Shown: positions 1 to 64,000 of the stretch, piece after piece
Numbering within the stretch: position 1 is the stretch's first letter
How the letters are laid out: each line of letters begins with the position of its first letter
Assembly: GCF_000517085.1 (NCBI RefSeq)
Contig: NZ_KI912107.1
Location: 5,391,980 to 5,455,979, forward strand
DNA: 64,000 nt
Direction: 5' to 3'
From: Saccharicrinis fermentans DSM 9555 = JCM 21142
Lineage (GTDB): Bacteria > Bacteroidota > Bacteroidia > Bacteroidales > Marinilabiliaceae
Notes under the pieces: generated by a model
What the model saw: only the letters and a program-made list of their open reading frames with translations
Told to the model about the DNA's origin: nothing
The model's database searches: none
Program-made: the position numbers and the translations under genes

Positions 1-3000
1 GCCCAATCAGGGGTAACCTATTATTTGTATGAAGCCTCAAGTGGACGCGTAGCAGGAAGTGATATTAGCAGTTCTCCCTATATGTGGAACCCGGCGACAC
101 CAGGAACATATTCTGTGTATGCCGAGAGTTCTTGCGGAAGTGACCTACTTATGAATGGAGGTCCATATGTGTTATCGCAGGCGCCCAATGCCTATAGTAT
201 CAGTTTTGTAGAAAGCGGACCTTATTGCCCGGGATCTAGTTATACCATTGAATTAGCTAATTCTGATGTGGGCGTCACCTATTCCTTATTGGATCCTACT
301 AATACGCAGGTGGGCGTTTCGCAAACCTCCGTGGTGGCTGGTTCTATTAATTTTGGTCCACAGACACTAACGGTTCCTGGTGAATATAAAATTGTTGCTT
401 CGAATGGTAGCTGTGCCAGTGTAGCAATGAGCAATACGGTATCGCTCGGTACCACTCCGCTCGTATATAGTATTAATACAAGTACGGTATGTGAAGGGAC
501 CGATTTAACAGTGAAGCTGCTAAATAGTACAGTCGGAATGGACTATATATTAAAGTATGATGACGGTATAAATCCGGTGAGCGACGTTAGAACTATTTCA
601 AGTTCTCCGGGAGGAGCATTGTCTTTTACACCTGTAGTTACTGCCATAGGTACTTATTATGTAGTGGCTCAGGATGCGTCAGGTTGTACATCTACTATGA
701 GTGGCACTGCAACCATTAGTCCGCAACCGAAAGATGTACCTTTAAACATAACAGGCACAGTGTGTCCTTCGGGTGAGATTTCTATAGGAACGGTTGCTAA
801 TCCCGCAGAGGCTTCTGTGGAGTATGTTCTATTAAGAGATGGGGTTCCTGTGTTAACAAAACAAGGAAACGACGCTGATGCTAATGGGGTGTTAAGTTTT
901 GGAGATCAAGTGACTGAAGGTATTTATACCGTGAGGGCAGTCAGTGGCTCATGTACGCGTGTAATGACAGGTTCTCTAAAGGTTTATGAGGAACCTGATG
1001 TATTGATTTTATCCGCTAATAAAACAAAGTATTGTAAATCGGAGTCCTTAAGTGATGTGAATTTTACATTAAGCAGTGTGGAATCTTCTGCAGGATACCA
1101 ATTGCAAAAATTTAATGGTGTCGATTGGGATGATGAAGGTGCTGTGAGGTATGGTGCTGACGGAAGTGACATTGTTTGGAGTAATAAAAAAGAAGGCATT
1201 TATAGGGTAATGGCAAGTGTTGGTTCCGGTGCTTGTGAGGTTGAAATGTCTAATAGGATTACGGTTGAAGAAGTGGTAGAGCCGAGTGCAGCCATATCTG
1301 CTATCATGCCTAATAGACGATGCGCAAATGAGTCTAGCAATTTTACTTTAAGTGTCCTTTTGACGGGTAATGCGCCTTTTAATTTTGATATTGTTGATGA
1401 TAAGGGTAATACGATTGTAAATGCTGTTAACTATAGTTTGGGTACTTATACTATTACGGTAAATCCCAGTGACGCGCAGACTATTTATCATGTTGAGAAT
1501 TTAACTGATGCAGCGAGTTGTTCTCCTGTAGATCCAGTAGGAACAGCTACTATTTATGTGGATCCGGTTCCGGTGATTAAATTTGATCCTGCTTCACCTG
1601 AAGTTTGTTTGGGTTCTTCTATCAGTATTTCAGCAGATGGTGCGGGAGCAGGAGGTAGTTATGTGTGGAGTGATGGCTTAGGAGCTAGTCAAACTATCGC
1701 TGTTCAACCAAGTGCTACCGATACTTATACGGTAACCGCTACTACTGACCAAGGTTGTGTGGCCAGTGATGATATAACTGTTATTGTAAACCCACTTCCA
1801 GTGTTGACCTTTGATACACCTGGTAGTGTTTATGAATTTTGTGAAGATGATGGTTTGGTTTCTTTGACTGGTAACCAAAGTGGTGCAACATTTAGTGGAC
1901 CAGGTGTGGCCATTGGGGGTAGTATCTTTAATCCGGATCCTTCCTCTACGGATGTATTAATTCCTGTAAAGGCTAGTATTGGTACTAACACCATTAAATA
2001 TCAGTATACTGATACGAAGGGTTGTTATAATAGTATTGAAAAAGATATTGTTGTTAATGCTTTACCGGTTGTTAATTTAAATGGACTGGCCGATTCTTAT
2101 TGTGCGGATGCAGGAACTGTCTCTTTTAATGCTTCTCCAGACGGAAGTGCTATAGGTTCCACAGGAACTTTTTCCATTACAGGATATGACGGGAGTTTGC
2201 ATAAAGGTAATTGGTGGGATCAAAATGCGACTGCTGGCGGTGGGGCTTGGATTAATGTAGGCGCAGCGCTTACAGCTCTTGGACCAGTAGATTTAAATGT
2301 TTGTTACACTTATGTGAATGCGAATAATTGTGATGAGACAGTTTGTCAGACAGTTACTTTGATACCTGACTATAGCACCCATTTAAATTTTACAGGCTTA
2401 CCTAATAATGTTTGTCAAACAGCTCCCTCGGTAACGCTTACTCCTTATTTGTCAGGCGTTTTAATTACGGAGCCAGGTGATGGTACAATCACTTTTTCAG
2501 GTCCCGGAATAACTGATAATGCAGATGGAACTGCGACTTTTGATCCTGCTGAGGCAGGGGCTGGTAGTCATACTATTACATTGGATTATACTGATTTAAA
2601 TGGTTGTCAGGGAGCTACTTCTCAAACTATTCAAATTGGGACACCTCTGAATTTATTGAATTTTCCTACTGAATACTGTTCTTCTGATGGAAACGCCTAT
2701 ACTTTAATTGGGCAAGTAAATGGTGTTACTCCAGATCCTGCTACCTCACCCACATGGTTTGACGTTATTGATCCTGCTGCTAATACGGTAGCACTCAATC
2801 AACCAAACAGTACTTACGATTTTATTCCAGCAACCTTATTTGCTAATCATGGAGCAGGTACTTATCAGGTAGTTTATAAATATACGGATGCCTCCGGTTG
2901 TGCCAATACCTTAACTTCTGAAATTGAGATTATTGAAGAGTTGGATGCAACATTTACGATTGGTGGATTACCATTTGCTACTGCACAAGCTAACTACTGT

Positions 3001-6000
3001 GTCAATGATGCTGCTGTGGTATTGAAAGGTCATGATGATTTAGTGAATAATGCGGTAGGTGATGTTTCTTCTGTATTTACAGGTAACGGGGCTAGTGGTA
3101 CTGGTTTGGTTAGTGGATCATTTAACCCTGGCGATGCTTCTGTGCTTTATCAGCCTAATGCCAATACCATTACGCATACAGTTATTCACACAGTTAATGG
3201 AAAAAGTTGCCCCAGTCCTATAAAAATATTCGATGTTTATGTAACTCCGGTAAATGCTTCCATCGACGGCCTGCTGGATGAATATTGTTCAAATGTCGGT
3301 ATTCAAACCATATCAGCGAATGAATTGGATGTTACAAAAGTGAAGGCCACTTTCTCTGCTACTAAAAACGGAAACCCAACAAGCTTTTTGACTGATAATG
3401 GTGACAATACAGCGGATATAGATCCATCTGTTGGTTCTGGTATTTATGAAATTAGCATGTCATTCACTCAATTGGGCGATGGTTGCGATACTTTTATTAC
3501 CAGAACTGTGGAAGTATTGGCTGCTGATCCGGTTACTTTTAGTGGAATTACTGATGGACAAAAGATTTGTTTGTCATCTTCTGCGATTACATTAAGGGGG
3601 GATATGCCAAGTGGTGGAATGGGTAACTTTAGTATTGCACCTTATATTGTGGATGGAATTGACAACGCAGGTACTGATGATTTAGGAAATATTGTGGTTG
3701 ATGATGATGGTGTTGCCATTTTGAATCCTGCTGTTTTGTCCATAGGACCTTACACCATTCGCTATGAATATACGAATGGAGCGGGATGTTCTACTTATGC
3801 AGAAAAAAGTATCGAAATTGTAAGTGCTCCAACTAATTTATTTGATATTACAGTTTCAGATAAAAATGGTAATGCTTATGGGGCCTATTGTATAGATGAT
3901 GTAGCACCTGATCGTGGTGTGAAAATTGGTCTCTCTGGTTCTAACACTGGGGTGACTTATGAACTGTTATTTGGTGGATTGCCTTTTTCTACCCCTATAA
4001 CCTTTGAGGGAACGGGTTCCGCATTTTACTTTCAGGAAGGTACGCCTGCTGCAGATATGCGATTTACGGACGAAGGCGTTTATACGGTGCGTGCACTTCA
4101 AAATGGTTGTGATGCCATAATGAATGGAAGCATTCTTGTTGAACAGTATGAATTAGTTTTGGAGGAAGATTCTAAAACAGACGTGAGCTGTATTGGGCTA
4201 GATAATGGTGTCGTTACCTTAAGAACAACGGGAGGAAGTGGAGTTTATGAGTATTCTATCTATTCTATTGATGGAGTTGTGGAGTCTCCTATAAGCTGGC
4301 AATCATCTACTACGTTTAATGGTTTAAAACCAGCTACTTATAAATTCTCCGTTCGTGATATGTCATCGGCTGCCTGTGAAGCTATTGATGAATTGGAGGT
4401 GGTCATTGATGAACCTTCTAAGATTACGATTACCGAGGATGGAACTTTGAATACCAATGTGGGATGTGTGCCTTGTATTGAGGATCTTACTTGTGAGGGT
4501 AGTGCTACTATTTCTGTTTTGGGAGGAACGCCTGATTATAGTATTTACCCGGGGGTAGGATATGAAATTTCTTGGTCCACAGGAGGTACCGATTATACGG
4601 AAACAGGAATGCCATCTGGTTTACATAGTGTAACGGTTACCGATGGAAATGGATGTGTACAATCAATTAATATAAATATTGGAGAAAATGCTCCGCTCAC
4701 TTTGGCTGAGGATGTGGATCCTGCTTTACATATTGATAATGTGTGCCATGGAGATAACAATGGGTCATATGTAGTTACCGCAACGGGCGGATCAGGAACA
4801 TATCAGTTTGCATTAACGGATCCAAGTGTTTCGCCTACTACCTGGCTGGAAAGTAATTATGGGGCTTTGGGCGATCAATATCAAGTGAAAAATTTGCTTG
4901 CCGGAACCTATAATATTTGGGTACGCGATAGAGATAGTAAATACAATAGGTGTAATGTTCAAGTAACTACTCCTATTACTATTACTGAACCAGCCGCCTT
5001 GAGTCTTGTGGAAGAATCACAAATAGGTATAACTTGTAATGGAGCTATAGATGGAAGTTTTATTGTACGCGCTTCAGGAGGGGAATCAGGAACTTATGAG
5101 TTTACGCAATCAGATCCTGCTTTAGGCGGTGCTGTTTGGGTGGATGCAAACAATAGTACTGATGCTTACGAAGTTACTGGCATTGGAGCTGGCAACTATA
5201 CTGTATGGATGCGCGATAAAGGGAATATTTCTTGTTCCTATGTTTCTACTAGTGTCACACTTAGTGATGTCTCTGCACTAAGTTATGTGCTAGATGAACA
5301 TACGCAAGTGAAGTGTAAATCGGATAATACAGGGAGGATTGAAGTTACAGCTCAAGGAGGAAGTGGTAATTATGTTTACCAATGGGAGCATCCCGCTGGT
5401 ACAGTCATATCAACAGAAAAATTTGCTGAAGGACTTGAAGCTGGAGATTATTTTTTAACGATTTCGGATGCGGTTCCAACAAGTTGTGGACCTATAACGC
5501 AGACATTCACTATTACTGAACCAAGTGCTTCTCTAGATGTGAATCTGATCAATATTACTGATAATGAATGTGGAGCAGTCTCTAATGGTAGTATTCAAGT
5601 GGACGTTGTGGGTGGTAGCTCTCCTTATAATATCACTTGGAGTAATGGGGCGACTAACACTGAAAGTTTATCAGGACTTAAACCAGGTGATTATACCCTT
5701 AGCGTAGAGGATGCCGAAGGCTGTCTTTATGATAATGCCGCCACTCCTTATACCGTTGGAGAGTTGAGTGATATAAGCTTAGTGCCAACCACAAGCGTTA
5801 TTATTCATAATAATTGCTATAATGATAATTCAGGTTCCATTACCTTTCAAGTTGTAGGAGGATCCGGGATGTATGAGTTCCGTTTGCAGGGTGACGAGGT
5901 TAGAGACTGGGTAACACCTGTGCCAGTTAACTCTGATACATATAGCTTTGATGATTTGTTTGCCGGTACTTATGAGGTTTTGGTCAGGGATGCCGGTAAT

Positions 6001-9000
6001 TCATCTTGTGAATATTCTTTAGGTAGCTTTACTGTTACTCAACCCAATGAGCTTTTACTTGTGAATAATGCAGCAACCGGTATTCATGATGTGACTTGTT
6101 ATGGAGGGAATGACGGTTGGATAACAGTTACAGCTTCAGGTGGTTCTGGAGATTATGATTATAGTTTGGATAATGGTGCTACCTGGACTAGTATAGCCCA
6201 GATCAATAGTTATACTTTCTCCAATTTATCCAAAGGAACCTACCTGATTAAAGTCAGGGATTTTAATAATCCTACTTGTATTTCGTCTACCACATTGATC
6301 TTGGATGTACAGGAACCAGATGAAATAAAAGCAAGTGTTATTGCAGTAAGTGATGTTACCTGTTATGATGGTAACGATGGAAGCATTACGCTTTCAGCGC
6401 AAGGAGGAAGTGGTAATTATGATTACTATTGTGTTCAGACCAACACATGGCAAGATGATGCTATTTTTATTTTACCTAAAGGGACTTATACTTTTCAAGT
6501 ACAGGATGAAAATGTAACAGGGTGTATTTCTTCTCCGACTGCAGATGCTATTATAAATGCACCAATGGATTTTAGTACATCTGTACCAGTGATCGATAAC
6601 ATTAGTTGTTATGGAAAGAGTGATGGAACGATTACTTTAGATACTAAGTATACAGATGGCTCTTCCGGTTTATTTGAGTATTCTATAGATAATGGCGTTA
6701 CTTTTAAAGCATCTCCATTAACTGGAATAGCTGCAGGTACTTACACCTTAATGATACGAGAAGCTAATAATATTTCTTGTGTAAAAACTTATCCCACAAG
6801 TATTACCGTAACAGAGCCGGATGAATTAACGCAAGTGGCGACTATTGTAAAGGATGTGCAATGTTATGGAGATAGCAATGGTGAAATTAAAATTGATGTT
6901 TCTGGAGGTATCGATACTAAACCTTACACTTATCAATGGTCAGGTATCAGTGATGCCAATGGTGGAAAAACGGAACATGTTACGAATCTAGCTCCCGGTT
7001 CTTATAGCGTTTCCATTACAGATTTTAATGGCTGCTCTATCCTACCAATTCCATCTTATCCTATAGGTGAACCTGACGAAATTGAGGCAGATACAAGCAT
7101 TACTCATATTGCTATTGGAGGTCAGAGTACGGGTGAAATTGTTATTAATAATATTATTGGTGGACCTACTTCGAATTATGATGTTGAATGGGATGATGGT
7201 TCTACCAACATGGCGAGAACCGGATTACCAGCAGGTGATTATTATTTTATAGTTAACGTTCGGGATGCTTCGAATGTGATACTTTGCACAAGGAGGTACG
7301 ATATTACATTGATTGATCTTTCAGCTCCTCTTGATTTTAGCTTGACACCTACTGATGCCGCTTGTTATGGCGAAGATGGTAGTGTTGAGGTAAAAATTAA
7401 TTCAGGGAACCCTCCTTATGATATCACCTGGAGTAAAGGAGGAGCCGTACTAGGATCTCTTAATTCTAGTAATTTAAGTAATGTGATTCCATTGCCTTAT
7501 GGTGTTTATGAAGTGAATGTGGTGGATGATGCTGGTGGCAATGTTACTAAAACTGTAACAGTTGGTCAACCTGATGATTTTGCCATAGTTGGCTATGTAG
7601 TAACAGACAAGGAGTGCTATGGGGATCTTGCAAAAATAACAGTGGATATTACAGGTGATGCCTGGGATAATGCTGCTGCACCTAAAGGCGATGCGTTTAT
7701 GGTAACTTGGATTGATCCCGATGGTTTAACGATTGCTCAGGATACTTATACCGCTGAAGCCACTCAGTCCAACCTCAGCAAAGCCGGAAATTATACAGTG
7801 AATGTATATCATGTAACTAGTGGTACTTGCATTAAATCTGATGTGGTTCCGGTAAGTGACCCGCAACCACTCGGTATAACAGAGTCTGTAAATCATGTTA
7901 CTTGCTATGGAGGTAGTGATGGCCAAATTAGTATCACACCTACCGGACGACCAAGTGGTCATGGTTTTAGTTATGTTTGGGAAGTAGATAATGGTAGTGG
8001 TTGGACTACGATATCTGGAGAAACAGCAGCTAGTTTAACAAATAAAGAAGCTGCCTTATATCGTGTGACTATCCAGTCAACGAGCAGTTCTTGTAACTAT
8101 ACCTCGTCCGCCATTGAAATTGCTGAGCCTGAGAAGATTGAGGCTATTGTTGCTAAGGATGATATTATAACTTGTTATGGAGATGATGCTGGTACTATTA
8201 AGATTACAAATATAGAAGGTGGCACAGGTCCTTATAAGTATATCTTAAATGGCGATGTGAATGCGCTAGGTAGTGGAGTTACTAATTTTAATATCGAAGA
8301 TTTAGTTTCTCAAAGTTATAGTCTTACTATCGAAGATGTCAAAGGATGTTTAAGTGATGTTTATTCTATAAATATCGAGGAACCTGAAGAGTTAAAATTT
8401 ACAGTTAATACAGCGTCGATCGATTGTGAATCACCTAATACTGGGGAAATTACTCTGGAAGTACAAGGGGGTAGAAAAGATGCATCCGGAAATCAAAAGT
8501 ATTTGATCACCGCAAGTCCTGACGGAGATGCTGATATTGTATTGTCAATTATTACTAATTCTACAGGTGCTCCTGTCGTTGTCAGTGATCCTTTACTTCA
8601 GAATTTGCCTGCGGATACCTACGAAATAAAGGTAAAAGATGTGTTGTCAGATGCTGTTAGTAAGTGTGAAGTATTGCAAGAGGTCGTATTGGAGCATGTT
8701 AATGCTACTGCGGATGTTGTTAATGCTACATGTTTTGGTGTCAATAATGGAAGTATAAAGAATGTTGTTATCACTGGAACTTCAAATTATAGTTATAATT
8801 GGAAATCTATAGATGGAGGTACTGGTTTGGATCATGCAAATCTAGATCAATCCGGTTTATCAGATGGTACTTATACATTAACCGTGATCGATCATGATAG
8901 AGGTGATTGTGCAGTTGCTTTCGATTTTGTAGTTGCTTATAAGCATACGATTGATATTACGGGAGATGTTTCGGATGTAATTTGTAATGGTGAAGAATCA

Positions 9001-12000
9001 GGAGCCATTGATATTACTGTTAATGGGCTAGGTACTGGAGAAGATTACAATTGGAGTGGACCAGCTGGTTTTACCTTTGGAGATGCCACTACAGCTGATC
9101 AGTCTATGCTTCCTCAAGGTACTTATACTGTTAGTCTGAAGACGATTTTAGATGGACAACAGTGTGTTGCTTCTCAGGATTTTACGGTGAATGAACCAAC
9201 AGCTATTAGCTATAATGCCTACTTTGAATATACCGATTGTGAGCCTTTTGAGCGTACTCTTAAAATTGAAAATGTAAAAGGTGGCACTGGAACGTATGAA
9301 TATTCATGGAATGGTCCTGCCTTTAGTCCTGCTGTACCAGTTGATCCGACAAATGTGATCATTAATCAGGGAGGTACTTATACTATTACTGTCAAAGATA
9401 AAAATTTGTGTGAGGTTGCTAAGGATGTAATTGTTCCTGATGAAATTAGTATTGATTACAGTGTTACGCATCTGAAATGTTATAATAGTGACGATGGAGC
9501 CATTGATATATCTGATATTTACGGAGGTTCAGGAGCCTTTACTTTCCTTTGGACGTATCCGGATGGTAGTACCACTACCGACCGTAATATCGATGAACTA
9601 GTCGCTGGTAAGTATACTTTAGTCATTACAGATAAGAATGAAAATGTTGGAGGAAGCTATTGTTCCAGAGAGTTTAGTTTTACCATTACGCAGCCAACCG
9701 AGCTTGCTATTTCACCTGCCGTGGTTAATGTTTCTTGTTTCGGATTGAGTGATGGACAAATTGAAATAGGTGTCATGGGCGGAACTGCTCCTTATACTTA
9801 TAATTGGAATCCTGTTGTGGGAAGTAATGTAGCCACCAATAAGAATCTATATAATTTACCTGCTGATGATTACACGGTTACTGTTACAGACGATAATAAA
9901 TGTGTCGCAAGTTTAACGATACCAGTGGTGCAAGATGATAAACTCGTTTTGAGTGCAGACCTTACCGATACGCAATGTGATGGTTTGGATGGTGAAATAG
10001 ATTTGATAGTTGAAGGTGGTTCTGGTGATGTTGGTAAGTATATGTATAACTGGAGTTCTTTGGATGGAGCAGGACTGGTAAGTAATGTTCAGGATCAAAC
10101 AGGCTTAAGTGGTGGTGTTTATTCTGTTGTAGTAACAGATACTCTTGATGGGCGAAACTGTATGGAAGAATTGTCTGTTGCACTTACGCATCCTATTGAA
10201 ATTATTAATGAGCGTATTACTCCAGTGGATTGTTCAGGTAATAATAATGGAGCTATTAACTTTGATGTAGTAGGGGGAGACGGTAATTATAGTTATGAAT
10301 GGACTGCTTTAGCTGGTTATGGTGGTGATCCAACAAGGTTAAAAGTCAACGATAAAACACAAACCGGACTTAGTGAAGGTAGATATCAAGTAGTAATTAC
10401 TGACGGTAGAACAGACCCTTCCGGAACAGATTGTACTCTTACTTATACTTTTGATGTGGGTGCTTCTACCGGATTGAAGGTGGAAGTGCAAGAATATGAA
10501 TCTAATATGTGTTATGGTGTTGCTTCTGGAAAACTGGTTGCTTCTGTGACAGGTGGTTCTGGTACTTATACCTACAAATGGGATGGCGTTGTTGGAACTG
10601 CTGAATATGCTAATTTATTGCCAGGGGTTTATCAGTTAGAAGTTGAGGATGATGTTTTGCACTGTAAATGGATACAGTCCTATGAGATTAACGGCCCGGA
10701 TATGCCATTAGCCTTTGATAATATTGAAATAACAGATGTTCTTTGTTATGGAGAGTCCACTGGTGCTATCAAAGTAAGTGCCTCGGGAGGAACGGTTGCT
10801 GGGGATTATACCTATATTTGGAATGGTCCGTCTTTAGCAAGCGGTGCGAATCCTACTAATCTAGTTGCAGGTTTGTATGATCTTAAAATAATAGATGACG
10901 AAGGTTGTGAATTAGATTTGACAGGTATTGAAATTAAACAACCTGCTACACATGTTAAACTATCTAACCCTATTATTGAGAATGTAACTACGGTGGGAGG
11001 TGATGATGGTAAAATTACAGTGGATGTAGAAGGAGGTGTTGCGCCTTATAGTTATAAATGGTATAATAGTTTAGGTGTTGAAGTGGGTGACGATAATAGA
11101 GTACAAACTGATTTAAAGGCTGATACTTATCGTGTAGAGGTTACCGACAAAAATGGATGTACTTTTGTGTTGATAAACCTAACAGTGATAGAACCTGGTG
11201 CTGCTTTAGGATTCAATAAGACTAAATATGATGTGGCACCATGTAATGGCACTGATAATGGTGAAATTTATATTACTTCTATTTATGGAGGTTATCCAAT
11301 TGGTGGATCTTATTATCGTATTCAGATTAGTGGACCAGGGGTGAATGTGGATGAAAATAATACCTCATGGCATATTGATAACCTGGTTCCAGGTGATTAT
11401 ACTATTGTCATTACGGATGAAGTGGGGGTACAAGTTTCTGAGACCATTACCATACAAGAACCAACACCGCTAAGTATTGTTACCACCCATGTTTCTGATG
11501 TGGACTGCTATGAAGGAAGTACTGGAGAAATTAAAGTAACTGTCTCAGGTGGTAAACCTGATGCTTCTGGTAATTATAAGGTACTGTTAGAAAGTCTAGA
11601 GAAGGGGTTAGTGGCCACCAAGTTAGATGCCAAAGATGGAGTAGAATTTAGCTTTGATAATATTCCGGCTGGTAATTATACGATTACGGCTTACGATGGT
11701 GCGCACCTTGCTGATGATCGAATTACTGAAGGATGTTCCGTTTCAGACTTTAAATTAATCACGCAGCCCGAGGCTCAAGTATCCTTAAGTTCGGTGAGCG
11801 GAGATGATTATATCTGCTTGGGAGAAAGTTATAAATTGGCTGTAAATACCGATTTAGCGACATGGGATTTTGTCAGTCAAGGTAAATTCAGAATTACTCT
11901 TTATGATGGTTTTGAGAGTAAGGAATATGATATAGATGAAACTCCATATGAAATTGAGGTTACACCATCTTCAACTCGAACGTATCAAATTACAAGAGTT

Positions 12001-15000
12001 CATAAAACAGATGGTAGCCTTTGTTCTCAAGGAGAAACAGATGGTAGTAAAGTCACTGTAAATGTCAATGAGTTACCTACTGCTAGTATTTCTGGCCCTT
12101 CAGAGGTGTGTGAAGATGGTACTGCACAGTTATCCGTTGTCTTGACGGGTGTGAAACCTTTTGTGTTAACTTGGCGAGATGCGCTTAATGGCACTTCTAA
12201 AACGGAAACGATAGATGCTTATACCTATAACTTTACAGATCAGCCAGTCGGTGATGCAAAATACATGGTTTTGAATATCACCGATGCAAATGGTTGTAGT
12301 AATACAGGATCAGGAGAGGTAGCAGTGAGTGTGAATGATAAGCCTCAAGTGGCTCTTAGTGGAAGTACCGATATTTGTCAGGGGGAGAAGGCGATTCTAG
12401 AAATTGGATTGGTAAAAGGTATTAAGCCGTTTACGATTACATATACAGCCAATGGAGTAGAAGGTACCTTGGTTGTGTCTCCTACCGGGACAGTCTATAA
12501 TTGGGAGGTCGCACCCGATGGTGTCTCAACAGTTTATGAAATTATTAATGTAGTGGATAGCAAGGGGTGTGTAATGGATATTTCATCTCCCCTTCAAGCG
12601 CAAGTCATTGTTAACCCCTTGCCTGCAGAAGTGGCTGGTATCTCAAGTACAACAGATTTAGGTCAGGTATGTCAGGGTGCTACCCATATTGATTATTCGA
12701 TTGCTGCAGTTGATAATGCCACTAGTTATATTTGGTCGGCAGATGCGGGTATGAGCATTATTTCAGGAAATGGAACGACTAATGTATTGGTAGATTTTGA
12801 GCGTACTTTCTCAGGTGGATATATTCGTGTATATGCCGAAAATGCCTGTGGATCTAGTCCTGTAGAAGAGAGGTGGGTCAATGCTTCTTTATTACCTGAG
12901 GAAATTACTGTTGCGCCTACAGGTGAAAGTGATATTTGTGAAGGTGAAACTGGTTTGATTTATACCATAAACCCTATATCGACTCATGCCGCATCTTATG
13001 AATGGGATGTGCCTACTGGTCTAATCATTGTTGGGGATGCTACAGGAAGTTCGATTGTGGTTGATCATGATCCTAATGTGCCTTATGCTACTGGTGATAT
13101 TCGCGTACGACCTATCAATGCATGTAGCAATGATGAGCCTTGGTCTCCAGGCTTAACGGTGAACATTACGCCTCTTCCTGTGCCTTATGCCGGTGAGGAT
13201 GAAAGAATATGTGGTACGGAGTATACGCTAGATGCTGATCCGATATCTACCGATGAAGAGGGAGTATGGACGATCATTGAAGGTTCCGCTCAGTTTGAAA
13301 ATCCCAGTACTGATAAAATAAACCCTAATGGTAAAGTGAATAACTTGTCGCAAGGGGAAAATATATTTGTATGGACTGTTACTAATACTATAACGTCTTG
13401 TGGTACATCAGATACAGTGATCATCTATAACGATCAAGTTACGGTGAATGCCTTAGCTAACCAGTATACTGTTTGTGATGGTACTGTGGAGCTCTCTGGT
13501 ACACCGCTTAGTTCAGTGGATGCTCCGAGTGGAACGGCCTTATGGTCAACTCCTGATGGCGCTATGATATTATCAGCAAGTGATGCCACAACTACTGCGA
13601 CTAATCTTGCATCGGGAGAAAATACTTTTGTGTGGACGATTTATAAAGGTGCTTGTTTTAGCTCCGCAGAAGTGAAAGTAATTAATAATAAACCTACGGA
13701 TGCTATTATTTATAATGCATCGGATGTAATTATTTCGAAACAAGATCTTCCTTGTGGTGATGATTTCACTACCTTAAAAGCTAGTGTACCTACAGCCGGG
13801 GAAACGGGTTATTGGAGAATTGAGTCAGGAAGTGTGAGTATTGATGATGTGAATAGTCCTACTATTCATATTTCAAATATTTTAACGGGTGATCATGTGC
13901 TTAGTTGGAATATATTAAACGGATCATGTACTACCAAGGAGACAGTTACCATTAGAAATAACAGTTTTGATGTGGATGCTGGTAAAGATGAGACTACTTG
14001 CGATGGAAGTATCTGGCTAGCTGGTACAGATACTATTGGTGGTGCTATTGGACAATGGACTATTATTGAAGGAACAGGTAGCTTCGCGGATGCTGAAAGT
14101 CCTACCACCCTGGTTACTGGTCTTTCTCAAGCGAATAATGGACGTAACGTATTCCGTTGGACGTTGAGAAGGAATGGTTGTGAATCCTATGATGAGGTCG
14201 TTATTACCAATGATATGCCTTCTGTAGCAGAGATTCAAGGTAGTGTTACCGATGTTGATATTTGTGATTATGAACTTAATTTGAATGCTGTTGATCCGGT
14301 ATATGGAAACGGAATATGGACGGTGGTGAATGGTAATGGTGTGTTTGATGATAGAACAGTTCATAATACAGGCGTTAAAGATATTGGCATAGGAAGTAAT
14401 ACTTACCGTTGGACGGTTTACAATAATACTTGTTCTTCGTCTGTAGAATTTACGGTTCATAATTTCCATGTGGATGCCTACGCAGGTGCTGATACCGCAG
14501 TTTGTGAATCAGAGGCCAAATTAAATGCTACTCTACCTTCGGAGGGTACTGGTTCTTGGTCGGTAGCTTCAGGATTAGGAAGTGGTAGTTTTTATGATGA
14601 CGATGAATTGAAACATAATGGTACAGTTCAGTCTTTGGCTTCAGGAGATAACCTGTTGGTGTGGACTGTTCAAAATGGTGGTTGTGTTACCACGGATACG
14701 GTGGTTGTGACCAATAATAAACCTACTCCTGTGAGTGCTATTCCATGGACCTCAACGGATGAGAGCTATGCTCCATTGTATGCTGATAATCCTGTCGTTG
14801 GTTCTGGTGTTTGGACTTTGCTGGAGGGTAGGGGTGATATTGACGATCCTTATTCTCCATCAACCACAGTGCGTAACCTATTTCCTAATATTAACATATT
14901 TAGATGGACAGTGAGCAAACTCAATTGTTCCGATTATGTGGATGTGGAAGTTCAGAGTGGTGCTTTGGCACAGGCTGAAGCCGGATGGGATCAAACGGAT

Positions 15001-18000
15001 CTTTGCGAAGATTATACCTATATGGATGCTAATTTGCCTGAAAACACTTTTGGAGAGTGGACAGTGGTGAGTGGTTTTGTGAAGTTTGAGAATGATCATT
15101 ATAACGACCCAGAAGTGAAGATTTATGATATCAGTCCTGGCCGAAATGTACTGAAATGGACCCTTAGATTTGCTGGTGATGGAACAGAGTTTACCGAAGA
15201 CACTGTTGTCATTATTAACAATAAACCAACGGATGCGGATGCTGGATATGATATTTCAGTATGTGGTGATTTTACTACCTTTGACGCAGTGCCTCCTGTG
15301 GAAGGTAGTGCGAAATGGACTGTTTTATCTGGTGGCGGATTTTTTACAGATGCGACAGACCCTAAAACCACCATTACTGGATTAGCCCCCGGTAGAAATG
15401 TGATTAAATACCAAGTGACCAAAGAAGGTTGTCATTCCTATGATACGGTCATGGTATATAATTATGAGCCTTCTGAAGCTGTTGCTGGTGAAGATCAGGT
15501 AGTCTGTGCCGATTCAGCTTACCTAAGACCTACAGCCCCTAAATATGGTACAGGTTCTTGGCGTGTCATTGAAGGTGCAGGAAAAGGAAAAGATGAGGAT
15601 GGCAATTATATCAGCGAAATTAATGGTAATTATGTGCATGGACTTGCGCCTGGTAAAAATGTGTTGGTGTGGGAAGTACAAGTAGAAGGAGCGGATGCAG
15701 ATTGTATTAATAGGGATACGATTGAGATTATTAATAATGAACCGACCGTTGCTTTTGCAGGACATAGTAGGCCTGTATGTACCGATACGGTTAGCCTTTC
15801 TGCTAATACACCAATTTATGGTGTTGGTACATGGACGCTGATTTCCGGCTCGGGTGAAATTGTTGATTCTTCTTTAACGAATACTTTGGTGAAGAATCTT
15901 GGAAAAGGAGAAAATAGGTTCAGATGGTCTATTGATAACAATGGTTGTCCGTCAACCTCAGATGTGGTGATATCCAATGACCTGATTGATGCAGATGCTG
16001 GTTATGATCAGGTGAACTGTGCAGATACCGCAGTCCTCGAAGGAAACAATCCATTGCCCGGTGAAGGTACCTGGGGTATCCTGGGTGGCTCTGGATCTGC
16101 TAACTTCGACGATAACCTTAATCAATATACAACAGTACGAAATCTAGATAAAGGAGAGAATATTTTAACATGGACGATACAAAACAATTCTTGTACCTCT
16201 GTTAGTCAGGTTCGTGTGGTGAATAATGAACCATCGTTACCTGTGGCTGGAGATAATAAATCTACCTGTGAAAATACATTCGTGTTGGGTGCCTCTACTC
16301 CTGAAGTGGGTGAAGGTTTCTGGACTATCCGTTCAGGTGGAGGTAAGTTTGAGGATGAATATAGTCCTTCGACACGCGTGGATAGTCTCAAGTTCGGTGA
16401 TAATATATTTAGGTGGACTGTTGAGAATGAAGGATGTGTTCTGTACGATGATGTACAAATTAGTTATAATAAAATACAGGCTGTTGCGGGTGGTGATCAG
16501 GAAAACTGTTCTGATGAAACCTTTTTGGAGGCTAATAGTGCAGAGCCCGGAATAGGAACATGGACCGTTGTGGGAGGTGGTAGTCAGGCTCGATTCATTG
16601 ATTCTCATGATGCGGTTACCGAAGTGGTAAATTTGGCCAAAGGTAAGAATAGATTAAGGTGGTCTATCAACTATAAAGGTTGTATTACTGAGGATGAAGT
16701 GGAGATTATTAACCATTCGCCCAGTACATCCTATGCAGGTAATACCCAGGAGCTTTGTGTGGAAGAAACGGTGTTAGATGCTACTGAAGTTGAAATAGGT
16801 AGTGGAAAATGGGAGATAGTGACAGGTTCTGCTATTATAGCTGCTGACCAGTTGGATAAACCGAAAGCTGTAATTACTAATTTATCTAAGGGCGAAAATG
16901 TGTTTAGATGGGTGGTAACCAGTGACAATGGTTTATGTAGCTCAGAGGATGATGTGCTGATTATTAATAATACACCTTCGGAACCTTATGCGGGAAAAAG
17001 TGAAGAGTATTGTAGTAATGATATTGTGCTTAAAGCTACTGCTCCCGACTTTGGTGTTGGTAGGTGGTCTTTTGTTGAAGGTGGTGGTAATTTTGATGAT
17101 CCTGCTTTACCTCAGGCCACAGTGTATAACCTGAATGAAGGAGTCAATATTTTAAGATGGACGATTAGTCAGGGTAATTGTAGAGATAGTTCTGATATAG
17201 TGATTACCAATAATACACCTACAGTTGCTGATGCCGGTCCGGATATTAGTGATTGTAAAGACTATGCCTTTTTGGATGCCAATGAACCTACCCAAGGGGC
17301 TGGTTATTGGACCAGAACATCTGGTAATGCAATTTATGCCGATGACACGGATCCAAAAACCAAAGTAGAAGGCCTAACACACGGTGATAACATATTGATG
17401 TGGAATATTAAAAAGGGAAGTTGTATATCTTCTGATGAAATTGTCGTGCGAAATAATATTCCAGATAAGGCTGAAGCAGGTACTAATAAAGAGACTTGTG
17501 AAGATTATTTAACCTTGAACGCCAATAACCCTACAACAGGAACAGGAACATGGATTGTGTTAAGTGGTCATGGTGATTTTGATGATCCAACCAGTCCTAC
17601 AAGTATCGTGCGTAATCTTGAATTGGGAGAAAATAAATTTAAGTGGGAGGTGGCTTATGGAAGTTGTACAACCGAAGATGTGGTGGAAATAATATCCAAT
17701 AAGGCCGATCCATATGCTGGAGAGGATGACATAAGTTATGAGCCTAATTATGAACTTAAAGCCTCTAATCCTGGTGATCTGGGAGCTGTATGGACGGTGG
17801 TAGCCGGTGAGGGTGATTTTGAAGATCTTACGTTCTACAATACCCGCGTGCTTGGTTTAAAAGAGGGAGTTAATACTTTCCGCTGGACGATGGATGTAAA
17901 TGGTTGTATCACCTACGATGATGTGAGTATTGAGTATAAATTAGTGCCTGATGCTGCTTTTAAGGTGGATACTTTCCAAGGATGTTACCCCTTGACAGTT

Positions 18001-18741
18001 CAGTTTACGAATCAGTCAACTGGTGGATCTACCTATAGCTGGGATTTTGGAGATGGCAAAACATCTGTGGAAAGAAATCCTAAACACACGTTTAATTATC
18101 CTGGAGAATATACGGTTACTTTAACGGCTCCTGGACCTGATAATGTGGATGGTACTTACCAAAAAGATATACTGGTATATGACCATCCTGTTGCTGAATT
18201 TTCGGTTGGACCTGAAGTTGTTTATATTCCTGGTGGCGCAGTCAGATGCTATGATCAATCAGTGGATGCAGTGAGTTATCTGTGGGACTTTGGTGATGGT
18301 AGCAGTGAAACTGTAACGCAGGTGAATCCATCTTATGAATATGAAAAAACCGGATTCTATAGTGTTTCTCTGAAAGTAATCAGTGAGTTTGGTTGTGAAG
18401 ATGAGATTGTAAAAATGGATGCTGTAGAGGTTAGACAGGAGGGATTTTTGGTATTCCCTAATTCCTTTATGCCTCGTCCTGATGGAGGTGCGGCATCATC
18501 AGTGAGTGGGGATAAAACAGCTATATTTAAACCTATATATCAAGATGTGGAAAGTTATAAAGTGCAGATATTTAACCGCTGGGGGCAGTTGATTTACGAA
18601 AGTGAAGATATTGAAGAAGGATGGAATGGTTTCTTTAATGGAACCTTATCTCCTCAAGCGGTATATGTGTATAAGGCAACCGGTACATTTAAAAGCGGAA
18701 CAGTATTTAACGAGACAGGAAGTGTATTGTTGGTGAGATAA
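1..18741 (+). CDS. Giant repetitive T9SS type B surface adhesin (SprB-like), 5' end missing
   Basis: The reading frame is open from base 1, so the gene starts upstream; at least 6246 residues are encoded here. In window residue numbers: about 1-1380 Ig/PKD-like modules with CxG and FSGPG motifs; 1380-3920 about 29 SprB-type repeats; 3920-4390 further Ig/PKD-like modules (VCEG, ICQG motifs); 4390-5980 about 19 repeats of roughly 81 residues; two PKD domains with WDFGDG at W6014 and W6095; then a C-terminal domain of about 98 residues (FPNSFMPRP, FNRWGQLIYES, WNG) matching the gliding-motility-associated CHU_C sorting domain, the type B T9SS signal. Family knowledge: such proteins are exported by T9SS and act as surface adhesins, some moved along the cell for gliding. 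The PorP/SprF gene follows 53 bases downstream, as in sprB-sprF pairs. The ligand cannot be inferred. No catalytic domain was seen. Confidence 0.93.
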   Translation, partial: AQSGVTYYLYEASSGRVAGSDISSSPYMWNPATPGTYSVYAESSCGSDLLMNGGPYVLSQAPNAYSISFVESGPYCPGSSYTIELANSDVGVTYSLLDPTNTQVGVSQTSVVAGSINFGPQTLTVPGEYKIVASNGSCASVAMSNTVSLGTTPLVYSINTSTVCEGTDLTVKLLNSTVGMDYILKYDDGINPVSDVRTISSSPGGALSFTPVVTAIGTYYVVAQDASGCTSTMSGTATISPQPKDVPLNITGTVCPSGEISIGTVANPAEASVEYVLLRDGVPVLTKQGNDADANGVLSFGDQVTEGIYTVRAVSGSCTRVMTGSLKVYEEPDVLILSANKTKYCKSESLSDVNFTLSSVESSAGYQLQKFNGVDWDDEGAVRYGADGSDIVWSNKKEGIYRVMASVGSGACEVEMSNRITVEEVVEPSAAISAIMPNRRCANESSNFTLSVLLTGNAPFNFDIVDDKGNTIVNAVNYSLGTYTITVNPSDAQTIYHVENLTDAASCSPVDPVGTATIYVDPVPVIKFDPASPEVCLGSSISISADGAGAGGSYVWSDGLGASQTIAVQPSATDTYTVTATTDQGCVASDDITVIVNPLPVLTFDTPGSVYEFCEDDGLVSLTGNQSGATFSGPGVAIGGSIFNPDPSSTDVLIPVKASIGTNTIKYQYTDTKGCYNSIEKDIVVNALPVVNLNGLADSYCADAGTVSFNASPDGSAIGSTGTFSITGYDGSLHKGNWWDQNATAGGGAWINVGAALTALGPVDLNVCYTYVNANNCDETVCQTVTLIPDYSTHLNFTGLPNNVCQTAPSVTLTPYLSGVLITEPGDGTITFSGPGITDNADGTATFDPAEAGAGSHTITLDYTDLNGCQGATSQTIQIGTPLNLLNFPTEYCSSDGNAYTLIGQVNGVTPDPATSPTWFDVIDPAANTVALNQPNSTYDFIPATLFANHGAGTYQVVYKYTDASGCANTLTSEIEIIEELDATFTIGGLPFATAQANYCVNDAAVVLKGHDDLVNNAVGDVSSVFTGNGASGTGLVSGSFNPGDASVLYQPNANTITHTVIHTVNGKSCPSPIKIFDVYVTPVNASIDGLLDEYCSNVGIQTISANELDVTKVKATFSATKNGNPTSFLTDNGDNTADIDPSVGSGIYEISMSFTQLGDGCDTFITRTVEVLAADPVTFSGITDGQKICLSSSAITLRGDMPSGGMGNFSIAPYIVDGIDNAGTDDLGNIVVDDDGVAILNPAVLSIGPYTIRYEYTNGAGCSTYAEKSIEIVSAPTNLFDITVSDKNGNAYGAYCIDDVAPDRGVKIGLSGSNTGVTYELLFGGLPFSTPITFEGTGSAFYFQEGTPAADMRFTDEGVYTVRALQNGCDAIMNGSILVEQYELVLEEDSKTDVSCIGLDNGVVTLRTTGGSGVYEYSIYSIDGVVESPISWQSSTTFNGLKPATYKFSVRDMSSAACEAIDELEVVIDEPSKITITEDGTLNTNVGCVPCIEDLTCEGSATISVLGGTPDYSIYPGVGYEISWSTGGTDYTETGMPSGLHSVTVTDGNGCVQSININIGENAPLTLAEDVDPALHIDNVCHGDNNGSYVVTATGGSGTYQFALTDPSVSPTTWLESNYGALGDQYQVKNLLAGTYNIWVRDRDSKYNRCNVQVTTPITITEPAALSLVEESQIGITCNGAIDGSFIVRASGGESGTYEFTQSDPALGGAVWVDANNSTDAYEVTGIGAGNYTVWMRDKGNISCSYVSTSVTLSDVSALSYVLDEHTQVKCKSDNTGRIEVTAQGGSGNYVYQWEHPAGTVISTEKFAEGLEAGDYFLTISDAVPTSCGPITQTFTITEPSASLDVNLINITDNECGAVSNGSIQVDVVGGSSPYNITWSNGATNTESLSGLKPGDYTLSVEDAEGCLYDNAATPYTVGELSDISLVPTTSVIIHNNCYNDNSGSITFQVVGGSGMYEFRLQGDEVRDWVTPVPVNSDTYSFDDLFAGTYEVLVRDAGNSSCEYSLGSFTVTQPNELLLVNNAATGIHDVTCYGGNDGWITVTASGGSGDYDYSLDNGATWTSIAQINSYTFSNLSKGTYLIKVRDFNNPTCISSTTLILDVQEPDEIKASVIAVSDVTCYDGNDGSITLSAQGGSGNYDYYCVQTNTWQDDAIFILPKGTYTFQVQDENVTGCISSPTADAIINAPMDFSTSVPVIDNISCYGKSDGTITLDTKYTDGSSGLFEYSIDNGVTFKASPLTGIAAGTYTLMIREANNISCVKTYPTSITVTEPDELTQVATIVKDVQCYGDSNGEIKIDVSGGIDTKPYTYQWSGISDANGGKTEHVTNLAPGSYSVSITDFNGCSILPIPSYPIGEPDEIEADTSITHIAIGGQSTGEIVINNIIGGPTSNYDVEWDDGSTNMARTGLPAGDYYFIVNVRDASNVILCTRRYDITLIDLSAPLDFSLTPTDAACYGEDGSVEVKINSGNPPYDITWSKGGAVLGSLNSSNLSNVIPLPYGVYEVNVVDDAGGNVTKTVTVGQPDDFAIVGYVVTDKECYGDLAKITVDITGDAWDNAAAPKGDAFMVTWIDPDGLTIAQDTYTAEATQSNLSKAGNYTVNVYHVTSGTCIKSDVVPVSDPQPLGITESVNHVTCYGGSDGQISITPTGRPSGHGFSYVWEVDNGSGWTTISGETAASLTNKEAALYRVTIQSTSSSCNYTSSAIEIAEPEKIEAIVAKDDIITCYGDDAGTIKITNIEGGTGPYKYILNGDVNALGSGVTNFNIEDLVSQSYSLTIEDVKGCLSDVYSINIEEPEELKFTVNTASIDCESPNTGEITLEVQGGRKDASGNQKYLITASPDGDADIVLSIITNSTGAPVVVSDPLLQNLPADTYEIKVKDVLSDAVSKCEVLQEVVLEHVNATADVVNATCFGVNNGSIKNVVITGTSNYSYNWKSIDGGTGLDHANLDQSGLSDGTYTLTVIDHDRGDCAVAFDFVVAYKHTIDITGDVSDVICNGEESGAIDITVNGLGTGEDYNWSGPAGFTFGDATTADQSMLPQGTYTVSLKTILDGQQCVASQDFTVNEPTAISYNAYFEYTDCEPFERTLKIENVKGGTGTYEYSWNGPAFSPAVPVDPTNVIINQGGTYTITVKDKNLCEVAKDVIVPDEISIDYSVTHLKCYNSDDGAIDISDIYGGSGAFTFLWTYPDGSTTTDRNIDELVAGKYTLVITDKNENVGGSYCSREFSFTITQPTELAISPAVVNVSCFGLSDGQIEIGVMGGTAPYTYNWNPVVGSNVATNKNLYNLPADDYTVTVTDDNKCVASLTIPVVQDDKLVLSADLTDTQCDGLDGEIDLIVEGGSGDVGKYMYNWSSLDGAGLVSNVQDQTGLSGGVYSVVVTDTLDGRNCMEELSVALTHPIEIINERITPVDCSGNNNGAINFDVVGGDGNYSYEWTALAGYGGDPTRLKVNDKTQTGLSEGRYQVVITDGRTDPSGTDCTLTYTFDVGASTGLKVEVQEYESNMCYGVASGKLVASVTGGSGTYTYKWDGVVGTAEYANLLPGVYQLEVEDDVLHCKWIQSYEINGPDMPLAFDNIEITDVLCYGESTGAIKVSASGGTVAGDYTYIWNGPSLASGANPTNLVAGLYDLKIIDDEGCELDLTGIEIKQPATHVKLSNPIIENVTTVGGDDGKITVDVEGGVAPYSYKWYNSLGVEVGDDNRVQTDLKADTYRVEVTDKNGCTFVLINLTVIEPGAALGFNKTKYDVAPCNGTDNGEIYITSIYGGYPIGGSYYRIQISGPGVNVDENNTSWHIDNLVPGDYTIVITDEVGVQVSETITIQEPTPLSIVTTHVSDVDCYEGSTGEIKVTVSGGKPDASGNYKVLLESLEKGLVATKLDAKDGVEFSFDNIPAGNYTITAYDGAHLADDRITEGCSVSDFKLITQPEAQVSLSSVSGDDYICLGESYKLAVNTDLATWDFVSQGKFRITLYDGFESKEYDIDETPYEIEVTPSSTRTYQITRVHKTDGSLCSQGETDGSKVTVNVNELPTASISGPSEVCEDGTAQLSVVLTGVKPFVLTWRDALNGTSKTETIDAYTYNFTDQPVGDAKYMVLNITDANGCSNTGSGEVAVSVNDKPQVALSGSTDICQGEKAILEIGLVKGIKPFTITYTANGVEGTLVVSPTGTVYNWEVAPDGVSTVYEIINVVDSKGCVMDISSPLQAQVIVNPLPAEVAGISSTTDLGQVCQGATHIDYSIAAVDNATSYIWSADAGMSIISGNGTTNVLVDFERTFSGGYIRVYAENACGSSPVEERWVNASLLPEEITVAPTGESDICEGETGLIYTINPISTHAASYEWDVPTGLIIVGDATGSSIVVDHDPNVPYATGDIRVRPINACSNDEPWSPGLTVNITPLPVPYAGEDERICGTEYTLDADPISTDEEGVWTIIEGSAQFENPSTDKINPNGKVNNLSQGENIFVWTVTNTITSCGTSDTVIIYNDQVTVNALANQYTVCDGTVELSGTPLSSVDAPSGTALWSTPDGAMILSASDATTTATNLASGENTFVWTIYKGACFSSAEVKVINNKPTDAIIYNASDVIISKQDLPCGDDFTTLKASVPTAGETGYWRIESGSVSIDDVNSPTIHISNILTGDHVLSWNILNGSCTTKETVTIRNNSFDVDAGKDETTCDGSIWLAGTDTIGGAIGQWTIIEGTGSFADAESPTTLVTGLSQANNGRNVFRWTLRRNGCESYDEVVITNDMPSVAEIQGSVTDVDICDYELNLNAVDPVYGNGIWTVVNGNGVFDDRTVHNTGVKDIGIGSNTYRWTVYNNTCSSSVEFTVHNFHVDAYAGADTAVCESEAKLNATLPSEGTGSWSVASGLGSGSFYDDDELKHNGTVQSLASGDNLLVWTVQNGGCVTTDTVVVTNNKPTPVSAIPWTSTDESYAPLYADNPVVGSGVWTLLEGRGDIDDPYSPSTTVRNLFPNINIFRWTVSKLNCSDYVDVEVQSGALAQAEAGWDQTDLCEDYTYMDANLPENTFGEWTVVSGFVKFENDHYNDPEVKIYDISPGRNVLKWTLRFAGDGTEFTEDTVVIINNKPTDADAGYDISVCGDFTTFDAVPPVEGSAKWTVLSGGGFFTDATDPKTTITGLAPGRNVIKYQVTKEGCHSYDTVMVYNYEPSEAVAGEDQVVCADSAYLRPTAPKYGTGSWRVIEGAGKGKDEDGNYISEINGNYVHGLAPGKNVLVWEVQVEGADADCINRDTIEIINNEPTVAFAGHSRPVCTDTVSLSANTPIYGVGTWTLISGSGEIVDSSLTNTLVKNLGKGENRFRWSIDNNGCPSTSDVVISNDLIDADAGYDQVNCADTAVLEGNNPLPGEGTWGILGGSGSANFDDNLNQYTTVRNLDKGENILTWTIQNNSCTSVSQVRVVNNEPSLPVAGDNKSTCENTFVLGASTPEVGEGFWTIRSGGGKFEDEYSPSTRVDSLKFGDNIFRWTVENEGCVLYDDVQISYNKIQAVAGGDQENCSDETFLEANSAEPGIGTWTVVGGGSQARFIDSHDAVTEVVNLAKGKNRLRWSINYKGCITEDEVEIINHSPSTSYAGNTQELCVEETVLDATEVEIGSGKWEIVTGSAIIAADQLDKPKAVITNLSKGENVFRWVVTSDNGLCSSEDDVLIINNTPSEPYAGKSEEYCSNDIVLKATAPDFGVGRWSFVEGGGNFDDPALPQATVYNLNEGVNILRWTISQGNCRDSSDIVITNNTPTVADAGPDISDCKDYAFLDANEPTQGAGYWTRTSGNAIYADDTDPKTKVEGLTHGDNILMWNIKKGSCISSDEIVVRNNIPDKAEAGTNKETCEDYLTLNANNPTTGTGTWIVLSGHGDFDDPTSPTSIVRNLELGENKFKWEVAYGSCTTEDVVEIISNKADPYAGEDDISYEPNYELKASNPGDLGAVWTVVAGEGDFEDLTFYNTRVLGLKEGVNTFRWTMDVNGCITYDDVSIEYKLVPDAAFKVDTFQGCYPLTVQFTNQSTGGSTYSWDFGDGKTSVERNPKHTFNYPGEYTVTLTAPGPDNVDGTYQKDILVYDHPVAEFSVGPEVVYIPGGAVRCYDQSVDAVSYLWDFGDGSSETVTQVNPSYEYEKTGFYSVSLKVISEFGCEDEIVKMDAVEVRQEGFLVFPNSFMPRPDGGAASSVSGDKTAIFKPIYQDVESYKVQIFNRWGQLIYESEDIEEGWNGFFNGTLSPQAVYVYKATGTFKSGTVFNETGSVLLVR
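4140..11770 (+). repeat. About 29 tandem SprB-type repeats inside the adhesin gene
   Basis: This coding stretch repeats a module of roughly 85 residues. Each starts with a pattern like DVxCYGxxDGxIxxxxxGGSGxYxYxW, continues with LxAGTYxVxVxD, and usually ends with a second cysteine (DxxGC or similar), so each module can form one internal disulphide. Clear starts are near 4180, 4737, 5028, 5812, 6090, 6352, 6600, 6855, 7897, 8167, 9470, 9730, 10225, 10738 and 11500. Copies near 7100 and 10985 lack the first cysteine. The copies are diverged at DNA level and are not near-identical tandem duplications. Confidence 0.85.
13180..17940 (+). repeat. About 19 tandem ~81-residue repeats (AGxD...GxGxWxVxxG...NNxP) in the adhesin
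   Basis: A second repeat class follows the SprB-type block. The core pattern is AGxDxxxCxxxxxLxAxxPxxGxGxW, then a glycine-rich turn with FxD, TxVxNLxxGxNxxRW, and GxCxSxDxVxIxNNxP. Clear copies start near 13190, 13975, 14480, 14980, 15240, 15490, 15760, 16000, 16250, 16490, 16737, 16990, 17233, 17480 and 17713. A few copies lack the first cysteine (near 14750 and 17713). The pattern suggests a beta-sandwich stalk bringing the upstream modules away from the cell surface; that role is inference. Confidence 0.82.
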
Positions 18742-18752
18742 TAAATAAACGA

Positions 18753-18774
18753 AGTGGCTCCTTTAGGAGCCACT
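18753..18774 (+). terminator. Perfect 9-bp stem-loop between the adhesin and PorP/SprF genes
   Basis: AGTGGCTCC, a TTTA loop and GGAGCCACT form a perfect hairpin 12 bases after the adhesin stop codon and 20 bases before the next start. No T-run follows, so it is a poor intrinsic terminator. It may instead be an RNA stability or partial-termination element setting the ratio of the two proteins; that is inference. Confidence 0.55.
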
Positions 18775-18794
18775 ATGAAATAACCAAATTTCTA

Positions 18795-19862
18795 ATGATT
18801 CAACGTAACAACATAATTCATTTGATTATTTTGATATTGTCCATTGTGGGGATGGATGGTGTCAAGGCACAGGATGCATCATTTTCTCAAAATTATGCGT
18901 CGCCGCTTTATTTGAGTCCTTCTTTTACCGGCTTAACTGAGGGAAGTAGGATGTCGTTGCATTATCGTGATCAATGGCCTAATATACCTGGAACCTATAG
19001 AACCATGGCATTTTCTTATGACCATTATTTGGCTGATTATAATAGTGGAATTGGCTTACAGTTTTATAGAGATGATTCCGGTGGAGGACTGCTGGTGAAG
19101 CAAAATGTAGGTTTGTTGTATGCCTATGAAATATATGTTAACGAAGATATTATGATACGGCCCGGGTTGCAGTTTAAATTGGCTCAGTCTTTTATTGATC
19201 CTAATAAAGGATATACCGCCAAGGCTTATAATCCTGCAGGTGAGCTTATTGATTTAACTGCATTACCGGTAGATCGTGATAAAGTGAATAACTTTGATGC
19301 AGCAGCGTCTGTGATGCTTTATAGTAATTTTTATTGGGGAGGTGTAACAATTGATCATCTGGTGAAAAGTGATGAAGCTTTTACGGATGTTACTACAGAT
19401 ACGAATATTAAGTTTACCGTTTTTGGAGGCTTTAAATGGGTGTATAAGGAAGGAAGGAGGCGCATGCCTGATCAAAGCGTGAGTTTTGCTTTTAATTACC
19501 GGAAACAGGCCGATTTTAGTCAGTTGGATTTGGGGGCGTATTGGATGTATAATCCCATTGAATTGGGATTGTGGTATAGAGGTATGCCCACAGAAAATGC
19601 CGAGGGACTCGGGAATCAGGATGCAATTATTGCTATTTTGGGTGTTCATCTTGGTCACATGCGGCTGGGGTACTCATTTGACTTAACTACTTCTGACTTA
19701 ACTAGTTCTGGTGGAGCTCATGAGTTTTCTATTATGTATACCATACCATCTTCTAATAAACCTAAGATTAATAGAAGTGCCATTCCTTGTTCTCAGCCGG
19801 GTTACTATGGAGGCGGACCTTCTCGTAGTAAATTCCGATCTCGTTCACGTAGGATGTTCTGA
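18795..19862 (+). CDS. PorP/SprF family outer membrane protein
   Basis: A 355-residue protein with a signal peptide (hydrophobic residues about 8-20, likely cleavage after VKA) followed by QDASFSQNYASPLYLSPSFTG, the recognisable start of the PorP/SprF family (the usual form is DPxFSQYYxxPLYLNPAFAG). The rest alternates short amphipathic strands and turns, as in a beta barrel, with aromatic residues common. Family knowledge: PorP/SprF proteins lie in the outer membrane and are needed to secrete or anchor their neighbouring type B T9SS cargo. The position just downstream of the giant adhesin gene, same strand, makes this its dedicated partner. The C-terminus is basic (RSRSRRMF), which is unusual for a barrel end. 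Confidence 0.9.
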   Translation: MIQRNNIIHLIILILSIVGMDGVKAQDASFSQNYASPLYLSPSFTGLTEGSRMSLHYRDQWPNIPGTYRTMAFSYDHYLADYNSGIGLQFYRDDSGGGLLVKQNVGLLYAYEIYVNEDIMIRPGLQFKLAQSFIDPNKGYTAKAYNPAGELIDLTALPVDRDKVNNFDAAASVMLYSNFYWGGVTIDHLVKSDEAFTDVTTDTNIKFTVFGGFKWVYKEGRRRMPDQSVSFAFNYRKQADFSQLDLGAYWMYNPIELGLWYRGMPTENAEGLGNQDAIIAILGVHLGHMRLGYSFDLTTSDLTSSGGAHEFSIMYTIPSSNKPKINRSAIPCSQPGYYGGGPSRSKFRSRSRRMF

Positions 19863-19904
19863 TTTTAGTGAAAATAATGGGTGTTTTATCAAATGATGAC
19901 CGGC

Positions 19905-19933
19905 ATTTCACAAAAAATGTGAAATTAATTTTT
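19905..19933 (+). terminator. Likely terminator of the adhesin-sprF unit
   Basis: ATTTCACA, an AAAAA loop and TGTGAAAT form a perfect 8-bp hairpin, followed by TAATTTTTAAA. It lies about 43 bases after the PorP/SprF stop codon and just ahead of the next promoter. Confidence 0.55.
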
Positions 19934-19959
19934 AAATATTTGTTATTAATATATATTTG
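19929..19959 (+). promoter_or_regulatory. Candidate Bacteroidota promoter for the OmpH-like lipoprotein
   Basis: TATATTTG at 19952-19959 matches the -7 box TAnnTTTG. A T-rich stretch about 19 bases upstream stands where the -33 TTTG is expected, but it lacks the G. The lipoprotein start codon is about 100 bases downstream. Confidence 0.45.
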
Positions 19960-20062
19960 TTGTCCGGTTAAAAATAACTCTAGAGAGAAAGCACTTACTA
20001 TAATTTAAACCGTGAAGAAGTACGTGATGTTAAATTGTAGTTGTAACACTAAAATTAAAAAA

Positions 20063-20692
20063 ATGAAAAAAAACTTACAGGTTGTTAATTTTGCATTATT
20101 ATTGGGGTTGGCATCGTTTATGTTTGTGGGATGCCAAACAAAAACAAGTTCGGAAGATAAGACCAGTAAAGATGCTTCCGATGGATTAAATGAGAATGGA
20201 ACATTCCCTGTAGCATATATCGATACAGATTCTCTTTTACGTCAGTATGGTTTGGCCATCGACTTGCAAGAGGAATTGTTGAAAAAAGAGGAAAAATCAC
20301 GTACTGATTTTAATGAGCAGGCTAAGAAACTACAAACTCAGGTGGCAGAGTTTCAACGTAAAGTTCAAAATAATGGTTTTTTGTCGCGCCAGAGAGCTGA
20401 GCAGGAACAAAGAAATTTAGCTGCCCGTGATCAGGAACTGCAAAATTTAAATGCCAAACTATCGCAAGAACTTATGTTGGAACAAGAGGGTTTAAATCGT
20501 CAGTTACGTGATACCTTGACCAATTATTTGACAGAACTTAATGCGGATGGCAGGTATAAATTGATTTTAAGCAATACGCTTGGCGATAATGTATTGCTTA
20601 GTGCTCCTGGAATTAATATTACACAGGAAGTGGCCGATGCACTTAATAAAAGATATGAAATTAGCAAGAGTAAGAATACGAGTGCTAAGTAA
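20063..20692 (+). CDS. OmpH/Skp-like periplasmic lipoprotein
   Basis: I chose the ATG at 20063 rather than the GTG at 20012, because it puts the signal sequence (MKKNLQVVNFALLLGLASF) at the N-terminus. A lipobox (FVGC, Cys24) follows, giving a 209-residue lipoprotein. After a polar linker come YIDTDSLLRQY and a long charged helix (about residues 75-160) with heptad-like spacing, then a return segment with YKLILSN, typical of OmpH/Skp. Family knowledge: Skp-like proteins are periplasmic chaperones for outer membrane proteins. A lipid-anchored version would be held at a membrane. It lies between the adhesin-sprF pair and a strong terminator but appears to have its own promoter, so cotranscription with sprF is uncertain. 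Confidence 0.8.
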   Translation: MKKNLQVVNFALLLGLASFMFVGCQTKTSSEDKTSKDASDGLNENGTFPVAYIDTDSLLRQYGLAIDLQEELLKKEEKSRTDFNEQAKKLQTQVAEFQRKVQNNGFLSRQRAEQEQRNLAARDQELQNLNAKLSQELMLEQEGLNRQLRDTLTNYLTELNADGRYKLILSNTLGDNVLLSAPGINITQEVADALNKRYEISKSKNTSAK

Positions 20693-20715
20693 TAAAAATA
20701 CAATCTATATTAGTA

Positions 20716-20745
20716 AGGCAGATTCCTACAGAATCTGCCTTTTTT
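20716..20745 (+). terminator. Strong intrinsic terminator
   Basis: AGGCAGATTC, loop CTACA and GAATCTGCCT form a perfect 10-bp stem followed by TTTTT. It ends the OmpH-like gene just before the glycosyltransferase start codon at 20760. Confidence 0.9.
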
Positions 20746-20759
20746 GAATCTCTACAGCA

Positions 20760-22010
20760 ATGGTGCCATCGTTTCAGAAGTATTTACAAAAACATCCTCC
20801 TTTTACGTCGTTTAATATAAAGACTATGGTTAAGGCCGGAATGGTTATCGTTATTCCGTGCTATTTAGAAGATAAGATCTGTAATACCTTAGACTCCCTG
20901 TGTGCTTGCCATCCTGTTGACCATAGGGTTGCTGTTGTGGTGGTAGTGAATGCAAGTGTTGCTGCCAGTGATGCCGTTGTAGCACAGCAGGAACATACTA
21001 TACATCTGTTGGGTGAGTATAAGGTAACGAATGAGATGATAGACCTATACGTGATAAGGGCTTTTGACCTTCCGGCAAAACACTTTGGTGCCGGTTTGGC
21101 TAGGAAAATTGGTATGGATTTGGCCGTTCATCATTTTTCAGACACCGATAATCGTGAGGGTATTGTTGTTTCATTGGATGCAGATTCTACCGTTGAGAGA
21201 AATTACCTATCTGCCATATGGACGTTTTTTGAGCAAACGCAAAATAAGGCCTGTTCTATTAATTATGAGCATCCTATCTGTGGTGATGAGTTTGATGTTG
21301 AGGTCTATGATGCTATTGTGCAGTATGAGTTACATCTGCGTTACTTTGTGCAGGGCTTACGTTATATAGGTTTTCCTTATGCTTTTCATACCATTGGTTC
21401 TTGTTTTGCTTTTAAGGCTGCTTTGTATGTGAGTGTTGGAGGAATGAACCGCAGACAGGGGGGCGAGGAATTTTACTTCATTCAAAAACTCCTGCAACAA
21501 GGCGGATATGGAGACCTTAAAAATACAAAGGTCTATCCATCTCCACGTATTTCGTCACGGGTGCCTTTCGGGACTGGACCTTCCGTAAAAAAAATAGTGG
21601 AGAGTGACGATAATGCCTATATGAGCTATAATCTTCAGGGCTTTGTGGATCTGAAATCCTTACTCGATAATTTCGATAAGTACTATCGGGTAGATAAAGA
21701 AGAATATCAACAGTTGATTATGGAATTGCCTGGTAGGGTACGTAGTTTTTTGCTGAACGCTGGTTTTTACGATGAGCTTAAACCGATTGCAGATAATTGC
21801 TCTTCCTTAGAGGTTTTCAGGAAGCGTTTCTTTCATGTTTTTAACGCATTTAAGCTAGTCAAGTATTTAAACTATATACATGAACATTTCTTAAGTAGAG
21901 TGCCTGTATTTGACGCCGCCATTGAACTGTTGGAATTGGAGGGCCTTGACGTAAGTGATATTTTTGATGATAAGGAGTTGTTAGAGAAATATCGTAGTAT
22001 ACAAGACTAG
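20760..22010 (+). CDS. Glycosyltransferase, family 2-like (GT-A fold)
   Basis: A 416-residue soluble protein without signal peptide or membrane segments. A GT2-type start lies at residues about 27-40 (MVIVIPCYLEDKICNTLDSL), and a DxD-type metal/nucleotide-sugar site at VVSLDADSTVERNYL near residue 140. A later GGMNRRQGGEEFYF segment resembles the acceptor/ED region of GT2 enzymes. The start at 20760 could be replaced by the ATG at 20826, which places the Rossmann-like strand nearer the N-terminus. It has no polysaccharide or lipid A gene beside it, so its acceptor is unknown. The short distance from the preceding terminator leaves little room for its own promoter. Confidence 0.75.
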   Translation: MVPSFQKYLQKHPPFTSFNIKTMVKAGMVIVIPCYLEDKICNTLDSLCACHPVDHRVAVVVVVNASVAASDAVVAQQEHTIHLLGEYKVTNEMIDLYVIRAFDLPAKHFGAGLARKIGMDLAVHHFSDTDNREGIVVSLDADSTVERNYLSAIWTFFEQTQNKACSINYEHPICGDEFDVEVYDAIVQYELHLRYFVQGLRYIGFPYAFHTIGSCFAFKAALYVSVGGMNRRQGGEEFYFIQKLLQQGGYGDLKNTKVYPSPRISSRVPFGTGPSVKKIVESDDNAYMSYNLQGFVDLKSLLDNFDKYYRVDKEEYQQLIMELPGRVRSFLLNAGFYDELKPIADNCSSLEVFRKRFFHVFNAFKLVKYLNYIHEHFLSRVPVFDAAIELLELEGLDVSDIFDDKELLEKYRSIQD

Positions 22011-22024
22011 GCATGGAAGTATGA

Positions 22025-22348
22025 TCAGTGTTTGAATTTTCTTAAGCTAACATATAGATCCAACATGGCTGCGATAAATACGCCAATGATCCAATAGTTT
22101 CTTTGCATAAGCATTAGCGCTCCTGCTCCAACAAAGAATAGGGCACTGACTACCATAATACCATGAAGTCTTTTGTTTTCAGGTTTTCCCTTTAAAAAGT
22201 TAAATAGCCGTATGGCTAATAGGGCGATAGCGCCTGATCCCATAAAAAAACATGCATATGGTAGGTCGTTTAATTGAAAAAAAATGCCGGCTAAAATGAG
22301 CCCCATTCCAATGTAATAAATGATGCTAAGTGTTTTGTGAATATCCAT
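22025..22348 (-). CDS. Small four-helix membrane protein, unknown function
   Basis: A 107-residue protein with four predicted hydrophobic segments: about residues 8-24, 30-47, 64-80 and 84-98. A basic loop (KGKPENKRLHG) lies between the second and third. I do not recognise the family, and no catalytic motif is visible. It converges with the glycosyltransferase gene (stops 14 bases apart). The protein is well formed, with helix-spaced glycines and small residues, so it is probably a real gene. Confidence 0.6.
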   Translation of the reverse strand: MDIHKTLSIIYYIGMGLILAGIFFQLNDLPYACFFMGSGAIALLAIRLFNFLKGKPENKRLHGIMVVSALFFVGAGALMLMQRNYWIIGVFIAAMLDLYVSLRKFKH

Positions 22349-22489
22349 GTTTAATTTTTTAAGGTGACAATATTAGTAAATTAAGGTTGAAAGCCCAATT
22401 AATTTGACATTGTCAGGGTATTTTATATTTGGGATGTTTTGGGGTGGATTGGAGGGTTGATTATTAGTTTTTCTTTTATGACGAGGTGT

Positions 22490-22525
22490 AAAAAAAGCTG
22501 ACTCAGAAAAAGTCAAAGTCAGCTT
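22490..22525 (-). terminator. Intrinsic terminator downstream of pruA
   Basis: Read on the minus strand, AAGCTGACT, a 13-base loop and AGTCAGCTT form a perfect 9-bp stem followed by a run of T. It lies 26 bases after the pruA stop codon. Confidence 0.85.
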
Positions 22526-22550
22526 ATTTATTCTAAAAACCTATAATGGA

Positions 22551-24176
22551 TTATCCTAAAAATGGATATTTATAATCTTGCGCTGGTACAAAGGTTTCTT
22601 TAATGGTACGTGGGCTTACCCAACGCATCAAATTAATAGCAGAACCAGCCTTATCGTTCGTACCCGAACCTCTGGCGCCTCCAAATGGCTGTTGTCCTAC
22701 CACTGCCCCTGTAGGTTTGTCATTGATATAGAAGTTGCCGGCGCAGTTTACTAATCTCTTGGTGGCTAGTTCAGCCGCATATCTATCTTGGGAGAAGATG
22801 GCGCCTGTAAGTGCGTACATGGATGTTTTGTCTAAAATATCCATGGTCTCTTCAAATTTTGCATCTTCGTAAACGTATAGAGTCACAACCGGACCAAAAA
22901 GTTCTTCCTTCATGGTTATATATTGGGGGTTGCTTGTTTGGATAATTGTAGGCTCAATAAAGTAGCCTTTTGATTTATCGTAATTCCCTCCAAAGATGAC
23001 GTCTGCTTCTTGGCTTGCCTTGGCATGATCGATGGCTCCGGCCAGCTTATCGAATGAGCTTTCGTCAATAACTGCATTAACAAAATTAGAGAAGTCTTCG
23101 GGATCGCCCATTTTAATTTCACTCATTTGTGTGGCTATATGGCCTTTTATTTCTTCCCAGCGGCTGGCAGGAAGGTATACGCGCGAAGCTGCGGAGCATT
23201 TTTGTCCTTGAAATTCAAAACCTCCTCTTACAATGCCTGTGGCAACAGCTTTGGCATCGCACGATTGGTGCGCTATAATAAAATCTTTACCTCCTGTTTC
23301 TCCAACAATACGAGGGTAAGATTTGTATTTTTCTATATTACCTCCAATGGTTTTCCACATGCTTTGGAATACTGCTGTTGAACCGGTAAAGTGGATGCCT
23401 GCAAATTCCGGGTGATCGAATATAACCTTGGCAGCTACAGGACCTGAAGCATATACTAAGTTAATTACGCCTGCTGGTACGCCTGCTTCGTTAAATAGTT
23501 CCATGAGTACTTGAGCGGAATAAATCGCTGTTTTGGATGGTTTCCATACCACAGTGTTGCCCATTAATGCGGGAGCTGTAGGTAGGTTGCCGGCAATGGA
23601 GGTAAAGTTGAAAGGTGTCAGTGCAAAAACAAATCCCTCCAATGGACGGTACTCAACGCGGTTCCACATGCCGGGTGCACTTTCTGGTTGATCGGCATAG
23701 ATGTCGGTCATATACTGAACGTTAAAACGTAAGAAGTCGGCAAATTCGCAAGCTGCATCAATTTCTGCCTGAAATGCATTTTTCGACTGTCCTAACATGG
23801 TTGCTGCATTTAGCTTTTGTCGGTAAGGACCTGATACCAAATCGGCAGCTTTTAAAAAGATGGCTGCGCGATGTTCCCAGCTTAGACTGGCCCACTTTTC
23901 TTTGGCTGTTAATGCTGCTTCAATAGCGTGGTGTACATGTGTTTCATCGCCTTGGTGATAGTATCCTAGACAGTGCTTGATGTCGTGTGGTGGGTGTATG
24001 GGAACTTTATTTCCTGTTCTGACTTCCTGTCCACCGATGTACATTGGAATATCTACTTCGGTTTGTTTGTATGCTTTCAATTGTGCTTGAAGCGCTTCTC
24101 TTTCGGGTGTTCCCGGAGCGTAGCTTAATACCGGCTCATTTTCGGCAAGGGGTACATTAAATATTCCTTTAGGCAT
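22551..24176 (-). CDS. pruA: L-glutamate gamma-semialdehyde (1-pyrroline-5-carboxylate) dehydrogenase
   Basis: A 541-residue aldehyde dehydrogenase oxidising glutamate semialdehyde to glutamate with NAD+, the second step of proline catabolism. The general base sits in VGETGGKDF (Glu293) and the catalytic cysteine in GQKCSAAS (Cys327). TPFNFTS and the cofactor motif GIHFTGSTAVF are also present. Length and the N-terminal extension (PKGIFNVPLAENEPVLSY) match the stand-alone form also found in mitochondria (ALDH4A1-like), not the bifunctional PutA form. No proline dehydrogenase gene is in the window. It is a single-gene unit with its own terminator and a promoter-like box upstream. Confidence 0.93.
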   Translation of the reverse strand: MPKGIFNVPLAENEPVLSYAPGTPEREALQAQLKAYKQTEVDIPMYIGGQEVRTGNKVPIHPPHDIKHCLGYYHQGDETHVHHAIEAALTAKEKWASLSWEHRAAIFLKAADLVSGPYRQKLNAATMLGQSKNAFQAEIDAACEFADFLRFNVQYMTDIYADQPESAPGMWNRVEYRPLEGFVFALTPFNFTSIAGNLPTAPALMGNTVVWKPSKTAIYSAQVLMELFNEAGVPAGVINLVYASGPVAAKVIFDHPEFAGIHFTGSTAVFQSMWKTIGGNIEKYKSYPRIVGETGGKDFIIAHQSCDAKAVATGIVRGGFEFQGQKCSAASRVYLPASRWEEIKGHIATQMSEIKMGDPEDFSNFVNAVIDESSFDKLAGAIDHAKASQEADVIFGGNYDKSKGYFIEPTIIQTSNPQYITMKEELFGPVVTLYVYEDAKFEETMDILDKTSMYALTGAIFSQDRYAAELATKRLVNCAGNFYINDKPTGAVVGQQPFGGARGSGTNDKAGSAINLMRWVSPRTIKETFVPAQDYKYPFLG

Positions 24177-24248
24177 AACTTAAAAATTATCGTGATTAAA
24201 ATTCGTTCAAAAAGGAGGGGCTTGCAATACCCAGCTTCTTCTCTCGTA

Positions 24249-24256
24249 CAAATTTA
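24249..24256 (-). promoter_or_regulatory. Candidate -7 box for pruA
   Basis: On the minus strand this reads TAAATTTG, matching TAnnTTTG. It lies 72 bases upstream of the pruA start codon. No TTTG is visible at the expected -33 distance, so the call is tentative. Confidence 0.4.
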
Positions 24257-24420
24257 CAATAGGAAGTCTGTGATTTTAATGAATAAAGTCAGTGTTTGAA
24301 TATCAGCCATATGATAATAGTCACAATTATTCTTGTAAGAGCTAAAATGTATTATCTCTGCCTGTATTTATTTTAAGTCAGGTATAGAATGTTCTTGGTT
24401 CGATAGGTTTGTTTGTGTAT

Positions 24421-25704
24421 CTATTCTCTGTTATTCATGGAGTTTACTTGACTAACTCCAATTAATCTATCGTAGTAGTCGCTCATGCCCCGGTAGTAAA
24501 CCAATACCAGGTAGTCATTTTCTGTTTCGCTGTGTGAGCCCTCGAAGAGGCTGACGGTAGCTTTACGAAGACTATTGGGTTTAAAGGCAATTTGGTAATT
24601 GTAAAAACCTTGTTTTAGTAGGAGGGTTGCTTCGTACTGTCTGCGTTGAAAATTATATTGCATTTTTGAGTGGTCGTTCAATAACCAATCGGTGAGCCCA
24701 CCTAGTATATGAACGTCACCTCCGGCCATGGGGTCACTGGGCAAGGAGAAGTGAACAAATACATATTCTGCCTCCCGTTCATTATCATCCTTCTCTTGGA
24801 CTTCGATGACGTATCTGCCGTTAAAATCATTATTGAAATAATAGGATTTTCCGGCTATGGATTGATCAGGGAAAAGGTCAACATGCGTATAAGGTTCGTG
24901 GTATGATACCTCCCTGACCTTTGTGCTCTGAAAACGCAGACTACGGATATCTAACCATCTAAATTCGTTTCCACCTTCAAACATAATTTCCCGATTGTAA
25001 TTGTAATCCAGTTCATTGTGCTTGATAAATTGAGGTTGAAGATTAGTGATGGCATTATCCGTTCTGCCATTTTGAAAAATATGAACTTTCACTTCTTCCA
25101 TGGGGTTTACAAGGTCAAAGTTAGAATGTTCAATTACCAAAGCAATTTCTTGCTGTGCTTTACGTAGATTTGCATTCATGGTATATTTTACTGTGGGAGA
25201 TACTTTAACAGCTTGTTCTGTGACCATAAATCGTTGCGTCAGTACCACGTTCTCCGGATTGCCATCTGCATAAACTTTTATGATGTAATTTCCTGATAGT
25301 AAGATATCAATATTATCGTTGGGTAGTATAACACTATAATGGACATACTCAACAGAAGTGTTAAATGAATAGGCATAATCAAGAATTGGGTTTTCATTAA
25401 AACCATTCACATATTCGGTGTCCATTAGCTGTGATGGTTCCCAGTTTTCATTACAATGTATCAATGTGTAATAAAAATCTTTGGTTTCCACGTCTAAATC
25501 GTCAAAAGATAAAATGATCTGGTGATCCCCGTTTAATCCTATGATAGGATAAGATAATGCCCAGCCATACTTATGACACTGTACCGTTTTTATTTTATGT
25601 TGGTATATTTTATTGGTGAGCGTTTGTGCCGACATACCCAATACCGAGATAAATAGAGCGAAAGACAGTAGTAGACGTTGATATGTATTGTTTTGTTGAT
25701 TCAT
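24421..25704 (-). CDS. Type IX secretion system plug protein (DUF5103 family)
   Basis: A 427-residue exported protein with a signal peptide (hydrophobic residues about 10-24, cleavage likely after MSA). The sequence shows the DUF5103 hallmarks: KTVQCHKYGWALSYPII near the N-terminus, FSFDDLD-like and YYTLIHCNENWEPSQL, then FMVTEQAVKVSPTV and a C-terminal immunoglobulin-like half (VHILGGLTDW, YNYQIAF). Family knowledge: this protein closes the periplasm-facing lateral side of the SprA translocon when no substrate is present. It is divergent from nqrA with a 370-base gap. Its presence beside adhesin and SprF genes fits an active T9SS. SprA itself is not in the window. Confidence 0.85.
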   Translation of the reverse strand: MNQQNNTYQRLLLSFALFISVLGMSAQTLTNKIYQHKIKTVQCHKYGWALSYPIIGLNGDHQIILSFDDLDVETKDFYYTLIHCNENWEPSQLMDTEYVNGFNENPILDYAYSFNTSVEYVHYSVILPNDNIDILLSGNYIIKVYADGNPENVVLTQRFMVTEQAVKVSPTVKYTMNANLRKAQQEIALVIEHSNFDLVNPMEEVKVHIFQNGRTDNAITNLQPQFIKHNELDYNYNREIMFEGGNEFRWLDIRSLRFQSTKVREVSYHEPYTHVDLFPDQSIAGKSYYFNNDFNGRYVIEVQEKDDNEREAEYVFVHFSLPSDPMAGGDVHILGGLTDWLLNDHSKMQYNFQRRQYEATLLLKQGFYNYQIAFKPNSLRKATVSLFEGSHSETENDYLVLVYYRGMSDYYDRLIGVSQVNSMNNRE

Positions 25705-26013
25705 TTTGATGTTTTGTACAATGATTAATATGGGCTAAAATACTATTTATAACATAAAAAGACAGTGTCTTGACAAGTCATTTTTAAGGCCAGATGATGA
25801 GCTAGAACTTCGTGATATATTATTCAGTGCATTTTCCGGATTAAATAGTGTAACTCCGTTGAGAAATGTGCGTAAAGCTTTAAAACCGATTCATAAATTT
25901 TTGATTTACATATTGTATAATTGTATAACGCAAAAGAAGCCAATCTGCTACGTTGAAACGATGGTTTGAAAATTATTTAACGAATTTTTTCTTTATTAGT
26001 TAGGATTATAGGA
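25705..26013. other. Intergenic region between the T9SS plug gene and nqrA
   Basis: This 309-base divergent spacer has no credible gene. It is AT-rich. I see a short direct repeat (ATTGTATAATTGTATAA near 25913) but no clear TAnnTTTG box facing the plug gene. The nqrA promoter begins at 26014. Confidence 0.5.
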
Positions 26014-26042
26014 TTGTCAAGTTATAAATTATTGTATTTTTG
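26014..26042 (+). promoter_or_regulatory. Promoter of the nqr operon
   Basis: TTG at 26014-26016, an 18-base spacer and TATTTTTG at 26035-26042 match the Bacteroidota -33/-7 promoter. The nqrA start codon is 32 bases downstream. Confidence 0.75.
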
Positions 26043-26074
26043 CATCGAAATTTTTTTAAAACTTTTTATCAAAC

Positions 26075-27421
26075 ATGTCAGACGTAATCAAAATAAAAAA
26101 AGGTCTTGATATTCGGCTGCAGGGTAAAGCGGAAAAAGTATTTGGTACTGCCGAGTTACCAGAGCTTTTTGCTATCAAACCGGGTGATTTTCCTGGGTTG
26201 GTTCCGAAGCTAGCTGTTAAGCCGGGTGATAAAGTTAAGGCCGGTTCGGTTTTGTTTTTCGACAAATACCGTACCGATGTTAAGTTTGTTTCTCCGGTCA
26301 GTGGCGAAGTACAGGTGGTTAACCGTGGTGAGCGTAGAAGAATATTAGAGGTTGTGGTTAAAAGTGATAACCAAAACGAAGCAGAGGGTTTTGGGGCTGT
26401 TGATCCAAAGCAAGTGTCAAAACAAGAGGCGTTAGAAAAGATTTTGGCTTCAGGTATGTGGCCTTTCTTTCGTCAGCGCCCTTACAATGTAGTTGCTAAT
26501 CCGGCTGATTCGCCCAAAGCAATATTTATTTCAGCGTTTGATTCTTCTCCTTTAGCTCCTGATTATGATTTTATTGTAACAGGGCAAGAAAAAGAATTCC
26601 AGGCTGGTATAGATGTGCTGAATAAACTAACACAAGGCGGTGTGCATATTGGCATTAATAATGAAACAGCGTCAAAAGCTTTTGTTTCTGTTAATGGAGC
26701 CACTACGCACTCCTTTTTAGGTCCACACCCGGCAGGTAATGTAGGTGTGCAAATTCACCATGTGTCGCCCATCAACAAGGGGGATATATATTGGACGATC
26801 CAGCCTCAGGAGGTGATTTCTTTGGGTAAATTATTTTTAGCAGGAGTTTATGATGCATCGAGGATTATAGCGTTGACAGGTTCTGAATTGAAGACCCGTA
26901 ATTACGTAAAGACAAAGGTAGGTGCTAATATTGCTGCATATGTATCCAATGTTGAAGAAGGTAAACTTAGATATATCAGTGGTAACGTGCTTACTGGTGA
27001 TAAGATTTCTAAGGATGGGTATTTGGGAAGCTATCATTCTCAAATCACAGTGATACCCGAAGGAGATGAATCTGAATTTATGGGTTGGGCTGCGCCTCGC
27101 TTTGGAAAGTTCAGTATCTCTAAATCTTATTTTTCGTGGTTGTGTGCTAAAAAAGAGTACAAACTGGATGCTAACCTGAATGGAGGCCCTCGTGCTATTA
27201 TTGTTTCAGGACAGTATGATAAGGTATTACCTATGGATATCCTACCAGAACATTTAATCAAGGCTATTCTTACTGAGGATATCGATAAAATGGAGCAGTT
27301 GGGAATTTATGAAGTGGTAGAAGAAGACATGGCTCTTTGTGAGTTTGTGTGTACTTCGAAACTTGAAATTCAAAGTATACTTCGAAAGGGTATAGATACG
27401 ATGATTGCTGAGATGAGCTAA
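26075..27421 (+). CDS. nqrA: Na+-translocating NADH:quinone reductase subunit A
   Basis: A 448-residue peripheral subunit of Na+-NQR. It starts with IKIKKGLDIRLQGKAEK, typical of NqrA, and contains the conserved PGDFPGLVPKLAVKPGDKV and FHP-like ALTGSELKTRNYV segments. Family knowledge: NqrA lies on the cytoplasmic face and contributes to the quinone end of the complex. It is first in a six-gene operon in the standard nqrABCDEF order. The start at 26075 is fixed by the family N-terminus and lies directly after the promoter. Confidence 0.96.
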   Translation: MSDVIKIKKGLDIRLQGKAEKVFGTAELPELFAIKPGDFPGLVPKLAVKPGDKVKAGSVLFFDKYRTDVKFVSPVSGEVQVVNRGERRRILEVVVKSDNQNEAEGFGAVDPKQVSKQEALEKILASGMWPFFRQRPYNVVANPADSPKAIFISAFDSSPLAPDYDFIVTGQEKEFQAGIDVLNKLTQGGVHIGINNETASKAFVSVNGATTHSFLGPHPAGNVGVQIHHVSPINKGDIYWTIQPQEVISLGKLFLAGVYDASRIIALTGSELKTRNYVKTKVGANIAAYVSNVEEGKLRYISGNVLTGDKISKDGYLGSYHSQITVIPEGDESEFMGWAAPRFGKFSISKSYFSWLCAKKEYKLDANLNGGPRAIIVSGQYDKVLPMDILPEHLIKAILTEDIDKMEQLGIYEVVEEDMALCEFVCTSKLEIQSILRKGIDTMIAEMS

Positions 27422-27460
27422 TCCGTTTAATCAATTTGTAAAAATTAAAATCATAATAAA

Positions 27461-28636
27461 TTGAAAGCATTAAGACAATATTTGGATAAAATCAAGCCCA
27501 ACTTTGAAAAAGGGGGGAAGTTTGAAAAATTGCACTCTTCATTTGATGCTTTTGAGACCTTACTTTTTGTTCCGAAAACAACATCAAAAAATGGTGTACA
27601 CATCCATGATGCTATTGATTCTAAAAGAACAATGGCAGTGGTGGTTTTGGCATTGATACCTGCTTTGCTGTTTGGTATTTGGAATACAGGATATCAACAT
27701 TTTTTAGCTACAGGTCAGGCGATTGACTTTTGGCCAATGGTAGGATATGGTGCTTTGAAAGTACTCCCTATAGTTGTGGTATCTTATGTGGTAGGTCTTG
27801 GCATTGAGTTTATGTTTGCTCAGTTACGAGGACACGAAGTGGCAGAGGGATTTTTGGTTTCGGGGATGCTGATACCTTTGGTGTTGCCAGCTGATGTTCC
27901 TTTGTGGATGGTAGCCGTGGCTACTGCTTTCTCGGTTATAATAGGTAAAGAGGTTTTTGGTGGTACAGGTATGAATATTTGGAACCCGGCTTTGATCGCT
28001 AGGGCGTTTTTATTCTTTGCTTATCCTTCTAAAATGTCGGGTGATCTTATATGGGTTTCTGGTATGTCTAGCGGTGAAGGTATCGTGGATGGCTACTCTG
28101 GAGCAACGGCCCTGGGTAATGCAGCCATTGGAAAAATGGACTTGTTTGCCGATGGCAAAGCATTTGACCTTTGGAATAGTTTTATAGGAACCATTCCTGG
28201 TTCCATAGGAGAAACAAGTACCTTGGCTATCTTGATAGGCGCAATTGTTCTTTTAGCTACAGGAATAGGTAGTTGGAAAATCATGCTCAGTGTTTTTGCT
28301 GGAGGGTTTTTAATGGCTTTAGGATTTAATGCCATTGGTGCAAACGAATTAATGTCGGTAGATCCCTTGCAACAGCTTTGTTTAGGAGGTTTTGCTTTTG
28401 GTGCCGTGTTTATGGCTACAGATCCGGTTTCCGGTGCACGTACAGAAAAAGGAAAGTTTATATATGGTTTCTTGGTGGGTGTTTTTGCCATCATGATTCG
28501 TGTATTTAATCCCGCTTACCCTGAAGGTGTAATGTTAGCTATTTTATTGATGAACACTTTTGCTCCATTGATTGATCATTTAATTGTTCAACAAAATATT
28601 AAACGTCGTTTAAAACGAGTAAAAGTAAACGCTTAA
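27461..28636 (+). CDS. nqrB: Na+-translocating NADH:quinone reductase subunit B
   Basis: A 391-residue multi-pass membrane subunit. The start codon is TTG. The family N-terminus (MKALRQYLDKIKPNFEKGG) begins exactly there, and the next methionine (residue 58) would remove conserved sequence. The covalent FMN site is DGYSGATALG, with Thr216 as the residue esterified by ApbE. Several hydrophobic helices follow, with the NPALIARAF and TDPVSGARTEKGK motifs of the NqrB/RnfD family. Family knowledge: NqrB carries FMN and riboflavin and forms most of the sodium path. It lies 39 bases after nqrA. Confidence 0.96.
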   Translation: MKALRQYLDKIKPNFEKGGKFEKLHSSFDAFETLLFVPKTTSKNGVHIHDAIDSKRTMAVVVLALIPALLFGIWNTGYQHFLATGQAIDFWPMVGYGALKVLPIVVVSYVVGLGIEFMFAQLRGHEVAEGFLVSGMLIPLVLPADVPLWMVAVATAFSVIIGKEVFGGTGMNIWNPALIARAFLFFAYPSKMSGDLIWVSGMSSGEGIVDGYSGATALGNAAIGKMDLFADGKAFDLWNSFIGTIPGSIGETSTLAILIGAIVLLATGIGSWKIMLSVFAGGFLMALGFNAIGANELMSVDPLQQLCLGGFAFGAVFMATDPVSGARTEKGKFIYGFLVGVFAIMIRVFNPAYPEGVMLAILLMNTFAPLIDHLIVQQNIKRRLKRVKVNA

Positions 28637-28648
28637 TAAACTATAAAA

Positions 28649-29344
28649 ATGGACAAACAAGGAAATTTATATACATTTCTGTACGCATCTATCATGGTAA
28701 TTGTGGTGGCAGCGGTTTTGGCCTTTGTTTCGGAGTCATTAAAACCGGTGCAAAACAAAAACGTTGAAATAGCTAAGAAAATCGACTTGCTTAGGTCGGT
28801 TGGAATAAGCAGTGATGCGAGTACAGCAGAAGAATTATTTGAAAAGCATATTGGTGATAATACCAAAGTAATCAACATGAGCGGTAGCGAAGTTGAGGGA
28901 AATGCTTTTACCATTGATATGGCCAAAGAGCTTCGTAAAGAACCTAAAGATCGTAACTACCCGCTTTATATTTGTAAGCTGGATAACGGAGATGAGAAAA
29001 TTATTATTCCACTTCGTGGTGTTGGATTATGGGGACCTATTTGGGGTTATATCTCTTTGAATGCGGATAAAAAAACAGTGTATGGTGCTACCTTTGATCA
29101 CAAAGGAGAAACACCGGGCTTGGGTGCAGAAATCTCTAAAGAGTTTTTTCAAACACCATTTAAAGGGAAAACGATCTTTGATGACGCAGGGGTTTTTACC
29201 TCTATTGCTGTTTTAAAAGGTGGTGTTTCTGATGGTAATCCGCATGCTGTTGATGCCATCTCCGGAGGTACTATTACCAGTAATGGGGTTACTGATATGT
29301 TAAAAGAGTGCCTTCAAGGGTACGAAAAGTATTTAAAAAATTAA
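28649..29344 (+). CDS. nqrC: Na+-translocating NADH:quinone reductase subunit C
   Basis: A 231-residue subunit with one N-terminal membrane helix (about residues 9-27) and a periplasmic FMN-binding domain. DAISGGTITS near the C-terminus is the flavinylation motif; Thr208 is the FMN acceptor used by ApbE. PGLGAEIS and PLRGVGLWGPIWGY are family signatures. The gene lies 12 bases after nqrB. The motif has GG where many NqrC and NqrB have GA, a common variation. Confidence 0.96.
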   Translation: MDKQGNLYTFLYASIMVIVVAAVLAFVSESLKPVQNKNVEIAKKIDLLRSVGISSDASTAEELFEKHIGDNTKVINMSGSEVEGNAFTIDMAKELRKEPKDRNYPLYICKLDNGDEKIIIPLRGVGLWGPIWGYISLNADKKTVYGATFDHKGETPGLGAEISKEFFQTPFKGKTIFDDAGVFTSIAVLKGGVSDGNPHAVDAISGGTITSNGVTDMLKECLQGYEKYLKN

Positions 29345-29355
29345 ACGGTTAAAAA

Positions 29356-30012
29356 ATGAGCGACAAAGAACCTTTGTTTTCAGCTAAAAACCGAAAACTT
29401 ATAACAAACCCGCTGAATGCGCAAAACCCTATTACCATACAGGTTTTAGGTATTTGTTCGGCATTGGCGGTGACGGCTAAATTAGAGCCGGCTATTGTAA
29501 TGTCTATTTCGGTAATGTTCGTGTTGGTTTTTGCCAATGTGATTATATCATTGCTTCGTAACACTATTCCAGCTCGTATTCGTATTATCGTTCAGTTGGT
29601 GATTGTGGCAGCATTGGTAATTCTGGTTGACCAGATACTGAAAGCCTATGCATATGAAGTAAGTAAGCAGTTGTCCGTATTTGTGGGATTGATTATTACC
29701 AACTGTATTATCATGGGACGCCTAGAGGCATTTGCTTTGGGTAATAAACCTTGGCAATCCGCGTTAGACGGTGTGGGTAATGCAGCTGGTTATGGTGTCA
29801 TACTTATTATTGTGGCTTTCTTCCGTGAATTGTTCGGATCTGGTACCTTAACATTGCCTGGGTTAGGAACACTGCATATTATTCCTCAAGCCTTCTATGA
29901 TATGGGTTATGTGAATAATGGTTTCATGATTTTGCCTCCGATGGCCTTGGTAACCGTGGGAATCATTATCTGGGTGCAACGTTCTCGTAACAAGGATTTG
30001 GTAGAAGATTAA
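29356..30012 (+). CDS. nqrD: Na+-translocating NADH:quinone reductase subunit D
   Basis: A 218-residue membrane protein with about six helices. Cys34 (VLGICSALAV) and Cys117 (IITNCIIMGR) are the conserved inner-helix cysteines that, with the pair in NqrE, hold the intramembrane iron centre in characterised complexes. The inverted-topology pair NqrD/NqrE is encoded side by side. The start ATG lies 11 bases after nqrC. Confidence 0.96.
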   Translation: MSDKEPLFSAKNRKLITNPLNAQNPITIQVLGICSALAVTAKLEPAIVMSISVMFVLVFANVIISLLRNTIPARIRIIVQLVIVAALVILVDQILKAYAYEVSKQLSVFVGLIITNCIIMGRLEAFALGNKPWQSALDGVGNAAGYGVILIIVAFFRELFGSGTLTLPGLGTLHIIPQAFYDMGYVNNGFMILPPMALVTVGIIIWVQRSRNKDLVED

Positions 30013-30037
30013 TGGTTAACAGGAAAAATTGATTTCA

Positions 30038-30655
30038 ATGGAAAATATAATTAATACATTCATCAAGTCTATTTTTATCGATAACATGGTGTTTGCTTAC
30101 TTCTTGGGTATGTGTTCATACTTGGCGGTATCAAAGACTGTTAAGACGTCGTTTGGACTTGGGTTGGCAGTTGTGTTTGTGCTTTTTATTACAGTGCCTG
30201 CCGATTACCTTTTAAATAAATATGTACTCGAAGAAGGTGCCTTATCGTGGCTGGGCGAAGGATTTGCAGAAGTAGACCTTAGCTTTTTGAGCTTTATCAT
30301 GTTTATTGCTGTCATCGCCTCTATGGTGCAATTGGTGGAGATGATTGTTGAAAAGTTTGCGCCTGCTTTGTACAGTTCTCTGGGTATATTCCTACCGCTG
30401 ATAGCTGTAAACTGTGCTATTCTTGGAGGATCTTTATTTATGCAAGAGCGTCAATATGCTACATTGGCCGAGGCTACTTCATTTGGATTAGGTTCCGGAA
30501 TTGGTTGGCTATTGGCAATTGTAGGTATTGCAGCTATTCGCGAAAAATTAAAATACTCTGATGTTCCTGCTCCTTTACGTGGCTTAGGTATTACGTTTAT
30601 CGTTACCGGATTAATGGGTATCGCGTTTATGAGCTTTATGGGAATTCAACTCTAG
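30038..30655 (+). CDS. nqrE: Na+-translocating NADH:quinone reductase subunit E
   Basis: A 205-residue membrane subunit. I chose the ATG at 30038 ([19 protein letters not shown]) over the in-frame TTG three codons upstream, because it matches the family start. Cys26 ([10 protein letters not shown]) and Cys126 ([12 protein letters not shown]) are the conserved iron-centre cysteines. It pairs with NqrD in inverted topology. Confidence 0.96.
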
Positions 30656-30719
30656 CCGGTAGTACCGGAGCAAGTAACTCAAGTGTTTACGCTTGAAAAT
30701 CTTGTTTAAAAAAAGAAAA

Positions 30720-31991
30720 ATGGAAATAAATATGATATTTTTAGCTAGTCAGGGTACAGTAATAGCTACCAGTGTGGTAGTCTTCTTGCTGGTTATCCTA
30801 CTGTTGGTGTCCATCCTTTTGTACGTAAAACAAAAGTTAACGCCGGCAGGAACCGTAACTATCGACATTAATAATGGAGAGAAAGCCTTAGAGGTGGCTC
30901 CGGGTCAAACATTACTGTCTGCTTTAGGAAGTAACAAAATTTTTCTTCCATCTGCTTGTGGTGGTGGTGGTACTTGTGCCATGTGTCGTTGTCAGGTCAA
31001 CGATGGTGCAGGATCTATCTTACCTACTGAAACAGGTTATTTTACCCGTAAAGAGCAGGCCAATCACTGGCGTTTGGCTTGTCAGGTGAAAGTGAAAGAG
31101 GATATTAAGATGGAAATACCGCAAGAAATTCTTGGTATTAAAAAATGGGAGTGTACCGTTGTATCTAATGATAATGTCGCCACCTTTATCAAGGAGTTTG
31201 TGGTGAAATTACCCGAAGGTGAAAATCTTGACTTTAGATCGGGAGGATATATTCAAATTGACGTTCCTAAAATCACCGTTGATTTTAAGGATATGGAGAT
31301 TGGGGAGAAATACCGTGAAGAATATGAGAAGTTTGGTATGTTTGACCTTAAAATGGTGAACCCAGAACCTACTTATAGGGCTTATTCTATGGCTAACCAC
31401 CCCGCAGAAGGGAATATTGTAATGTTGAATATCCGTATTGCTACTCCTCCTTGGGATAGAGTGAATAATGGTTTTATGAAAGTAAATCCAGGAATTTGTT
31501 CTTCGTTTATCTTCTCTCGTAAACCTGGAGATAAAGTGAACATATCAGGACCTTATGGAGAATTCTTTATCAAAGATACGGATCGTGAAATGATGTTTAT
31601 TGGAGGGGGTGCCGGTATGGCTCCTATGCGTTCGCATATCTTCCATTTGTTTCACACCTTGAAAACCGGCCGTAAAGCTACTTTCTGGTATGGGGCTCGT
31701 TCTAAAAAGGAAATATTCTACCAGGATCAGTTTGAAGCTATCGAGAAACAGTTTCCTAACTTTAAGTTTACGATTGCTTTAAGTGAGCCTCTACCTGAAG
31801 ATAATTGGGAAGGCGCCACTGGCTTTATCCATCAAGTGATTAATGATGAGTACTTAAGTAAACATGAAGAACCGGAAGATATTGAATATTACTTATGTGG
31901 ACCACCTATGATGAATGATGCAGTAAATAAAATGCTTTATGATCTGGGTGTGCCTGATGAAATGATTGCTTACGATGATTTTGGATCGTAA
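30720..31991 (+). CDS. nqrF: Na+-translocating NADH:quinone reductase subunit F (NADH-oxidising)
   Basis: A 423-residue subunit that takes electrons from NADH. I chose the ATG at 30720 (MEINMIFLAS) rather than the upstream TTG at 30693. It has one N-terminal membrane helix, a 2Fe-2S ferredoxin domain with Cys80, Cys86, Cys89 and Cys121, a flavin-binding RAYSMAN motif, and a NADH-binding GGGAGMAPMRSH motif. The C-terminal CGPPMMN and acidic tail are typical of the family. It ends the operon and is followed by two hairpins. Confidence 0.96.
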   Translation: MEINMIFLASQGTVIATSVVVFLLVILLLVSILLYVKQKLTPAGTVTIDINNGEKALEVAPGQTLLSALGSNKIFLPSACGGGGTCAMCRCQVNDGAGSILPTETGYFTRKEQANHWRLACQVKVKEDIKMEIPQEILGIKKWECTVVSNDNVATFIKEFVVKLPEGENLDFRSGGYIQIDVPKITVDFKDMEIGEKYREEYEKFGMFDLKMVNPEPTYRAYSMANHPAEGNIVMLNIRIATPPWDRVNNGFMKVNPGICSSFIFSRKPGDKVNISGPYGEFFIKDTDREMMFIGGGAGMAPMRSHIFHLFHTLKTGRKATFWYGARSKKEIFYQDQFEAIEKQFPNFKFTIALSEPLPEDNWEGATGFIHQVINDEYLSKHEEPEDIEYYLCGPPMMNDAVNKMLYDLGVPDEMIAYDDFGS

Positions 31992-32014
31992 CTTTCTAGT
32001 GGCAGTAAATGATC

Positions 32015-32066
32015 TAAGACCTATGGTCTTACTTAATAAAAAAAGACTCCTTCGGGGGTCTTTTTT
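32015..32066 (+). terminator. Double hairpin terminator of the nqr operon
   Basis: The first hairpin is TAAGACC-TAT-GGTCTTA at 32015-32031. The second, at 32041-32064, is AAAAGACTCC-TTCG-GGGGTCTTTT with one G-T pair and a stable TTCG tetraloop, running into a T-run. The second is a classical intrinsic terminator. Confidence 0.9.
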
Positions 32067-32186
32067 CGTTTATTGTGTATTCCTTATTTTAATATTATTT
32101 CTACCTTCGAAACATCAATTGTTGTTGCAGTGCAGTGTTTCATGATGTAATTATTTGTTTTCTAATTTTCATATTTACCATTTTTT

Positions 32187-35100
32187 ATGTCCAAAAAACG
32201 ATTTATCCGTAATTTGTTATTTATCGCTGGCGGTGTAGTGCTTTTGTTGATAGTTTTGGCCGAAATTTTTAAAGATGATATGGTTAAACTGGCTATTCAA
32301 AAGGGAGCCAAAACCTTTGATGTGCCCCTTGATGTTGGAGAAGTGGATTTTAGTTTGCTTTACCGTTTTCCTTTGGCTACCATTGAATTTAATGACCTGG
32401 TGATGTTAGCCCATGGAGTAAAGGATTCCTTGGCAACAAACTCGGATACTACTGCTTTTATTTCTAAGCTTTATGCATCAGTTGACCTCATAGAGCTGAT
32501 GAAAGGAAATATTTTGGTTAAAAAAGTGAAAATTGAAAATATGAAAGCTTGTTACTTGGTCGATAGTTTGGGGAAAAGTAATTTTGATTTTTTAATGAAC
32601 GAGACGGGCGGTGGTGATACGGTGGTGAACATAGAGGATACTTCTAAGGTGCAAGGTGTTTATACCTTGGATAAACTGACCTTGGAAAATATAGAACTAC
32701 AATATGTAGACGCATTAATGCGTGCTTCGGCAAGCGTTCATATTGCCGAATTGGAAATGAAAGGAGAGGTAGAGTCTCTTGGATTTAAAGCGGCTACCCA
32801 TGGAGAAGTATTTGTTAGGGAACTATGCTATGCCGATTATAATTGTAAAGGCTTAGCAAATACCAAACTTAATTTTTCGGTGACAGCCTTGAACGATTCA
32901 GTTGGTATATCAGATCTCACATTGAATACAGGTGATGCCGAGCTTAGTTTGACAGGTAATGTTATTAATAAGGATAGTGCATTGTTGGATATTTCATTCA
33001 ATGGTTCAGATATCGATATTGCCAAAAACTTGTCTATTTTGCCATCGCATATGATGGAGGAGCTCAATATAACTGGGGCGGCAGGGATGTTACATTTTAA
33101 TGGAAACGCGCATGGTTTTCTTACGTCGTATACCATGCCGCAAGTTGAGATGGATGTTCGTTTGACTGATGGCTTTGTGCAGTATGATACTTATCCAAGT
33201 GTCCGTCACATTCAAATGGAGGCTAATTTTTCCAATGGTTATGTCGCAAAAATGGAATCCTCGCTTGTAAATCTGAAGCGTTTTCATGCTGAAACAGAAA
33301 AAAGTAGTATTGATTTATCGGCTAAGATCATGCATCCTCTTAAACCGCAATATGATATTGCGGGTAGTGTCGCTATTGATTTGGGCGAGTGGAAATCAAT
33401 GATGCCGGACTCTTTGGTAAAGAGTGTCAGTGGACGCCTTAAAGCAAGTGTGTCTACAGCGGGCGTATTGCCTGATTCTATAACGGATGACTTTAGTGAA
33501 TACTTTTTGCAGAGAACTCGTTTTAATCTTCAATTGGATCAGGTGGGCTTACAAATGGATTCTATACCTCAAATTATTGGTTTGGGCGGAACCTTGATCT
33601 ATAGTCCGAAAAATTTAACATTAAGTGCATTTAGGATGCAAGTGCCCGACTATCATGTCCATATAACAAATGGGTATTTTAGAGGCTCTTGGCTCGGCAA
33701 AATCAGTGATTATGAAAATATGTCATTGCAGATGGATAGTCTTTTGTTGGCGACTTCATATTCTTCTTTTTCGGCGTCCGGACAGGTGGAAGGGTTGAAG
33801 ACGATTAAATATGACCTAAGCAGCGATCTGTCGCTGAATCTCTCAGAAGTATATGAGATGATGCCGGATTCTATGGCTCATAGCATGTCGGGAGCGATTG
33901 ATGCAAGTCTGTGTTCTGCGGGTATTTTTGCTATGGATTCAATGGTGGAGGAATCTATGCGTTTGTTTTTTGAGAATAGTAAGCTGGGTATTCATATGAA
34001 AGATGTATCTATGGATATGCAGGATACTTTATTGAACGTTCAGAACTTGTCGGGGAGCGTGATTTATCATAGCGATAGTATATGGATGAATCGTGTATCA
34101 GGGAGTTATCTGGGGCTTGATTTTGGGGCTGATTCTACTACTGTTTCTCATGTTTATTCCGGTGCTGTTCAAAATAACAAAAAGGAGATAAGGGTTCATG
34201 GTAACTTTGAAGTGGGAGATATGGACTATGCGTGGATAGAGGCTTTTATGGGCGATACAGTACCGGAACCGGAAGAGTTAACGCAGGCAAAAATGCAAGC
34301 AGCATTAGAAGAAGAACCCTATGAGCAGCATTACACCATAAAAGCAAATGGGCATATGAAAGCCCGTAGCTTTAAATATGGTGATATCCTGCTTAAAAAT
34401 ATAGATGCCAAATTTTTGGCTGATTTGGAAAATAATTTTTTTGTGGCCGACAGTTTAGTGTGTGACGTGTTTGATGGACAGGTGAATGGAGCACTTCGTT
34501 ATAGGATGGTAGATTTGCCTACGGATACGGTGTTGAGGGATGTTATGGATTTCAAAATCGATGCAGAAAATTTGGATGTTTCTAAAATGGTTAGTGGGTT
34601 GCAGGAATATATACAAGAGTATGATATTACAGGAGAGAATGTGAAAGGATTTCTTTCTTCAGATTTAGATGGTAGAATCGTAATGGAGAATTATATGCCT
34701 GTTTTTGATTCATTAATGATATCTGGAGATTTGACCCTCGATGAAGGAGCTTTGATTGGGGTAAAAGCGATTGCTGAATTGCAAGATTTACCTGGGATAG
34801 GAATAAAAAATTTGGATAACCTAAGGTTTAGAACATTATCCAGTAGTTTGTTTATTTACAGAAATAATATTTTCCTGCCTAAAACCGATATTTACTCTTC
34901 TTCTTTTGAGGCTTCTCTTTTGGGAATGTATAGTTTTAATGGGGACTATGATTTTCATATTAGAGCCATATTAAGTCAAATACTCTCTGGTAAGGTGTCA
35001 AAACCATCTAAAGAGGAACAAAAAGGAGGATTTGCTAGCGATGACAAAGGAAGATATTATGTGACTAGTTATTTGGATGGAAAAAGTAAAGCCTGGTTTG

Positions 35101-35210
35101 ATAATAAGAGCGATAGGGAAAGGATGGATACTCGTATAAGAATGAATAAGAGAGGTTTGATGGTTTTATTTAAGCCTGTTTTGGTTCGTTATGAAACAGA
35201 TGTTAAATAA
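32187..35210 (+). CDS. AsmA-like envelope protein
   Basis: A 1007-residue protein with a single N-terminal membrane helix (about residues 8-26) and a very long, beta-rich periplasmic part. The N-terminus (GEVDFSLLYRFPLATIEFNDL) and the C-terminal module (DLDGRIVMENYMPVFDSLMISGDLTLDEGALIGV..., then DFHIRAILSQILSGK) match AsmA-family proteins of Bacteroidota. Repeating SMMPDSLVKSVSGRLKASVSTAG / EMMPDSMAHSMSGAIDASLCSAG segments (about residues 405 and 560) show internal duplication. Family knowledge: AsmA-like proteins form bridge-like grooves for phospholipid movement or affect outer membrane assembly. The DsbA-like gene follows after 9 bases, so they are probably cotranscribed. Confidence 0.78.
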   Translation: MSKKRFIRNLLFIAGGVVLLLIVLAEIFKDDMVKLAIQKGAKTFDVPLDVGEVDFSLLYRFPLATIEFNDLVMLAHGVKDSLATNSDTTAFISKLYASVDLIELMKGNILVKKVKIENMKACYLVDSLGKSNFDFLMNETGGGDTVVNIEDTSKVQGVYTLDKLTLENIELQYVDALMRASASVHIAELEMKGEVESLGFKAATHGEVFVRELCYADYNCKGLANTKLNFSVTALNDSVGISDLTLNTGDAELSLTGNVINKDSALLDISFNGSDIDIAKNLSILPSHMMEELNITGAAGMLHFNGNAHGFLTSYTMPQVEMDVRLTDGFVQYDTYPSVRHIQMEANFSNGYVAKMESSLVNLKRFHAETEKSSIDLSAKIMHPLKPQYDIAGSVAIDLGEWKSMMPDSLVKSVSGRLKASVSTAGVLPDSITDDFSEYFLQRTRFNLQLDQVGLQMDSIPQIIGLGGTLIYSPKNLTLSAFRMQVPDYHVHITNGYFRGSWLGKISDYENMSLQMDSLLLATSYSSFSASGQVEGLKTIKYDLSSDLSLNLSEVYEMMPDSMAHSMSGAIDASLCSAGIFAMDSMVEESMRLFFENSKLGIHMKDVSMDMQDTLLNVQNLSGSVIYHSDSIWMNRVSGSYLGLDFGADSTTVSHVYSGAVQNNKKEIRVHGNFEVGDMDYAWIEAFMGDTVPEPEELTQAKMQAALEEEPYEQHYTIKANGHMKARSFKYGDILLKNIDAKFLADLENNFFVADSLVCDVFDGQVNGALRYRMVDLPTDTVLRDVMDFKIDAENLDVSKMVSGLQEYIQEYDITGENVKGFLSSDLDGRIVMENYMPVFDSLMISGDLTLDEGALIGVKAIAELQDLPGIGIKNLDNLRFRTLSSSLFIYRNNIFLPKTDIYSSSFEASLLGMYSFNGDYDFHIRAILSQILSGKVSKPSKEEQKGGFASDDKGRYYVTSYLDGKSKAWFDNKSDRERMDTRIRMNKRGLMVLFKPVLVRYETDVK

Positions 35211-35219
35211 AGGAAGGGT

Positions 35220-35861
35220 ATGGATATGCGAAAAATTAAGTTGCTTTCTTTGCTTGTTTCTTTTATCTTACTTTTCTTTATAGTTTTTAAAATTGTAGGG
35301 TTATTGGGGTGGAATAAAGGGGCTGAACGGATGTCTTTGCTGCCCGAAGGTTTTCAATTGGATGGTGAAGGAGATATTATTTTCGGTTCCCCGGATGCCG
35401 GGTGTTCTGTTTATTTGTTTGCGAACTACCGATGTCAGTTCTGTTTGAGTTTTTTTAAGGAAGGATTGCCACAAATATTGGACGATTATGATGGAAAGGT
35501 GAAGGTGGTATTTAAACCCATTCTCTTTTCTCATACGCAAGAGGAAATGGATGCTTTACGGATGGCTGTATCTGTATTTAAATATGGAGATTATTTGCCA
35601 TTTCATACCTTGTTATTGAGAGACCCTGATGTGATTTATGCTGATTCTTATAAAGATTATTTGATGGAAATCATGGGTTTAAATAGTGCCATTGCCAATA
35701 GTTACTTTGATGATGCTACTAAAAAATATATCGATGATAATAAAAAAATGTTTAAGGAGTTAAAGATAAAAGGTACACCTGGATTTGTGGTAGATAAACA
35801 TGTAATAACAGGGTTCTCAAATATGAAATTATTGTTGGATAATAAATTTAAAAGTAAATGA
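35220..35861 (+). CDS. DsbA/DsbG-like thiol-disulphide oxidoreductase, membrane-anchored
   Basis: A 213-residue protein with an N-terminal hydrophobic segment (about residues 6-28) that is either an anchor or a signal. The thioredoxin-fold domain starts with FGSPDAGCSVYLFANYRCQFC; the active site is Cys72-Gln-Phe-Cys75 and the cis-proline loop is KGTPGFVV near residue 182. A central helical insertion lies between them, as in the DsbA-like family. It lies 9 bases after the AsmA-like gene. Immediately downstream is a lipoprotein with seven cysteines besides its lipid anchor, a plausible but unproven substrate. Oxidase and isomerase activity cannot be told apart from sequence. Confidence 0.83.
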   Translation: MDMRKIKLLSLLVSFILLFFIVFKIVGLLGWNKGAERMSLLPEGFQLDGEGDIIFGSPDAGCSVYLFANYRCQFCLSFFKEGLPQILDDYDGKVKVVFKPILFSHTQEEMDALRMAVSVFKYGDYLPFHTLLLRDPDVIYADSYKDYLMEIMGLNSAIANSYFDDATKKYIDDNKKMFKELKIKGTPGFVVDKHVITGFSNMKLLLDNKFKSK

Positions 35862-35882
35862 TGAAATGAGTCATGGGAATTA

Positions 35883-35911
35883 TTTCGTACACAGAAGTAT
35901 AATTACTTTTG
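35883..35911 (+). promoter_or_regulatory. Candidate promoter of the cysteine-rich lipoprotein
   Basis: TACTTTTG at 35904-35911 matches TAnnTTTG exactly. TTTCG at 35883-35887 stands near the -33 position but is imperfect. The start codon is 40 bases downstream of the box. Confidence 0.5.
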
Positions 35912-35951
35912 GTGAGTTCCAGATGGCCATTGATAAATAAATTATAAGTAT

Positions 35952-36338
35952 ATGAAAAAAATGTTTTTATTGCCCATTGCTTTGGGGATGGTATTATCAT
36001 TCATTACCTGGGGCTGTGAAGATGAAGAAGAAGATGCTTTTTGTGAAGCATTTACTTCCCCTGAATGCTCGGAATTAAGCTTTAATGCTTGTAGTGATGA
36101 GAATGGGGATTACTATGAGAATGGAGATGTAAAATATTACTGTTCTGAATATTATGAGGATGGTGATGAGGATGAGTGTGATGGTGCAGCGGATCAGCTT
36201 ATTTTAGATTCAGGATGCGTAAGTTCTTCAGAAAGTAGTGCTTCCTTGAAGTCTGCTACGCTGTCTTATAAGTCATTCGTATTGAGTGCTATGGCAGAGG
36301 TGAGAACACAGGCTAAGTTTGCAGCAGGCTGTAACTAA
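35952..36338 (+). CDS. Small acidic cysteine-rich lipoprotein, unknown function
   Basis: A 128-residue precursor with a signal peptide and lipobox (TWGC, Cys22), so it is a lipoprotein. The mature part opens with a strongly acidic patch (EDEEEDAF) and has seven further cysteines (DAFC, PEC, NAC, YYC, DEC, SGC, AGC), enough for three disulphides plus one free thiol. A DENGDYYENGDVKYYC segment resembles short calcium-binding or YD-type loops. The C-terminal part is a serine/alanine-rich helix. I do not recognise a family. It has its own promoter box and terminator and follows the DsbA-like gene. Confidence 0.72.
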   Translation: MKKMFLLPIALGMVLSFITWGCEDEEEDAFCEAFTSPECSELSFNACSDENGDYYENGDVKYYCSEYYEDGDEDECDGAADQLILDSGCVSSSESSASLKSATLSYKSFVLSAMAEVRTQAKFAAGCN

Positions 36339-36361
36339 GCCGAAAAATACATGTGGAAATT

Positions 36362-36405
36362 TATGAGAATTGAGGGTGCTCTCTTAATTCTCATACCTTT
36401 TTTTT
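36362..36405 (+). terminator. Intrinsic terminator after the cysteine-rich lipoprotein gene
   Basis: TATGAGAATTGAG pairs with CTTAATTCTCATA (one G-T pair), followed by CC and eight T residues. Confidence 0.85.
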
Positions 36406-36507
36406 ATGCTTTTGTAATTTTTATTTGTTGAATTATTCATCAGCTTTCTATCATATACGAAGAAAATTTGATCTGATCTTAAGCAAGATACCTCTTCGTG
36501 CTTTGCT

Positions 36508-37119
36508 TTAATACCATAATTGGGCAATGTGTTTATGTTCTTTGGGGATTTGGTGGATTGGATTTTCCATCAAATTTAATTCTTTTATCAATTTATTTTC
36601 TGTCAGGTGAAAAGGAAAGGACGTAAGCTGGTTATTTTTAAGATATATGTTTTGAATGTTAGGTGCATTTAATAAATGTTCACAACCTCCAACTAATTGA
36701 TTGTTGGTAAAATCAATGGTATAAAGAGAAGGATAGTGGCGAATTGCTTCGGGTACATTTTTAAAATAATTGTCACCTAAATATAGTTTCTCTAATACAG
36801 GTAAATTCGTCATTGATGTGGGGAGTGCGTTTAATTGATTCATGCGCATATCAATGCATCTTAAATTTTTTAGCGCAGAAATATCCTTTGGGATGGATTG
36901 AATCTCATTATCTTGCATGTCCAGAAACTCCAGGTGTCTCAATTTAAAAATGGCTTTGGGCCACTCGCCCTTCAACCCAAATTTTGAGATGCTTAAATGG
37001 CTTACTTGCCCCTGATCGTTTAGTTGATAACCTCTTAAAAACCAAGTTACTTTTTTTACCTCTTTTAGTTTTCTAGGTAATTGTTCTCTTAGTTCTTCAA
37101 TAATCTGCGAATCTTCCAT
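36508..37119 (-). CDS. Leucine-rich repeat protein, cytoplasmic
   Basis: A 203-residue protein without a signal peptide. It contains about six leucine-rich repeats of 22-23 residues in the pattern LxxLxxLxLxxNxLxxIPxxI: LRHLEFLDMQDNEIQSIP, LKNLRCIDMRMNQLNALP, LPVLEKLYLGDNYFKNVP, YPSLYTIDFTNNQLVGG, APNIQNIYLKNNQLTSFP, LIKELNLMENPIHQIP. The N-terminal 55 residues are a helical cap (IIEELREQLPRKLKEVKKV). LRR surfaces bind proteins, but the partner is unknown. It stands alone, divergent from the DUF1800 gene. Confidence 0.82.
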   Translation of the reverse strand: MEDSQIIEELREQLPRKLKEVKKVTWFLRGYQLNDQGQVSHLSISKFGLKGEWPKAIFKLRHLEFLDMQDNEIQSIPKDISALKNLRCIDMRMNQLNALPTSMTNLPVLEKLYLGDNYFKNVPEAIRHYPSLYTIDFTNNQLVGGCEHLLNAPNIQNIYLKNNQLTSFPFHLTENKLIKELNLMENPIHQIPKEHKHIAQLWY

Positions 37120-37164
37120 TTCTCAATAAAACGTTTCTGCATTTATTTTATTCCGTCTGATCGT

Positions 37165-37176
37165 ATACCTAGGTAT
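37165..37176. promoter_or_regulatory. 12-bp perfect palindrome upstream of the LRR gene
   Basis: ATACCTAGGTAT is fully self-complementary and lies in the divergent spacer between the LRR and DUF1800 genes, 46 bases from the LRR start. It may be a regulator site; no matching second copy was noticed. Confidence 0.3.
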
Positions 37177-37394
37177 CTTGCGTATGGGTCGGACGATTGT
37201 TTTTTAAGCAATACGTACAATAGGAATAATTGTTTTAAATTAAATGAGCTGAATTGGAAAATATCTTACCAAACGTAGTCGTAATGCTTCATGTTTGTTG
37301 CAGGACTCCGTATTTGTGTATAATTTATTCGTTTTGATAATAAGAGATGAAAAAATCCGTTATGATCAAATAGATAAATACAACACACAATTAA

Positions 37395-39059
37395 ATGGCA
37401 GCAACAGACAAATTTTCAGGTGTTTTGGGGCGAACAAATGCGGCTCACCTTTTACGGCGGGCTACTTTTGGACTTACAGAGTCAGCTATTCAACAGTTTG
37501 CTTCACTCACAGTTGACCAAGCAATGGATCTGCTATTCTCAGATCCCGTACCGGCTGATTTGCCCATCGATTTAAAAACCAATCAAACGTGGTTAAATCC
37601 TAAAGCAGGGGATGCAAATAGCGAACAAAAAAAGCTAACTGATTACTTCATTATTTGGCACCTGGAGCGGATGCGTCAGTCAGAGGTAAATATTTCTGAA
37701 CGTTTAACCTACTTCTATCATACGCACTTGCCGGTTCGTCGTAGCTTGGTAGAGTCGTCGGAAATGATTTATTATCAGAATGCACTGTTCCGACAATTTG
37801 CCAAGGGAAGTTTCAAAACACTGTTTAAGCATATTTGCATGGATAATGCCATGCTTATTTATTTGGATAATGGTACCAACGATGTAAGTAGTCCCAATGA
37901 GAATTTTGCACGCGAAATGTTAGAGCTTTATTCTATTGGGCGTGGGCCACAGATAGGATTGGGCGATTATACACATTTCACCGAAGATGATATCAAGGCT
38001 GCTACGCGTGTCTTGACAGGTTATCAGGTGGATTATTCATTTGCAAATGTCCATAGCGAAACCCAATTGCCTACGGGGGTAATACGGGAAGTGGATCGTG
38101 ATGGTGTTTGGCTTGCCCATAGGCATGACGCAGGTGAAAAAATCTTTAGCCATCACTTTGGTAAGCGGGTGATTGCCCCCTCGGAACTCGTCAATGGTTT
38201 TGCGACCAGTGAGGCTGCCAAACAAGAGTTTGACGAGATGATTGAGATGATCTTTGAAAAAGATGAGACAGCACGCTTTATAACGCGTAAGTTATATCGT
38301 TTTTTTGTCTATTATCAAATTGATGACTATGTAGAAAATAACGTGATTATTCCGTTGGCAGCCCAGTTTAAATCTTCGGGTTATGATATGTCTGTATTGG
38401 CGAGAGCGATGTTGAGTAGTCAACATTTTTATGATGTGGATGATGCAGAGTCATCAAATAATATCATGGGGTCTATTATTAAATCGCCTATTGACATGAT
38501 ATTGGGTACATTACGTTTGTTTCAAGTGGATGTACCAACGGATTTAGATACCCTGTACAATACTGTTTATATCAATGGTATTTTTAAGTTTATTGAGGAG
38601 CAAGGACTTGATTTTTATGAGCCTTTTGAAGTGGCAGGCTATCCTGCTTATCATCAATTTCCTATTTATAGCAGAAACTGGATCAGACCTCAAACCTTGG
38701 CTTATCGATATAAGTTGTCTGAATATTTTTTAAATGGTATCAACTCCAAAGGGAAAGATTTAGGCATTAAACTGGATGTGCTTTCTTGGGTGGAGAATGG
38801 AGGTGCGGTTTCTAATCCTGCCGATGCGAATATATTGGTTGATGCATTGTTGGAGTTGATGATCCCTTTTCCGGTGGCCTCTGAAAGACGCGATTTTTTT
38901 CTGACAACCGTCTTCCTTGATGGCTTGTATCCGGCAGCCTGGACCACTGAATGGAACAACTATCGTTCCGATCCAACTCAATATAAAGCCACCGTTGCAT
39001 CTCGGATCTCAGTCCTGATCAATGCTATTATGCAGTCTCCTGAATATCAATTGTACTAA
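37395..39059 (+). CDS. DUF1800 family protein
   Basis: A 554-residue protein. The N-terminus (AAHLLRRATFGLTESAIQQF) and middle motifs (RLTYFYHTHLPV, NENFAREMLELYSIG, DIKAATRVLTGYQVD, DETARFITRKLYRFFVY) are diagnostic of DUF1800. Its biochemical role is unknown; in many bacteria it is paired with a DUF1501 gene, as here (6-base gap). There is no obvious signal peptide on this version, although its partner carries export signals. The start at 37395 (MAATDKF) directly precedes the conserved region, so an upstream signal is unlikely. The protein may be exported with its partner or stay inside. Confidence 0.85.
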   Translation: MAATDKFSGVLGRTNAAHLLRRATFGLTESAIQQFASLTVDQAMDLLFSDPVPADLPIDLKTNQTWLNPKAGDANSEQKKLTDYFIIWHLERMRQSEVNISERLTYFYHTHLPVRRSLVESSEMIYYQNALFRQFAKGSFKTLFKHICMDNAMLIYLDNGTNDVSSPNENFAREMLELYSIGRGPQIGLGDYTHFTEDDIKAATRVLTGYQVDYSFANVHSETQLPTGVIREVDRDGVWLAHRHDAGEKIFSHHFGKRVIAPSELVNGFATSEAAKQEFDEMIEMIFEKDETARFITRKLYRFFVYYQIDDYVENNVIIPLAAQFKSSGYDMSVLARAMLSSQHFYDVDDAESSNNIMGSIIKSPIDMILGTLRLFQVDVPTDLDTLYNTVYINGIFKFIEEQGLDFYEPFEVAGYPAYHQFPIYSRNWIRPQTLAYRYKLSEYFLNGINSKGKDLGIKLDVLSWVENGGAVSNPADANILVDALLELMIPFPVASERRDFFLTTVFLDGLYPAAWTTEWNNYRSDPTQYKATVASRISVLINAIMQSPEYQLY

Positions 39060-39065
39060 ATCACT

Positions 39066-40715
39066 ATGAAAAGAAGAAATTTTATACGAAACATAGGAGC
39101 AGCGGCAGCGGGTAGCTTTGCTTTGGGCGGAGTGCCGCTTAGGGCGATGAGGCCAGGTGCTGCTATAGCTCAAGCGGCATTGGATGGTAGTAATGATAAT
39201 GTGTTAATATTTATTCAACTGCACGGAGGGAACGATGGATTAAATTCTTTGGTTCCTGTCAGTCAGTACAATGAGTACTATAATTTGAGGGCTAATATTG
39301 CTTTGCCTGATCATGGTCAGAGGAGTTATATCAATATTGATGATTCTATTCCTGAAAGTAAACAGGTGGGGTTACATCCGGATATGATTCACTTTAAACA
39401 ATTGTATGACGAAGATAAGGCCGTGGTGATACAAAACGTTGGATATCCTGATATGAACGGTTCTCATTTTAGAGGGCGTGACCTGGTTTTTATGGGGCTG
39501 GATGGAACAGAAGATCAAGCTGATGTGAGTTCTGGATGGATGGGACGCTTCCTGAACCTTGAATATCCCAATTATCCGGATGCATATCCCAGTGAAAGCA
39601 TGAGAGACCCTGTTGCCATTGAAATGGGGAGTTCCATGTCATTGGCTTTTCATAGGGAGCAAGGTATACCAGTGGGACTGAATGTACAGAGCCCGGAAGC
39701 TTTCTATGAACTGATAAATGGGGTAGGTGTAGACAATGCCACGTTGTATAAGCCTGAGGGATACGCGGGAGATGAATTGGAATACCTGTGGCAGTTTGAG
39801 GGCATGTCTAATGTGTATGCCGAACGGTTAAAACAGGTATATGACTATGGGTCTAACTCTACGGTGGAGTATCCTACGGAGTATCCGGCACCTACCCTTG
39901 CGCTGTATAAAAAAAATGCTTTGTCGGGACAGCTAAGGTTGATTGCTCGTTTATTAAAAGGTGGAATTAAAACCCGCATTTTTATGTGTCGTATGGGAGG
40001 TTTCGATACGCATGGTAATCAGGTGGATGAGAATGATGCAACGCTGGGTATCCATGCTTCCTTAATGTATCACCTATCATCTGCCATTAAGGCTTTTCAG
40101 GATGATCTGGCTAATTTGGGATTGGAAGATAAAGTGTTGACCATGACCTTTACAGAATTCGGGCGCCGGGTAAAATCCAATGATAGTTATGGTACAGACC
40201 ATGGAACTTCCACTCCGGTTTTTGTTTTTGGTAAAGCAGTTAAAAGTCAAGTGGTGGGCGATAATCCGGATTTGAGCGATCTGGTTGGGGGTAATATGAA
40301 ATATCAGGTGGATTATAGACAGGTGTATACATCGGTATTGCAAGATTGGTTTGGTGCAGGTAAAGAAGCTTTGGAGGCAGCCCGTTTTAGCGAATTTGTA
40401 GATAGTAGAATAGATATTTTTGGATTGGATATAGGAGTCAAAGAGCTGGAAGCAGGTAAGGTAAATGCCATTGCTTTTCCTATTCCGGCAACCGATACTC
40501 TTACCTTTCAGTTTAATATGCCGATGCCTGGAAATGCCGTTATAAAGCTCTTTGATGTGAATGGCAGAATGGTGTATCAAAAGCGTTTGAATTATTTATA
40601 TTATGGTTCGCAGACCTTTGTGTTGCGTGTGAGTAGTCTTCCTGCGGGCCAATATGTATTTACAGTTGGTACCAACCAGTATACCGAAAGTGGAAAAGTT
40701 ATTGTGAAAAGGTAG
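39066..40715 (+). CDS. DUF1501 family protein with twin-arginine-like N-terminus and type A T9SS tail
   Basis: A 549-residue protein of the DUF1501 (sulphatase-like fold) family. The N-terminus MKRRNFIRNIGAAAAGSFALGG resembles a Tat signal. The body has FIQLHGGNDGLNSLVPV, MNGSHFRGRDLV, GGFDTHGNQ and MTFTEFGRRVKSNDSYGTDHG, typical of the family. From about residue 470 it ends in a type A T9SS sorting domain (FPIPATDTLTFQF, LFDVNGRMVYQK, LPAGQYVFTV, GKVIVKR). Family knowledge: type A tails direct proteins through T9SS to the surface or medium. It is cotranscribed with the DUF1800 gene and followed by a terminator. Confidence 0.87.
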   Translation: MKRRNFIRNIGAAAAGSFALGGVPLRAMRPGAAIAQAALDGSNDNVLIFIQLHGGNDGLNSLVPVSQYNEYYNLRANIALPDHGQRSYINIDDSIPESKQVGLHPDMIHFKQLYDEDKAVVIQNVGYPDMNGSHFRGRDLVFMGLDGTEDQADVSSGWMGRFLNLEYPNYPDAYPSESMRDPVAIEMGSSMSLAFHREQGIPVGLNVQSPEAFYELINGVGVDNATLYKPEGYAGDELEYLWQFEGMSNVYAERLKQVYDYGSNSTVEYPTEYPAPTLALYKKNALSGQLRLIARLLKGGIKTRIFMCRMGGFDTHGNQVDENDATLGIHASLMYHLSSAIKAFQDDLANLGLEDKVLTMTFTEFGRRVKSNDSYGTDHGTSTPVFVFGKAVKSQVVGDNPDLSDLVGGNMKYQVDYRQVYTSVLQDWFGAGKEALEAARFSEFVDSRIDIFGLDIGVKELEAGKVNAIAFPIPATDTLTFQFNMPMPGNAVIKLFDVNGRMVYQKRLNYLYYGSQTFVLRVSSLPAGQYVFTVGTNQYTESGKVIVKR

Positions 40716-40732
40716 GTCAGAAATGAACCACA

Positions 40733-40777
40733 AAAAAGCCAAGCGCGAAATACCTGTTTTTTTGCACTTGGCTTTTT
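40733..40777. terminator. Bidirectional terminator between convergent genes
   Basis: AAAAAGCCAAG pairs with CTTGGCTTTTT across a 23-base loop. A-run and T-run on both sides allow it to stop transcription from the DUF1501 gene and from the opposing lipoprotein gene. Confidence 0.7.
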
Positions 40778-40853
40778 GTTTTTACGGTTGATTGCTTAAA
40801 TAGAAAATCTATTACGAACTAAATTCATTCTTAGGAGATGAGGTTTCATCGCA

Positions 40854-42062
40854 TCACTCGTGGTTAAAATTTATTTTGTCACTGGGTATTTTATAGAGTA
40901 TAATGCGTTCATATCGTCCAACTATCATTGTTTTTCCAACAATAACCAGTCCACCATCATTGGCTTGAAAGAAACTGGCTATTTCTACGGGATTTGTATG
41001 GCCCAGATATAGGGTATGTTTCAGTTCGTAGTTGAGTGCGTCAAAAAAGTACAATGCCAATTGATTGCTGTTTGTTGTGGCGGCATAGATCAATATTTCT
41101 TGTTCGTTGATTGCTTCGCGTATGATTCTTACGTTCGATTTTGTTGATAATTCAGGATAGGCCTCGTCTTCTAATTGGCTTACGTTCTGAATGCCATCTA
41201 TATCGATTGAGCTTTTCGTGGCCAGGGCTATTTCACCAACATTAAATTTAGATTTGGCGATGGCAAAGGTTCCATCATTATTCATAGCAAAAGCTCCAAT
41301 ACCACCTTGTTCTTGATATCCGTTTACCCTACCGCTGATTATTGGGGTGTTATGCTGAACGAAAAGTAAGGATAATGTATAATTAGAGAAGGCATTAATG
41401 CCATAGTAGTTTATGCCACTATAATTGAAAGAATGTATAAAAAAGGGAAAGGGAGCCCGTTGTTTTTTTAGATGTTGGAATATGTCATATGAAAAGTCTT
41501 TATTTGTGGGAGTGCTAAGCTGAAAGGATATATTTAAAGATGTGTCATACCCAGTGATCACAGTGTTGTATGCTATTCCGTCGTAGGATGCGATGATAAG
41601 AGAGTTGGTTTCTGGTGAATAATGAGCGGCAAGTGGATAGTTGACCTGCATGCTGCCAATCATTGTTATAGCTCCGCTTTCGGCGTTGATCTCCATCATT
41701 TGGGCGGTAAAAGAATGGTCGTCCATACAAACAAAGCGTATTTTCCCGTCAATATTCATTAATTCGGAGACTGGACTAATATAGGTGGGATCCACATTTG
41801 TTTCCCATACCATGTTTCCGTTTTTATCTGTTTTCATCACGTGAATGGTGGGGTAACTGGTATACTGAGAATCATTGATGGCAGATAGAATAAGGATACT
41901 ACCATTGGTAGATTCAATGGCATCAACTGGGTAGTAGGACCTGCTTACATCCTTGTCGTCATATACCTTTACAAAATGGTAATCGGGGTTGATATCACTG
42001 TCTTTAATGTCGCAAGCTGTCGTTACAAGTACAAGTAAAGCAATGCTTATTATTGTTTTCAT
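40854..42062 (-). CDS. Lipoprotein of unknown function, possibly beta-propeller
   Basis: A 402-residue precursor with signal peptide and lipobox (TTAC, Cys17). The mature protein has repeated blade-like segments (GSILILSAIND, HVMKTDKNGNMVWETN, GGLVIVGKTMIVGRYERIILYKI) reminiscent of PQQ- or kelch-type propellers. I do not recognise a specific family. The start codon is 24 bases from the stop codon of the IS110 transposase, so the original upstream region has been separated from the gene by the insertion. Whether it is still expressed is unknown. Confidence 0.65.
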   Translation of the reverse strand: MKTIISIALLVLVTTACDIKDSDINPDYHFVKVYDDKDVSRSYYPVDAIESTNGSILILSAINDSQYTSYPTIHVMKTDKNGNMVWETNVDPTYISPVSELMNIDGKIRFVCMDDHSFTAQMMEINAESGAITMIGSMQVNYPLAAHYSPETNSLIIASYDGIAYNTVITGYDTSLNISFQLSTPTNKDFSYDIFQHLKKQRAPFPFFIHSFNYSGINYYGINAFSNYTLSLLFVQHNTPIISGRVNGYQEQGGIGAFAMNNDGTFAIAKSKFNVGEIALATKSSIDIDGIQNVSQLEDEAYPELSTKSNVRIIREAINEQEILIYAATTNSNQLALYFFDALNYELKHTLYLGHTNPVEIASFFQANDGGLVIVGKTMIVGRYERIILYKIPSDKINFNHE

Positions 42063-42085
42063 ATACTCTAATTAATTACAAATTT

Positions 42086-43099
42086 TTAAGCCACTATTTC
42101 AGTGGAGCTATTAATATTTTTCTCTCTCGGGTCAAGACATATGTAATCTTGACTGTAAGGCGTTTTATTTTTTACAACGCTATAAATTGTTCTCAACATT
42201 TTATTTGACACATTATTCATAATTAAATAATGAGGTTTGCCCTCTAACTTTTTCTTTTCGTAATACAGCCTATATTCTTTATTGTGCTTGACAGCAGACT
42301 TAGCACCCATATAAAGGAGAGCCTTTAATTTTCGATCTCCAAACGGGCTTATTTTTGCTTTGCCGACCATCTTTCCTGACGCATTGGGGAAAGGGCAAAT
42401 CCCCACATATGAAGATGCCTTTCGAGCGGTGTCAATCACAAGAAAGTTCCCTGTTTTAATAATCAAATCCGTGGCTATAACAGGCCCTATTCCTTTTACG
42501 CTGACAACTAGTTCATAATTGTCGTTCAGTTCATTGTTTGCCGTTATTATAGCTTCTATTTCACTTTCTACTTCTTCTATCTCTTTGTTTAAATTGAATA
42601 TAGCTTTATCTGCATATTTATGTGCACTTACGCTTTGTATGGGCACATTGGAACGACCGTGCTCTCCTGTTCTTAAAACCTTTCTTGCCTTCACTAATTG
42701 AGAACGCAGTGTATACAAACTTTTCAATTCAACTATCTCTTCTGAATCGTACTGCTTGTATTTTAACTTATCAAAGAATCGCTCTCCATATTCTCGTATT
42801 CTAGCGGCATCTATATCATCAGACTTTCCCTTTATCATACCTAGGCTATGCTTTATGGTATAACCCGGTATCAAGGCTATATCTATTCCTAACTGGTTGC
42901 ATAAATAAACCAATAAGTCTCCATAGGAACCTGTATGCTCAACACACAATACGGCATCTTCTGATACGTTCTCTAAGAACTTTGATATGGCACTTAGTCT
43001 GTTCTTCACTTGTTTCTTCTTTTCTTTTCCATTCTTGTCAATAAAGTTTACATCAAACTTTTCCATTGATAAATCAATTCCATATACTTGCATAAACAT
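42086..43099 (-). CDS. IS110-family transposase (RuvC-like DEDD recombinase)
   Basis: A 337-residue intact recombinase. The RuvC-like domain has Asp9 (YGIDLS), Glu54 (CVEHTGSYG), Asp94 and Asp97 (KSDDIDAARI). A coiled-coil segment (about residues 165-190) follows, then a helix-hairpin-helix (VVSVKGIGPVIATDLI). The C-terminal Tnp domain has the conserved serine Ser241 in PFPNASGKMVG. All expected catalytic residues are present, so the gene is probably active. Family knowledge: in characterised members such as IS621 the protein works with an RNA guide from the element's non-coding end; the upstream location of the RNA here fits the IS110 group rather than the IS1111 group. Confidence 0.93.
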   Translation of the reverse strand: MFMQVYGIDLSMEKFDVNFIDKNGKEKKKQVKNRLSAISKFLENVSEDAVLCVEHTGSYGDLLVYLCNQLGIDIALIPGYTIKHSLGMIKGKSDDIDAARIREYGERFFDKLKYKQYDSEEIVELKSLYTLRSQLVKARKVLRTGEHGRSNVPIQSVSAHKYADKAIFNLNKEIEEVESEIEAIITANNELNDNYELVVSVKGIGPVIATDLIIKTGNFLVIDTARKASSYVGICPFPNASGKMVGKAKISPFGDRKLKALLYMGAKSAVKHNKEYRLYYEKKKLEGKPHYLIMNNVSNKMLRTIYSVVKNKTPYSQDYICLDPREKNINSSTEIVA

Positions 43100-43115
43100 T
43101 TTGTTTTATGCTCCG

Positions 43116-43244
43116 TATTGAGTGGCTAACATCGTGATAGTGGGTTCTGCCCTAAATACTCTCTGGCTTTTACTCAATAATCTGCTGTTCTTAATATGAA
43201 ACTTAGATTCAATCTATCTGTTTAATAAAGTTAACGCAGCAGAT
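43116..43244 (-). ncRNA. Putative IS110 bridge RNA (two tandem stem-loops)
   Basis: Two adjacent hairpins of almost equal size lie upstream of the transposase. One is closed by ATCTGCTG (43180-43187) and CAGCAGAT (43237-43244) with 49 bases between. The other is closed by TATTGAGT (43116-43123) and ACTCAATA (43172-43179) with 48 bases between. They abut exactly (43179/43180). Both stems are perfect 8-bp matches. Two successive loops of about 50 bases match the target-binding and donor-binding loop layout of known bridge RNAs. The assignment is inference from position and fold. The RNA may extend further upstream. Confidence 0.6.
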
Positions 43245-43324
43245 GGAGCTTTTTAACCAATATAAGGGTATTATTTCTTATTCATTTCTAATAATATTTT
43301 ACGTACCACAAACTAACGATATGT

Positions 43325-44197
43325 TTATCTTCTTCTTTTTTCTCTTTGTTGCTTAAAGTAGTTACACTCTACCTCAGATCGTTTGGTGATTTTACTAATG
43401 GGGAATATCACAGAAAGATTGATTTTTAAGGTATGTAGATTCAGGTCATCTTGCACATCATAAGAGCTGCCCACAAACAAATCATTTGCATAGCGATTTT
43501 TTTCATTGGTTACATTATTGATGTTGATATTGTATGAAGCACCAAGCATGAGTATGATCTGGTTTAAATCGTATGATATACCGGTGCCAAATCCTAATTT
43601 GAATTGGCTGGTAATATAACTATCACTATAGTCAGACTTTAAGGATGTGCGCTGCACGGTGGAAGAAGAACTACCGTTGATTCGAATGAAATTCGTATTA
43701 GCCGTTTTGTCGGCAGTATGCATCATCCCATAAGTAACGATGCCTTCTACATAAGGTTTGAAGTTCGCAGTGCCCACATAATATCGAATGGATAAAGGAA
43801 TTTCAAAGTAACGGAGTTTCTGGGTATGATCTGTTTCTTTATTCAGAGTGGCACCCGTTTCTTCGTTCCAGCTTTGTTCACCATTGTAGGAGTATTGATA
43901 GGTGTTATATGAGGGAAGCAAACCTAGGTGCAAATTGCCGAAAGCAGGATAAAACATGGCAAAGCCGAATTGATGTCCCATATTACTGAGCGAACTGCTG
44001 TAATCTTTAGGAGCAATAGACGCAGTAGGACCTAAGTGATTCGTCACGCTAAAGGTATTTAATACCGATGGTTGCGTAAAATTAACGCCTCCGTAAAAGC
44101 CAACCAGCCATGTAGGTTTGTTTTTATCTCCTCTTGCTGCATAAGCAAAATGGAAAAAACCAACTGCCAGCGTCATGAGTAGCAAGTGTTTTTTCAT
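43325..44197 (-). CDS. Outer membrane beta-barrel protein (PorT-like)
   Basis: I chose the ATG at 44197 (MKKHLLLMTLAVGFFHFAYA), which begins at the signal peptide; upstream in-frame starts (44215, 44278) would add an unlikely leader. The mature protein of about 270 residues has the features of a small barrel: LVGFYGGVNFTQ, MGHQFGFAMFYP, RYFEIPLSIRYYVG, KPYVEGIVTYG, KLGFGTGISYDL, ILMLGASYNI. The RYFEIPLSIRY pattern is typical of PorT/OmpW-type barrels in Bacteroidota. The end (KQQREKRRR) is basic. The specific function is unknown. It is divergent from apbE; the IS110 element follows its stop codon. Confidence 0.72.
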   Translation of the reverse strand: MKKHLLLMTLAVGFFHFAYAARGDKNKPTWLVGFYGGVNFTQPSVLNTFSVTNHLGPTASIAPKDYSSSLSNMGHQFGFAMFYPAFGNLHLGLLPSYNTYQYSYNGEQSWNEETGATLNKETDHTQKLRYFEIPLSIRYYVGTANFKPYVEGIVTYGMMHTADKTANTNFIRINGSSSSTVQRTSLKSDYSDSYITSQFKLGFGTGISYDLNQIILMLGASYNININNVTNEKNRYANDLFVGSSYDVQDDLNLHTLKINLSVIFPISKITKRSEVECNYFKQQREKRRR

Positions 44198-44311
44198 TGT
44201 GTTGTGCGTATTCATATAGTCAAAAACGAAGAAGATCTTCACATAGTGTGTGATGATCAATAAAAAATATTTTTGCACTGTGAATTTTTTATTCGTGCCT
44301 AGATGTATTTA

Positions 44312-44345
44312 TTCTTTGTATACAAAGAAGATTGCTTTACTTTTG
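44312..44345 (+). promoter_or_regulatory. apbE promoter overlapped by an 18-bp palindrome
   Basis: TTTG at 44315-44318, a 19-base spacer and TACTTTTG at 44338-44345 match the Bacteroidota promoter. The perfect palindrome TTCTTTGTATACAAAGAA (44312-44329) covers the whole -33 element, the position expected of a repressor site. The start codon is 26 bases downstream of the -7 box. Confidence 0.7.
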
Positions 44346-44371
44346 CATTCGAATCATCATAAAATAATTTC

Positions 44372-45376
44372 ATGAAACAGATCCTTATCAGCACCTTGGT
44401 GTTTCTAACCTTATCGTGCCAGCAGAAACAAAATGATTATGTAAAAATTGAAGGGTCTATTTTTGGAACCTATTATCATATCATATATCAAGCCAATCAA
44501 GAAAATGATACCTTGGATAAAGGAGTATTGCAAGTACTGAATGAAGTGAATGCATCTTTATCAACCTATGTAAAAACATCCACCATTAGTGTGTTTAATC
44601 AGAGTTCGAAGGGGGTTGTTCCGGACGCTATGATGAAAAAAGTATTTGTAACAGGGCAGGATATTTTTAAAAATTCAAAGGGTGCTTTTGATATGACCGT
44701 GGGGCCATTGGTCAATGCTTGGGGCTTTGGTTTTAAAAAGCAAGATCAGGTCACTGCAGAATTAATTGATTCTTTACGCAATAACGTGGGGATGGATATG
44801 GTTCAGCTACAGGATGGATTTTTAAAAAAAGAAAGGCCTGGTATTATGTTGGATGCCAGCGCTATTGCAAAAGGGTTTGGAGTAGATGTGGCTGCTGATT
44901 TTTTAGCTTCACAAGGTGTTAAAAACTATATGGTGGAGATTGGAGGAGAAATAAGAGCTAGCGGTATAAACCATAAAGCCATTCCGTGGCGTGTTGGTAT
45001 AGATAAACCCATTGATGATAAGGCGGCTCAAGACAGAGAGTTACAAGCCGTTCTTTCGCTCTCGGATGTTGCCCTGGCCACTTCCGGAAATTATCGGAAT
45101 TTTTATGTGAAGGATGGAAAAAAATATGCCCACACCATTGACCCTAACACAGGATATCCTGTGCAACACTCCCTGCTTAGTGCATCCATTATTGCACCAG
45201 ATTGTATGCATGCCGATGCCTATGCAACAGCATGTATGGTAATGGGTTTGGAAAAAGGGTTTGCTTTAATTGATTCACTGCCTGATACCAAAGGTTATTT
45301 TATCTATGTGGATGAAAATGGTAAAAATAAAGTGAAGTTCACAAAGGGATTTAAAGATTTATTGGTGGAAAATTAA
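44372..45376 (+). CDS. apbE: FAD:protein FMN transferase (ApbE), lipoprotein
   Basis: A 334-residue precursor with signal peptide and lipobox (LSC, Cys16). It shows the ApbE motifs: GTYYHIIY, FDMTVGPLVNAWGFG, MLDASAIAKGFGVD, VEIGGEIRASG, ATSGNYRNF, HTIDPNTGYPV and the metal-binding MHADAYATACMV. Family knowledge: ApbE uses FAD and Mg2+ to attach FMN to threonine in periplasmic domains such as NqrB and NqrC. The matching acceptor sites are in nqrB and nqrC about 15 kb upstream in this window. It has its own promoter and palindrome. Confidence 0.95.
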   Translation: MKQILISTLVFLTLSCQQKQNDYVKIEGSIFGTYYHIIYQANQENDTLDKGVLQVLNEVNASLSTYVKTSTISVFNQSSKGVVPDAMMKKVFVTGQDIFKNSKGAFDMTVGPLVNAWGFGFKKQDQVTAELIDSLRNNVGMDMVQLQDGFLKKERPGIMLDASAIAKGFGVDVAADFLASQGVKNYMVEIGGEIRASGINHKAIPWRVGIDKPIDDKAAQDRELQAVLSLSDVALATSGNYRNFYVKDGKKYAHTIDPNTGYPVQHSLLSASIIAPDCMHADAYATACMVMGLEKGFALIDSLPDTKGYFIYVDENGKNKVKFTKGFKDLLVEN

Positions 45377-45402
45377 GCCATTGAAAGCAGTGGAAAGTCA
45401 TA

Positions 45403-45648
45403 CTAACAGCTGAGTGTTTGACTTTCTCCGTCACCACCTAAGTGCAGAGGTTTAATTTTAATGGTTTCTTTTTGAGCTAGTTTATCCTGGGTTGTGGCAC
45501 ACGAAATACCCCTCTTCTGCATTTCTTTGTTACTTCCGATATGGATATTCGGAAATTTCCCTTTCTTTTTAATCAAAATACTGATAGCCATCAATACAAA
45601 CACCACTGCCACCAATACAATACTAAGTAATAATACTTTTAAAAACAT
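45403..45648 (-). CDS. Small single-helix membrane protein, NqrM-like (tentative)
   Basis: I chose the start at 45648 (MFLKVLLLSIVLVAVVFVLM), because a promoter -7 box covers the alternative upstream start at 45678. The protein has 81 residues, one N-terminal membrane helix, a basic stretch (IKKKGKFP), then NIHIGSNKEMQKRGISCATTQDK and a C-terminal cysteine (TLSC). Family knowledge: NqrM is a short membrane protein with conserved cysteines needed to mature Na+-NQR; Bacteroidota have similar small proteins near apbE. Only two cysteines are visible here instead of the four of the Vibrio protein, so the link is inference from position and architecture. It converges with apbE (stops 26 bases apart). 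Confidence 0.6.
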   Translation of the reverse strand: MFLKVLLLSIVLVAVVFVLMAISILIKKKGKFPNIHIGSNKEMQKRGISCATTQDKLAQKETIKIKPLHLGGDGESQTLSC

Positions 45649-45675
45649 AGCTTTTCTGTTTTGATTTTGAATACG

Positions 45676-45709
45676 CAAAAATACGCTTTTTTAATATTTA
45701 ATAAACAAA
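45676..45709 (-). promoter_or_regulatory. Promoter of the NqrM-like gene
   Basis: On the minus strand, TTTG (45706-45709), a 22-base spacer and TATTTTTG (45676-45683) resemble the Bacteroidota promoter; the spacer is slightly long. Its position rules out the in-frame ATG at 45678 as start. Confidence 0.5.
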
Positions 45710-45814
45710 CTGTATAGAAATATGTTTGAAGATTGGAAAAGGAAAGGCAAAATCGCATTTTAGTGGCATAAATTGAACTACGTATTTATTACACTAGAGA
45801 ATGACACATAGCAG

Positions 45815-45844
45815 TTTTATTTAGAATAATTCTTATTAGCTTTG
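45815..45844 (+). promoter_or_regulatory. Candidate promoter of the 2-oxoacid dehydrogenase E1 gene
   Basis: TAGCTTTG at 45837-45844 matches TAnnTTTG; TTTT lies 18 bases upstream in place of TTTG. It leaves a leader of roughly 85 bases before the start codon at 45937, in which I see no riboswitch-like structure. Confidence 0.4.
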
Positions 45845-45936
45845 TTCGTCGGTAAAAAAAGGGTTATAATCATTTTGGAATTTTTAAAATGAGTGAAGGA
45901 TGTATTGTCTAAACTCTAATAGTCTATTATAAAAAT

Positions 45937-48360
45937 ATGATATCGAATTCAGGAATCAGTTTTGACGAGTTTAAAAAAGAGGTATTGCGAGATTATCGTG
46001 TGGGTCATATGAGCCGTAATATGAGCATAACCGGTCGTAAAGAAGTTTTGAGTGGTAAAGCTAAGTTCGGAATATTTGGCGACGGTAAGGAAATCGCTCA
46101 GATAGCGATGGCTAAGCAGTTTAAGAAAGGTGATTGGCGCGCTGGGTATTATCGCGACCAGACTTTTATGTTGGCTGCAGGAATGACCACGCCGGTAGAA
46201 TTTTTTGCCTCCCTCTATGGAGAAACGAACACAGAACGAAACCCCGATAATGGAGGCCGTTCCTTTAATAATCATTTTGGAACACGAACGATCACAGATA
46301 CGGGGGAGTGGAAGAATATTGTGGATATCAAATGTACATCATCTGATATTTCGCCTACGGCAGGGCAAATGCCACGTCTCATTGGTTTGGCTTATGCTTC
46401 AAAGTTATATCGCAGTAACCCTGGCTTGAAACAGGCTAAAATATTTAGTAGAGGAGGCAATGAGGTGGCATTTGGTACTATTGGTGATGCCAGTACTTCT
46501 GAAGGTCACTTTTTTGAAACCATGAATGCCGCAGCCGTTCATCAAATACCCGTTGCCATGTCGGTATGGGATGATGGTTTTGGGATATCTGTGCCCAAAA
46601 AAATTCAGACTACCAAGGAAAGTATTTCGGAGCTGTTGAAAGGCTTTGAAAAAGGAGCGAGAGATACAACAGGTATTGTTATTTATAAGTTAAAAGGTTG
46701 GGACTATGCAGGTATGTGTCAGGCTTACGAAGAAGGAGTGGCCCGATGTCGTAAGGAGCATGTGCCCGTATTGTTTCATGTGGAGGAGGTTACTCAACCA
46801 GTAGGTCATTCTACCTCCGGTTCACACGAGCGCTATAAGACCGAAGAACGTCTGCAATGGGAAAAGGATTTTGACTGCCTGGTAAAGATGAGGGAATGGA
46901 TCATAGAACGTTCCTTAGCTACTGCTAAAGAACTGGATGAATTAGAAAAGGACGCACGTCAGGAGGTGCAGGAAGCAAAAAAAGAAGCCTGGAAACAGTA
47001 TACGACTACCCTTAAAGAGGAAAGGGATGCGCTCTTGAATCTGGTTGAAAATAGGACGTGTGAATGCAGCGGAAAAAAGAATGAGCGAATTGATGCCATG
47101 GCCAATGGACTTAGAAATGAGCTTACCTTGAATCGTAAAGCGATTCTTTCTACTGCTCGAAAAATATTGCGTCATATTTGTAATTCGTGTAACCATACGG
47201 GTAGTCTGAAAAATAATTTGCAGGATTGGATCAGAGATTATCGTTCCAAGGCACATGAGATGTATAATGATAGGTTGTACTGTGAGGATGAATTTGCAGC
47301 CTTGAAAGTGCCAGTGGTTCCTCCTCTTTATCCTAAAGAGATTGAGAGTGTGCCGGGAAGGGAAATTTTACGTGATAATTTTGATGCTTTGTTTGCTAAG
47401 GTGCCTGAGTTGGTCACTTTTGGTGAGGATACAGGTGTTCTTGGGGGGGTGAATCAATCCATGGAAGGTTTGCAGAAAAAATATGGTTCATCGCGCATAT
47501 GGGATGAGGGAATACGTGAGACAACTATCATCGGAACTGGCTTGGGAATGGCCTTACGTGGCTTTCGACCTATTGCCGAAATTCAATATTTTGATTACCT
47601 GATGTATGGATTGCAAACCATGAGCGACGACCTGGCTACCCTGCGTTATAGAACCAAAGGAGGACAGAAAGCGCCTATGATTGTTCGAACACGAGGACAT
47701 CGACTGGAAGGTATCTGGCATTCTGGTTCACCCACCAGTATGGTGATCAATTCCATTAGAGGTGTGTACGTTTGTGTGCCGCGTGATATGACCAGAGCAG
47801 CCGGTATGTATAATACACTGGTTCAGGCCGATGATCCTGCATTGGTGATTGAACCACTCAATGGATATCGTATCCGGGAACCGAAGCCTAGTAATATTGG
47901 TGAATATAATATACCATTGGGAATACCCGAAGTATTGCATGTTGGACAAGATGCTACTTTGGTGACTTATGGATCCTGTGTTCGTATTGCGCAGGAAGCA
48001 GTGCAACAGTTAGGAGAGATTGGAATATCTGTTGAGCTGATTGATGTGCAGACCTTATTGCCTTTTGATATCCATGGGGTGATATTGGAATCTGTTAAAA
48101 AGACCAATAGAGTGGTGTTTTTTGATGAGGATGTACCTGGAGGAACAACCGCATATATGATGCAGCAAGTGATAGAAAAAGGAGGTGGTTTTAATTACTT
48201 GGATTCTGCTCCACGAACAGTTACGGCAAAGGATCACAGACCTGCGTTTGGAACAGATGGAGATTACTTTTCAAATCCAAGTGCCGAAGATGTATATGAG
48301 GCTATTTACGATATGATGAGTGAAGTGAATCCTCAAAAATTTCCACCCATCTATTCATAA
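45937..48360 (+). CDS. 2-oxoacid dehydrogenase E1, alpha and beta subunits fused
   Basis: An 807-residue thiamine diphosphate enzyme that decarboxylates branched-chain or similar 2-oxoacids. The alpha part (about 1-350) has the ThDP motif GDASTSEGHFFETMN starting at residue 183 and a phosphorylation-loop-like HSTSGSHERYKT. The beta part (about 480-807) has FGEDTGVLGGVNQ, GTGLGMALRG, EIQYFDYLM, HSGSPTSM, YGSCVRIAQEA and FFDEDVPGG. Between them lies a charged helical linker of about 120 residues with CEC (375, 377), CNSC (415, 418) and Cys449, longer than most fused forms I know. No E2 or E3 gene is adjacent. Branched-chain oxoacid dehydrogenase is the most likely identity; substrate is not proven. 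Confidence 0.87.
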   Translation: MISNSGISFDEFKKEVLRDYRVGHMSRNMSITGRKEVLSGKAKFGIFGDGKEIAQIAMAKQFKKGDWRAGYYRDQTFMLAAGMTTPVEFFASLYGETNTERNPDNGGRSFNNHFGTRTITDTGEWKNIVDIKCTSSDISPTAGQMPRLIGLAYASKLYRSNPGLKQAKIFSRGGNEVAFGTIGDASTSEGHFFETMNAAAVHQIPVAMSVWDDGFGISVPKKIQTTKESISELLKGFEKGARDTTGIVIYKLKGWDYAGMCQAYEEGVARCRKEHVPVLFHVEEVTQPVGHSTSGSHERYKTEERLQWEKDFDCLVKMREWIIERSLATAKELDELEKDARQEVQEAKKEAWKQYTTTLKEERDALLNLVENRTCECSGKKNERIDAMANGLRNELTLNRKAILSTARKILRHICNSCNHTGSLKNNLQDWIRDYRSKAHEMYNDRLYCEDEFAALKVPVVPPLYPKEIESVPGREILRDNFDALFAKVPELVTFGEDTGVLGGVNQSMEGLQKKYGSSRIWDEGIRETTIIGTGLGMALRGFRPIAEIQYFDYLMYGLQTMSDDLATLRYRTKGGQKAPMIVRTRGHRLEGIWHSGSPTSMVINSIRGVYVCVPRDMTRAAGMYNTLVQADDPALVIEPLNGYRIREPKPSNIGEYNIPLGIPEVLHVGQDATLVTYGSCVRIAQEAVQQLGEIGISVELIDVQTLLPFDIHGVILESVKKTNRVVFFDEDVPGGTTAYMMQQVIEKGGGFNYLDSAPRTVTAKDHRPAFGTDGDYFSNPSAEDVYEAIYDMMSEVNPQKFPPIYS

Positions 48361-48368
48361 TGATATTG

Positions 48369-48404
48369 CTTCCCCATTGCTTTTGCCTTTGGGGAAGATT
48401 TTTT
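48369..48404 (+). terminator. Intrinsic terminator after the E1 gene
   Basis: CTTCCCCA and TGGGGAAG form a perfect 8-bp stem, followed after one base by TTTTTT. Confidence 0.88.
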
Positions 48405-48464
48405 GCCGCACGGTTTTATTTGCCTATTTTTTTTGTGTGCGCAAATTTTCTATTACGATAGATT

Positions 48465-49573
48465 TTATTTGTGGAGTGATATTTTCTTTGGTGTCATTTT
48501 TCTTTCCAATGGCATGCTGAATTTGCCGTCAGGTTCAATTACCAGACGGTGATTTAATTCCGGAAAGTCTAGCTTTGTGAGATCCTTGATTTTATGAATT
48601 ACACCATTGCTGTGATCGTAACTTAATGCCACATTCTTAATTTGTTTAAAAGGGATGATCTCTCCTTTAATAAACTCTCCTTTTCGGTTGGTATATACTT
48701 TAATAATGGGAGTAAGTGCATTGGGGCCGGTTAGATTGAAGCGCGAATAAGTAGCGAAATTACCCATGCTATATATGATAAAACGCTTCTGGTAATCTCT
48801 ATGGCTCTTGTAACATGCGGTCCATGACCGAAGATGATATCTGCGCCGGCATCAATCATGGCATGCGCAAACTCATATACATTGCTCCTGTTTTCGCCGT
48901 AAAATATTTCTTTTTTGCGTGTTACATGTTGATGCTTGGCCCCTTCAGCTCCACCGTGGAATGAAACGATGACAATATCACAGGAATCTTGTAGGTTTTT
49001 TACAATTCTGATGGCATTGGGTAGGTCATTGATGTCTACTGTCCCTGTGTTAGGTGAGAATCCAGCCAAACCAATCTTTAGTCCTTTGGAGGTGACGGTA
49101 ACGGTTGGTTTATCAAGTAAGCCCGACCAAGCGATGTCTAGTTTGTCTAAATGATAACGGGTGGTTTGCATTCCCAAGTTTCCAAAATCACGAATGTGGT
49201 TATTGGCCAGGTTGAGAAGGTCAAAGCCCATTTCTTTCAAGGTTAGCCCATATCTTTCTGGCATCTTAAAAGCATAACATTTGGTGGTGTCTTTACAACG
49301 TTTCACCACAGGGCCTTTGTCCAGAAGACAGGTTTCAAGGTTTCCAAAAGTGACATCGGCACTTTTTAGATAAGGAATAGCTTCTGAAACATAGGGTAGA
49401 GGATCGTTATTGGGTGGGAGGTAACTCTTTTTAGGAAAATCTGTTCCTAACATCATATCTCCAACGCCAACAAAGGAAATTAAGCTGTCGTTTTGAGTTT
49501 GTGAATTTACAAAGCTTACCAAAGTGGTTAAAAAGCATATTAATAGGATTCTCATATCTCCGTTTTTTTTCAA
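48465..49573 (-). pseudogene. CapA-family (poly-glutamate synthesis-like) metallophosphatase, broken by a one-base frameshift
   Basis: The 5' part (49573 to about 48795) has a signal peptide and CapA motifs: FVGVGDMMLGTDFP, TFGNLETCL, NLANNHIRDFG, VSFHGGAEG, IIFGHGPHVTRAIEI. The frame then runs into unrelated residues and stops at 48731. The expected continuation (KRFIIYSMGNFATYSRFNLTGPN...) is found in another frame and runs to 48465. Adding one T (minus strand) to the TT at 48794-48795 restores EIYQKRFIIYSMGNF, the usual family sequence. So this is either a real inactivating or phase-variable deletion or a sequencing error. The start may be the ATG at 49555. CapA-like proteins are calcineurin-type phosphoesterases. 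Confidence 0.85.
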
Positions 49574-49582
49574 AAGTAGCTT

Positions 49583-50137
49583 TTACAGATCGTCATTCCA
49601 AACCAAAACTTTGTAAAAAACCACTCCACCTTCTATAAATACGAATATAGAAGCTATAATGATAAGTTTCAAAAGCCATAGGCTTTTTTCCTGTTCTAAC
49701 ATAGTAAGTTTCTGATTTTTCAACGTGGCCTCGTGTTTACGCAGCTGACTTTCGTATTCGTTTTTGATTTCAAATAGCTCCTTGTTTCTGTCGCTGGTAC
49801 TGCTAAAAACACTGTCGTTCAGTTGTTTTGATTGCAGTAGATATTTGTAAGCTTGTTTGGTGTTTCCTAAATCCGCATATAGTTGCGATATGTTTAACAG
49901 TACCTCTACTTTATTGGAGATGTGTGCTTCGAAAGAGTCGATGGCAAAAATGGCTTTTTTGAAATAATTGATGGCCTTTGGGGGTTGGTTTATCTGTTGA
50001 TAATAACGTCCCATATATTCGTAAATAAGACAGTGTATACTTTTTAAAGAGTCCTTATGGCGATCTTCTATGCGCTGTAGTATTTGTAGAGCCTCTTTTA
50101 AACGATACATGGTGAGATAGAGTTCAGAAAGCTGCAA
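49583..50137 (-). CDS. TPR and coiled-coil membrane protein, probably 5'-truncated remnant
   Basis: About 184 residues with two or three tetratricopeptide repeats (LSELYLTMYRLKEALQILQ, YEYMGRYYQQINQPPKAINYFKKAI, LLNISQLYADLGNTKQAYKYLLQS), a charged coiled coil (about residues 118-152), and one membrane helix (LWLLKLIIIASIFVF). This is the layout of the sensor half of Bacteroidota TPR-type signalling proteins, but no output domain follows the helix. The N-terminus begins mid-repeat: in frame, NDYGELQLSEL is preceded by a stop, and only a TTG or a later ATG (50110) could start translation. A truncated or decayed gene is likely. Confidence 0.5.
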   Translation of the reverse strand: MQLSELYLTMYRLKEALQILQRIEDRHKDSLKSIHCLIYEYMGRYYQQINQPPKAINYFKKAIFAIDSFEAHISNKVEVLLNISQLYADLGNTKQAYKYLLQSKQLNDSVFSSTSDRNKELFEIKNEYESQLRKHEATLKNQKLTMLEQEKSLWLLKLIIIASIFVFIEGGVVFYKVLVWNDDL

Positions 50138-50301
50138 TTCGCCATAATCATTTCAAACATTCTATGTTGTAGGAATTGCGTAACGATGGTAAAAATGCTC
50201 GAAAGCAATATTTATTGCCATTTGGTAAAAATGAAGTAATATTGCAGAAGAATAGAATGATTGGGTATATCCTCATAAAACAGCCTATTAATAGCTGAAG
50301 C

Positions 50302-50667
50302 ATGCCTTACAAAGAACCGAAAATAGAAAAGATGTATTACGCCATCGGTGAAGTGGCGGCGATGTTTGATGTTAATACTTCGCTTATACGTTTTTGGGAG
50401 AAGGAGTTTGATATCATTAAACCATTTAAAAACAAGAAAGGGAATCGGCTTTTTACGCCGGCTGATGTGGAGAATTTTCACTTGATCTTTCACCTGGTGA
50501 AGGAGAAGGGGATGACTTTGAAAGGCGCAAAGAAAAAGCTGGAGGAGAACCGCGAGGATACGATTAATAATTTTGAAGTGATCACCAAATTAAAGGATAT
50601 TAGAGCTGTTTTGTTGGAAATGAAAGAAAACCTGGAAGGAGAGGGTGATGCTGACAAGAAATCTTAA
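50302..50667 (+). CDS. MerR-family transcriptional regulator
   Basis: A 121-residue protein. The winged helix-turn-helix (YYAIGEVAAMFDVNTSLIRFWEKEFDIIKPFKNKKGNRLFTPADVENFHLIFHLVKEKGMTLKGAKKKL) covers residues about 12-80, followed by a dimerisation helix (VITKLKDIRAVLLEMKENL). There is no metal-binding or effector domain after it, as in the short MerR proteins widespread in Bacteroidota. The regulated genes are unknown. It lies upstream of, and on the same strand as, the Nif3 and zinc-ribbon genes, with a 121-base gap. Confidence 0.88.
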   Translation: MPYKEPKIEKMYYAIGEVAAMFDVNTSLIRFWEKEFDIIKPFKNKKGNRLFTPADVENFHLIFHLVKEKGMTLKGAKKKLEENREDTINNFEVITKLKDIRAVLLEMKENLEGEGDADKKS

Positions 50668-50788
50668 TGGGCTAGATCGCTTATTGTGTTTGGGGGGAAA
50701 TATAAACACATTAAAATGTGTAATTTTTTTACCAAAGAAAAATTTATAGTACCTTGCTTGGGGTTTATTTTATAACAACCACTAAAAG

Positions 50789-51883
50789 ATGCGAATAAAG
50801 GAAATAACAAAAATACTTGAGGACTTTGCCCCGTTATCGTTTCAGGAGAGCTACGATAATGCAGGTCTGATTATTGGAAATAAGGATGATGTGCTTACGG
50901 GGGTGTTGATAACGCTGGATGTCACGGAAGAGGTGATTGATGAGGCCTTAGAACTGGGATATAACTTCATTCTTGCGCATCACCCTGTTGCTATGGGAGG
51001 TGTTAAGCGATTTAATGGGAATAATTATACGGAACGGATCATCATAAAAGCCATAAAAAATGAGATAGCCATTTATGCTGGGCATACCAATGTGGACAGT
51101 GTGATGAAAGGGGTGAATGGTAGAATATGTGAGAAAATTGGACTGAAAGACTGCAAAATATTGGATCCTAAGAAAAAAGAACTGTTTAAGATAGTCACTT
51201 TTGTTCCTGAAGCCCATGCAGAAGAAGTGCGACGATCCATGTTTGAGGCAGGTGCCGGACATATAGGTAGTTATGACTCCTGTAGTTTTAATTTACAAGG
51301 GCAGGGTACATTTAAGGCAGGAGATCAAGCCAATCCTTTTGTGGGAGAGAAGGGAGCGCTTCATTTGGAAAAAGAAGTGAGGATTGAAACAGTTGTGCCT
51401 GCCTACTTGAAAGAGCAGGTAGTGTCAGTTATGACGAAAATACACCCTTACGAAGAAGTGGCTTATGATATTTATCCCTTGGAAAATAATTATGAGCAAG
51501 CAGGATCAGGAATGTATGGAGTGTTAGAGTCGCCCGAGGATGAACTTTCTTTTCTAAGAAGAATTAAACAAACATTTGGAGCAGGTGTTGTTAAATATAC
51601 CCGACTTTTGCATAAACCAATTAAAACAGTGGCTGTTTGTGGAGGCGCAGGGAGTTTTTTGATCGATAGAGCAAAAAGAGTAGGGGCGGATATCTTTATC
51701 AGTGGTGACTTTAAATATCATCAGTTTTCGGATGCCGAAAATGAATTAATAATAGCCGATATTGGGCACTTTGAGAGTGAACAGTTTACTAAAGAAGTTT
51801 TTTTTGAGCTACTTACAAAAAAAATACCTAATTTTGCGGTTCATTTATCGAAAGTAAATACAAATCCTATTAAATATTTGTAG
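50789..51883 (+). CDS. Nif3-like dinuclear metal-centre protein
   Basis: A 364-residue member of the Nif3/YbgI (GTP cyclohydrolase 1 type 2 homologue) family. Metal ligands are visible in AHHPVAMGG and AGHTNVDSV in the first half and in ADIGHFESEQF near the C-terminus. A middle insertion (about residues 130-235, FKIVTFVPEAHAEEVRRSMFEAGAGHIG) is the PII/CutA-like domain of the long form. Family knowledge: these proteins form ring-shaped hexamers with two metal ions per subunit; the substrate is still unsettled. The zinc-ribbon gene follows after 4 bases, a pair common in Bacteroidota. Confidence 0.92.
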   Translation: MRIKEITKILEDFAPLSFQESYDNAGLIIGNKDDVLTGVLITLDVTEEVIDEALELGYNFILAHHPVAMGGVKRFNGNNYTERIIIKAIKNEIAIYAGHTNVDSVMKGVNGRICEKIGLKDCKILDPKKKELFKIVTFVPEAHAEEVRRSMFEAGAGHIGSYDSCSFNLQGQGTFKAGDQANPFVGEKGALHLEKEVRIETVVPAYLKEQVVSVMTKIHPYEEVAYDIYPLENNYEQAGSGMYGVLESPEDELSFLRRIKQTFGAGVVKYTRLLHKPIKTVAVCGGAGSFLIDRAKRVGADIFISGDFKYHQFSDAENELIIADIGHFESEQFTKEVFFELLTKKIPNFAVHLSKVNTNPIKYL

Positions 51884-51887
51884 CAGA

Positions 51888-52652
51888 ATGGCAACAAAAA
51901 ATAAAAACGCTGAAATGTCTGTAGAAGAAAAGTTAAAGGCATTATACGACTTGCAAAAAGTGGCAACTGAGGTTGACAAGATTAGAACACTTAGAGGTGA
52001 GTTACCACTTGAAGTACAGGATTTGGAAGACGAGATTGAAGGTCTTGAAACACGTATTTCCAATCACGACAAAGAAGTTAAAGCGTTAAACGATTCTATT
52101 TCAGCAAAGAAAAACGAAATTAAAGAATCCGGTATACTCATTAAAAAATACGAGGCGCAACAGTCAAATGTTCGTAATAATCGTGAATTTGATTCTTTAT
52201 CGAAGGAGGTAGAGTTCCAAAAACTTGAGATTGAACTGGGCGAAAAAAGAATTAAAGAGTTTACCGCAGAGCTGAGCAATAAAGAATCTGTCATAGAGTC
52301 TTCTAGACAGTTGTTGGAGGATAGAAAAGCTGACCTTGCCGCCAAAAAGAAGGAACTAACTGAGATTGTTGGTGAAACACAGGTGGATGAGGAAAGAAAA
52401 ATTGAAAAGATCGCACAAATCGAAAGTACCATCGAAGAGCGTTTATTGATTGCTTTTAAACGTATCCGTAAAAATGCCATCAACGGATTGGCAGTGGTGA
52501 CTGTTGAACGGGATGCTTGTGGTGATTGTTTTAATAAGATTCCACCTCAACGTCAGTTAGATATTAAATCTCGTAAAAAAGTGATCGTTTGTGAATATTG
52601 TGGACGAATCTTGGTGGATGATGAAATTGATCAAAAACCGGTTGAAGAATAA
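51888..52652 (+). CDS. Coiled-coil protein with C-terminal C4 zinc ribbon
   Basis: A 254-residue protein. Residues about 8-190 form a long charged antiparallel coiled coil; the C-terminus is a zinc ribbon with DACGDCFNKIPPQ and VCEYCGRILVDDE, the four cysteines of the zf-RING_7/C4-type family. A nucleic-acid-related role is proposed for homologues but is not shown by this sequence. It is cotranscribed with the Nif3 gene and ended by a strong terminator. Confidence 0.9.
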   Translation: MATKNKNAEMSVEEKLKALYDLQKVATEVDKIRTLRGELPLEVQDLEDEIEGLETRISNHDKEVKALNDSISAKKNEIKESGILIKKYEAQQSNVRNNREFDSLSKEVEFQKLEIELGEKRIKEFTAELSNKESVIESSRQLLEDRKADLAAKKKELTEIVGETQVDEERKIEKIAQIESTIEERLLIAFKRIRKNAINGLAVVTVERDACGDCFNKIPPQRQLDIKSRKKVIVCEYCGRILVDDEIDQKPVEE

Positions 52653-52673
52653 CATCAAATCATATAAAATACT

Positions 52674-52701
52674 AAAAGGCCGCTATTAAGTGGCCTTTTT
52701 T
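52674..52701 (+). terminator. Intrinsic terminator of the Nif3/zinc-ribbon operon
   Basis: AAAAGGCCGC, a TATTAA loop and GTGGCCTTTT form a 10-bp stem with one G-T pair, followed by further T. Confidence 0.88.
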
Positions 52702-52755
52702 ATTGATTATACTTTGCTTTCTGCTTATTTTTGAGTGTCATTTAACTATTTTTTT

Positions 52756-54213
52756 ATGTGTTGGGTTTCGAGGATAAAACTATTTTTAGCTATAATCGCT
52801 GTGTTTTTGGTGTCATGTGATGCCATGGCTCAAAGTGAGAAGTCCCCGTTTCAAAAAACTTTGTATGACATCTTAAGTCTCGATTCAATTCAAACGGACT
52901 CTATGTTGATGACATTGGATAATCGTTTAGAAAAGGCCTATTTGATGCATTATAAGATCTTTATCAAGCAAATGTTTGATGGACAATGGCCTCTTGATTA
53001 CGACCGTCAATTGGAGCTTATTGTGGATTCTTTGGAGGAAAATGAAAGTAAGGATGAAAGAGCTATTGCTTTTTTATCGGAAGTTTATATTCAAAAGGGA
53101 ATCATGGAATTTAGCGTGGAGCACCAAAGAGCTGCGGTGTTTTCCTTTTTTAAAGCCTATCGATTTTGGAGAAGAAGCAAAAGTGAATATCCCCAGCTGA
53201 CGGAGAATATAAAATTAGCTGGTGTGTTTAACTTGTTGATGGGTAATATGCCACAGCCTTATCGGAGAATGGCTGGCTGGATTGGTTTTTCAGGTAATGA
53301 TTCCATTGGTTTTAATGCCTTAAAAACTAATTATTATGCCAATTCCCATAAAGAGGGTAGCAAACAGGAAGCCCTCTTGTATTTGGCTTATGCCTATTTG
53401 AAATTTGATCCTGGCGAAGAAAAAATTAAAAATTTAATTCTGGATTCCTCATTTGAAGATCTGTTGCCTCTTACTCAGTTTATTGTTGCCAGGTGTGCCT
53501 TTAAAATAAGAAAACCTGTGTTGAATGATGCTTGGTTAAGGAATAGTGAGCGTGATGATTTTTTGCCTCTTGTTTATCTGCGTGGCAAATATAAAGTGTT
53601 GATCAACGATGACAGTGGAGCGGAAGATCTGGTGCTTTTTTCAAGACGCAATACTTCGGGGCAGTTTCAGGCAGATGCTTATCGTTATCATTCATGGCAA
53701 CTGTTCCTAGAGGGTGATACCTCGGGCTACCTGCAACTCCAAAATAGCATAAAAGACTTGAATTATTATCCAACCTGGGAAGACAAGCAAGCTAGAAATG
53801 AAAGTGGTTTGGATGTGATGCCTCATAGTATGTTATTGCGCTCGCGCTTGTTGTTTGACGCAGGTTATTATCAGGCAGCCATTGATAGTCTGTTAACGGT
53901 GGATTTTAAAAGTATAAGTGAACCGGGCCAACAGGTAGAGTTTCAATATCGATTAGGAAGGTGTTATCACTTATTGAATCAGCGTACTACGGCTATTTTT
54001 CACTATACAGAGGCCATTAGACTGGGTGAAAATGATACCCGGTATTTTGCACCATATGCTGCCGTGTTTACTGCAGAATTACACAAGGATCAGAACCCCG
54101 TTACAGCCAGGTTTTTTTTAGAAGAAGCAAAGCGCCTAAATAACGGAGAATATAAGGATGCGGTAGAAAGAAAAATTCAACTTTTAAGTGAGCAGCTCGA
54201 AACCCCTCATTAG
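52756..54213 (+). CDS. TPR-like lipoprotein of unknown function
   Basis: I chose the ATG at 52756 over the upstream in-frame GTG at 52735, as it begins at the signal peptide (MCWVSRIKLFLAIIAVFLVSC). A lipobox (FLVSC, Cys21) indicates a lipoprotein of 485 residues. The body is mostly helical with loose tetratricopeptide-like pairs (AVFSFFKAYRFWRRSK, EALLYLAYAYLKFDPGEEK, QVEFQYRLGRCYHLLNQRTTAIFHYTEAIRLGEND, ARFFLEEAKRLN). The last of these is a convincing TPR. No enzyme motif is visible. It stands alone between a terminator and the lamin-tail gene. Confidence 0.72.
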   Translation: MCWVSRIKLFLAIIAVFLVSCDAMAQSEKSPFQKTLYDILSLDSIQTDSMLMTLDNRLEKAYLMHYKIFIKQMFDGQWPLDYDRQLELIVDSLEENESKDERAIAFLSEVYIQKGIMEFSVEHQRAAVFSFFKAYRFWRRSKSEYPQLTENIKLAGVFNLLMGNMPQPYRRMAGWIGFSGNDSIGFNALKTNYYANSHKEGSKQEALLYLAYAYLKFDPGEEKIKNLILDSSFEDLLPLTQFIVARCAFKIRKPVLNDAWLRNSERDDFLPLVYLRGKYKVLINDDSGAEDLVLFSRRNTSGQFQADAYRYHSWQLFLEGDTSGYLQLQNSIKDLNYYPTWEDKQARNESGLDVMPHSMLLRSRLLFDAGYYQAAIDSLLTVDFKSISEPGQQVEFQYRLGRCYHLLNQRTTAIFHYTEAIRLGENDTRYFAPYAAVFTAELHKDQNPVTARFFLEEAKRLNNGEYKDAVERKIQLLSEQLETPH

Positions 54214-54441
54214 TCCAGTACAAAAGGATATTATTAGATCGTTTTATTAGTGCAATTTACGCCAGTCTAGGGGCTTTGATATGGGTGAAAATTTGTTTTT
54301 TGAGAAGCTGTTACTTGACATTGTTTTTGAATCATGATAAATTGCTGTTCGAATAAGGGATGTTTTTTTGATTTTGTATGATGGTTTGTTTCTTTTTGTT
54401 ATTCATTTAATTTAAGATTTTACCAATCAACATATTGGCTT

Positions 54442-55251
54442 ATGAAACGCGTTTTTCTTTTGTTTACTGTGTTATCTACTTTTTATTGCGCAATAGGACA
54501 GGTGGTTATTAGTGAAATTATGTATAATCCTCCGGAATCAGGGAGGGATGTTATCGAATTTATTGAATTGTATAACAACGGTACCGAGGTGGTTAACTTA
54601 AAAGGCTATACATTTAGCGAAGGGATTGATTTTACTTTTGGCGAAGTGGAAATGCAAGCAGGAGAATATATCGTGCTTACGGAAGATAAAGCAGAGTTAG
54701 AAACTTTTTTTAAGATTGCCGACACTTATGAATGGAGTGGTGCTTTGGCTAATTCAGGAGAAGCTTTGACACTTCTGGATGGAATAGATGGTGATTTGGT
54801 GGATTATGTGTTTTATGATAATAGTGGCGATTGGCCCTCGGAAGCTGATGGAAAAGGGTATTCTATTATTTTGTGCGATCCAAATAGTGACAATTCGGAT
54901 CCATTGCATTGGCAAAAGGCAGGTACTGATTCAGGGTTGAGCAGAAATGGATTTGTAGTATTTGCGAGTCCTGGAAGTGAAAATAATTGCATCACCAGTA
55001 ACGTCTATTCGAGGAAGCAGAATGGTGTTAAAATATATCCTAATCCGGCTTATAACGATTTGCAGGTCTGTGTTTCAGGATTGTTGAAGGTGGAAATTAT
55101 ATCCGTATTGGGAGATGTGGTGCTGGAAAAATCTGGTAATGGGAGAAGTGAACTTAGATTGTCTCTCATTGATTTGGTTAATGGTATTTATATTGTGAGA
55201 GTTATTTTGTTGGATGGATCCATAATCACCCAAAAGTTAGTAAAAAAGTGA
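54442..55251 (+). CDS. Lamin-tail domain protein with type A T9SS tail
   Basis: A 269-residue exported protein. After the signal peptide (cleavage near IGQ) comes a lamin-tail domain: VVISEIMYNPPESGRDVIEFIEL, YNNGTEVVNLKGYTF, GEYIVLTED, SGEALTLLDGIDGDLVDYVFY, DGKGYSIILCDP. Residues about 190-269 form a type A T9SS sorting domain (IYPNPAYNDLQV, ISVLGDVVLEK, LVNGIYIVRV, TQKLVKK). Lamin-tail domains occur in secreted bacterial nucleases and adhesins; no catalytic domain is present here, so binding or structural function is more likely. It has a 228-base leader region with no clear promoter box. Confidence 0.85.
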   Translation: MKRVFLLFTVLSTFYCAIGQVVISEIMYNPPESGRDVIEFIELYNNGTEVVNLKGYTFSEGIDFTFGEVEMQAGEYIVLTEDKAELETFFKIADTYEWSGALANSGEALTLLDGIDGDLVDYVFYDNSGDWPSEADGKGYSIILCDPNSDNSDPLHWQKAGTDSGLSRNGFVVFASPGSENNCITSNVYSRKQNGVKIYPNPAYNDLQVCVSGLLKVEIISVLGDVVLEKSGNGRSELRLSLIDLVNGIYIVRVILLDGSIITQKLVKK

Positions 55252-55321
55252 TGGTGTTTTTTGGGGAAAAGGAATGGATATTTTTGTGCAATAGTGCATT
55301 TGATGATTGGTTTAGAACGAC

Positions 55322-57238
55322 TTAATCTATCTTTTTTCCGAATTTTATAATGACGAGATAAAGTACAGTAAATCCTGTTAATAAGAGTACCCATATAGGA
55401 ACGCCAAATGCACCAGGTATCGTTCCCACAAATAGGGAGACTGTACCTACCAGTAAGGCATAAGGTAATTGAGTTCGTACGTGGGCAAGATGGTTGCATG
55501 AGCTGGCCAATGAGCTGAGAATGGTTGTGTCGGAGATGGGCGAGCAGTGGTCACCCAAAACGGACCCTGCTAAAACAGTTGATACTACGTTGTAAAAAAC
55601 AGGCAAGGCGCTGTTTATATCCATTCCTGCATCCATGGATATTTTCCAGCAAGCAGGTAATATAAGCGGATATATGATGGCCATGGTACCCCATGAAGAT
55701 CCGGTGCTGAAAGCTATCAGAGCTGAGAATACAAAAGCAAGTGCCGGAATCCAGTATGGGTTAAGTTGAATGCTCCGCATGGTTTCTGTAATAAACGAAG
55801 CGGTGTGCATATCTGTGGTGATCAGTGCAATGCTCCAGGCCAAGGTTAATACCAATACGGCATTAAACATGGTTTTGAAACCATTTACCAATCCTTCAAT
55901 GGTATCTTTAAAATTTAGTATTCTCTGTGCGGTGGTTAATATGATAGCCATCAGAACGCCCCCTAAAGATGACCATATTAAGGCTTTAAAGGAATCAGCA
56001 TTGCCAATGATGATGGAAAGTTTTGAGCTAAAGTCAATACTTTTGCTATGCCATACCTCCGTATCGTAGCCAGTGTAAACTAATCCGCCTATTGTGCCCA
56101 AAATAACAACCATTACCGGTATAAATGCATTATACCATCTTCCTTTTACCCCAGTATTCAACTCTATCTCCTTCATGATTTGGGGTGCGTGTGACGAGTT
56201 ATGCAGACTATCTGGTGAGTTTGCTGCATATGCTTTCAGTTCTGCTTTTAGCATAGGACCAAAATCCCTCTTTTTTAAGATGAGCATCAATACGAAGCCC
56301 AAGGTAAAAATGGGATAAAAAGCATAGCTTAACGAGTTTATAAATACCTGATAAGCCGACTTGTCAATGCCAAGCTGATTAATTCCTTCACTGATATAGC
56401 TTAATTCAGCACCTATCCATGTAGTAATAAAAGCAACCGAAGCGATGGGGGCCGAGGTGGAATCTACAATGTAAGCCAGTTTTTCTCTGGATACCTTCAG
56501 TTTATCAGTAACCGGACGCATTGTATTTCCTACAACCAGGGTATTGGCATAGTCGTCGAAAAATATCATCAGCCCCATTAGCCAGGTAATAAACTGTCCG
56601 GAACGACGGTTGCGGGCGTAGCGTGCCAGGATGGATACAATGCCCTTCATGCCTCCGTTTAAGGTAATGAGTGTCACCATACCTCCAATAAGCATAGAGA
56701 ATATGATGATAGAAAGATGATCCGAATCTAACAGTGCAGACAAAGCATAGGTGTCCACTACGCTAAATAAGCCCTTAAATAGGCTTATAAACAACGAAAA
56801 GCCTTTGTACTTCCATATGATAGTCGTTCCTACCAACAAGCCAACGAATAAGGAGGAAAAGACTTCTTTGGTCAGTAAAGCCATGAAGATAGCAATTAGG
56901 GGAGGCCAGATGGAGAACCATAAGGGGATGGGACTCAGTTCTTTTTCATATAAAACAGTTGTGTCTGCAACCGCTTTTAGTGTGGTGGATTCATATAAGC
57001 GGGTTTGAAGAGAGGCATAATTATTGTCCCAGTTAATCAGCTGTTTTTTTCCATTAAGTGTAATTTGAATTTGTTCTTTTATAGAATCGGGAAAAGCATC
57101 GAACTGTAATTTAATATCTGTTTCAATGGAGGTAACAAAAATGTCAGATGAGATGAATTCAACGGTGCTATTTTGAGCTTGTATGCCTTTTGCAAACAGG
57201 GTTAGGATTAAAAAAATGGCTATTTTGACTCTTGACAT
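55322..57238 (-). CDS. NhaC-family Na+/H+ antiporter
   Basis: A 638-residue membrane protein. The signal-like N-terminus is followed by about 100 residues of extracytoplasmic sequence, then about a dozen hydrophobic helices. Signature segments are PPLIAIFMALLTKEVFSSLFVGLL, GGMKGIVSILARYARNRRSGQFITWLMGLMIFFDDYANTLVVGNTMRPVTDK, STSAPIASVAFITTWIGAELSYI, ALIAFSTGSSWGTMAIIYPL and LGDHCSPISDTTILSSLASSCNHLAHVRTQLPYAL, typical of NhaC-type exchangers. The N-terminal soluble extension is unusual for classical NhaC but common in Bacteroidota. Transported ions are inferred; some relatives exchange amino or organic acids. Confidence 0.85.
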   Translation of the reverse strand: MSRVKIAIFLILTLFAKGIQAQNSTVEFISSDIFVTSIETDIKLQFDAFPDSIKEQIQITLNGKKQLINWDNNYASLQTRLYESTTLKAVADTTVLYEKELSPIPLWFSIWPPLIAIFMALLTKEVFSSLFVGLLVGTTIIWKYKGFSLFISLFKGLFSVVDTYALSALLDSDHLSIIIFSMLIGGMVTLITLNGGMKGIVSILARYARNRRSGQFITWLMGLMIFFDDYANTLVVGNTMRPVTDKLKVSREKLAYIVDSTSAPIASVAFITTWIGAELSYISEGINQLGIDKSAYQVFINSLSYAFYPIFTLGFVLMLILKKRDFGPMLKAELKAYAANSPDSLHNSSHAPQIMKEIELNTGVKGRWYNAFIPVMVVILGTIGGLVYTGYDTEVWHSKSIDFSSKLSIIIGNADSFKALIWSSLGGVLMAIILTTAQRILNFKDTIEGLVNGFKTMFNAVLVLTLAWSIALITTDMHTASFITETMRSIQLNPYWIPALAFVFSALIAFSTGSSWGTMAIIYPLILPACWKISMDAGMDINSALPVFYNVVSTVLAGSVLGDHCSPISDTTILSSLASSCNHLAHVRTQLPYALLVGTVSLFVGTIPGAFGVPIWVLLLTGFTVLYLVIIKFGKKID

Positions 57239-57263
57239 CTGTTTTTTGCGAATCTTGTTTTTG

Positions 57264-57271
57264 CAAATATA
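57264..57271 (-). promoter_or_regulatory. Candidate -7 box for the NhaC-type antiporter gene
   Basis: On the minus strand this reads TATATTTG, an exact TAnnTTTG match, 25 bases upstream of the start codon. No clear -33 TTTG is seen. Confidence 0.45.
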
Positions 57272-57393
57272 GGCTTATTCTTTATTTTGTATTATAAAAA
57301 AATATGATTCTGTGAAAATATTACATTAAAATCAACAAATAATTTTTAATACATCTGATTAATTATTAATTTAACCTTAGCTAAATATTTTAT

Positions 57394-57987
57394 ATGAGGA
57401 AATTGGATTTTAATATTTTCGAGAATCGTTTGCCAAAGTTAAAGCCTCAAAAAGGTAGAATTCTTATTGCAGATCCTTTTCTGAAAGGACCTTATTTTGG
57501 TAGATCCATTATTTTGCTGACTGAGCATGGCGATCATGGAGCTGTTGGATTTGTGCTTAATAAATCCAGTAATTTATATCCCGACGAAGTTATTGATGAT
57601 CTGTTTTCATTTAAAGGCGAGTTGTATATCGGAGGTCCTGTTTCTGGAGATACACTTCATTTTTTACATACGCTGGGCGATGTTGTACCAGGTGCGGTAA
57701 AAATTACCGACAGTATTTATTGGGGTGGTGATTTTGATACAATAAAAGATTTAATCAATAAGGATTCTGCAAATTATAAACAGGTGAGGTTTTTTGCGGG
57801 TTATTCAGGCTGGTCTCCCAAGCAGTTGGAGGCGGAAATCGAGGAAAATTCCTGGATTGTAACCGAGATAGAGGATGAGATGATTATGGACGGGGATGAT
57901 GAGAGTATCTGGAAATATAGCATGGAGAGTTTAGGGGATGTATATAAAGCCTGGTCGGGTTTTCCTGAGGATCCGTCTTTTAATTAA
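57394..57987 (+). CDS. yqgE: YqgE/AlgH family protein
   Basis: A 197-residue protein of the DUF179 (YqgE/AlgH) family. It has PQKGRILIADPFLKGPYFGRSIILLTEHGDHGAVGFVLNK, GGPVSGDTLHFLHTLG, YWGGDFDTI and VRFFAGYSGWSPKQLEAEI in the expected order and length. The molecular role is not established in general. Its last 8 bases overlap the 3' end of the convergent aminotransferase gene. Confidence 0.92.
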   Translation: MRKLDFNIFENRLPKLKPQKGRILIADPFLKGPYFGRSIILLTEHGDHGAVGFVLNKSSNLYPDEVIDDLFSFKGELYIGGPVSGDTLHFLHTLGDVVPGAVKITDSIYWGGDFDTIKDLINKDSANYKQVRFFAGYSGWSPKQLEAEIEENSWIVTEIEDEMIMDGDDESIWKYSMESLGDVYKAWSGFPEDPSFN

Positions 57988-58828
57988 ATGTGTATTGGTT
58001 TAATAATTCAACTATTTTTTTTGCGAGTTGGCAGAAATATCTTTTTTCCTGAAAGCCAACAAGCCATTGTATGCCTTGTATTGCATTGGTAATGAATATT
58101 TCATCCGCATCTAATAATTCTTGCTCAGTAGCTCCTTGGGTTTCAATAACTGGTGCCAGTTGATGTTTTCTTATGATTTTGATCAAAAGCTGGCGCATGA
58201 CCCCATCGACACATCCGGAAAAGACCGAAGGGGTGTAAATGGTGTTGTTTTTTACCCAAAAAAGGTTAGAACTGTTGGCTTCTATAATTTTGTTTTTTTC
58301 GTTGATGAGCAGGCACTCGCCCAGTTCGTTTGCTTCCTTAAAACAGGATGCTAAAACGTAATGCAAGGAATTGGCATTTTTAAAAAAGGAAATAGGGTTG
58401 TATTGTTTTTTTATTTCGCCATAAACATCTGTCAATAATCCTTTGGTGTTTAGTTGGTATTGTGCAGTGGGAAGGTCGGAGGATTCTATTAAAAAATTGA
58501 CCTTGTGGTTTTGTGGGGTGTATAATCCTTCTCCATCCCGATAAACTTGCAAACGAACCCTTGAAGCAGTAAAACTTTTTTTCTTTTGTAATAGTTTAAT
58601 GATCATTTTCTCCAGTTCGTTTTGTCTGGGTAAGGAGGCTAGATCCATTTTGAGGCTCAACATAGCTTTTGTCAACCGTTTGTAATGTAGTTCAAAATGA
58701 AGCGGATAGTGGCCGTTACAACGGATGGTTTCGAAAATTGCATCCCCATACTTAAAAGCGCGGTTGTTATAGGCGATGGGAATCTGTTCTTGCGGATAAA
58801 TTTTTCCGTTAAATAGTGCTGACATCAT
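57980..58828 (-). CDS. Class IV aminotransferase (4-amino-4-deoxychorismate lyase-like)
   Basis: A 282-residue PLP enzyme of fold type IV. AYNNRAFKYGDAIFETIRC and HFELHYKRL near the N-terminus match the family; the PLP lysine is expected in IKKQYNPISFFKNANSLHYV near residues 134-155. CLLINEKNKIIEANSSNLFWVKNNTIYTPSVFSGCVDGVMRQLL is the conserved second half. It could be a branched-chain aminotransferase or aminodeoxychorismate lyase (PabC); the short length and lack of other branched-chain genes slightly favour PabC-like. Its start overlaps the gmhB stop by 4 bases (ATGA). Confidence 0.8.
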   Translation of the reverse strand: MMSALFNGKIYPQEQIPIAYNNRAFKYGDAIFETIRCNGHYPLHFELHYKRLTKAMLSLKMDLASLPRQNELEKMIIKLLQKKKSFTASRVRLQVYRDGEGLYTPQNHKVNFLIESSDLPTAQYQLNTKGLLTDVYGEIKKQYNPISFFKNANSLHYVLASCFKEANELGECLLINEKNKIIEANSSNLFWVKNNTIYTPSVFSGCVDGVMRQLLIKIIRKHQLAPVIETQGATEQELLDADEIFITNAIQGIQWLVGFQEKRYFCQLAKKIVELLNQYTFN

Positions 58829-59328
58829 TGACTATTGATAGATATTATTTCGTTTGCTTCTTTAAAAATAGAAGTGTTTTTTTTAACCTTAAAGCAAGCC
58901 TTTAGCCCCGCTGCTTTACCTGCTTCTATATCTCGCTTCGAATCGCCAATCAAAAATGACTGATCGGGGTCTATGTTTAATTCCTGGATGGCCTTTATGA
59001 TCATGCCCGGTTTTGGTTTTCTGCATTCACAGGAGCTTACAGAATCGTGGTGTGGGCAATAGTATATTGCATCAAATTCAGCGTTTTGTCCTTTTAGATG
59101 AAATTGCATAAAATCGTGCAGTTTTTCTACTGCCTCCGTGTTGTATTCTCCTTTGGCAACACCTCCTTGGTTGGTGATTAAGATTGTTTTATATCCGGCT
59201 TCCTTTAGAAGCGAAAGAGATGCTTCAATGTCAGGATTAAAAATAAAGTCTTCAACTCGATAAATATAATAATGGCCTTGATCGCTATTGACTACTCCAT
59301 CTCTATCAATAAATACTGCTTTGTTCAT
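58825..59328 (-). CDS. gmhB: D-glycero-D-manno-heptose 1,7-bisphosphate phosphatase-like HAD
   Basis: A 167-residue HAD phosphatase. FIDRDGVVNSD holds the nucleophile and acid aspartates, ILITNQGGVAKG is motif II, and FLIGDSKRDIEAGKAAG is motif III/IV. CPHHDSVSSCECRKPKP carries the Cys/His zinc site specific to GmhB/HisB-N type enzymes. The role is removal of the 7-phosphate in ADP-heptose synthesis; other heptose genes are not in the window. It is translationally coupled on both sides by ATGA overlaps. Confidence 0.87.
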   Translation of the reverse strand: MNKAVFIDRDGVVNSDQGHYYIYRVEDFIFNPDIEASLSLLKEAGYKTILITNQGGVAKGEYNTEAVEKLHDFMQFHLKGQNAEFDAIYYCPHHDSVSSCECRKPKPGMIIKAIQELNIDPDQSFLIGDSKRDIEAGKAAGLKACFKVKKNTSIFKEANEIISINSQ

Positions 59329-59942
59329 TTTAAAAACGGCATTAATTCATGAATAAAATGTAAGAAAAGAGATGGTTTATAGATAATTGGAAAAACAAAA
59401 CCGAAAATAGCTCCCCAAAAATGAGCATCGTGCCCTACGTTATCAATATTTCGTTGTGCCATAATTCTTGAGTATACCAAATAAGCAACCCCAAAAATAA
59501 TTCCGGGAATAGGGATGGCAAAAAATAAATATAGTTTTGCATAAGGAGCAAAAAAGATACTCGCAAAAACTACTGCGGATACTGCGCCGGAAGCGCCAAT
59601 GGAACTATAATAAGGATTGTCCTTTTCTTTAAATAGAGAATACATGCTTGAAAAAACCAAACCAGCAAAGAATAAAATTAAAAACATGATATTTCCTCTA
59701 CCTGAAAAAGCCTGATTGAAATAATATATGACAGCATTCCCAAATGAATAGAGTACAAACATATTTACTAGAAGGTGTGTCCAGGATCCATGAATAAAAC
59801 CATGAGAAAGTAGCCGGATATATTCTTTTCGATGAATGATCTGGTAAGCGTTGAATTTGTATTTGTCAAAAATATGGGGCTGGCTAAAAGCTATAGAACT
59901 CACAATTCCAATGGCCGCTATAAGTATTATAAGTACATTCAT
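59325..59942 (-). CDS. Rhomboid-family intramembrane serine protease
   Basis: A 205-residue membrane protein with six hydrophobic segments. HGFIHGSWTHLLVNMFVLYSFG contains the conserved HxxxN helix, SSIGASGAVSAVV the catalytic serine (GASG), and HDAHFWGAIFGFVFP the catalytic histidine. All active residues are present. The substrate is unknown. It lies in the amn-holA-rhomboid-gmhB-aminotransferase operon. Confidence 0.9.
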   Translation of the reverse strand: MNVLIILIAAIGIVSSIAFSQPHIFDKYKFNAYQIIHRKEYIRLLSHGFIHGSWTHLLVNMFVLYSFGNAVIYYFNQAFSGRGNIMFLILFFAGLVFSSMYSLFKEKDNPYYSSIGASGAVSAVVFASIFFAPYAKLYLFFAIPIPGIIFGVAYLVYSRIMAQRNIDNVGHDAHFWGAIFGFVFPIIYKPSLFLHFIHELMPFLK

Positions 59943-59951
59943 CTGTTTATA

Positions 59952-60956
59952 TTAATGCATTATTTTAAATATCATTTCTTTGTATAGTTCCCCCATGTCG
60001 GCTGATACGTTCCCAAAGCCCTTGCTTTTCATGTCAAATTCGCGCAGGATTGAAATGATAGAAACCACTTTTCGGCCCGAATAATTTCTGGCACCTAAGG
60101 TGTAATCTTGTACAAAATAAGGGTTGATGGATAGTTCTTTGGCTACATTTCCTTTGCTTTTGTCGGTCAAATAGTAATAAACCATCAGCTTAGAAAAATA
60201 ATTAAAAAGTACCGAAATAGTAGCTTGTATTGGATGATCCTTGGGGTTTTTGGCAAATACCTTTATTATTTTATTGGCTTTGAGAATGTCTTTGCTAACA
60301 AGTGCTTTTTGAAGTTCGAAGCTGTTGTAGTCCTTGCTTAAGCCAATATTTTTTTCGATATGTTCCGGCGTTATTTGCTTTACCTCATTGCCAATGGCCA
60401 CCTTTAGCTTGTCAAGTTCTTTTACAATCTTTGATAGGTCAGCGCCTAGTGAGTCGGCCAGTAATGTACTGGCTTTCATGTCTATTGACAGACCTTCTTC
60501 TTTAAGATATCCAGTAATCCAAGCTGAAACCTGATTGTCGTAAAGTTTTTTGAATTCAAATATCGCTTTGTTCTTTTTTAGGATGGTAGCCAGTTTCTTC
60601 CTTTTGTCGAGCGTTTTATATTTATAGTTAATAACCAGTATGGTCGAGTTTAAAGGAGCGCTGGCATAGTGTTGTAATTCTTCGATCTTGTCGAGATATT
60701 GTGCTTCCTTTACCACTACTACCTGATATTGTGACATCATTGGGTAGCGCCGGGCAGCCATCGTGATGGTTGTTGCATCCACATCTTTGCCGTAGTAAAT
60801 GCTTTGGTTAAAACCTTTTTCCTCTTCAGTTAATACATTGTCAATAATGTAATTGGTGATCATATCAATATAATAGGTTTCTTCACCCATTAAAAAGTAG
60901 ATAGGCTTGAACTGGCGGTTCTTCAAGTCCGCCATTATGTGTTGAAATTCGTTCAT
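59952..60956 (-). CDS. holA: DNA polymerase III subunit delta
   Basis: I chose the ATG at 60956 (MNEFQHIMADLKNRQFKPIYFLMGEE), which matches the family start, over the one at 60977. The 334-residue protein has the N-terminal AAA+-like fold (YFLMGEETYYIDMI), an interface motif region MSQYQVVVVKEAQYL, then the helical second and third domains (ASTLLADSLGADLSKIVKELDKL; NYFSKLMVYYYL). Family knowledge: it loads the sliding clamp as part of the clamp-loader complex. It begins 30 bases after the amn stop codon. Confidence 0.92.
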   Translation of the reverse strand: MNEFQHIMADLKNRQFKPIYFLMGEETYYIDMITNYIIDNVLTEEEKGFNQSIYYGKDVDATTITMAARRYPMMSQYQVVVVKEAQYLDKIEELQHYASAPLNSTILVINYKYKTLDKRKKLATILKKNKAIFEFKKLYDNQVSAWITGYLKEEGLSIDMKASTLLADSLGADLSKIVKELDKLKVAIGNEVKQITPEHIEKNIGLSKDYNSFELQKALVSKDILKANKIIKVFAKNPKDHPIQATISVLFNYFSKLMVYYYLTDKSKGNVAKELSINPYFVQDYTLGARNYSGRKVVSIISILREFDMKSKGFGNVSADMGELYKEMIFKIMH

Positions 60957-60985
60957 AGGAGCATTGCTTTGCCACAAAAATACTA

Positions 60986-61762
60986 TTAATTATCGAACAA
61001 AAGGTGCTTCACTGATTTTCCTCCCGAACTGATTTCCTTTAATGAGTCAATGCCAATTTGTAAGTGTTGTTCTACAAATTGAACAGTTACTTTTTTGTCG
61101 CTGGCACTTGTTTTTATTCCGGTGGAAATCATCGGCTGGTCCGATACAAGCAATAATGCTCCCGCTGGAATTTCGTTGGCGAAGCCTACCGTAAATATGG
61201 TGGCAGTCTCCATATCAATGGCCATGGCTCTTGTACTTTCCAGATATCGTTTAAATCTGTCATCATATTCCCAAACTCTTTTGTTGGTGGTAAATACTGT
61301 GCCAGTCCAGTAATCACGCGCTTTGTCGCGAATAGTGGTAGATACGGCTCTTTGTAAACTAAAGGCGGGTAATGCAGGTACTTCGGCTGGAAGATAGTCG
61401 TTGGAAGTACCTTCGTTTCGGATGGCTGCGATGGGGATTATTAAATCTCCTAGTTGATTTTTTCTTTTTAGCCCGCCACATTTTCCTAAAAAGAGAACTG
61501 CCTTGGGCATAATAGCGCTTAAAAGATCCATAACGGTGGCGGCATTGGGACTACCCATTCCAAAGTTAATAATGGTGACTCCCTCGGCACTGGCGTTGGG
61601 CATGTTGTTGTTTTCACCCACAACCGGAACGTTGTGCCACTCCGCAAATAAATCAACATAATGCTGAAAGTTGGTGAGTAAGATATATGGGGTGAAATCC
61701 TTAAGCTTGCGTCCTGTATAACGAGGAAGCCAATTGTCTACAATGTCTTTTTTTGTCTTCAT
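60986..61762 (-). CDS. amn: AMP nucleosidase
   Basis: A 258-residue nucleosidase of the phosphorylase-1 superfamily in the short Bacteroidota form. VTIINFGMGSPNAATVMDLLSAIMPKAVLFLGKCGGL is the substrate and phosphate-like site; AMAIDMETATIFTVGFANEIPAGALLLVSDQPM contains the conserved purine-nucleoside glutamate region. The reaction is AMP to adenine and ribose-5-phosphate. It lacks the N-terminal domain of the Escherichia coli enzyme. It is first in the five-gene operon. Confidence 0.88.
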   Translation of the reverse strand: MKTKKDIVDNWLPRYTGRKLKDFTPYILLTNFQHYVDLFAEWHNVPVVGENNNMPNASAEGVTIINFGMGSPNAATVMDLLSAIMPKAVLFLGKCGGLKRKNQLGDLIIPIAAIRNEGTSNDYLPAEVPALPAFSLQRAVSTTIRDKARDYWTGTVFTTNKRVWEYDDRFKRYLESTRAMAIDMETATIFTVGFANEIPAGALLLVSDQPMISTGIKTSASDKKVTVQFVEQHLQIGIDSLKEISSGGKSVKHLLFDN

Positions 61763-61821
61763 ATGTTTGTTTTATCTGTACTAGATGGATTTAAATTTTT
61801 ATTTGGTAGATAAATATGGGA

Positions 61822-61829
61822 CAAAAATA
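61822..61829 (-). promoter_or_regulatory. Candidate -7 box for the amn operon
   Basis: On the minus strand this reads TATTTTTG, an exact TAnnTTTG match, 59 bases upstream of the amn start codon. A -33 TTTG is not visible. Confidence 0.45.
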
Positions 61830-61916
61830 TGGAATATAAAATAGAAGAATAAACGCTTTTGTTGGTCCTGATGGAATCGTATTGAGTCAGAAGGGTGTAA
61901 TTTCAGTGAATGCTGT

Positions 61917-61924
61917 TATATTTG
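61917..61924 (+). promoter_or_regulatory. Candidate -7 box for the HsdR_N-domain gene
   Basis: TATATTTG matches TAnnTTTG. It lies only 16 bases from the start codon, implying a very short leader. The -33 element is not visible. Confidence 0.35.
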
Positions 61925-61940
61925 CGGTAAATACTTTTGA

Positions 61941-62411
61941 ATGCAAGCACTCAATTTGCCCCGTTATACTTTTTCTCTTTCTCATGAGAATGGAAAAAGA
62001 AAAATTTTTGATCCCATCCGTAAAAAGAGAGTGGCTCTTACTCCTGAAGAATGGGTGAGGCAAAATTTTATCATGTTCCTTACACAAGACAAAGGTTATC
62101 CGGCTTCTTTAATAGCTGTTGAAAGCCTTGTGAATATTAATGGTCTCTCGCAACGGGCCGATATTGTTGTGTATAATAAACAGCGTCAACCGGTATTGGT
62201 AGTAGAATGTAAAGCTCCCTCGGTTAAAATATCCAGAGAGGTATTTGAACAGGTGAGTCGATATAATATTCAATTAAAAACAAAGTTGATTTGTGTAACG
62301 AATGGTTTACAACATTTCTGTGCCTTGCTGGATAAAAAGGGTACAGGATATAACTTTTTACAAGAGATACCTGAGTATTCATTTGTAAAAAGTTATATGG
62401 CCGAATATTAG
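61941..62411 (+). CDS. Stand-alone HsdR_N (type I restriction R subunit N-terminal) domain protein
   Basis: A 156-residue protein. Residues about 35-125 match the HsdR N-terminal domain of the PD-(D/E)xK superfamily: VRQNFIMFLTQDKGYP, IAVESLVNINGLSQRADIVVYNKQRQPVLVVECKAPSV. The glutamate of VES, the aspartate of RADIVVY and the ECK lysine are the expected nuclease residues. No helicase, HsdM or HsdS gene is present. Homologues are commonly found as single genes in Bacteroidota next to holA or amn; the role is unknown, with DNA repair or processing as a possibility. Confidence 0.85.
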   Translation: MQALNLPRYTFSLSHENGKRKIFDPIRKKRVALTPEEWVRQNFIMFLTQDKGYPASLIAVESLVNINGLSQRADIVVYNKQRQPVLVVECKAPSVKISREVFEQVSRYNIQLKTKLICVTNGLQHFCALLDKKGTGYNFLQEIPEYSFVKSYMAEY

Positions 62412-62465
62412 GAGTGCGGACTACTTTATTGTTATGGTAGGCGTTTGTTGAGATGAGCACTTCCT

Positions 62466-62984
62466 TTATCTTAGATTCAGGAGTTGATAAAAACCTTCGT
62501 CTACGTACTCCCTTCCTACTTTTCTCCATTTTTTTCTTATTCCTGTTAATTCGAATCCTTTTTTTTCGAATAGATGGATGCTTTTTTGGTTATTTACTAA
62601 TATTGAGCAATATAATTGTTGTATACCCAGCGTATTAAAGCAATAGTCAATAAATAAATCGAGCGCAGCAGACGCATAGCCGTAGCCCTCGTACTTTTTA
62701 TGAACCATAATTCCTACGCCGGCCCTATTGTGGTAGGGATCAAAGTCAAATAAGTCAATAATGCCAATGGGACTAGGTTGTTCACCTTCGCTTTCAATCA
62801 ATAGTTTAAGTTCCTTGGATTGATATATATCCAAATTAATTCCTTGGATGTACTGTTTGAGCTGTTGCTTTGAGAAGGGCTTTAAGGTTTCTGAATATAT
62901 CCATAAAGCCATGTCGTTTTCCCATTTGTACAAGATGTCTACATCTTCAGGTTCTAAAGCCCTCAGCGCCACCTCTTTTTTCAT
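62466..62984 (-). CDS. GNAT-family N-acetyltransferase (RimJ/RimL type)
   Basis: A 172-residue protein. It begins LRALEPEDVDILYKWEND; the acetyl-CoA site is VGIMVHKKYEGYGYASAALDLFIDYCF; the last motif is LYCSILVNNQKSIHLFEKKGFELTGIRKKW. It resembles SpeG/RimL-type enzymes. The substrate (amine, peptide N-terminus) cannot be deduced. It converges with the HsdR_N gene and follows the PD40/SPOR gene on the same strand after 81 bases. Confidence 0.88.
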   Translation of the reverse strand: MKKEVALRALEPEDVDILYKWENDMALWIYSETLKPFSKQQLKQYIQGINLDIYQSKELKLLIESEGEQPSPIGIIDLFDFDPYHNRAGVGIMVHKKYEGYGYASAALDLFIDYCFNTLGIQQLYCSILVNNQKSIHLFEKKGFELTGIRKKWRKVGREYVDEGFYQLLNLR

Positions 62985-63065
62985 GTGTTTATATTTTTCT
63001 TTTAAAGGCCATATGGAACTCCCTGCAATGAATCATTTCCCTGGCTCGTTTTTCGTATTTTCTTT

Positions 63066-64000
63066 TTAATTCTCAGATTTCATTTTTTGAAGTTGCCAAA
63101 AATAGCGAACAAAAGGATCGCTATAGCCTGTCGCTTTTATTAGCTCTTCTTTAACTTTTTTTGCATCTTTAAAGTAAGTGAAGCTACCATAGACGTATCT
63201 GTAATTGCCATCATTACATTTGTATACTTGTATTTTACTGGTGTCGAGCTGTATGAATTTATCGTAATTTTCCAGGGGCATTTTTAATGTGATAAATTGA
63301 ACGGTATATTTTCCTGTTGTCTCAGTTGTTTGGTTGCTAGTTGTAGATGTGGTTTTTAAATCTGTTGCAACAGCATCTCCTTGGGTAGAAGTGACGGGTG
63401 TTTGTTGAGAATTTAATTGTTCCTGAGGTATTAAGCCAGTTACCATGATGTCGCCTATACTTACCGATTGTTGATTGTTTAAGTAAGTCATCTCACGTGT
63501 AATCGTAAGGTCCGATTTGGTGTCTTGGATACTATTTCCTCGGATGGTGATATCGTAGTTTTTTTCAGCTTCTAATATCATCAGGTATTTACCTGAAACC
63601 GGGTTGGGCCTGTATTCACCAATCAAAAGATCATTATCTTTTTCTTTAACGGAGATAACAATATTGTCCCATGGATAAGGTCTGCCCGCATTCAGCCGTC
63701 CATTTACCACAGCCATGCGGTTGATTTCAGGTTCTTCATATTCTATCATATATAAGTCGGAGCCGCCATAGTTTTCTTTAAAACGCGAGGATGCCATATA
63801 GGCTCTGTTCTCTGCCACTGTGGGAACGAAAAAGAAGTCGTCATCCGGTGTATTAATGGGATATCCCATGTTTACAGGTTCGTTCCAGCTACTGTCGGCA
63901 TTCATATGGCTATAAAAAATATCAAACTTGCCCATGGTGTTTCTACCTTCCGAACTAAAAAACAAAGTTTTACCGTCCGGGTGAATCATGGGTGTCTCTT
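63066..64000 (-). CDS. PD40 (WD40-like) envelope protein with C-terminal SPOR-like domain, 5' end missing
   Basis: The frame stays open to the window edge, so the start lies beyond base 64000; about 310 residues are visible. It opens with ETPMIHPDGKTLFFSSEGRNTMGKFDIFYS and continues NTPDDDFFFVPTVAENRAYMASSRFKENYGGSDLYMIE, two PD40 blades as in Bacteroidota OmpA-associated proteins. A CarboxypepD_reg-like segment (VNGRLNAGRPYPWDNIVISVK) follows, then a threonine-rich linker, and a SPOR-like domain (YTVQFITLKMPLENYDKF, YRYVYGSFTYFKDAKKVKEELI). SPOR domains bind peptidoglycan. A role in envelope or T9SS-linked scaffolding (PorE-like) is possible but unproven. Confidence 0.78.
   Translation of the reverse strand, partial: ETPMIHPDGKTLFFSSEGRNTMGKFDIFYSHMNADSSWNEPVNMGYPINTPDDDFFFVPTVAENRAYMASSRFKENYGGSDLYMIEYEEPEINRMAVVNGRLNAGRPYPWDNIVISVKEKDNDLLIGEYRPNPVSGKYLMILEAEKNYDITIRGNSIQDTKSDLTITREMTYLNNQQSVSIGDIMVTGLIPQEQLNSQQTPVTSTQGDAVATDLKTTSTTSNQTTETTGKYTVQFITLKMPLENYDKFIQLDTSKIQVYKCNDGNYRYVYGSFTYFKDAKKVKEELIKATGYSDPFVRYFWQLQKMKSEN

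What the first reader, a model, noticed from the sequence alone, without database searches (positions are those of the whole stretch)
43116..43244. Probable IS110 bridge RNA: two adjoining ~64-base stem-loops upstream of an intact transposase
Both hairpins are closed by perfect 8-bp stems (ATCTGCTG/CAGCAGAT and TATTGAGT/ACTCAATA), have loops of 49 and 48 bases, and abut without a gap. This is the layout expected for the two guide loops of a bridge RNA. The transposase retains Asp9, Glu54, Asp94, Asp97 and Ser241, so the system may be functional. The guide specificities would be new.
Basis: partly seen in the sequence, partly recalled or inferred. Interest (0 to 1): 0.72.

Follow-up and report, generated by a model that had tools for sequence, protein, structure and literature searches.

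The report
Jumping-gene guide RNA targeting start codons
A small mobile DNA element in a Bacteroidota genome carries a two-looped guide RNA whose loops match its own ends and its landing sites, and all six copies in this genome sit exactly at the start codon of a gene without destroying that codon.

Summary
They are the two loops of an IS110-group bridge RNA on the minus strand, upstream of a transposase with its catalytic residues (42086-43099). Six near-identical copies in the genome fix the ends and an AT core: element 42063-43320. The 43180-43244 loop is the target loop (TATTAAACAG-AT, GTTTC-AT); 43116-43179 is the donor loop (AGAGTAT, CTA-TC-ACGAT). In 22 related RNAs 10 of 33 pairs show changes on both sides, one of them in an outer stem closing both loops. 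Target loops fit their own elements' flanks better than others' (0 of 20,000 permutations on either side). A congeneric genome has the two neighbouring genes without the element. The unusual part is the target: in this genome 6 of 6 insertions sit at the AT of an ATGAAA start codon, same strand, codon kept; in relatives 7 of 21, so it belongs to some lineages' guides. The same site is used by an undescribed ~90-bp repeat, found in 49 of 71 genomes of the host family. Known kind; surprising target and repeat.

The parts
42063..43320 (-). IS110-group insertion sequence, 1258 bp counting one copy of the AT core
   Evidence: Six copies of 99.6-100% identity in the own genome end at the same bases
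43319..43320 (-). AT core at the left end (left junction AAACAT|AT|CGTTAGTTTG)
   Evidence: Comparison of six copies and relatives
42061..42062 (-). AT core at the right end, which is also the AT of the start codon of the next gene (AGAGTAT|AT|GAAA)
43110..43249 (-). Predicted bridge RNA: outer stem GCTCC/GGAGC (43245-43249 with 43110-43114) enclosing the two loops in a three-way junction
   Evidence: RNAalifold on 22 relatives; one outer pair goes C-G to U-A in 5 of 22 rows, the other four do not vary
43180..43244 (-).
   Evidence: Loop is variable between relatives and follows each element's own flanks
43216..43227 (-). Left target guide TATTAAACAG-AT
   Evidence: Matches left flanks of the six copies; mean 6.5 of 8 positions
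43196..43202 (-). Right target guide GTTTC-AT (pairs with AT-GAAAC)
   Evidence: Right flanks of the six copies are AT-GAAA with C next in 2 of 6 and A in 4 of 6
43204..43216 (-). Apical hairpin TAGAT-TGA-ATCTA between the two target guides
   Evidence: One of its pairs goes A-U to G-C in 8 of 22 rows
43116..43179 (-).
   Evidence: Conserved loop in 22 relatives, as the element ends are
43155..43162 (-). Left donor guide AGAGTAT-T
   Evidence: Same letters as the right element end AGAGTAT, which six copies fix; first core base mismatched
43131..43140 (-). Right donor guide CTA-TC-ACGAT, pairing with AT-CGT-TAG with TC bulged out
   Evidence: Complementary to the left element end; a two-nucleotide flip-out is described for IS621
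42086..43099 (-). DEDD transposase gene; in several relatives the frame starts at the second ATG (M3)
   Evidence: Pfam DEDD_Tnp_IS110 and Transposase_20; IS621 and ISCro4 among solved chains; residues present
40854..42062 (-). Host gene whose start codon is the target (402 aa; no Pfam family)
   Evidence: Ortholog 58% identical over 397 aa in a congeneric genome, without the element
43325..44278 (-). Upstream host gene, same strand, ending 4 bases before the left core
   Evidence: 62% identical ortholog next to the same downstream gene in L199

Best explanation
[quoted passage not shown] The element is expected to leave as a circle, whose joined ends (AGAGTAT-AT-CGTTAG) are held by the donor loop while the target loop pairs with AAACAK-AT-GAAA(C) in the chromosome; the DEDD/Ser recombinase then exchanges strands at the AT core. 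Because the right target guide reads AT-GAAA and the left guide reads the A+T-rich leader, the element lands between a gene's leader and its start codon, on the gene's strand, and keeps the ATG. It thus places its RNA and transposase genes directly upstream of a host gene, in the window between two genes of one strand, with the transposase stop codon 23 bases before the host start codon. Shown from sequence: ends, core, guides, covariation, site choice, a related locus without the element. Inferred: RNA expression, circle, junction promoter (TTG-N20-TTAGTTTG across the joined ends), catalysis and the benefit of the site.
For: Six copies with identical ends. Guide-flank agreement: left 8 nt, own mean 6.92 against 3.42 for other elements, 24 loops, 32 sites, 0 of 20,000 permutations; right 5 nt, 4.32 against 2.92, 18 loops, 24 sites, 0 of 20,000; with one loop per cluster, 6.88 against 3.05 (13 loops, 0 of 20,000) and 4.40 against 2.73 (10 loops, 1 of 20,000); the left test takes the better of two registers for own and other flanks alike. 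Right donor guide: ACGAT in 17 of 18 rows and the further TA in 17 of 18. Left donor guide: AGAGTAT in 18 of 18, but the right ends of the relatives were located by that motif, so only the own element, whose end six copies fix, is an independent test. Structure: 98.5% of cells paired, 10 pairs with changes on both sides, covariation 0.197 against 0.105 shuffled and at most 0.050 when slid. Own genome 6 of 6 insertions at the ATG of an ORF of 243 aa or more. Related locus without the element in G047. Motif AAACAKATGAAA occurs 103 times in the genome against 5 for its reversal; of the first 30, 18 start an ORF of 60 aa or more and 7 start a repeat unit, against 9 of 78 ATGAAA in the window that start such an ORF.
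Against: No RNA-seq, no circle and no activity seen. Rfam has no match, and the single-sequence fold is only z -1.88. One of the five measures goes the other way: further standard pair types 15 against 19.2 in shuffles (500 of 500 shuffles as high). The core of the left donor guide reads TT in 12, TA in 5 and AT in 1 of 18 rows, so it mismatches the AT core in 17. L030 fails the right guide (1 of 5); L031, L033 and L059 reach 5 of 8 on the left, and the loop of L078 and L084 a mean of 5.5. The right donor guide of L052 lacks ACGAT and that of L028 lacks the TA. Start-codon placement holds for only 7 of 21 related insertions with a known right flank, so it belongs to the guides of some lineages, not to the family. 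Two of the six target ORFs have no Pfam family. The related locus in G047 shows the gene pair without the element, but its leader has diverged and does not carry the AAACAK target.
Confidence: 0.93

Rival explanations
1. The hairpins are chance or a simple regulatory structure of the transposase leader and do not guide insertion.
For: Single 8-bp hairpins with such loops are common in the window (17); single-sequence z only -1.88.
Against: Loop segments follow element flanks across relatives, and changes on both sides of pairs occur in stems.
Confidence: 0.02
2. The insertions sit at start codons because the element recognises the ~90-bp repeat or its boundary, not start codons as such, as IS621 does with REP sequences (recalled).
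For: 24 of the first 30 AAACAKATGAAA sites lie at the 3' end of a repeat. Repeat found at the left flank of L004 (own), L028 and L035, and weakly of L011.
Against: Of the six own copies one (L004) has a clear repeat at its left flank and one (L002) a weak 3' piece; the other four gave no hit. Related elements insert at ATGAAA without a clear repeat at the left flank (L029, no hit; L036, E 0.32 only).
Confidence: 0.35
3. Start-codon placement is chance or survivorship: insertions elsewhere were lost because they broke genes.
For: In relatives 14 of 21 insertions are not at start codons, so the system can go elsewhere.
Against: In the own genome all six sites are variants of one context, TAAACAK-AT-GAAA, which the guides spell.
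Confidence: 0.05

Closest known systems
IS621 (IS110 group), bridge RNA of Durrant et al. 2024, PMC11208160, and Hiraizumi et al. 2024, PMC11208158
   Same: Long left end holds a two-loop RNA, target loop first and less conserved, donor loop second and more conserved; in each loop the left guide pairs with the bottom strand and the right guide with the top strand, core included; two flipped-out bases in the right donor guide; DEDD plus Ser recombinase.
   Different: Core AT, not CT; both loops closed by one outer stem with no linker, and no separate 5' stem-loop in the 22 bases modelled before it (the rest of the left end was not folded); target is a gene start codon; the joined ends resemble a Bacteroidota and not a sigma-70 promoter (inference).
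ISCro4 transposase (PDB 9t56)
   Same: Best solved relative of the transposase by sequence, E 1.8e-14 over residues 5-316.
   Different: Distant in sequence; bridge RNA not compared here.
seekRNA of IS1111/IS110 elements (Siddiquee et al. 2024, PMC11187229)
   Same: RNA from the noncoding region, upstream of tnp in IS110 members, determines the target (passages).
   Different: The word 'Bacteroid...' does not occur in the text, and the one 'start codon' there concerns the curation of transposases.
Related elements in Olivibacter, Parapedobacter, Pedobacter, Albibacterium, Saccharicrinis, Flagellimonas and others (L028-L057)
   Same: Same RNA architecture and conserved donor loop in the 22 aligned.
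   Different: Other target guides; Flagellimonas-type members lack the two bulged bases of the right donor guide and those with a known right flank do not target start codons.

Membership tests
IS110 family transposase | DEDD RuvC-like domain and Transposase_20 domain with catalytic Ser | tested here: met
   Pfam PF01548 E 1.1e-17 and PF02371 E 2.6e-18; D9, E54, D94, D97, S241; IS621 chain E 6.9e-14
IS110 group (against IS1111) | Long noncoding end upstream of the transposase, short right end | tested here: met
   221 bases from left core to ORF (43100-43320), 23 bases after the stop codon (42063-42085)
Bridge RNA | Two internal-loop hairpins, conserved structure in relatives | tested here: met
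Bridge RNA | First loop complementary to both sides of the target, covarying with it | tested here: met
   0 of 20,000 permutations on either side
Bridge RNA | Second loop complementary to the element's own ends | tested here: met
   AGAGTAT, and ACGAT plus TA after a 2-nt bulge, against ends fixed by six copies; one core base mismatched
Bridge RNA | RNA is transcribed and binds the recombinase | not testable with these tools
   No expression or binding data
IS110 transposition | Site-specific insertion at a shared core without target duplication | tested here: met
   Six own copies share core AT and show no duplication; L031 in Olivibacter shows a 14-bp duplication, an exception
IS110 transposition | Circular intermediate whose junction forms a promoter | tested here: inconclusive
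   Joined ends would give TTG-N20-TTAGTTTG (N19 in L029) in 12 of 18 rows and not in the 6 Flagellimonas-type rows (the spacers printed are one short because its script left off the last base of the right end), near TTTG/TAnnTTTG (passages of PMC7366714); circle not observed as DNA or RNA

The most novel reading that the evidence does not exclude
A whole site-specific mobile economy in this bacterial family is built on start codons. The IS110 element and an unrelated, high-copy ~90-bp non-autonomous repeat insert at the same AT of AAACAN-AT-GAAA, on the gene's strand and keeping the ATG, with newer repeat copies stacking nearest the gene. The repeat would be moved in trans by an IS110-type recombinase through target-loop to target-loop synapsis, since its junctions are themselves target sites.
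Probability: 0.1. Interest if true: 0.88.

Novelty: new member of a known kind. Interest (0 to 1): 0.55.

Why it matters
It gives a natural set of bridge RNAs (22 distinct RNAs aligned, 24 loops with flanks) in which guide rules, the AT core and a two-base bulge can be read against IS621. It also shows an RNA-guided insertion sequence whose guides spell the translation-start context of its host, a way to enter genes without breaking them. If the repeat family that shares the site is mobile, it would reshape 5' leaders of many genes in a bacterial family. In the searches (open-access full texts only; listings, with passages of four papers) I saw no report of start-codon targeting by IS110 or of the repeat.

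Tried and rejected
Rfam over the window and over three repeat loci: no match. Relatives in viral contigs: none confirmed. Plasmid records: 399 with a match, all below 60% identity, not used further. Sweeps for the conserved donor loop GCCAGAGAGTATWWMGGG: 5 of 295 genomes of the order, 1 of 395 of the phylum (the own genome), 12 of 12 genomes already known to hold a relative, 5 of 251 around the Parapedobacter genome; they added few new elements. Idea that the repeat is a structured RNA: not supported, only 3 weak pairs in the consensus fold. Idea that the repeat is moved by this element's donor guides: rejected, the repeat's left end GAAACGAGCC does not fit the right donor guide, and the repeat occurs in 49 of 71 family genomes while a close element (68% or more, E up to 1e-30) occurs in 4 of 71. 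Idea that another IS110 of the family carries guides for the repeat ends: nine loci scanned with four short motifs, no convincing set. Idea that the repeat's flanking ATGAAA is a target duplication: not supported, L179 and L188 have ATGAAT at the gene and TGAAAC at the left end of the unit. Rows dropped from the count of 21 right flanks: L035, L041, L046, L047, L051 (contig ends within a few bases of the element), L038, L049, L056, L057, L059, L078, L084 (no right end found by the script), L058 (no ends found), L060 (RNA not found by the script), L053 (not examined), and L010, L012, L063, L082, L083 (the same places as other rows). In one search the right flanks of L042-L045 were misplaced by the script inside the transposase gene; I use the flanks for them.

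Full report
Observation. In the 64-kb window there are 17 perfect 8-bp hairpins with loops of 44-52 bases but only this abutting pair; ten triplet-block shuffles gave none. The neighbouring ORF 42086-43099 is on the minus strand and is an IS110 transposase by Pfam; the two solved chains that match it are ISCro4 (9t56) and IS621 (8wt6). The residues D9, E54, D94, D97 and S241 are there.

Ends and core. The window lies in a 5.98-Mb genome that holds six copies of the element, 99.6-100% identical, plus two scraps. Their flanks differ and their ends agree: left junction ...AAACAT or ACAG and the like|AT|CGTTAGTTTG, right junction ...AGAGTAT|AT|GAAA.... The core is AT and the element spans 42063-43320. 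The only other match to the IS110 domain in the genome is a diverged ORF of 307 aa.

Guides. Read on the minus strand, the first loop (43180-43244) contains TATTAAACAG-AT, an apical hairpin, and GTTTC-AT. [quoted passage not shown] passages of PMC11208160) this spells TATTAAACAG-AT-GAAAC, and the six sites are variants of TAAACAK-AT-GAAA. The second loop (43116-43179) contains AGAGTAT, the element's right end, and CTA-TC-ACGAT, the complement of its left end AT-CGT-TAG with two bases bulged; two flipped-out bases are described in the right donor guide of IS621 (passages of PMC11208158).

Relatives. One scan of the genome collection gave 30 loci in Bacteroidota at 54-90% amino-acid identity. 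I aligned 22 distinct RNAs. The target loop varies and the donor loop is nearly constant. Matching each loop to its own and to other elements' flanks gave, on the left, 6.92 of 8 against 3.42 (24 loops, 32 sites) and, on the right, 4.32 of 5 against 2.92 (18 loops, 24 sites), neither reached in 20,000 permutations. With one loop per cluster the figures are 6.88 against 3.05 and 4.40 against 2.73 (0 and 1 of 20,000). Misses: L030 on the right (1 of 5); L031, L033 and L059 on the left (5 of 8 each) and the loop of L078 and L084 (mean 5.5). Donor side, 18 rows: AGAGTAT in 18 (the relatives' right ends were found by that motif, so this is not independent), ACGAT in 17, the further TA in 17, and a core of TT, TA or AT in 12, 5 and 1.

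Structure. RNAalifold on the 22 RNAs finds an outer stem GCTCC/GGAGC that encloses the two loop stems, giving a three-way junction without linker. Ten of 33 pairs have both-side changes, 44 cells against 12.2 in shuffles; sliding the partners destroys pairing (98.5% to 31-48%); further pair types are fewer than in shuffles, 15 against 19.2. One outer pair changes C-G to U-A in five rows, the target-loop stem changes at four pairs, and one pair of the apical hairpin between the target guides goes A-U to G-C in eight rows. Shuffles do not remove relatedness, so these are supporting numbers and not probabilities.

Target. In the own genome 6 of 6 insertions lie at the AT of an ATG AAA that opens an ORF of 243 aa or more on the same strand: two with glycosyl hydrolase family 43 domains, a LytTR response regulator, a DUF5627 protein and two without Pfam family. 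The ATG is regenerated. In the window the element separates two genes of one strand; in a congeneric genome their orthologs (62% and 58% identical, L199) lie 27 bases apart without the element, though the leader there has diverged and lacks the AAACAK target. Of 21 related insertions with a known right flank, 7 are at start codons (L011, L028, L029, L031, L036, L050, L054) and 14 are not, so start-codon targeting follows from the guides of some lineages. Several of the 14 are near-duplicates (the Flagellimonas type).

The same site and a repeat. AAACAKATGAAA occurs 103 times in the genome and 5 times reversed. Of the first 30 along the chromosome, 18 open an ORF of 60 aa or more, 7 open a repeat unit, and 24 lie at the 3' end of a ~90-bp repeat. 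The repeat begins ATGAAACGAGCC and ends AAACAT, or a variant such as AATCAT or AGACAC, directly before the gene's ATG. I collected 78 distinct copies in the loci held, a biased sample; 8 of the 55 matches listed are 100% identical over 96 bases. In tandem pairs the copy nearest the gene scores higher against the repeat profile in 14 of 16. A sequence model finds it in 49 of 71 genomes of the host family, counts per genome being lower bounds because only 60 candidates per genome were scored. In 29 loci from 29 other genomes of the family, 24 of 34 copies abut an ATG that opens an ORF of 60 aa or more, or one cut by the contig end, and 4 abut another unit. It has no Rfam match in the three loci searched and no conserved fold. 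Its mover is unknown. The IS110 element and the repeat share a target, not ends, and the element is too rare (a close relative in 4 of 71 genomes) to be the general mover.

Mechanism. Shown: element ends, AT core, guide-flank and guide-end complementarity, conserved fold, site choice, a related locus without the element. Inferred: transcription of the RNA, circle formation, a promoter at the joined ends (TTG-N20-TTAGTTTG in the own element, near the TTTG/TAnnTTTG consensus quoted in PMC7366714), recombination by the DEDD/Ser enzyme, and the advantage of landing at a start codon: the element sits next to an expressed gene and leaves the coding sequence whole.

Literature. I saw: PMC11208160, outline, sections 6 and 12, and passages; PMC11208158, passages; PMC11187229, passages; PMC7366714, passages; the other papers as search listings only. 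'Start codon' has 0 occurrences in the held text of PMC11208160. Searches for start-codon targeting by IS110 or for the repeat showed none; the library lacks most subscription papers and holds no bioRxiv preprints, and ISfinder was not available.

Verdict. The bridge RNA is a new member of a known kind, with a target class that I have not seen described.

Noticed in passing
window 35862-35954 (+) and about 62980-63044 (-); L085-L114, L131-L160 (own genome); L169-L197 (29 other genomes of the family): Undescribed ~90-bp repeat, ATGAAACGAGCC...AAACAT, that abuts gene start codons (ATGAAA) on the gene's strand; 49 of 71 family genomes, in tandem pairs the gene-proximal copy scores higher in 14 of 16, no conserved RNA fold. 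Many units open a short ORF such as MKRAMRVISHTGE. Mover unknown.
   Followed up: partly
L008 (G000:C3:1610566-1610593) and L115, L116, L117, L124, L127: Right-end-like sequence ATTAGAGTATATGAAA without the rest of the element, mostly before gene starts; several are repeat copies whose last bases are AGAGTAT instead of AAACAT.
   Followed up: partly
L173, left flank of the repeat unit: In G052 a repeat unit follows AAATTAGAGTAT-AT, the element's right-end sequence, as if stacked onto an element, its relic or a repeat copy with that end.
   Followed up: no
L031 / L083 (Olivibacter sitiensis): Insertion with a 14-bp duplication of the gene start on both sides (ATGAAAAAACTGAT), unlike the clean junctions of the six own copies.
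   Followed up: no
L032 (Cerina litoralis): Left core CT and right core AT; the left target guide also reads CT, so target and donor cores seem to differ.
   Followed up: no
L041-L049, L052 (Flagellimonas, Allomuricauda and relatives): Group with contiguous right donor guide (no bulge) in the six rows checked, inserted after GGAAACGGA or near it, with recurring flanks such as GGTTTATGCCGT, possibly one repeated target family.
   Followed up: no
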